A DNA stretch of 23,000 nt from a virus, in the IMG/VR virus record IMGVR_UViG_3300010430_000476, positions 1 through 23,000 of that record. One strand, written 5' to 3'. The translations under genes were made by a program, and so were the position numbers. The notes beneath the pieces were generated by a model, which worked only from the letters and a program-made list of their open reading frames with translations, ran no database searches and was not told the DNA's origin. This document shows, piece after piece, positions 1 to 23,000 of this stretch (its first letter is position 1; each line of letters opens with the position of its first letter).

Positions 1-3000
1 CCGGCGCGGCGGCGGCGGCTTTCTGACCCTGCAACGCCACGGTTGTCTGTGTGATCGCGCCAGCGGCTTGCTTCTCAGCCAGAGCGAGATCCCGCATGTA
101 CTGAGCCTGTGCTTTCAGCGCACCGACTTGAGTCTTGAAAGAAACCGTCAGTCCCTCATTCGCCACTTTCAGAGCAGTGGATTCAATCTTAGCCCCCGCC
201 ATCGCCAGCTTCCACTGACCGAACATTCCACCGAACTGACCTCGTCGCATAGCAACCAGAGCAGAGAGGACACCAAGGAGCGCGGCGGTGAATGTGACAG
301 CGGTTCCAGCGATAACTGCAAAACCACCTCCGATGAGAAACGCCGCGAGAGTGGCAGTGATAACTTCCTTCGCAATCTTGCTGGTCTCGATCATGTCCCG
401 CAACGTCTCGGTCACGAAGATCATTCCATCGATCAGCTTCTTGAATGCCTCAACATCAGCTATTCTGCCCATCTCAATCTTCAACGCAGTGAATGCGCCA
501 CCCAGACGTTTCAGCAGACCACCAAGGCTCTCAGACTGTTTGGCAGTGACAGCGGCAGTGACGTTGTAATCGGAAAGCTGTTCCTCCAGATTCACAATGG
601 CATCCGCGCCCTGATTCATCAGACCGGAGATCGCGGAGAAGGCTCGCAGACCAAAGATCTCTTTGACCACACCGGCACGTTGCGCTTGCGTGAGGTGACT
701 CAGCTTCTCGTTCAACTGGTCAATGACGTTGGCGAGTCCAGCGAAGTTGCCCTGTGCATCCAGAGACTCGATGCCGTAGGCTTTCAGAAGCTCCGCGCCC
801 TTACCGGTCGGGGTGAGCAGTTCCGCAATGGACCGCCGCAGACCGGTAGCCGCCAAAGACCCTCTCAAGCCCTGCTGTGACAGAACACCGATTGCGGCGG
901 CCGCCTCTTCGAAGCGAATGCCGGTGATCGACGCGATGGGACCGACATACTTGAACGCTTCGGCAAAGTCCTTGACTTCAGCGTTCGTGGAGAGCGCAAC
1001 CTTTGCCAGCACATTCGTTACGCGGGTGATCTCGTCCATCTCGAACTTGAAGGCCCGGAGAACACCGATCGTAGTCTTAACAGCATCCCCCAGTGCCAGT
1101 TCACCAGTGGCGGCAAACTCAAGAACGTCAGGGAGAGCGCGAAGCTGATCTTCCAAAGAGAGACCGGTGAATGCCAGGGCTTTGATAGCCTCGGTGACTT
1201 TCTCCGTGCCGTAGATCGTCTTCGAGGAGAAGTCAAGGATCTCGTCGGAGATCTTCTCCGTGATCTCACCGAACTTGCTGAAGTCCCCTTCGTTGATGGC
1301 AACGATCGCACCGACTCGCGCCATCTCTGCCGTGAAGTCTTCAGCCGCCCTAACTGTTCCGGTGAACGCTTTAACTCCAACCTGCCCGACCATCCGGAGC
1401 TGGAAGGCCACGTTCTGCAAGCGGTACGACATGGACATGAACTTCTGGTCGAGCTGATCAACCTGCTGACGGAGATTCGCACCGATGGAGATTCGCTTCG
1501 CGTTGGCTTGGAACCTCTGAACCGTAGCGGCCCACTGCTTGTCCATGTTCTTCAGCGTGGAAGCCAGCTTTCTCTCCATGCCGGGGAACGAGTATGCCTC
1601 TCCCGCCATCTTCTTCATCGCGGTGAAATGGGACTTGATCTGCTTCTCATTAGCGAAGACAGTCTTCTGTGACATCTGAGAGATCTTGCCCTCGATGTCC
1701 TTGGAGAACTGATTAGCGTTGGCAACAAAAGTCTGCCTCGTCTTCGCCAGTTGCGCTTCCAGCTTTCCAGAGTCAGCACCGGAGGTGAACAGCTTATTCA
1801 GAACGCGAGTCTGGTTTTCGAAGTTCTGGATCAACGCCTTCGAGTTCTTGAAGACCGTCTGGTTCCGTAGCTTCTGGAGGGCATCAAGACGAGTAAGCTG
1901 GCGGCGCTCGCCTTTCTCCATCGCGTCAGCGGCGACTTTGAGTAGATCCTTATCTTGGATCGAATACTGCGCCCGCAGTTTGCTGAAGATCGCGGCGTTC
2001 TTTGACCGCGACTTTTGCATCTTCTCTTCTTCAGCTACAATGCGTTTCCGGTGAGCCAGACTCTTTTCCTGTGCGTCCTGCCAGATCTTGATATTCTTCA
2101 GAGCGCGGTTGAGCTGTCCTTCTGCTTCCGGACCGCCGTACATCGCCTTCGCCGCGTCTTCTTGAAGTTTGGCACCAGCCTTGATCGCGGGGGCTGAGTG
2201 ATAGATCTTGTTCCGTGCATCAGCAACGATCTTCAGACGCTTGTTGTACGCATCGAGCGCCTTCGTGACTTTTGCCCCGGCCCCCTTGATCTCTTCCGGC
2301 CGAGGGAAGTACATAGAGAGAAAGTTGCCAGCTTGCGGACCAGCCTGTCGGCCAGTAAACAACGCTCGTGCTTCTTTGTTCAGCGCGGCCCCAGAAGTCT
2401 TCAGTGCTTTCGTCGCCCGTGCGGTTTCGGCGTGAGCCATCATCGGGAGCTTCGAAAGCTCTTGGATGATACCGAACTCCCTCGCTGAGAACTGTCCGCC
2501 CAGCTTGCGCTTCTTGAAGAAAGCGGCAGAGGACTTATCGACGTTGGCAGATCCGCGCTTGAGAGCCGTGCCTACTTTCCGGACACCGATATCCAAAAGG
2601 TTCGGAACGGTCTTCAGAGCTTGGAGGATGGAGAACTCAGCCACACTTCCTGCACCAGCGAGACCCGCACCGAGCCTACGTTTGGAGTAGAAAGCCTTGG
2701 CCGACGTATCTGCAATCTTCTTCGAACCGCGATTGATCGTCTTGAGAACCTTGCCAATCATCGAGTCGAACTGCTTGAGATCGGCATCGGTGATCGGGAT
2801 AAAGCTTGGAGCCTCTTTCTTCTGTCCGAGACGAATGCGATTGTCCCACTTGTATCGTGCGGCAACCAGCCGGGACATGACACGCTCAGAGACGGACAGT
2901 GCATCCGCTCCACCGCGCTTGATAGCCTCCGTCGTCTTCGGACCAATACCAGTAATGCGCTCCGCAGAGACTTCACCTTTGAACCGTCTCCGCTGTTCCC

Positions 3001-6000
3001 ACATAGTCCGTGCATGGAAGAGACGGGACATGACACGTTCGGCGGTGCTCATTACATCTGCGCCACCCTTCTTGATCGCATCACTGGTCTTCGATCCAAG
3101 GCCGGTGACTTGCTCCGCCGTGCGTGTCGTTGCAATGTCTCCAGTAAATCTTCTACGCTGTAGCCATTGGCTCCTCGCGCCGAACACACGCGACATAACC
3201 CTTTCGGCTACATTCATTACATCGTCGCCACCCCTCCGGAGAGCTTCGGTGGAAACGCCGATGAACTGCTGGCCGACTGCGGAGGTCTTGGCAACCGCAG
3301 TGGTCATCCGCTTGACCATCGCGGCTTTCGCCTTCTCCGAACCGTCAGTGATCAGCTTGATGTTTTTCGTGACACGACTGACTGCCGCCTTCGCCGCCGC
3401 AGGATCGATGAACGGAATGCCGAGAGAGCGTCCGATGCTATCAGCGGTGGGCTTCTTTGTCGGAGCAAGTGCCGCACCTTCCGACGTAGCGGAGGCGATC
3501 TGCTTTGTAGATGTCCGGATGGCGCTGGTCAGCAGTTTCGTAGAGGAGTTGATCCGCTGAACAGCCGCAGTTGTGACACTCTTCTGCGGAGCGACCAAAC
3601 CCAGACCGGAGGGCTGACGAGTGATGTCGCGGTACATCGCTTCCCGCGCTTTGGAAAGCTGTGCGCCACTCGACTTGAGAGCCTTCTTAACCAGACTGAT
3701 GCCGGACTTCTGGTAAATGAAGCCAGCACGTTGAAGCTCCTTCAGCGTTTGTGCCGGTGATGCCTTCGCCGCTCTGGAGCCAACGCTTTCGATAACCTTG
3801 CTGAGTGCTTTGCCCTGTGCATCGACGGCTTGCAGACCAAACTTCTGTGTCTCCCTCGTGAGAATGTCTCTGGTCTTCTGCGTCATCTTGAGGCCAGCCG
3901 GTAGTGCGGCATCGAGCCACTTCCGGATGTTGGCCTCAGAGTAGCCACCCTTCTGCGTGAACTTCGGAGAGACAGGCTGGCTGACCAGCTTGCCTATCTC
4001 AGTCTGGAACTTCTTCAGGTCAGCAAGTCCACCACCGGGGCCAAGCACTTTCGGAAGAAGCTGGCCCATCTTTTTGATCTGTTCGATCGGCAGGAATCCA
4101 CGCTTCGCTTCATCTCTCGCGGCCCGCTGTTGCTGGCGGTACTCTCCGAGAGCAACACGGTAGCCAGCAAGACCTTCGGCAAAACTGCCGAGCATCTTTC
4201 GTGCGGTGACTGCCGCTTTGAGTCCACCTTCATCGAAGAGACCACGGAAGACACCGGTGTACTTGCCCCGCTGTTGCTGTTCGAACTTCAGGCTCTCTTG
4301 GACAGCGGAGAACTCTTTGTACGCCTGACTCCATGTGTTGAGAATCCGTCCCATCCGACCACGCGGAATCTCCAGACCCTTGAGAGATCCACGGACCAGT
4401 TCGCGTAGGGTTGCTTCGTTCGGCATAACCGATTCGAGCATCTTGCCAGCAAGCTGTGGCCGTCCCCCCTTCGCCGTGAACCGCTGGCGAATGAACTCCT
4501 GCATCTTCGACTGCTGACCGGCGACGATCTTTCCGGTTTTGGAGAACAGCCCTTTCGAGAGACGCTTGACTTCACCTTCAAAGCGCTTAACCCCTCCCGG
4601 TCCGATGATGTTCTGAAGGACGTTCTCTGCGGCTTTCTTCGCAGACGTACCACGCTGTCCTCCGCCACCACCAAGAGCTTCAGGGAGCTTCTTCCCGATC
4701 CGTGTCTGGATATCGGTGATGACTTTGGTAAGACCTTTACCCTCGATCTTTGCAACTTGTGTGGCAGTGCGTAGGATCTTGCCGATGACTTTGTCGGCAG
4801 TAGTATCCCCCCGACGAAGCTGTGGGTTGAACTTCAGAGTCTCAGTGATATCTCTCTGGAGACGATCAAGCTCCGGACCGGCCTTGGTAACACCGCGCCG
4901 CAGAGTGTCGGTAAGAACCTCACTAATGTTCTTTGCCGCTTTCGGAGTAACCAGCACTCCCTTCTTGGCAAATGCGGCAGAGAAAGTACTTTTGACAGCC
5001 TTGCCGATATCCTTCGGAAAGCCCTGATCCTTCATCGCCTGTTCTAGCTTCCCCTTGCGGAGAAGATCGGCACCAATACTAAATGCCAGATTGTCGGCGA
5101 TGCTCTTCGGATTGATGACATCCTTTGGAGAAGGAATCATCTTGACTGCGCCCTTCAACCCTTGGAAGAACGAGTCACCGGGCCTTCCACCAGCACCCTT
5201 ACCGAACTTCTTCTGAATGAAGTCGGATGCGGTTTGGACTTTCTTGAAAGCTCCTTCCAGATATTGCGCAATCGGCTGACCCAGTTTCTCACTGAGTTGC
5301 AGTTGCGAAGAGACGGTCTTTCGGGTGTTCTCATCAAGGAACGAGAAACCCTTCTCCAGCTTCTTCAGATTGGCAAGCTGGCGATATTGCTCTTTGCCCG
5401 ACATCGACTTGTTGACATTGCGTAGCTCTTCAACAAGGTTCTTGCCGGTCTCACGATTGAACTGAGAAGTAGCCTCTTTGACTTCCTGCATCTCCCGGCC
5501 GATACGAGAGTAGCGTTCGGTCATCCCATCAGCGGTCAGACTCATGGTCTGAATGCGCTTCAGATTTCTATCCCACTGTTGGCTCTCCGAGAACTTCCCG
5601 ATGATACCCTCAGTGAACTTCTTGATCTGTTCGGAAGGCTTACGGATTTTCAGACCGAGCTTCGACTTGTCGATCGCTTCCGTCATCGAGGCCCACGCTT
5701 GCTTGAATCGCGTAGTGCTGGTCTCTCCGGTGCGCTGTAGGGTAATCAGAGAATCTTGGATCTGCTTCGCGGCGGCACTCTGGATTTTCAGTTCACCCTT
5801 ACGGCTGGCCGTGATCTCTTTGTAAGCCATCTTCACGCCTTCGGAGAGGCGCTGATACGCTTGTTGCACTTCTCCGGTGCGCTTGATGAATGATCCGAGT
5901 ATTTCGGGGCTGATGGCTGACGATAGACGTTGGTTCAGTTCTACCAGTTTACCGGTAGCCTTCGACGTTCCAAGATACGTCCGGATGTACCCTTTCGCAT

Positions 6001-7006
6001 GTTCTGCGGCCAGCTTCGTGACTGCGGCCAGCTTCTTTCCGTAGTCCTTTACATCCTTATCAGTGATAAGACCTTTGCCGCGAGCGGCGGTGAGCGCCCT
6101 GCGGAACGACTTCTGGAAAGCGGCGGCAGACTTTTCACTGGCCCCTTCCATCGCAGTGCCGAGACCCTGCGCCATCGCGTCGAGTCTGGACTTGGCAAGG
6201 AACTCTTTGGTAAAGACATTTGGAAAGCGCTTTCCAAGAGCGGCGGACTTTGCACCGAACTCTTTCAGGAATCCAGCCGCCGCCTTCTTGTTTCCAGCCG
6301 CCATCGCTTCGCGGTAGTCATTGGCAACTCGATCAAGAGCCAACTGCATTACACGGTGATAGCCCTTGGCGGCATTCGCCCCGGCTGGTGTAACGGCTTT
6401 TGCAAACGCCTGTTGCTGACTCTTATTCAGTTTGCCAATGAAATCTTCAAACTGCTTTGCCATCCCCGGCAGATTGCGGAAGATCTGACCGAAGCGCTGG
6501 TCAAGGGGTGACTTGCCTTTCGCGTCTGTACCGGCGAACAACTGGTTGATCAGCTTGGATACGTCTTTGAGCTTCCCGCTCTTGATCTCATTCTCGATGC
6601 CTTTGACGAACTGCTTTACCGGACCCTTGGCGATCTTGTTGGTGACCTGCTTCTCGACACGGTTGACGAATGTCTCCATCCGTTTTCCGAGACGTGCAAT
6701 ATCCTTCTCCGTGGCATCGGGGCCGAGAAGATCTTTGAGGATGCCCTTGTCAGAACCAGCTCTGCGGAGGGTGGCAATCGCGGACTGAAGATCACGGACT
6801 TTCAGAATGATCTGGTCAAGAGACTTCCCCTTGAAGCCCTTGTCAAGATCTTTAGTCAGTTTGTTCAGTTCAGCAGTCGCGGCTTTCGTGCCTTTGCCAA
6901 TAGCATCGGCAATCCGCTTCATCTCCGTACGGAGACCTTTACCAGCACCTCCCGGTTCGAATCCGAGACGGACTACAAAATCCAGACCGGTCTGCTTACC
7001 TGCCAT
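1..7006 (-). CDS. Tape measure protein (3' end outside window)
   Basis: The frame starting at the ATG at 7006 stays open to the window edge, giving at least 2335 codons. The protein is Lys/Ala/Gln-rich and mostly helical in character. Around residues 1890-2250 it holds a region typical of the phage tail tape measure core family (TIGR01760-like): a segment beginning FTAEMARVGAIV, then FAEAFKYVGPIA, AAIGVLSQQG and IFGLRAFSAI, ending in a long hydrophobic stretch at about 2219-2252 that could cross a membrane during DNA ejection. Residues about 1249-1507 carry degenerate repeats (annotated separately). Tape measures set tail length at roughly 0.15 nm per residue, so the visible part alone would imply a tail of about 350 nm or more (inference). 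The start follows the chaperone stop directly (TAA then ATG) with AAGGGG upstream as a weak SD. The C-terminus is unseen. Confidence 0.93.
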   Translation of the reverse strand, partial: MAGKQTGLDFVVRLGFEPGGAGKGLRTEMKRIADAIGKGTKAATAELNKLTKDLDKGFKGKSLDQIILKVRDLQSAIATLRRAGSDKGILKDLLGPDATEKDIARLGKRMETFVNRVEKQVTNKIAKGPVKQFVKGIENEIKSGKLKDVSKLINQLFAGTDAKGKSPLDQRFGQIFRNLPGMAKQFEDFIGKLNKSQQQAFAKAVTPAGANAAKGYHRVMQLALDRVANDYREAMAAGNKKAAAGFLKEFGAKSAALGKRFPNVFTKEFLAKSRLDAMAQGLGTAMEGASEKSAAAFQKSFRRALTAARGKGLITDKDVKDYGKKLAAVTKLAAEHAKGYIRTYLGTSKATGKLVELNQRLSSAISPEILGSFIKRTGEVQQAYQRLSEGVKMAYKEITASRKGELKIQSAAAKQIQDSLITLQRTGETSTTRFKQAWASMTEAIDKSKLGLKIRKPSEQIKKFTEGIIGKFSESQQWDRNLKRIQTMSLTADGMTERYSRIGREMQEVKEATSQFNRETGKNLVEELRNVNKSMSGKEQYRQLANLKKLEKGFSFLDENTRKTVSSQLQLSEKLGQPIAQYLEGAFKKVQTASDFIQKKFGKGAGGRPGDSFFQGLKGAVKMIPSPKDVINPKSIADNLAFSIGADLLRKGKLEQAMKDQGFPKDIGKAVKSTFSAAFAKKGVLVTPKAAKNISEVLTDTLRRGVTKAGPELDRLQRDITETLKFNPQLRRGDTTADKVIGKILRTATQVAKIEGKGLTKVITDIQTRIGKKLPEALGGGGGQRGTSAKKAAENVLQNIIGPGGVKRFEGEVKRLSKGLFSKTGKIVAGQQSKMQEFIRQRFTAKGGRPQLAGKMLESVMPNEATLRELVRGSLKGLEIPRGRMGRILNTWSQAYKEFSAVQESLKFEQQQRGKYTGVFRGLFDEGGLKAAVTARKMLGSFAEGLAGYRVALGEYRQQQRAARDEAKRGFLPIEQIKKMGQLLPKVLGPGGGLADLKKFQTEIGKLVSQPVSPKFTQKGGYSEANIRKWLDAALPAGLKMTQKTRDILTRETQKFGLQAVDAQGKALSKVIESVGSRAAKASPAQTLKELQRAGFIYQKSGISLVKKALKSSGAQLSKAREAMYRDITRQPSGLGLVAPQKSVTTAAVQRINSSTKLLTSAIRTSTKQIASATSEGAALAPTKKPTADSIGRSLGIPFIDPAAAKAAVSRVTKNIKLITDGSEKAKAAMVKRMTTAVAKTSAVGQQFIGVSTEALRRGGDDVMNVAERVMSRVFGARSQWLQRRRFTGDIATTRTAEQVTGLGSKTSDAIKKGGADVMSTAERVMSRLFHARTMWEQRRRFKGEVSAERITGIGPKTTEAIKRGGADALSVSERVMSRLVAARYKWDNRIRLGQKKEAPSFIPITDADLKQFDSMIGKVLKTINRGSKKIADTSAKAFYSKRRLGAGLAGAGSVAEFSILQALKTVPNLLDIGVRKVGTALKRGSANVDKSSAAFFKKRKLGGQFSAREFGIIQELSKLPMMAHAETARATKALKTSGAALNKEARALFTGRQAGPQAGNFLSMYFPRPEEIKGAGAKVTKALDAYNKRLKIVADARNKIYHSAPAIKAGAKLQEDAAKAMYGGPEAEGQLNRALKNIKIWQDAQEKSLAHRKRIVAEEEKMQKSRSKNAAIFSKLRAQYSIQDKDLLKVAADAMEKGERRQLTRLDALQKLRNQTVFKNSKALIQNFENQTRVLNKLFTSGADSGKLEAQLAKTRQTFVANANQFSKDIEGKISQMSQKTVFANEKQIKSHFTAMKKMAGEAYSFPGMERKLASTLKNMDKQWAATVQRFQANAKRISIGANLRQQVDQLDQKFMSMSYRLQNVAFQLRMVGQVGVKAFTGTVRAAEDFTAEMARVGAIVAINEGDFSKFGEITEKISDEILDFSSKTIYGTEKVTEAIKALAFTGLSLEDQLRALPDVLEFAATGELALGDAVKTTIGVLRAFKFEMDEITRVTNVLAKVALSTNAEVKDFAEAFKYVGPIASITGIRFEEAAAAIGVLSQQGLRGSLAATGLRRSIAELLTPTGKGAELLKAYGIESLDAQGNFAGLANVIDQLNEKLSHLTQAQRAGVVKEIFGLRAFSAISGLMNQGADAIVNLEEQLSDYNVTAAVTAKQSESLGGLLKRLGGAFTALKIEMGRIADVEAFKKLIDGMIFVTETLRDMIETSKIAKEVITATLAAFLIGGGFAVIAGTAVTFTAALLGVLSALVAMRRGQFGGMFGQWKLAMAGAKIESTALKVANEGLTVSFKTQVGALKAQAQYMRDLALAEKQAAGAITQTTVALQGQKAAAAAP
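2484..3260 (-). repeat. Five degenerate ~40-55-codon repeats inside the tape measure gene
   Basis: Five related units can be read, at about 3260-3133, 3110-2970, 2957-2822, 2762-2654 and 2600-2484. The first three are close: each has a [KR][KR]GG[AD]D segment, then ERVMSR, a following AR and a basic RRRF or RIRL end, with spacing of 55 and 51 codons. The last two keep the LKRG/INRG segment and end in a KRRLG or KRKLG motif. Two units begin with G-[LI]-G-x-K-T followed by AIK, which resembles a helix-hairpin-helix turn; this may be a chance likeness. The units are protein repeats that have diverged at DNA level, so they are old or selected at protein level. Confidence 0.7.
6220..6237. repeat. 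18-bp perfect palindrome inside the tape measure gene
   Basis: TTGGAAAGCGCTTTCCAA is a perfect 18-bp palindrome containing the same GAAAGCGCTTTC core as the copies at 14149 and 18252. As RNA it could form a 7-bp stem with a GCGC loop. Confidence 0.6.
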
Positions 7007-7339
7007 TTATACAATCCCCTTGAAGCCGCCCTTGAAATCGCCGAGTAAATCATCGGCACCGAAGTCCTGCGCTGATTCCTTCTTCGTGGAGATGGATTTG
7101 AGGAACTTCTGTACGTCCTTGCCGCTTGTCTGAGAGGCGACGAAAGTGGCGTACGTCTTCTTCTTCATATCTATATTCTCCAGCCGCCCGATGCTCTCCG
7201 CAAATGCCTCCATTCGGCACAGCGGGTACTTCTCCACCGACTCCGGTGGATGTCCAGCGGCTACGAGAATCTGAGCGAGGTCTACGAGGTCGAGACGAAC
7301 TGTGTCTTGACTGTCTCGACCAGACGGAGGATGTTTTTT
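7007..7339 (-). CDS. Tail assembly chaperone, downstream (T-like) frame made by -1 frameshift
   Basis: This frame lies -1 relative to the upstream chaperone ORF and is open from the slippery A AAA AAC at 7339-7333 to the TAA at 7009-7007. Slippage would give a fusion of about 226 residues: 118 from the upstream frame and 108 from this one. The extension contains a segment EKYPLCRMEAF, a coiled Lys-rich part and an acidic/Gly end (DDLLGDFKGG). A frameshifted chaperone pair between major tail protein and tape measure is the standard lambda G/GT arrangement; the long form recruits tape measure and tail tube subunits. An in-frame ATG at 7237 could start a 76-residue product alone, but it has no convincing SD, and the open frame continuing up to the slippery site favours the fusion. 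Confidence 0.82.
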   Translation of the reverse strand, partial: KKHPPSGRDSQDTVRLDLVDLAQILVAAGHPPESVEKYPLCRMEAFAESIGRLENIDMKKKTYATFVASQTSGKDVQKFLKSISTKKESAQDFGADDLLGDFKGGFKGIV

Positions 7340-7686
7340 TTTACCGTCTCGTTGAGATTCTGTTCGCAGATCACATCCAGTAGCCCAAAGCCGTCCGCAG
7401 TGGTGATGTCATCGAACCACGCTCTCTCCTGTTCGAGAACCAAACACATGATGCCAATCACCTCTTCCACTGCGATACTGAACACCCGCCCAAAGTCAAA
7501 CAATGCTTCCGGGGTAAGCTCCGTCCCCGCTTCCATCACTTTGTTGAACAAGTCTGTCACCGCGTCCCCAAACTCCGGCAGTTTCCCGAACGGAACCGGG
7601 GACACGGTGACATCCTCTTTCTTCCCATCCCGATGTGTGACCGTGTACTTCACACCGGGGAAGATCTTTTTAAGTTCTTTGCTCAT
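7282..7686 (-). CDS. Tail assembly chaperone, short (G-like) form
   Basis: 134-residue protein between the major tail protein and the tape measure gene, the usual place of the short tail assembly chaperone, which coats the tape measure during tail assembly and is absent from the finished virion. The sequence does not itself recall a named family to me beyond its size and acidic/hydrophobic helical character; the call rests on position, size and the frameshift signal near its end. Residues 117-118 are the Lys-Asn pair at the slippery site; normal translation continues 16 residues to a TAG at 7284-7282. The start ATG at 7686 is preceded by GAGAG, a modest SD. Confidence 0.82.
   Translation of the reverse strand: MSKELKKIFPGVKYTVTHRDGKKEDVTVSPVPFGKLPEFGDAVTDLFNKVMEAGTELTPEALFDFGRVFSIAVEEVIGIMCLVLEQERAWFDDITTADGFGLLDVICEQNLNETVKKNILRLVETVKTQFVSTS
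7288..7321 (-). promoter_or_regulatory. Possible frameshift-stimulating stem-loop
   Basis: Starting 11 nt after the slippery heptamer, GGTCGAGAC (7321-7313) pairs perfectly with GTCTCGACC (7296-7288) across a 16-nt loop. The spacer is a little longer than the usual 5-9 nt. A competing 6-bp pairing (AGACGG 7349-7344 with CCGTCT 7327-7322) would enclose the slippery site. Confidence 0.55.
7333..7339 (-). promoter_or_regulatory. Programmed -1 frameshift slippery heptamer A AAA AAC
   Basis: On the minus strand the upstream chaperone frame reads GTA AAA AAA AAC, within a run of nine A. The last seven bases form the canonical X XXY YYZ heptamer A AAA AAC in the right phase. A -1 slip continues as AAA AAA CAT into the open downstream frame. 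Confidence 0.85.
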
Positions 7687-7723
7687 CTCTCTATCCGCCC
7701 TATCAAGAGTTAAGGGTTAGAAC

Positions 7724-8536
7724 TTAGCCGACCTTCCCGCGATCCACGACCTGCACAACACCGGAGACACCGGCGACTTCAAGGAACTCGATGTCGTAGG
7801 TGTACTGCATCCAGTCCTCACCGATCAGACTCCAGTCCCCGTTCGGGGTCAGGGAGCAGTAACCGGTAACGTCGAGGATACGACCCTGCGGGGGAGCGCC
7901 GACGAAGAGCACGTTGCCCTTCAGCGTGGTGAGAGTTCCACCAGCGGTATCGGACCTCTCCTGCGCCGCGAGATCGGCCGCGATGTCGAGGGTTGTGGTG
8001 TTGGCGACGATGGCGACGGAGGCACCGGTCTGGTCAGCATTGATCCAGATCAGGCCGGCCGTCAGATCGAGCTGGTAGTTCCCGACACCCTCGATACCTT
8101 CTTCGAGAGTTACCGGGGTCTCATTCTCGACCACGACTCCGCTCATGTTGATGGCCCTCTCTCCACCGGAAGTGTAGAGGGGAATCCACGAACCGAGCGC
8201 GGCGACAGGAATCTGCACTGTACCGTCTACATCCTGAAGAACCTCGGCCGCGAGAACGCTCTGGTCATTCTGTACGGCACCGGTGGACATGACGAACATC
8301 GAAAGGTTCTCGCCGTTCGCTTCGTCCAGCGTGAACGAGCCACCGACGGTCATCTGCGTGATGACTTCGAGATCCTTGACGGAGATCCCCGAACGGGAGC
8401 TGAAATGCTCCAGCTTGTCGATGGTGACGTTCAGAGTGAAGGCGGGGGCATTACCGAGATCTCGGTAGAAATCCTCGCCGTCCTTCTTGAACAGCATCTT
8501 CCCTTTTCCAAGGGTGTAATCACGAGTGTCGGCCAT
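7724..8536 (-). CDS. Major tail protein (tail tube subunit)
   Basis: 270-residue protein directly before the tail chaperones. It begins with a glycine/lysine strand (DYTLGKGKMLF), then a stretch on a nominal tube fold: a segment describing NVTIDKLEHFSSRSG, a pattern common in phage tail tube subunits in which the loop 'lehyss..g' recurs, followed by alternating beta strands and VGGSFTLDE. The remainder is beta-rich with an insertion around residues 110-200 (Thr/Ala/Gly-rich) that may be a surface domain. It forms the hexameric rings of the tail tube around the tape measure. The ATG at 8536 has a strong SD (GGAGG) that overlaps the stop of the preceding gene (TAGGAGG), consistent with high expression. 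Confidence 0.85.
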   Translation of the reverse strand: MADTRDYTLGKGKMLFKKDGEDFYRDLGNAPAFTLNVTIDKLEHFSSRSGISVKDLEVITQMTVGGSFTLDEANGENLSMFVMSTGAVQNDQSVLAAEVLQDVDGTVQIPVAALGSWIPLYTSGGERAINMSGVVVENETPVTLEEGIEGVGNYQLDLTAGLIWINADQTGASVAIVANTTTLDIAADLAAQERSDTAGGTLTTLKGNVLFVGAPPQGRILDVTGYCSLTPNGDWSLIGEDWMQYTYDIEFLEVAGVSGVVQVVDRGKVG

Positions 8537-8549
8537 TCTCTTTTTCCTC

Positions 8550-9041
8550 CTAGCGTTTGAATGGTTGATTCATCCAGCCCGCTTCTTTTGTATACTCTAC
8601 AACGTAGAGCAATTCAGTATCTATCACGCCCTCATCGTACCAAATGACCGCCCCTTCGTCCATTGCGTAACCAGTACAAAGCGCTGGGCCATCAACGCTC
8701 GACTTGTCACCGATGACTCTGGGACCGCCCTGTTGAAGATATTCATCTAGCTCAATCGCCAGACGAACCTCTTCGAGTAGCCGGTTGCCAGCCGGATACA
8801 TGTCTTCTTCATCCCACTGAGTCCAGTAACTCACTGAGATTCCGAAATTGCACGTATACTGCCCGCGTCTTCCACTGGACAATTCACACGCTTCTGGAAG
8901 ATCGAACAGGTAGAAGTGGTCGAAGACCGTGACTGACTCTTCCGCAAAGCCCCGGTCGATCTGAGACTGCGGAAAAGCCACCGCGAGCCGACGACGGAAC
9001 TCGGCCACGATCAGTTCCCTTTTCGATATGATGTCAGTCAT
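8550..9041 (-). CDS. Probable tail terminator / tail completion protein
   Basis: 163 residues from the ATG at 9041. A GTG at 9053 would add four residues, but the ATG at 9041 overlaps the TGA of the 40-codon ORF upstream (ATGA), which argues for coupled initiation there. The N-terminus is helical (IISKRELIVAEFRRRLAVAF), followed by mixed beta strands and an acidic middle, ending KEAGWMNQPF. Size, fold character and position immediately before the major tail protein fit the tail terminator family that caps the tail tube and joins it to the head. No decisive motif is visible, so the call rests mainly on synteny. Confidence 0.6.
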   Translation of the reverse strand: MTDIISKRELIVAEFRRRLAVAFPQSQIDRGFAEESVTVFDHFYLFDLPEACELSSGRRGQYTCNFGISVSYWTQWDEEDMYPAGNRLLEEVRLAIELDEYLQQGGPRVIGDKSSVDGPALCTGYAMDEGAVIWYDEGVIDTELLYVVEYTKEAGWMNQPFKR

Positions 9042-9160
9042 TTGAGAAAGCACTTTCCAAAAGTAGTGCCGGTGATGCCGTTTAGGGCGGAAGTCAACGA
9101 CACCTTACGGGGACCGGCGACTCCCGCCGGATGAGTTACCATCCGATCTCTCTTTGTCAT
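9038..9160 (-). CDS. Small ORF, 40 residues, unknown
   Basis: A 40-codon frame exactly fills the gap between the neck protein and tail terminator genes. Its ATG (9160-9158) overlaps the upstream TGA (ATGA), and its TGA (9040-9038) overlaps the downstream ATG (ATGA). The peptide starts MTKRDRMVTHPAGVAG and is basic, with one cysteine close to the end (GKCFLK). No SD is obvious except through coupling from the upstream gene. The double overlap suggests either a real small virion or assembly protein, or a translated spacer that keeps ribosomes moving to the next gene. Its last codons include a GAAAGCACTTTC near-palindrome. Confidence 0.5.
   Translation of the reverse strand: MTKRDRMVTHPAGVAGPRKVSLTSALNGITGTTFGKCFLK
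9046..9057. repeat. GAAAGCACTTTC near-palindrome, fourth copy
   Basis: One mismatch from the GAAAGCGCTTTC core, located 5 nt upstream of the tail terminator ATG at 9041. With its flanks (TTTGAGAAAG...CTTTCCAAAAG) it matches the 14146-14168 copy in inverted orientation over about 22 bases. Confidence 0.5.
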
Positions 9161-10170
9161 TTAATTAGCCCCAACCCTTCGCTCTTGAGAATAGCTTCCC
9201 ATGACACATCCGCTCTGAGAGAACGGCCAACAGATTGTGTCAAGGCGGTACGAATCTGACGTTGTGTTCTCTGGCTGTGTAGGATCTGGTAGAGCCGAGG
9301 GACCATTACCGACAAATGTTTTTGGAACCACCTACCCGATGCCGCTTTGCCGGGAGTGAATCCATACTTGGAAACCAGCGGTGACCTTGCGGTCAGTTCA
9401 CTCTTTCCGAACGTACCAGCGCGACGACCGGGGATTCCGGGGATGTCTTCCGGATACGCCAAGAAGAGCAGTTCTTTTATCTTGGCCTCCTGCGCTTGTT
9501 TTCCGCCAGTGTATCCCTTTCGCCCTTTGCTTCCAACGCGCCGCTCACCGGGAGCGAACACAACACGGCCGTCCGATGTTCTGAACACATACTTAACTTT
9601 TCGCCCTTTGTAATCAGTTCCCCAGTTTTTCCACTGCGCTCGTGGCACCCACGGCTTCGTAGCTGGATGCTCTTTCTTCCCTCTCTTCTGACCACTCTTG
9701 AGGATTGCTTTGATGTTGGCACCGGTCATCTCTTTACCGTTGTCGGCCGCTACCGGGACCATGTAGAAACCATCTGACCGCTTGCGCTTCTGGTCCTCGC
9801 GTCCGAACTCTTGCGGATAACCGTAAGGAGGGACATTCGTCATGCTGAAGTACATGTGATATGCCCCGCCAACTCCGGTTCCAAGTTCACCGAGACTTGA
9901 TTTCAAAGCACCGCCAGCGCCGGGGGATGCTGGTCCACCTTGCACTAGCTTCGATGAACTAAGTTTTCCAGACCTCTTACGGAAGATGCTGTTTACCGTC
10001 GTTGGTAGTCTCTGGTTGAACTCCTCCTTCCAGCGGTTCACGATCGGCTGGAGAATATGACCAACGCCAGAAGCCGAGTGAATAACCGGACCTTGAATCT
10101 GAGCAGACGTAGCTCTGCGTACTCCCCAGTTGATGCGGAAGCCCGGTCCGGAAGTTACACGACGAGCCAC
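9157..10170 (-). CDS. Neck / tail completion protein, possibly HK97 gp10-like with insertions
   Basis: 337 residues, strongly basic. Starts at GTG (10170), overlapping the TAG of the connector gene by one base, with GGAGGAG as SD. The N-terminal part has a helix resembling the gp10-type neck proteins (VNRWKEEFNQRLP), then a KSGKLSSS-type segment and an ALKSSLGE stretch with YPQEFG, which is like the 'sLr.si...' and 'YA.yvEfG' positions of this group (from memory). Residues about 125-260 are a Lys/Arg/Gly-rich insertion. HK97 gp10-like proteins are about 130-170 residues, so this one is twice as long if the assignment holds. It sits between connector and terminator, as expected for a neck protein. 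It could also be a minor capsid protein. Confidence 0.5.
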   Translation of the reverse strand: MARRVTSGPGFRINWGVRRATSAQIQGPVIHSASGVGHILQPIVNRWKEEFNQRLPTTVNSIFRKRSGKLSSSKLVQGGPASPGAGGALKSSLGELGTGVGGAYHMYFSMTNVPPYGYPQEFGREDQKRKRSDGFYMVPVAADNGKEMTGANIKAILKSGQKRGKKEHPATKPWVPRAQWKNWGTDYKGRKVKYVFRTSDGRVVFAPGERRVGSKGRKGYTGGKQAQEAKIKELLFLAYPEDIPGIPGRRAGTFGKSELTARSPLVSKYGFTPGKAASGRWFQKHLSVMVPRLYQILHSQRTQRQIRTALTQSVGRSLRADVSWEAILKSEGLGLIK

Positions 10171-10805
10171 TATTCTCCTCCGACGTAGTAGCCTTGGCCG
10201 AGATACATAACGTCCTCAAGCATCTGCGCTACGCTCTCCAGCACTTGACCGGAGTCGGCTGGCTGTCTCGCCACACCCTTCTCCCCGGTCGTTTCTGCGA
10301 GGCCGTACGTGTCGCGGCGGTGGTAGTTACCGATGGTCTGAATCTGCATCGCCGTGTACAACGTGTGATGCTCCTCGCACTTCTCCAGCCCTGTCGTTGC
10401 CGTCAATTCAATGAAGCGGTAGCGAACGTCAGAAGGATCTTCTTTCTCGTCTTCATAGAGAACGAGCCGTCCGCGCTTGATTGCCCAATCCGCTTCGGCA
10501 ACTGCTTCACCATCAATGGTGATCGTGATGACGTTCGTTACGGGGTCGGTCTGAGGCTCTGGCGGCAGATGCACTGGATTGGTCGGAAGCAGAAGAGGCT
10601 GGTAGTAGTCGTCAAAGTAGACAATGCGCTCGCCCTTGTGCCACGGGACTTTTGTGTGCTTCATGATCTGCGTATACGCGATCCCGGCACAAGCCTTGAC
10701 AGTCGGGTCCGTCTCTTTGACATTCTTCTGAGAGTCAACGATACCCTTCAGCTCAGCCACTTCCGCGACTAGCTTTGTCAAAAAGTCCTGTGGCAATGCG
10801 GCCAT
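10170..10805 (-). CDS. Head-tail connector (adaptor) protein
   Basis: 211 residues, third gene after the major capsid gene in transcription order once the basic-tailed protein is counted. The N-terminus is helical, followed by a beta-rich stretch around residues 50-140 (ERIVYFDDYYQPLLLP, VITITIDGEAV, DWAIKRGRLVLYED) and YRFIELTATTGL. A connector of the HK97 gp6 or SPP1 gp15 type usually has this mixture: a helical N-terminal part and a strand hairpin with 'y.v..g.l.l'. It would dock beneath the portal and pass DNA to the neck. The ATG at 10805 follows AAGGGG, which also contains the stop of the gene before. No catalytic motif is expected or seen. Confidence 0.6.
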   Translation of the reverse strand: MAALPQDFLTKLVAEVAELKGIVDSQKNVKETDPTVKACAGIAYTQIMKHTKVPWHKGERIVYFDDYYQPLLLPTNPVHLPPEPQTDPVTNVITITIDGEAVAEADWAIKRGRLVLYEDEKEDPSDVRYRFIELTATTGLEKCEEHHTLYTAMQIQTIGNYHRRDTYGLAETTGEKGVARQPADSGQVLESVAQMLEDVMYLGQGYYVGGE

Positions 10806-10808
10806 GAT

Positions 10809-11357
10809 TTACCCCTTTTTCGGCGCTTTCTTCTTCGCCGGTGCTTTCTTCTTCGGTCCCGGCTTCTTCCGGTTCTTCGGACTCACACCGGCCGGGGGCT
10901 TCGCTGGAGCCGGGGGAGGTGTCTCTTCCTTCTCTTCGGTCTCTGCGTCCGGAGTCTCTACTTCTTCCCCATCAGCAGTCTCCCCCTCTTTGGAACCGGG
11001 GACCGCTCCGTCTTTCGTACCGGACATGCCGGGACGCTTCTGCGGTGCGGTGGTGGTCTCCGCTTGCGGCGTTTCGATATCGGAGATCGACTTGGCGAGG
11101 AGGGGAGTCTTCTTGCCGTCCGGTTGCTTCTTGGCGAAGAATGCTTTGATCTTCTCCCACCGTTCAACATCGATCGTGATCTTGATATGCTTCTTCGGAT
11201 CGAAGACGACCTTCGGACCCGGAGGCATATACGACTTGCCATACTTCACAAAGAAGTCGGCCGGGGCTTCAACGAACTGCCCACGGTTTACGGAAATGCC
11301 CAGTTCTGCATCAAAGATGTTGAACCGAGCGACCATCATCTTCACTTTGTCACTCAT
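10809..11357 (-). CDS. Unknown virion-region protein with Glu/Pro-rich linker and histone-H1-like Lys/Pro/Ala tail
   Basis: 182 residues between the major capsid and connector genes. Residues 1-80 look folded (FNIFDAELGISVNRGQFVE, HIKITIDVERWEKIKAFF). Residues 95-155 are acidic, Thr/Pro/Glu-rich and probably disordered. The last 25 residues are almost only Lys, Pro, Ala and Gly, with KKPGPKKKAPAKKK repeats like H1-type nucleic-acid-binding tails. Position after the capsid gene suggests a head accessory protein, and the basic tail could bind packaged DNA or the capsid interior; this is inference. Start ATG 11357 has GGAGGAAAGG upstream. I do not recognise the family. Confidence 0.75.
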   Translation of the reverse strand: MSDKVKMMVARFNIFDAELGISVNRGQFVEAPADFFVKYGKSYMPPGPKVVFDPKKHIKITIDVERWEKIKAFFAKKQPDGKKTPLLAKSISDIETPQAETTTAPQKRPGMSGTKDGAVPGSKEGETADGEEVETPDAETEEKEETPPPAPAKPPAGVSPKNRKKPGPKKKAPAKKKAPKKG

Positions 11358-11433
11358 TACCTTTCCTCCGCCCGTTAAACGCGGTGGGGGTTTTTACACC
11401 CCCACCACACAGTTACATCTTGACCGACGCTAC
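11358..11433 (-). terminator. Intergenic hairpin downstream of the major capsid gene
   Basis: GGTGGGGG (11406-11399 on the minus strand) pairs perfectly with CCCCCACC (11390-11383) across an 8-nt loop, TGTAAAAA. The stem is very GC-rich but is followed by GCGTTTAACG rather than a U tract. A partial terminator, a pause or an mRNA-stability element all fit. The SD of the next gene lies about 15 nt beyond. Confidence 0.55.
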
Positions 11434-12597
11434 TTAGGCCGCGGCGGTCTTCATTGCAGTGAGCGAGTTCGGCAGAGCGAGCCTGAAGGCGATTCGCTCG
11501 ATGAACCGGAAGTGAGTCTGGTAAGCCGCGAAGCCGACGATGTCGGTGGAAGCGGCAGACAGAGTCATCCTGTCACCCATGAAGTAGTTCTTGAGGTTGC
11601 CGAAGAGCACGAAACGAGTGTCAACGGCAGTGTCCACCAGTGCGGGCATGGACTCGACGAGGGTGTAGGGGTATCCCCAGATGGTCGCCGGAGCGTCCGA
11701 GGCCGGGGGATTGTAGACGGGGATGCCGTCCGTGGACTTCAGCTTCCGGATGACATGGAAGACCGAGCGGTGCATGTAGTACCGCGCACCGTCCATCACG
11801 CCGCGAGGCGTGGCGGCTTGCATGTCCAGAAGATCCTCGGCGGTCATGTCAGTGAAGTCAACTGCTCCAGCGGGCATGACCACTTCGTTCCCGGCCGCCG
11901 TGAGGCAACCATCGTAAGGATCGGTTCCGGAGGTGTCACCGACGAAGCCGACACGGTCCTCTTCCTTCGCCATGAACTCACCGACGAGAACAGCGATCAG
12001 GGAGGCGATCGGAATCGCGCTGTCCTGAAGCAGTTCGCCGGAAGTCGGGATGAGGGCCGCAAGCTTCTTGGCCGTCATGGTGACGTTGCTGAACTGGGGC
12101 CAGGTCTGGGGGATGTCGGTGTTCTCATCGATCCAGTAGACCGGACTCGCCACGTTCGCCGGGGCTACGCCGTCGGTCCATGCACCGGTGTACACCGGCC
12201 ACTCCATCGTGAGACGGGGCATCGGAATGACCTGCGCCTCGTTCCGGATGACACCGAACTGCTCGATGATGCGGAGCAGGGTGGCCTGATACTCGTCGGG
12301 GACGAGATGTCCGCCGTCTTCGGCAGACCCTTCCGCCATCGCCTTCAGCTCGACATGGTCGTTCTTGGCGAGAGCGTTGGCGAACTTCATGAAGCCTTTC
12401 GCCGAGTCCTTGGATTCCCACGGAACCTCGATGCCACGCATCTTGTAGACATGCTTGGCTTCGGGCCGAGGCATCTCCTCGATCCGTCCCTTCAGGAACG
12501 CGATCTCCTTTTCGAGTTCCGTGATGGCAACATCACGCTCCTCGACCTTTTGAAGAGTCTTCTGAAGAAGCTCTTCGAATTTCTTGGTGTCTGCCAT
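11434..12597 (-). CDS. Major capsid protein, HK97 fold
   Basis: 387 residues in the HK97 layout. Residues 1-45 form a heptad-rich coiled coil (TELEKEIAFLKGRIEEM) typical of the delta scaffold segment. A linker runs to about residue 90, where the mature shell would begin near MAEGSAEDGGHLVPDEY, a motif widely shared by this family. The rest shows expected family features: RIIEQFGVIRNEAQVIPM, VTMTAKKLAALIPTSGELLQDS (spine helix region), AKEEDRVGFVGDTSG, DPYDGCL, and a C-terminal part with GDRMTLSAAS and FRFIERIAFRLALP. It builds the icosahedral shell, with delta removed by the protease encoded just upstream. Strong SD GGAGGAAAAGGAA before the ATG. No sign of truncation. Confidence 0.95.
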   Translation of the reverse strand: MADTKKFEELLQKTLQKVEERDVAITELEKEIAFLKGRIEEMPRPEAKHVYKMRGIEVPWESKDSAKGFMKFANALAKNDHVELKAMAEGSAEDGGHLVPDEYQATLLRIIEQFGVIRNEAQVIPMPRLTMEWPVYTGAWTDGVAPANVASPVYWIDENTDIPQTWPQFSNVTMTAKKLAALIPTSGELLQDSAIPIASLIAVLVGEFMAKEEDRVGFVGDTSGTDPYDGCLTAAGNEVVMPAGAVDFTDMTAEDLLDMQAATPRGVMDGARYYMHRSVFHVIRKLKSTDGIPVYNPPASDAPATIWGYPYTLVESMPALVDTAVDTRFVLFGNLKNYFMGDRMTLSAASTDIVGFAAYQTHFRFIERIAFRLALPNSLTAMKTAAA

Positions 12598-12649
12598 TTC
12601 CTTTTCCTCCTTGACAGTGTTGTTGTTGTCGTTGCCGGAGGTAGCGCTA
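12598..12649 (-). other. Short leader of the capsid gene with hairpin and strong SD
   Basis: After the protease stop (tandem TAG TAG), the minus strand carries GTAGCGCTAC, a 10-bp palindrome at 12650-12641, and GGTAGC...GCTACC can form a 6-bp stem around the stop codons. A CAACAACAAC-type unstructured stretch and GGAGGAAAAGG lead to the capsid ATG, which suits strong independent initiation. Confidence 0.45.
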
Positions 12650-14128
12650 CTACTCGGCTACCCTCTCAAGATCTTCCATCAGATCTGCGGAGATCTCAAG
12701 ATCAGCATCTCCATCTCCGTTGCTGTCCACCGCCGCCTTTTTACGGGCGACCTTCGAACGCGAAAGCGTATCGGAGATGGTGGACGCTTTGATGTTGAAC
12801 GCGACTGCCAGCTTCTCGATATGGTTCAGGCGCTCATCGATCGTCTTTTTGAGATCGTTGAACATCCCCACGAGTGCTGTCAGATCAACGTCCTTCTCCT
12901 CGCCGTCGGCGGTCCCGTCGCCAGCGGTGCCTTCACCGTCTCCAGCTTTCTCGACGGCGGGCTGGGTCGCCGAGGTAGCTTTCTGTTCGGTGAGTGGCGC
13001 GTCGTCGATCACGCTCAACTCTTCATCTTCATACTCCCGAAGTTCGGGAACCTCTTTGCCGAGGTCGATGAAGTGAGAGGCGAGGTGGTCGTACGCGGCC
13101 TTGACATCGTCGCTGACGTTCTCGCCATCGACTGAGCCGAGAAGCGCGGTCATTGCCGCCTTCAATCCACGCCACGAGAGCACGAGTTCGGATTGGCCGT
13201 CCTCACCGCGCACTACGCCGTGGTGCAGAAACTTGTATGAAGCGAAGTTGTCAGGAGCGCTGGCATCGAAATGCGCAAACCCCGTCGAGTACTTCGCCCA
13301 GTTGATCGTGTCTTTTTCGCCGGTCTTGTCCGCGCTGGCATTGGCGACGAGATTGACCTGTGCTTCCACTGCATCGAAGTCCTTTTCATCGACCACGGTG
13401 GCGCAATGATGCTTGTCCACATGACCGTCGATGGTGACTTCTTCAGGAAGCTCATCGAGATCCGCGAGAGCCTTGAGAAGCGGTTCGAACATCTCCCGCA
13501 CTCTGGACTGCGCGAAGCTCTTCATGGCCGGGGAGTGTTCCATCGCTTTGCGAATCATCCCCTCGGCCGCTTCTTTCATGAGAGCATCCGGATTGGCGGG
13601 GACCGGAACGGCCGACAGTTCGAGCAGTTCCCAATCCTTGAAGATGCGATAAGGGACATGCTCCATGCCTTTGAAATCCACCTTCACGGTGTCACCGTCA
13701 GGCATCTCGACTTCGACGTTCTTGATGTCCGGCTCGTCGTCCCACCAGAACCAGAGATTGATCACCCCGGCACTCTTCGGACGGAAGCCGATGGAGAAGG
13801 CCCGCATGTCACCGTTCTCGTAGCGGGACTCAAACTTCTCACCGATGGCATCCTTGGCGAAGACGAACTCCGCTTCGATGTCCTTTCCGTTTTCCATCTG
13901 CTCCATCGTGAGGACGTGGCCGATGGTGACTTCGTTGTAATCGTGGATGCCGAGCAGGACAGGGTTCTTCATGAAGTTCGAAAGATCCGCCCCTTTCGGA
14001 AGAACGACATCCCCGTAGCGATCAAGGGAATCACTGGTTGCGACGGCACGGTAGATCTCACGGCCGTCGTCGGACTTCTTACCGGTGGCCCCTTTGATCT
14101 CCATGCTCCGATATACTTTTCTGCTCAT
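12650..14128 (-). CDS. Prohead maturation protease (HK97/U35 type) with long scaffold-like C-terminal extension
   Basis: 492 residues from the ATG at 14128. Earlier TTG (14164) and ATG (14134) starts are rejected because AAGGAGG at 14142-14136 sits 7 nt before 14128. Residues 1-185 match the phage prohead serine protease: SDSLDRYGDVV, GIHDYNEVTIGHV with the presumed catalytic His62, MRAFSIGF with presumed Ser112, and the WELLELSAVPVPANPDA signature. Residues about 275-360 form a second domain (NWAKYSTGFAHF, SYKFLHHGVV, LVLSWRGLKAAMTALL) of a kind I recall beside other phage proteases. Residues 385-415 are a Gly/Asp/Glu linker, then comes a coiled coil (419-445) that could act as scaffold, and an acidic Ca-loop-like segment at 468-478. 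The protease processes the capsid delta segment and then itself. Confidence 0.88.
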   Translation of the reverse strand: MSRKVYRSMEIKGATGKKSDDGREIYRAVATSDSLDRYGDVVLPKGADLSNFMKNPVLLGIHDYNEVTIGHVLTMEQMENGKDIEAEFVFAKDAIGEKFESRYENGDMRAFSIGFRPKSAGVINLWFWWDDEPDIKNVEVEMPDGDTVKVDFKGMEHVPYRIFKDWELLELSAVPVPANPDALMKEAAEGMIRKAMEHSPAMKSFAQSRVREMFEPLLKALADLDELPEEVTIDGHVDKHHCATVVDEKDFDAVEAQVNLVANASADKTGEKDTINWAKYSTGFAHFDASAPDNFASYKFLHHGVVRGEDGQSELVLSWRGLKAAMTALLGSVDGENVSDDVKAAYDHLASHFIDLGKEVPELREYEDEELSVIDDAPLTEQKATSATQPAVEKAGDGEGTAGDGTADGEEKDVDLTALVGMFNDLKKTIDERLNHIEKLAVAFNIKASTISDTLSRSKVARKKAAVDSNGDGDADLEISADLMEDLERVAE

Positions 14129-14135
14129 TTCCATA

Positions 14136-14142
14136 CCTCCTT
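14136..14142 (-). promoter_or_regulatory. Strong ribosome binding site that decides the protease start
   Basis: AAGGAGG lies 7 nt upstream of the ATG at 14128-14126. An ATG at 14134 is only 1 nt after this site and a TTG at 14164 is upstream of it, so neither is a likely start. Confidence 0.85.
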
Positions 14143-14148
14143 CTTTTG

Positions 14149-14160
14149 GAAAGCGCTTTC
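14149..14160. repeat. GAAAGCGCTTTC palindrome, copy between portal and protease genes
   Basis: Perfect 12-bp palindrome within TTGGAAAGCGCTTTCTCAA, between the portal stop and the protease SD. Matching copies are at 6224-6235 (inside the 18-bp palindrome 6220-6237) and 18252-18263, with a one-mismatch copy at 9046-9057. Confidence 0.6.
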
Positions 14161-16137
14161 TCAAACAGCTTTCGTTATGACCACCTTCTCAGTGCGAGCA
14201 AACCGGGCAGGGAAGGTCAGACACGTACATACGCTGTCAGATTTCTCTTCTCCGGGGAGCTTCATCTTCGTTCCGGGGAAGTTCTTTCCGAAAGCCACTG
14301 TCTTTCCGTGCAGGTCGCGGTGCATGGAGTCACCGGCCCAACACCAAGTATGCTCTTCCGTCTGGGACATAATGTATGCGTGGAATCGCCCTATGTTATA
14401 AAACTTGTGAACCATTCGTGCGGCACAGATCTTCTTCGGTATCTGTTTGATCAGACCGGCCGCCTTCTTTGGCGTACCTTTCAGACCATTTGAAACAGAA
14501 GCGGAGACGATTGCGGGGACACGCTGAACCTTCGCCATCTGAGTTTCGAACTCTGGGGAGTCTGGGATGGAATCGGGGAGAGGTTTCCGGATCTCGGTGA
14601 AGACAGCTTCAAAGCCGCACTGGAACGCTTCTGAGAGAATGGGGCCAGCTCCCTGTTCCCACTGTGCCGTCCAGAACGGCGCTTCCATCATGCCGGTCTC
14701 GGCGACCTTCGTGGACAGCGTATCTGAATACGATCTCAGGAAGCCGTCCAGCCGTCCAGTGTAGGGAGCAAGGATGTCTTTGCGGACAGCTTGAGCATAC
14801 TTCCGAAGATACTCTTTGCCCACTCTGACGTTCGTATGTTTTCTCGCCCTTGCAAGTTTGGGAGCACCAGCGGCGGCTGGCATCTCCACGGTGTTGTCAT
14901 CTTCCTCATCTACTTCCGTCGGTTCCTCCTCCACGTCTCGTGATTGGTTAAATTCCGGCTTCTTGAGAATCAGTGCAACCTGCTCTTCGTCGTAGCCCAT
15001 GTTGAATAGCTTCTCGGCCGCGATGGTGAGTTGCACAAAGGCTCGTGATTCTTCCAGAGGGTCGAGCCGGAAAGCATCCACGGACTCCCAGTAAAAGTCG
15101 CACTTGATGCCGGGGAACCACCGGTTGAGGATACTGCTCTGAAAGACATCCCGGTAGTACGTCATCTTGGGTTTGAGATTATTGAGATAGAGGATAGACC
15201 GCTGTTCGCGGGAGTTGGCATAGTTCGCGTATCGGAAGATACCGACCTGCGCAGGTGGCATGTTGTAGATTGCGCATAGCTCTTCACGAGTTAGACTTTT
15301 ACCCTCAACGAAGTCGAGGTCCTTTATAGTATTAGCGAGAACTTTGACATCCACTCCGCCTTCCACGAGCAACGGTAGTTGCCCTTTCACGAAGCCAGCA
15401 AAGTTCTTCCGCATACGCGACACATATTCTTTCCGCTGGTTCTCGTTGAAGGTGTTCTTGAGCATGAGAGCCATCGGATTGCGGACACCGGCTTGGAAGA
15501 ACCCGGCATTCCATGTTGCCATGTTGAAGTCCTGCTCGATCGGTAGCCGTGCGGCTGTAAGGGGGGCCATGCCACGGATCGGATTGTACGGATTTGCATA
15601 CTTCCACTGGACTAGCTTATCAACTGCAATGTCTTCTTTCGGACGCTGGCCTTCTTGCTGGCGCTCCCAGTGGTGTAGTCGATTTGTCTTCTGATCTTTC
15701 TTGTCTTTCAGCTTCAGGGGATTAACGATTTCCCATTCGATCGGCACTCTGTATTTCCACGCGGACGGTATTAGAAACGACTCTCCGAATAGCCCTTTGA
15801 ATAGGAATTGCGTCTTGATCATTTCTTGGACGGTATGTATTTCGCCTAGTCGCGGGGGAGCGAATGACTGAATGATTGGCTCATTGCTGATGATCTTGCC
15901 TTTGGCGTTGACTCCGACGTTTAGGTCGATGACATCACGATCTCGTCTTAGCTCGCCGTCACCTTTGTAGAAGTAGAACTCGACTCCGGAAATGCAGTCA
16001 GCGATTAGATTCACACAGGCATAAATCCATGAAACGGTCTTGTACGCATCGCGTAGAGAATACTGGTCCTGCCTTTCCCGAACAGTATTCGGAAAGGCTT
16101 GCTCAATTCCGTCTAATACATCGCCAGCGCTCGCCAT
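14161..16137 (-). CDS. Portal protein fused to a C-terminal MuF-like domain
   Basis: 658 residues. Residues about 15-400 match HK97-type portals: SLRDAYKTVSWIYACVNLIAD, FLFKGLFGESFLIP, LVQWKYANPYNPIRGMAPL, a long helix QRKEYVSRMRKNFAG, and SREELCAIYNMPP-like LTREELCAIYNMPPAQVGI followed by NYANSREQRSILYLNNL. A charged linker (401-417, mostly Glu/Asp) leads to a helical region and then residues 575-645, where HTWCWAGDSMHRDLHGKTV, a GKNFPG segment and CTCL resemble the Mu gpF / SPP1 gp7 (MuF) domain of minor capsid proteins. The portal forms the dodecameric DNA channel. MuF proteins sit inside the head and may be ejected with DNA; here both are one chain. The ATG at 16137 follows AGGGGAG. Confidence 0.9.
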   Translation of the reverse strand: MASAGDVLDGIEQAFPNTVRERQDQYSLRDAYKTVSWIYACVNLIADCISGVEFYFYKGDGELRRDRDVIDLNVGVNAKGKIISNEPIIQSFAPPRLGEIHTVQEMIKTQFLFKGLFGESFLIPSAWKYRVPIEWEIVNPLKLKDKKDQKTNRLHHWERQQEGQRPKEDIAVDKLVQWKYANPYNPIRGMAPLTAARLPIEQDFNMATWNAGFFQAGVRNPMALMLKNTFNENQRKEYVSRMRKNFAGFVKGQLPLLVEGGVDVKVLANTIKDLDFVEGKSLTREELCAIYNMPPAQVGIFRYANYANSREQRSILYLNNLKPKMTYYRDVFQSSILNRWFPGIKCDFYWESVDAFRLDPLEESRAFVQLTIAAEKLFNMGYDEEQVALILKKPEFNQSRDVEEEPTEVDEEDDNTVEMPAAAGAPKLARARKHTNVRVGKEYLRKYAQAVRKDILAPYTGRLDGFLRSYSDTLSTKVAETGMMEAPFWTAQWEQGAGPILSEAFQCGFEAVFTEIRKPLPDSIPDSPEFETQMAKVQRVPAIVSASVSNGLKGTPKKAAGLIKQIPKKICAARMVHKFYNIGRFHAYIMSQTEEHTWCWAGDSMHRDLHGKTVAFGKNFPGTKMKLPGEEKSDSVCTCLTFPARFARTEKVVITKAV

Positions 16138-16167
16138 GTCATCTCCCCTTACTCAGTGGGTATACTA

Positions 16168-17808
16168 TCACAGTAACCTCTCATTAACAAAGTCATCTTC
16201 GTTGATAATCCCACGCCCAAAAAGCTTGCTGAGAATGACCAGTTGCTCCTCCGCTTTCTCACCGTCCACGGCATTGAGCTGATCGGTCAGGTTCTTCTCT
16301 TCCTTCTTCATAATGTAATCGATTCCGGTCACGGTCGGGACCATCCCAATGTCACCGACGGCAAGCATCATGGAGTCCCAGAAGTCACAAGACCGGCGAT
16401 ACCGTTTCCGGAACTCCTTCTTATCTTCCATCACGATCCGCTGAGAGGGAAGGGGCTTGTACCGAATCGTGAGATCTTCTTCCAGCATTTCAAGAAGCAG
16501 GGGGTCAGTGTGGAAGATCGGCTTCATGGAAAGATCCAGTGCTTCAGCCAAGTGCCGAATGGCCCATCCCATCTCGATGCGCCGGTTGGCAAACTCGTCA
16601 TCATTGATGGCCGCAACCCCGACATTGATACCGATGACCGGATAGTCTTTCTGAGCCAGACGGTCAACGACACCTTTACCAACACCAATTTTGTCAGCAT
16701 TGATGCTGACGGGCTTGTGCTGATTGTCAGTCAGCCGAAGCACTTTGTCCCACGTCTCTTCCGCGAACCGGACCACTTGCATCGTGTCGTTGCCCATGAC
16801 GCGATCGATAAACATCAGACGGTGACCGGCCATGACCGTAGCAACCGTGGAGTCCGGCCCCTCGTCAGCAATGTCGAGTCCAATGATAATGTTCTCGTAA
16901 TCCGGCTCGACCTTATTGGTCTTCATGATCTCGTATTTCATGGAGGGGTGCAGAACGGTCATCGCGCCAGCAACGACGAAGTTGGCATCGATGTAAATGT
17001 CGTACAGCGGTTCGCCCAACCGCCAGACTTTCTTCTTCCGCTCAACGTAGTCATGGGCCATAACACCGGGGACCACGTTCGCCCCTGCTTTTACGTTCGG
17101 AGAATCATGAGCCGTGATCTTGATAATCTTCCAGCCGCCACACCCCTTGCAGTCCGGATCGTCGCACTGGTGGCCGTAATTCGACCGGCGATCGGGGATG
17201 CACAGATTTGCCATCTCAGACTCTTCGTCCGTGGTGTTCGTGAGGGCGAGCCAGCGGGAACCATGCGTGGTGACCAAACCTTCACCACCGGTCCAGATCT
17301 GCTTGTGGATACCGCAAGCCTGATCAAAGATGAGAAGCGTACCGGCGACAGCGTGGTAACCAGTGAACTTGTCGATGTGCTCCTCGTTGGTGGCAAATCC
17401 AGTGGCGAACCACTTGGGATACTTGGGGTGCATCTTCAGTTCCGTGGTAAGAATCTCGCCGCCGAGCGGAAGATTGGAAGCCCAGTACGCATTCCGGATT
17501 TCAGCCCAGAGCTGGTCTTTGACTTGGCGGCCGGTAGGTGCGGTGGTAATGACTTGAGACAGCGGATGCGTGTAAATCCACCAGAGAGTGATCCATGCCG
17601 AGACGAACGTCTTGCCGACACCAAAGACGGCGGGGACAGCTACGTTGTGGTGAACAAGAGCCTCCGCGATCTCGATCTGCTTTGACCACAGCTTCGCCCC
17701 CATACAATCTTCCAAGAACCACCGTGGATCGGCGGCTCCCTTCCTGATCAGATCGATCTCTGAAAAGGAATTAGGGGGTGAGCTTCTTCTGGCCGTTTCC
17801 GTTACCAT
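16168..17808 (-). CDS. terL: Terminase large subunit (packaging ATPase and nuclease)
   Basis: 546 residues. ATPase domain: Walker A FGVGKT (62-67) in AVFGVGKTFVSAW, ITTAPTGRQV (the adenine/Q-type and motif Ia region), Walker B LLIFDQ (158-163), and coupling motif WLALTNTT (186-193). The residue after the Walker B Asp is Gln163, where these enzymes normally have the catalytic Glu (see findings). RNase H-like nuclease: IIGLDIADEGPDS with Asp312, SINADKIGVGKGVVDRL with Asp372, and CDFWDSMMLAVG with Asp475/Asp478. Between the domains is a Cys cluster (203, 215, 220, 223). It drives DNA into the prohead and cuts it. The ATG at 17808 has GGAG 7 nt upstream and overlaps terS by 38 bases; a later start would cut into the N-terminal domain. 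Confidence 0.95.
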   Translation of the reverse strand: MVTETARRSSPPNSFSEIDLIRKGAADPRWFLEDCMGAKLWSKQIEIAEALVHHNVAVPAVFGVGKTFVSAWITLWWIYTHPLSQVITTAPTGRQVKDQLWAEIRNAYWASNLPLGGEILTTELKMHPKYPKWFATGFATNEEHIDKFTGYHAVAGTLLIFDQACGIHKQIWTGGEGLVTTHGSRWLALTNTTDEESEMANLCIPDRRSNYGHQCDDPDCKGCGGWKIIKITAHDSPNVKAGANVVPGVMAHDYVERKKKVWRLGEPLYDIYIDANFVVAGAMTVLHPSMKYEIMKTNKVEPDYENIIIGLDIADEGPDSTVATVMAGHRLMFIDRVMGNDTMQVVRFAEETWDKVLRLTDNQHKPVSINADKIGVGKGVVDRLAQKDYPVIGINVGVAAINDDEFANRRIEMGWAIRHLAEALDLSMKPIFHTDPLLLEMLEEDLTIRYKPLPSQRIVMEDKKEFRKRYRRSCDFWDSMMLAVGDIGMVPTVTGIDYIMKKEEKNLTDQLNAVDGEKAEEQLVILSKLFGRGIINEDDFVNERLL

Positions 17809-18283
17809 TCACAATCTCCGCTTCTACTATCTCGCCGGTATGACGATCGATGTTCCCTTCTTGGATCTGCCGATCGATAATATCGATCCACGTCCCCCGT
17901 CCAGCTACCGCGTGTGCGTGAAGATGCTGTGTCGGATCATCTCCGTAGCCACGATCCTTCCCTTGATGGCGAAGATAGAAGATCGTCGCTTTCGTGTTCT
18001 CTTTCCGGATCTGCTTGATCAGAGAATGCTCCGCCACATCTTTGTGCGACTCACGGATGTCTTTCAGCTCCTCTGCCACATCCGGCCACTTCTGGACGGC
18101 TCGCCGGACGGTGCGCTCGTTACATCCGAGAGACTGCGCCGCGTACGAAATGAAGCCGCCGTTAGCTCGAAGAGCTTGCTTGATTCGAGCTTTCGTTACT
18201 CGAACCGGCCGACCGACTTTGTTGCCGGTGATCTTGATCGGCATCTTTTCGGAAAGCGCTTTCTTAATTACGCTGGTACTCAT
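17771..18283 (-). CDS. terS: Terminase small subunit (DNA recognition)
   Basis: 170 residues just before the large terminase, overlapping it by 38 bases. Residues about 28-65 form a helix-turn-helix type DNA-binding region (ARIKQALRANGG, YAAQSLGCNERTVRRAV), followed by a helical oligomerisation stretch (EELKDIRESHKDVAEHSLIKQI) and ENTKATIFYLRHQGKDRGYG, a motif common in phage small terminases. The C-terminus is variable and Gly/Asn-rich. It recognises the packaging site and stimulates the large subunit. The ATG at 18283 overlaps the upstream TGA (ATGA), with GGAG 5 nt before. The GAAAGCGCTTTC palindrome lies in its first codons. Confidence 0.88.
   Translation of the reverse strand: MSTSVIKKALSEKMPIKITGNKVGRPVRVTKARIKQALRANGGFISYAAQSLGCNERTVRRAVQKWPDVAEELKDIRESHKDVAEHSLIKQIRKENTKATIFYLRHQGKDRGYGDDPTQHLHAHAVAGRGTWIDIIDRQIQEGNIDRHTGEIVEAEIVNGNGNGQKKLTP
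18252..18263. repeat. GAAAGCGCTTTC palindrome, copy inside the start of terS
   Basis: Exact core copy about 18 nt inside the small terminase gene. It is read in a different codon phase from the tape measure copy, so the shared sequence is not explained by a shared peptide. Confidence 0.55.
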
Positions 18284-18687
18284 GGAGTCTCCACCCCCAA
18301 TAGCGTAGCTTCGATGATCAGCCGACCACTGAGTACGACCTTCACCACTGAATCATCGGCATCGCTTTTGACTTGGATCTGCCAGCGATAGTTCGGCCCC
18401 GGTGTGATGTCAGTATTCTCCGCATCGAGATCCGCAGTCATTACCCCATTGACGGGGTCGGTTATGGTACATTCCACATCGAAGAAGTTCTCGGAGTTGT
18501 CGCTGGTGAACCGCTCCTTCGCTGTGAAGAACGCCTTCGTCCCTACCGTCTCCAACAGAGTTTGATACCCCGTGCCAAGATGAAACTCGATTCCAGCATA
18601 CGTGTTCTCTTGGTGGAGAGTAATGTTGTTCCCTCTTATCCCCGGCTGTGGGACAATTACAGTCCCCGGCTTCGGCTGTGTCGCCAT
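18280..18687 (-). CDS. Ig-like beta-sandwich virion protein, paralogue B
   Basis: 135 residues, all-beta in character. It aligns along most of its length with the next gene upstream: LHQENTY versus LHHQNTY, then an A-x-FT-x-K segment (KAFFTAKERFTS), a run of Asp/Asn, LDAENTDITPGPNYRWQIQVK against LTAADTTKLPPGLDVYWEMKVQK, and a closing VVLSGRLIIEATL against VIINGRVHVEPTL. The pattern 'polarised strand, LT..DT..LPPG.Y.W...V, GR..VEPTL' is that of BppU N-terminal / Ig-like domains on phage tail or head fibres (from memory). TGATG overlap links it to the upstream gene. It lacks the ~40-residue N-terminal extension of its paralogue. Function as a decoration or fibre subunit is inferred. Confidence 0.65.
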   Translation of the reverse strand: MATQPKPGTVIVPQPGIRGNNITLHQENTYAGIEFHLGTGYQTLLETVGTKAFFTAKERFTSDNSENFFDVECTITDPVNGVMTADLDAENTDITPGPNYRWQIQVKSDADDSVVKVVLSGRLIIEATLLGVETP

Positions 18688-19172
18688 CAGTCAATCCTCC
18701 TCAGTGTCGGCTCAACGTGAACTCTGCCGTTTATAATAACTCGGAAGAAGTCCGGAGCACTACCTTTTTGTACTTTCATCTCCCAATAAACGTCAAGGCC
18801 GGGGGGAAGCTTGGTGGTGTCTGCGGCCGTCAGATCAAACAGCAGTTCATTGTCATCTTCGCTCAGTTGCCCCCTGATATGAAAGTACGAATCCTCCAAA
18901 GCCGAATACCTCTTCACCGTGAAGTACACGTCTGCCGTGGTCCGGAGAAGGTACTGTGTCCACTCCGGAGATATTACCAACTTTAGATGCTTGTAGGTGT
19001 TCTGGTGGTGCAGGATCAGCGGCTCTTCCGGAGGAAGTTCGCCGTACACTTCTGGAACATCGATGATGATATCGAAGTTGAGCCATCCGAGGGTAGCAGT
19101 ATTGTACGTCGGCACTCCGTACTGAACGCCTTGCACTGCTACCAGAAACGGATCTATGTAGAGGAAGCTCAT
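18687..19172 (-). CDS. Ig-like beta-sandwich virion protein, paralogue A
   Basis: 161 residues. Residues about 50-160 form the same beta-sandwich domain as the following gene, with LHHQNTYKHLKLVI, a VYFTVKRY strand, LTAADTTKLPPG and VIINGRVHVEPTL. The first ~45 residues (MSFLYIDPFLVAVQGVQYG, LGWLNFDIIIDVP) are unique to it and could anchor it. The ATG at 19172 overlaps the TGA of the 594-aa gene (ATGA), with GGAGAG upstream. Together with its paralogue it sits between the fibre-like genes and the terminase, so it is likely to be part of a head or tail decoration, though its place on the virion is not shown by the sequence. Confidence 0.65.
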   Translation of the reverse strand: MSFLYIDPFLVAVQGVQYGVPTYNTATLGWLNFDIIIDVPEVYGELPPEEPLILHHQNTYKHLKLVISPEWTQYLLRTTADVYFTVKRYSALEDSYFHIRGQLSEDDNELLFDLTAADTTKLPPGLDVYWEMKVQKGSAPDFFRVIINGRVHVEPTLRRID

Positions 19173-20953
19173 TGTCTCTCCACCGTAGTCTCGTCGTTCA
19201 CTTCATCGATCGTGATCTCCTGCTCAATATCGACACCGGCCGTCCTGCGAGTCTTGCTGACCACCAGAGGCTTGTCGCGGTTGAGGCCGTGAATCTCGTG
19301 GATCTCGATCATCTTGTCAGCGATCCCGGCCAGTTCAGTGAATACGTCACCAACCTCCCAGATGGTTCCATGCGTAGCGACAACTCGTACAACCTCAACA
19401 TCACCGGAATCCGGAGGCACAGTAATGGCAACATCCACACCAGCCTCATCAAACGCAGATCCGATTATCTTGAGAGTGTATGCTCCTACTTTAGAGATAA
19501 GAGTAAACGGATCGAGAATCATAAGGCCAACTGTGTTGAAGTGATCTAAGATCTCTTCGAACTCAGCTATAGTGTACGCATTGGGATCGGCACTGCCATC
19601 TTCGACCTTGTGCATTAAGAGATTAAGATAAAGTGCAGAATCATACGCATAGTCGATTTGATCTTTTATATCCTGCACCGACATCTTGGTTTTCTCTGCA
19701 ACGATCGCCCTGACATGGTAGTTACCTTCAAACGGAAGATGGTTCAAACCCACACTGGCATCAGACATGGCATAATCAATAAAGTCGCTAACCCTATTGA
19801 TAAGATTGTTGGATACAAAATCATTGGCTCCAAGACTACGAATCGCGGCGAAGCGCATTGCTTGTTTCACTTGAGGGAAGCAATATGTGAAGTTAGCAAT
19901 CACCCAATTCGCATTCCCTTTGACCCACGTTCTCGTCTCATCTCTGCTCTGCGTTAGTTCGTCTCCAGTGAACGCATTGATCGGAATGACTAAACCTGAC
20001 TGACAGAGAGTATGAAGTTCAGCCTCCAACGCCCAGCCGGGGTTACCGAATTGATCAACTCCATCATCGGCTAGTTGCTCAACAAACGGAGTGTAGAAAG
20101 GAATACCTCGACCGGCCATCACCGGAAGAGCGTTGGTAGATAATCCAGCGAACGGTCTGAATCCGATCGTCGCAGTAGGAGTTGCCGCGTGATTATAGGC
20201 CACACGGTCAACAGTGATCCATGTATCGTGAATGGCGTTTGCTTCTATGTGAAAGCGGATGGCAGATATTGGATTGGCAAAAGTGCCTCCGTTTATTGAC
20301 TGAAAGAATCGATCCTGCATACACATTGTAATATGATTCCAGCCGGGAATAAGATACTCATGACCGACGTAAAACTCTACATAACTGGAGAACCCTGCAT
20401 CGTTGGCAAACATGACCGACATGTGATCCAAATGCTCTAGTTCCTCTTCTTCGATATAAGCCCAGAAACACATGGTAGTCATGAATGAAAAGTCCATCGG
20501 ACCGGGGAAGATAAGATCGCCTTCGCAAAAGCTTCCGGTGACATCGGCGAAGAAGCGAAGGCCGAACTCAGCTTCACCGAAAGCATCAGTCGCTCTGGTA
20601 TTGATGTAGTCCTTCGTGATCTGTCCGGTGACGTTCTGCCAATACGCCGGATCACGCCAGCCGGTGAACTCATAGCCGGGGAAATGACCAACGCCCTGCG
20701 GCCACGGCGGAGAACCGGGACCACCTACGGGCTTCAGCTTCCAACCGTTCTGGAGAACAAAGATCACATCGGTATAGAGTGCAAGAGAGATGTCCTCATG
20801 ACCACGAGCGCGGATCGGAATCTCACTTGGCATTCCAGCCTCGGAAGCCAGCCAATCCTGCATCTGGTCATATACTTCGCGCATCTCCACTTCCACTGTC
20901 CCTTCCGGAATCAGTATCAGCTTTTGCACCGGATCAAAAGTGTATGTTGCCAC
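19169..20953 (-). CDS. Fibre/adhesin-like protein with jelly-roll and degenerate polysaccharide-deacetylase-like domains
   Basis: 594 residues. Residues 1-75 resemble the start of the 557-aa protein upstream (strand, LILIPEGT, then a helix EVYDQMQDWLASEAGMPSEIPI, ending in NGW). Residues about 128-256 look like a carbohydrate-binding jelly roll (LRFFADVTG, PGWNHITMCM, ISAIRFHIEA, TWITVDRVAYN). Residues about 260-485 follow the NodB polysaccharide deacetylase layout: ATIGFRPFAG at the TFDDG position, ALPVMAGRGIPFYTPF, GWALEAELHTLCQSG, a Pro-containing strand NFTYCFPQ, LLMHKVEDG and FEEILDHFNTVG. The metal-binding Asp-Asp and His-x3-His residues are absent, so it is probably a binding rather than a catalytic fold. 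The C-terminus contains EIHEIHGLNRDKPLVVS, a motif I recall from other phage structural proteins. GTG start with GGAGAG. Confidence 0.6.
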   Translation of the reverse strand: MATYTFDPVQKLILIPEGTVEVEMREVYDQMQDWLASEAGMPSEIPIRARGHEDISLALYTDVIFVLQNGWKLKPVGGPGSPPWPQGVGHFPGYEFTGWRDPAYWQNVTGQITKDYINTRATDAFGEAEFGLRFFADVTGSFCEGDLIFPGPMDFSFMTTMCFWAYIEEEELEHLDHMSVMFANDAGFSSYVEFYVGHEYLIPGWNHITMCMQDRFFQSINGGTFANPISAIRFHIEANAIHDTWITVDRVAYNHAATPTATIGFRPFAGLSTNALPVMAGRGIPFYTPFVEQLADDGVDQFGNPGWALEAELHTLCQSGLVIPINAFTGDELTQSRDETRTWVKGNANWVIANFTYCFPQVKQAMRFAAIRSLGANDFVSNNLINRVSDFIDYAMSDASVGLNHLPFEGNYHVRAIVAEKTKMSVQDIKDQIDYAYDSALYLNLLMHKVEDGSADPNAYTIAEFEEILDHFNTVGLMILDPFTLISKVGAYTLKIIGSAFDEAGVDVAITVPPDSGDVEVVRVVATHGTIWEVGDVFTELAGIADKMIEIHEIHGLNRDKPLVVSKTRRTAGVDIEQEITIDEVNDETTVERQ

Positions 20954-20956
20954 TGG

Positions 20957-21145
20957 CTACTCTCCGAGTTGAGCCTTTGCCTGTTCATACACTTCATGCT
21001 GTGCAATCAGTCGTTCCCGTTCTCTCTTGTCCGCCTCCAGCTTGTCGATCTCTGCTTTCAAGATCGCAATGTTCTTGTCCAGTTGTCCAAGACTTGTTTG
21101 AAGCGCCTCCTTCTCGTACGGAGGTTTCGCCAGCTTGATGCTCAT
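20957..21145 (-). CDS. Small coiled-coil protein
   Basis: 62 residues, almost entirely a charged amphipathic helix: LQTSLGQLDKNIAILKAEIDKLEADKRERERLI with hydrophobic residues spaced in heptads. It has a strong SD (AAAGGAG) and ends in a TAG just before the GTG of the 594-aa gene, so it is a genuine translated gene. It may oligomerise or act as a fibre-assembly chaperone or linker for its neighbours. No family is recognised. Confidence 0.75.
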   Translation of the reverse strand: MSIKLAKPPYEKEALQTSLGQLDKNIAILKAEIDKLEADKRERERLIAQHEVYEQAKAQLGE

Positions 21146-21219
21146 CGTACACGTCTCCTTTCATCATCGGTGAGTAGGGGCCGAAGCCCCCACCCACCAC
21201 TTGATGTCCGCCCGGTGGA
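21146..21219 (-). terminator. Intergenic C(UUCG)G hairpin
   Basis: GGGGC-TTCG-GCCCC on the minus strand (21190-21177) is a perfect 5-bp GC stem closed by an ultrastable C(UUCG)G tetraloop, about 30 nt after the stop of the 557-aa gene. The bases after it (TACTCACC) hold no U tract, so it looks like a partial terminator or RNA-stability element. The next SD (AAAGGAG) follows about 15 nt later. Confidence 0.55.
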
Positions 21220-22893
21220 TTACGTAACGATGCTGTCTACCGTCCTGATGGCCGCGACCGTCAGACCAGTGGCCGTCACCGTCCCTTCAACCTCGAAGGG
21301 GATGATTCCCTTCTTCCGCACTCTCACGAGAACCGGAATGTCGGTGCTCTGGATGAGAGAGTTGGAGATGGAGGTTGCAACAGTCTCCGCGTCGATGATC
21401 GGCACGTAGACCCCCTCCGAGTTATTGTAAGTCTCGCTGAGACCGCCCGGATGAGCCGTCGCGTCGAGAGTGAACGTGGAAGTATCCCACGAAGAGTACT
21501 GGTACAAGCCCTCACTTCCATCCGCTTTCACGATACGGAAGTAACCGGCCGCAGGGGTGTCGGAAGTGATGGCCTCCTGAACCACGAAGTCCGGATCTGC
21601 GGCGGCATTGCCAGCGGCGGCTCCGGTGTACGTGTCCTTCTCAATGTCGCCACCGGCTCCGGTGAGCGGGAAGACCGAAACCCTGTCGCCAGAAACGATC
21701 GCCGTGACGATGACCGAAACGAGGTTCGGGGGAATCTGGGTAGCACCGGAAGAGTCGATGAGCTGGAAGTTCTGAACATCCTGCGCATCGTAGTTCTCGA
21801 TCCAGATGCCGCGAGCGAGGAAGAGCTTTCCACCAGCGAAGGTGCCGAGCGGAGAAGCGGTAACCTCAACGTACGTGCCGGGGTCGGCAGAGAGGTACTG
21901 TTCTCCGTCCGTGCCGGGATCAGTGGACAGCGGAGTGGTGGCCCCTTCCATCGTGATGTATTTCAGCCACTCGTAGACCTCGGAGACCCGTGCGCCGTCG
22001 GCATCGATGACCGCATCGTAGTTCTGCGCACCGTTGCCGTTGTTCAGATCCTTGGAGTAAGGAGCGGCGGTATAGGCGATGGTCATGGAGTACGTGGTGC
22101 CATCGCCGTAATCCTCGACCGTGGCTTCCGCAGAAGCGTTGTTGGCATCGGCCTGAGTAGCGAGCGGAACCGGGGTCCGGCCACCAGCCGAGAGATCGAC
22201 TTCGAGGTGAGCGTACGTGTCGCCCCAGTTACGAGCGAAAACCGTAAGCTGTGCGCCGTCCAACTCCACTCCGAAGTGCGACACGCGAACGAGGATGTCG
22301 ATGTGACCGGTGCTCCACCATTCGGTGAGCCTCACGCCGTTCTGCACAACGTAGAACTGCGTACCGGCTTCGACCGCGCCCAGAGTGTAGATGTTGGCGT
22401 AGAGGTCTTCGCCGGTCTCATCGTCGGCCGCCGAAGTCCCGCTTCCGGTTCCCCCGGTGACTGCCACCACGGAACCACTGGCGATCGTGCCGGGAGCGTC
22501 CTTCCGGATGTACCACTCATCGACACCGTTGATGTGGATGAGTTGCCCAATATCGGCGGCATCATCGGTGATCCTCTTGCCGACATCCCCGGCAACCGCA
22601 CCGGCATCGGCGGTGAACTCGACCTCGTAGACCACACCGTTCAGACCGGAAGTCTGAATAGCGCCGCCGTCGATGAACTTGAGGGAATCCCAGTTCGTCC
22701 ACCAGCCGTTGATGAAGGTGTAATCGGTCGGAGTCTGCGCAGACATCGGAACAGGGTCGTCCATCTGCGCCAACTCATCGAACACGTCCATGATCCACGA
22801 GTACAGGGCGTTTGCACTGTAAATCGTGGCTCCCGAAGTGTGCAAGATGGTCTGCGTGTTGTAGTTGATGGTGAAATCATCTTGGATAGCCAT
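21220..22893 (-). CDS. Large beta-rich, Thr/Ala/Gly-rich virion protein, probable fibre or decoration protein
   Basis: 557 residues, acidic, rich in Thr, Ala, Gly and Asp, with few Lys and no cysteine that I can find. Residues 1-75 have the pattern DFTINYNTQTILHTSGATIYSANALYS, a helix, PVPMSAQTP, then FINGWWTNWDSL, which parallels the start of the 594-aa protein. The remainder alternates strands and loops (EVEFTADAGAVAGDVGKRI, GTQFYVVQNGVRL, FRIVKADGSEGLYQY) with no enzymatic motif. This fits a multidomain fibre, spike or head-decoration protein. The AGGAG SD precedes the ATG at 22893 by 9 nt. The hairpin after its stop could shield a heavily used transcript. Family not recognised. Confidence 0.7.
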   Translation of the reverse strand: MAIQDDFTINYNTQTILHTSGATIYSANALYSWIMDVFDELAQMDDPVPMSAQTPTDYTFINGWWTNWDSLKFIDGGAIQTSGLNGVVYEVEFTADAGAVAGDVGKRITDDAADIGQLIHINGVDEWYIRKDAPGTIASGSVVAVTGGTGSGTSAADDETGEDLYANIYTLGAVEAGTQFYVVQNGVRLTEWWSTGHIDILVRVSHFGVELDGAQLTVFARNWGDTYAHLEVDLSAGGRTPVPLATQADANNASAEATVEDYGDGTTYSMTIAYTAAPYSKDLNNGNGAQNYDAVIDADGARVSEVYEWLKYITMEGATTPLSTDPGTDGEQYLSADPGTYVEVTASPLGTFAGGKLFLARGIWIENYDAQDVQNFQLIDSSGATQIPPNLVSVIVTAIVSGDRVSVFPLTGAGGDIEKDTYTGAAAGNAAADPDFVVQEAITSDTPAAGYFRIVKADGSEGLYQYSSWDTSTFTLDATAHPGGLSETYNNSEGVYVPIIDAETVATSISNSLIQSTDIPVLVRVRKKGIIPFEVEGTVTATGLTVAAIRTVDSIVT

Positions 22894-22914
22894 CGTTCAC
22901 TTCTCCTTTCGTCG

Positions 22915-23000
22915 TCAAGCGGAGGCGATGGTGTCTGCTTTCAATTCCACCACCGTCTCCAAGCCAAGGCTGTTAATAACTTCAGCCCGTTCAACTGGGA
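22915..23000 (-). CDS. C-terminal end of an upstream gene (partial)
   Basis: An open frame enters from the window edge and ends at TGA 22917-22915, 21 nt before the next ATG. The visible 27 residues include ERAEVINSLGLETVVELKAD. They look helical and are too few to assign a function. The spacing and shared strand place it in the same transcription unit. Confidence 0.55.
   Translation of the reverse strand, partial: PVERAEVINSLGLETVVELKADTIASA

Follow-up and report, generated by a model that had tools for sequence, protein, structure and literature searches.

Virion-borne deacetylases are thought to act by altering the sugar coat of the host. Can the NodB barrel of such a protein lose its chemistry and still serve a virus by holding a glycan that it does not cut? 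This question is raised by P0001, a protein of 594 amino acids encoded on the minus strand of the window, the whole 23-kb stretch of viral DNA analysed here, which comes from IMG/VR record IMGVR_UViG_3300010430_000476. The initial annotation had seen in it a possible catalytically dead polysaccharide deacetylase fold. Genes for the tape measure, tail tube, capsid, protease, portal and terminase lie on the same strand of the window, where, in the direction of transcription, a gene for a 557-aa protein precedes P0001 and the terminase and head genes come after it. The 557-aa protein (window 21220-22893, minus strand) has relatives in gp53, a structural protein of Synechococcus phage Syn5 (tblastn 7e-15; hhalign probability 97), and in an L003 protein of 811 aa. 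A charged, coiled-coil-like open reading frame of 62 aa, below the length cut of the ORF list, stands between the 557-aa gene and P0001 (window 20957-21145, minus strand), and two adjacent small proteins (window 18687-19172 and 18280-18687, minus strand) are mutual paralogues (hhalign probability 94), the second of them matching phrog_1084. When the N-terminus of P0001 was compared with those of the 557-aa protein and its L003 relative, the hhalign scores were 16.7 and 20.8, which are not significant, and the likeness to neighbouring proteins was set aside as too weak for use.

By computation, P0001 is homologous to NodB domains. An HMM made from 125 NodB domains of viruses and bacteria, P0001 not among them, matches this protein with E = 2.6e-7 (27.7 bits; 2,807 ORFs searched); the significance rests on residues 385-477, while the N-terminal half of the barrel is colinear and adds little score. 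In hhalign, residues 255-494 align with 12 phage NodB domains over 188 columns with a probability of 91 and a score of 47.9, as against 21.0 for the highest of 200 shuffles. Both results bear out the order of NodB strands and motifs that the initial annotation had proposed. BLAST and curated HMMs gave no match to P0001: PF01522 (Polysacc_deac_1) did not match even at E 10 and the Pfam gathering score was not reached, and Pfam and PHROGs gave no meaningful match for P0001, whole or in parts. Phage, plasmid, viral-contig and genome-contig sequences searched directly with the full protein or with segments of it yielded no relative; its own record returned only the self-match, and TerL relatives and a 56-kb relative of a neighbouring gene contained no NodB match. 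A synthetic NodB consensus was used as bait only, to fetch real sequences, and the phage proteins that it fetched are mostly a jelly roll followed by NodB. A scan by the C-terminal half gave no loci with P0001 as the confirming row and eight with the NodB consensus in that role, seven of which are true and one of which, L024, is a false relative. For the C-terminal extension of P0001, nothing was found in Pfam and only chance-level matches in PHROGs and phages; a Klebsiella phage tail protein (T7-like tail gene) that aligned with it at E 4 was rejected as chance.

The NodB barrel fold of CE4 is found in P0001 by AF2 as well as by the HMM. With a 77-row alignment, AF2 gave a model with a pLDDT of 75.8 and a pTM of 0.78, the block means being 84-96 around motif 1, 62 at motif 2 and 91-98 across the barrel's C-terminal half, with low confidence at residues 366-399 beside the groove; the single-sequence model was useless (pLDDT 38.7). 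Because the alignment is made of remote NodB homologues, the model cannot count as evidence separate from the sequence argument; judged on sequence, the NodB profile match stands without its help. In a search by Foldseek and VIA-align 2, the best solved match by far was 8qpg_TA, the turret head of Haloferax tailed virus 1 (HFTV1) (E 1.7e-11, Z 20.9, 335 residues), which is the only solved structure among the matches listed that convincingly matches both domains. CE4 domains came next (Z 11-13), including 2vyo, the second-best match, and 6hm9, whose title describes a CE4 pseudoenzyme with restored activity; CBM domains scored Z 10-12, with the jelly roll of P0001 matching CBM11, 16, 27 and 30. 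Bacillus phage G gp673 ranked first against the model in a library of predicted viral structures, and a profile search of PDB sequences found 8qpg across both domains (E 7.7e-15). The jelly-roll-like region suspected ahead of the barrel is present in the model and directly precedes NodB in one chain, which is the arrangement of the HFTV1 type; the jelly-roll HMM match to P0001 is weak (E 0.045), yet it is the top one of about 2,800 ORFs. A fold with no relation to the NodB barrel had been named beforehand as grounds for giving up the claim, and what AF2 and the fold search returned was a NodB barrel. The layout is given in Table 1.

Table 1. Features of P0001 in window coordinates.
Feature	Position	Strand	Basis
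P0001 coding sequence (GTG start 20953, stop 19169-19171)	19169..20953	-	open frame, GTG, GGAGAG, stop overlapping ATG of next gene
N-terminal region, residues 1-94, possible virion anchor	20672..20953	-	weak in-register N-terminal similarity
Jelly-roll (CBM-type) domain, residues about 115-255	20189..20611	-	AF2 model matches CBM11/16/27/30-type domains
NodB (CE4-like) barrel, residues about 258-490	19484..20182	-	HMM, hhalign against shuffles, AF2, fold search
Motif 1 position, F265-R266-P267 (F-D-D in relatives)	20153..20161	-	alignments
Motif 2 position, N326-A-F-T-G330 (H-x3-H in relatives)	19964..19978	-	alignments
Motif 3 position, F355-TYCF-P360 (FAYPYG in relatives)	19874..19891	-	alignment
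Residues 361-399, longer than in relatives, adjoining mouth of old active site	19757..19873	-	alignment; model residues 272-305 with pLDDT <50
H448, motif 5 His	19610..19612	-	sole invariant column of alignment A5
C-terminal extension, residues 495-594, no relatives found	19172..19471	-	Pfam, PHROGs and phage searches

CE4 enzymes depend on an Asp pair from motif 1, a His pair from motif 2, the conserved Pro of motif 3 and one further His from motif 5 (PMC10967932). In P0001, the catalytic and metal Asp of motif 1 are replaced by R266 and P267 and the metal His pair of motif 2 by N326 and G330, while motif 3 reads CFP, with C358 in place of Pro and P360 in place of Gly; of the catalytic-type residues only H448, the His of motif 5, remains. 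The first readings of motifs 1, 2 and 5 were thus right within a residue. Each of the 96 aligned relatives has both Asp of motif 1, the first of the metal His and the His of motif 5. This set was fetched in part by patterns including FDDG and so is biased towards intact motifs; the seven true loci fetched via the C-terminal half alone are likewise intact at these positions. Ten columns are at least 90% conserved, of which P0001 matches three (H448 and two Gly), and no obvious replacement triad for the metal site is seen in the alignment. A barrel that has lost its catalytic base together with the Asp and the two His for the metal would bind no metal in the known CE4 way and would carry out no deacetylation by the CE4 mechanism. 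The alignments agree with the initial annotation that the CE4 site is dead, and P0001 combines a NodB fold with the loss of catalytic residues, as CE4 pseudoenzymes do.

With moderate confidence, we favour the reading that P0001 is a predicted virion surface protein with a CE4-dead NodB barrel behind a CBM-type jelly roll, and that it binds glycan without cleaving it. Its build is that of the HFTV1 turret head protein (THP) minus the chemistry, so the simplest reading is a protein that binds and does not cut. We infer that it is inactive and located on the virion, as a fibre or a capsid decoration. The N-terminal region could possibly anchor it there, while the jelly roll, and probably the old NodB substrate groove, would hold an acetylated glycan of the host surface. 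Such a lectin-like hold would be reversible, would leave the glycan unaltered and would aid adsorption.

The dead barrel might instead be a structural spacer or trimerisation block, in which case the jelly roll or else the C-terminal extension would bind the receptor and the old groove nothing. Motif 3 and the next loop are remodelled and lengthened and could close the groove, and the jelly roll is CBM-like by itself; on the other hand, the motif 5 His has been kept though nearly all other site residues are lost, which is odd for a mere spacer, and we regard this alternative as unlikely.

Loss without function, in a decaying gene or a chimeric or mis-assembled record, is improbable. The frame is intact over 594 open codons, with GGAGAG, read as a ribosome-binding site, 6 nt before the GTG and the ATG of the next gene overlapping the stop, and the flanking parts of this ORF remain in frame. 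The plus-strand reading of 19169-20953 is interrupted by stops; in the other reading frames, where a hidden NodB motif and a compensating frameshift were both looked for, there were stops and neither of the two. The loss of the motifs is not explained by a frameshift. What speaks for decay or chimerism is that the pseudo-deacetylase case is one sequence from a single metagenomic record, with a long tree branch and a GC3 of 0.52, below the 0.60-0.78 of its neighbours; the low GC3 is also consistent with a module acquired separately.

Since H448 is retained, a Cys stands where motif 3 would have its Pro, and two acids closely follow motif 2, one could also imagine an enzyme whose chemistry has changed, with a site rebuilt from H448 and C358, D331, E332 or N326. 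The base and metal Asp, however, are not replaced by any acid or His, both metal His are gone, and the standard Asp pair and first His persist throughout the 96 relatives; we consider such an enzyme quite improbable, and very improbable the particular version in which the barrel was rebuilt, not disabled, and H448 together with C358, D331, E332 and N326 would perform chemistry without the CE4 metal on a surface glycan at adsorption. That P0001 is an ordinary active CE4 deacetylase with misaligned motifs is scarcely credible: although the HMM draws little score from the N-terminal half of the barrel, no FDD, H-x3-H or YPYG string occurs anywhere in the NodB region, and five MAFFT alignments place motifs 1 and 5 alike, the later four agreeing on motif 2 too, so that the sequence contradicts it.

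If the non-cleaving reading of P0001 is true, it would suggest that a NodB barrel can by itself serve as a receptor-binding module, and a protein of this type would offer a direct test of the shares of binding and cutting in adsorption. The literature searched, which consisted mostly of papers available without subscription, contained no report of a phage virion with a dead NodB domain. The unusualness claimed at the outset holds for the combination, which is the new part; it does not hold for the two halves, since pseudo-CE4 proteins are known from bacteria and microsporidia (PMC10967932, PMC4505593), as are active-looking virion proteins with a jelly roll and NodB, as in HFTV1 (PMC12494034). 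Annotators should take care as well: P0001 escapes standard HMMs, and a fold-based label of "deacetylase" would mislead. Public labels of phage NodB tail proteins vary in any case, from minor tail protein, esterase and glucosaminyl deacetylase to major tail protein and hypothetical protein (L005-L016, L121-L126 and the jelly-roll plus NodB matches).

A trimer seated on a turret base protein counts among the features by which the HFTV1 type of virion protein, with a jelly roll and NodB, is recognised. Like P0001, HFTV1 gp31 (THP; PDB 8QPG) is a tailed-virus protein with a jelly roll and then NodB, and its gene sits among head and connector genes. It retains IDD and NHGYNH and binds Zn (PMC12494034), whereas P0001 is without these D/H ligands and has a C-terminal extension that is absent from THP. 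Its authors proposed that the jelly roll reversibly binds host glycans and that the NodB domain alters them (PMC12494034). In a maximum-likelihood tree, the group that includes P0001 (support 91/79) also contains HFTV1 THP, phage G gp673 and two proteins from viral contigs, but the branch of P0001 is long (3.16) and its placement unsure.

The two-domain order of P0001 recurs in actinophage minor tail proteins or "glucosaminyl deacetylases" (Gordonia phages, Arthrobacter Gorpy, Qui), in Bacillus phage G gp673 and in a TM7 phage deacetylase, and 59 of the 66 records matched by a jelly-roll plus NodB query span at least 80% of it. Unlike P0001, the actinophage, phage G and TM7 proteins read all retain D-D and the first metal His, and they have the His of motif 5 too. 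P0001 probably descends from an active virion deacetylase like the HFTV1 turrets, phage G gp673 and the actinophage minor tail proteins. Among viral and prophage-like jelly-roll plus NodB proteins, D-D and the first His are invariant and the second metal His is often altered (H-x6-H, HHxT[ND], or none), as in L017, L018, L019-L022, L028, L030, L035, L039-L043, phages Gorpy, TM7, Orchid and Qui, and others; to go by these sequences, their metal site may differ from that of textbook CE4.

Cellular counterparts of P0001 are the CE4 pseudoenzymes BA0150 (4M1B), E. cuniculi EcCDA (2VYO) and BA0330/BA0331, which have a NodB fold with motifs or activity lost (PMC10967932, PMC4505593); 2vyo has been described as probably inactive (PMC10967932), and BA0330/BA0331 are without activity (PMC4505593). 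P0001 differs from them in being viral and in having lost both motif 1 Asp and both His. The SGNH-type deacetylase tail proteins of phages (G7C, Possum gp66) are likewise virion proteins and act on O-acetylated surface glycans (PMC9569702), but their fold differs from that of P0001 and the enzymes are active.
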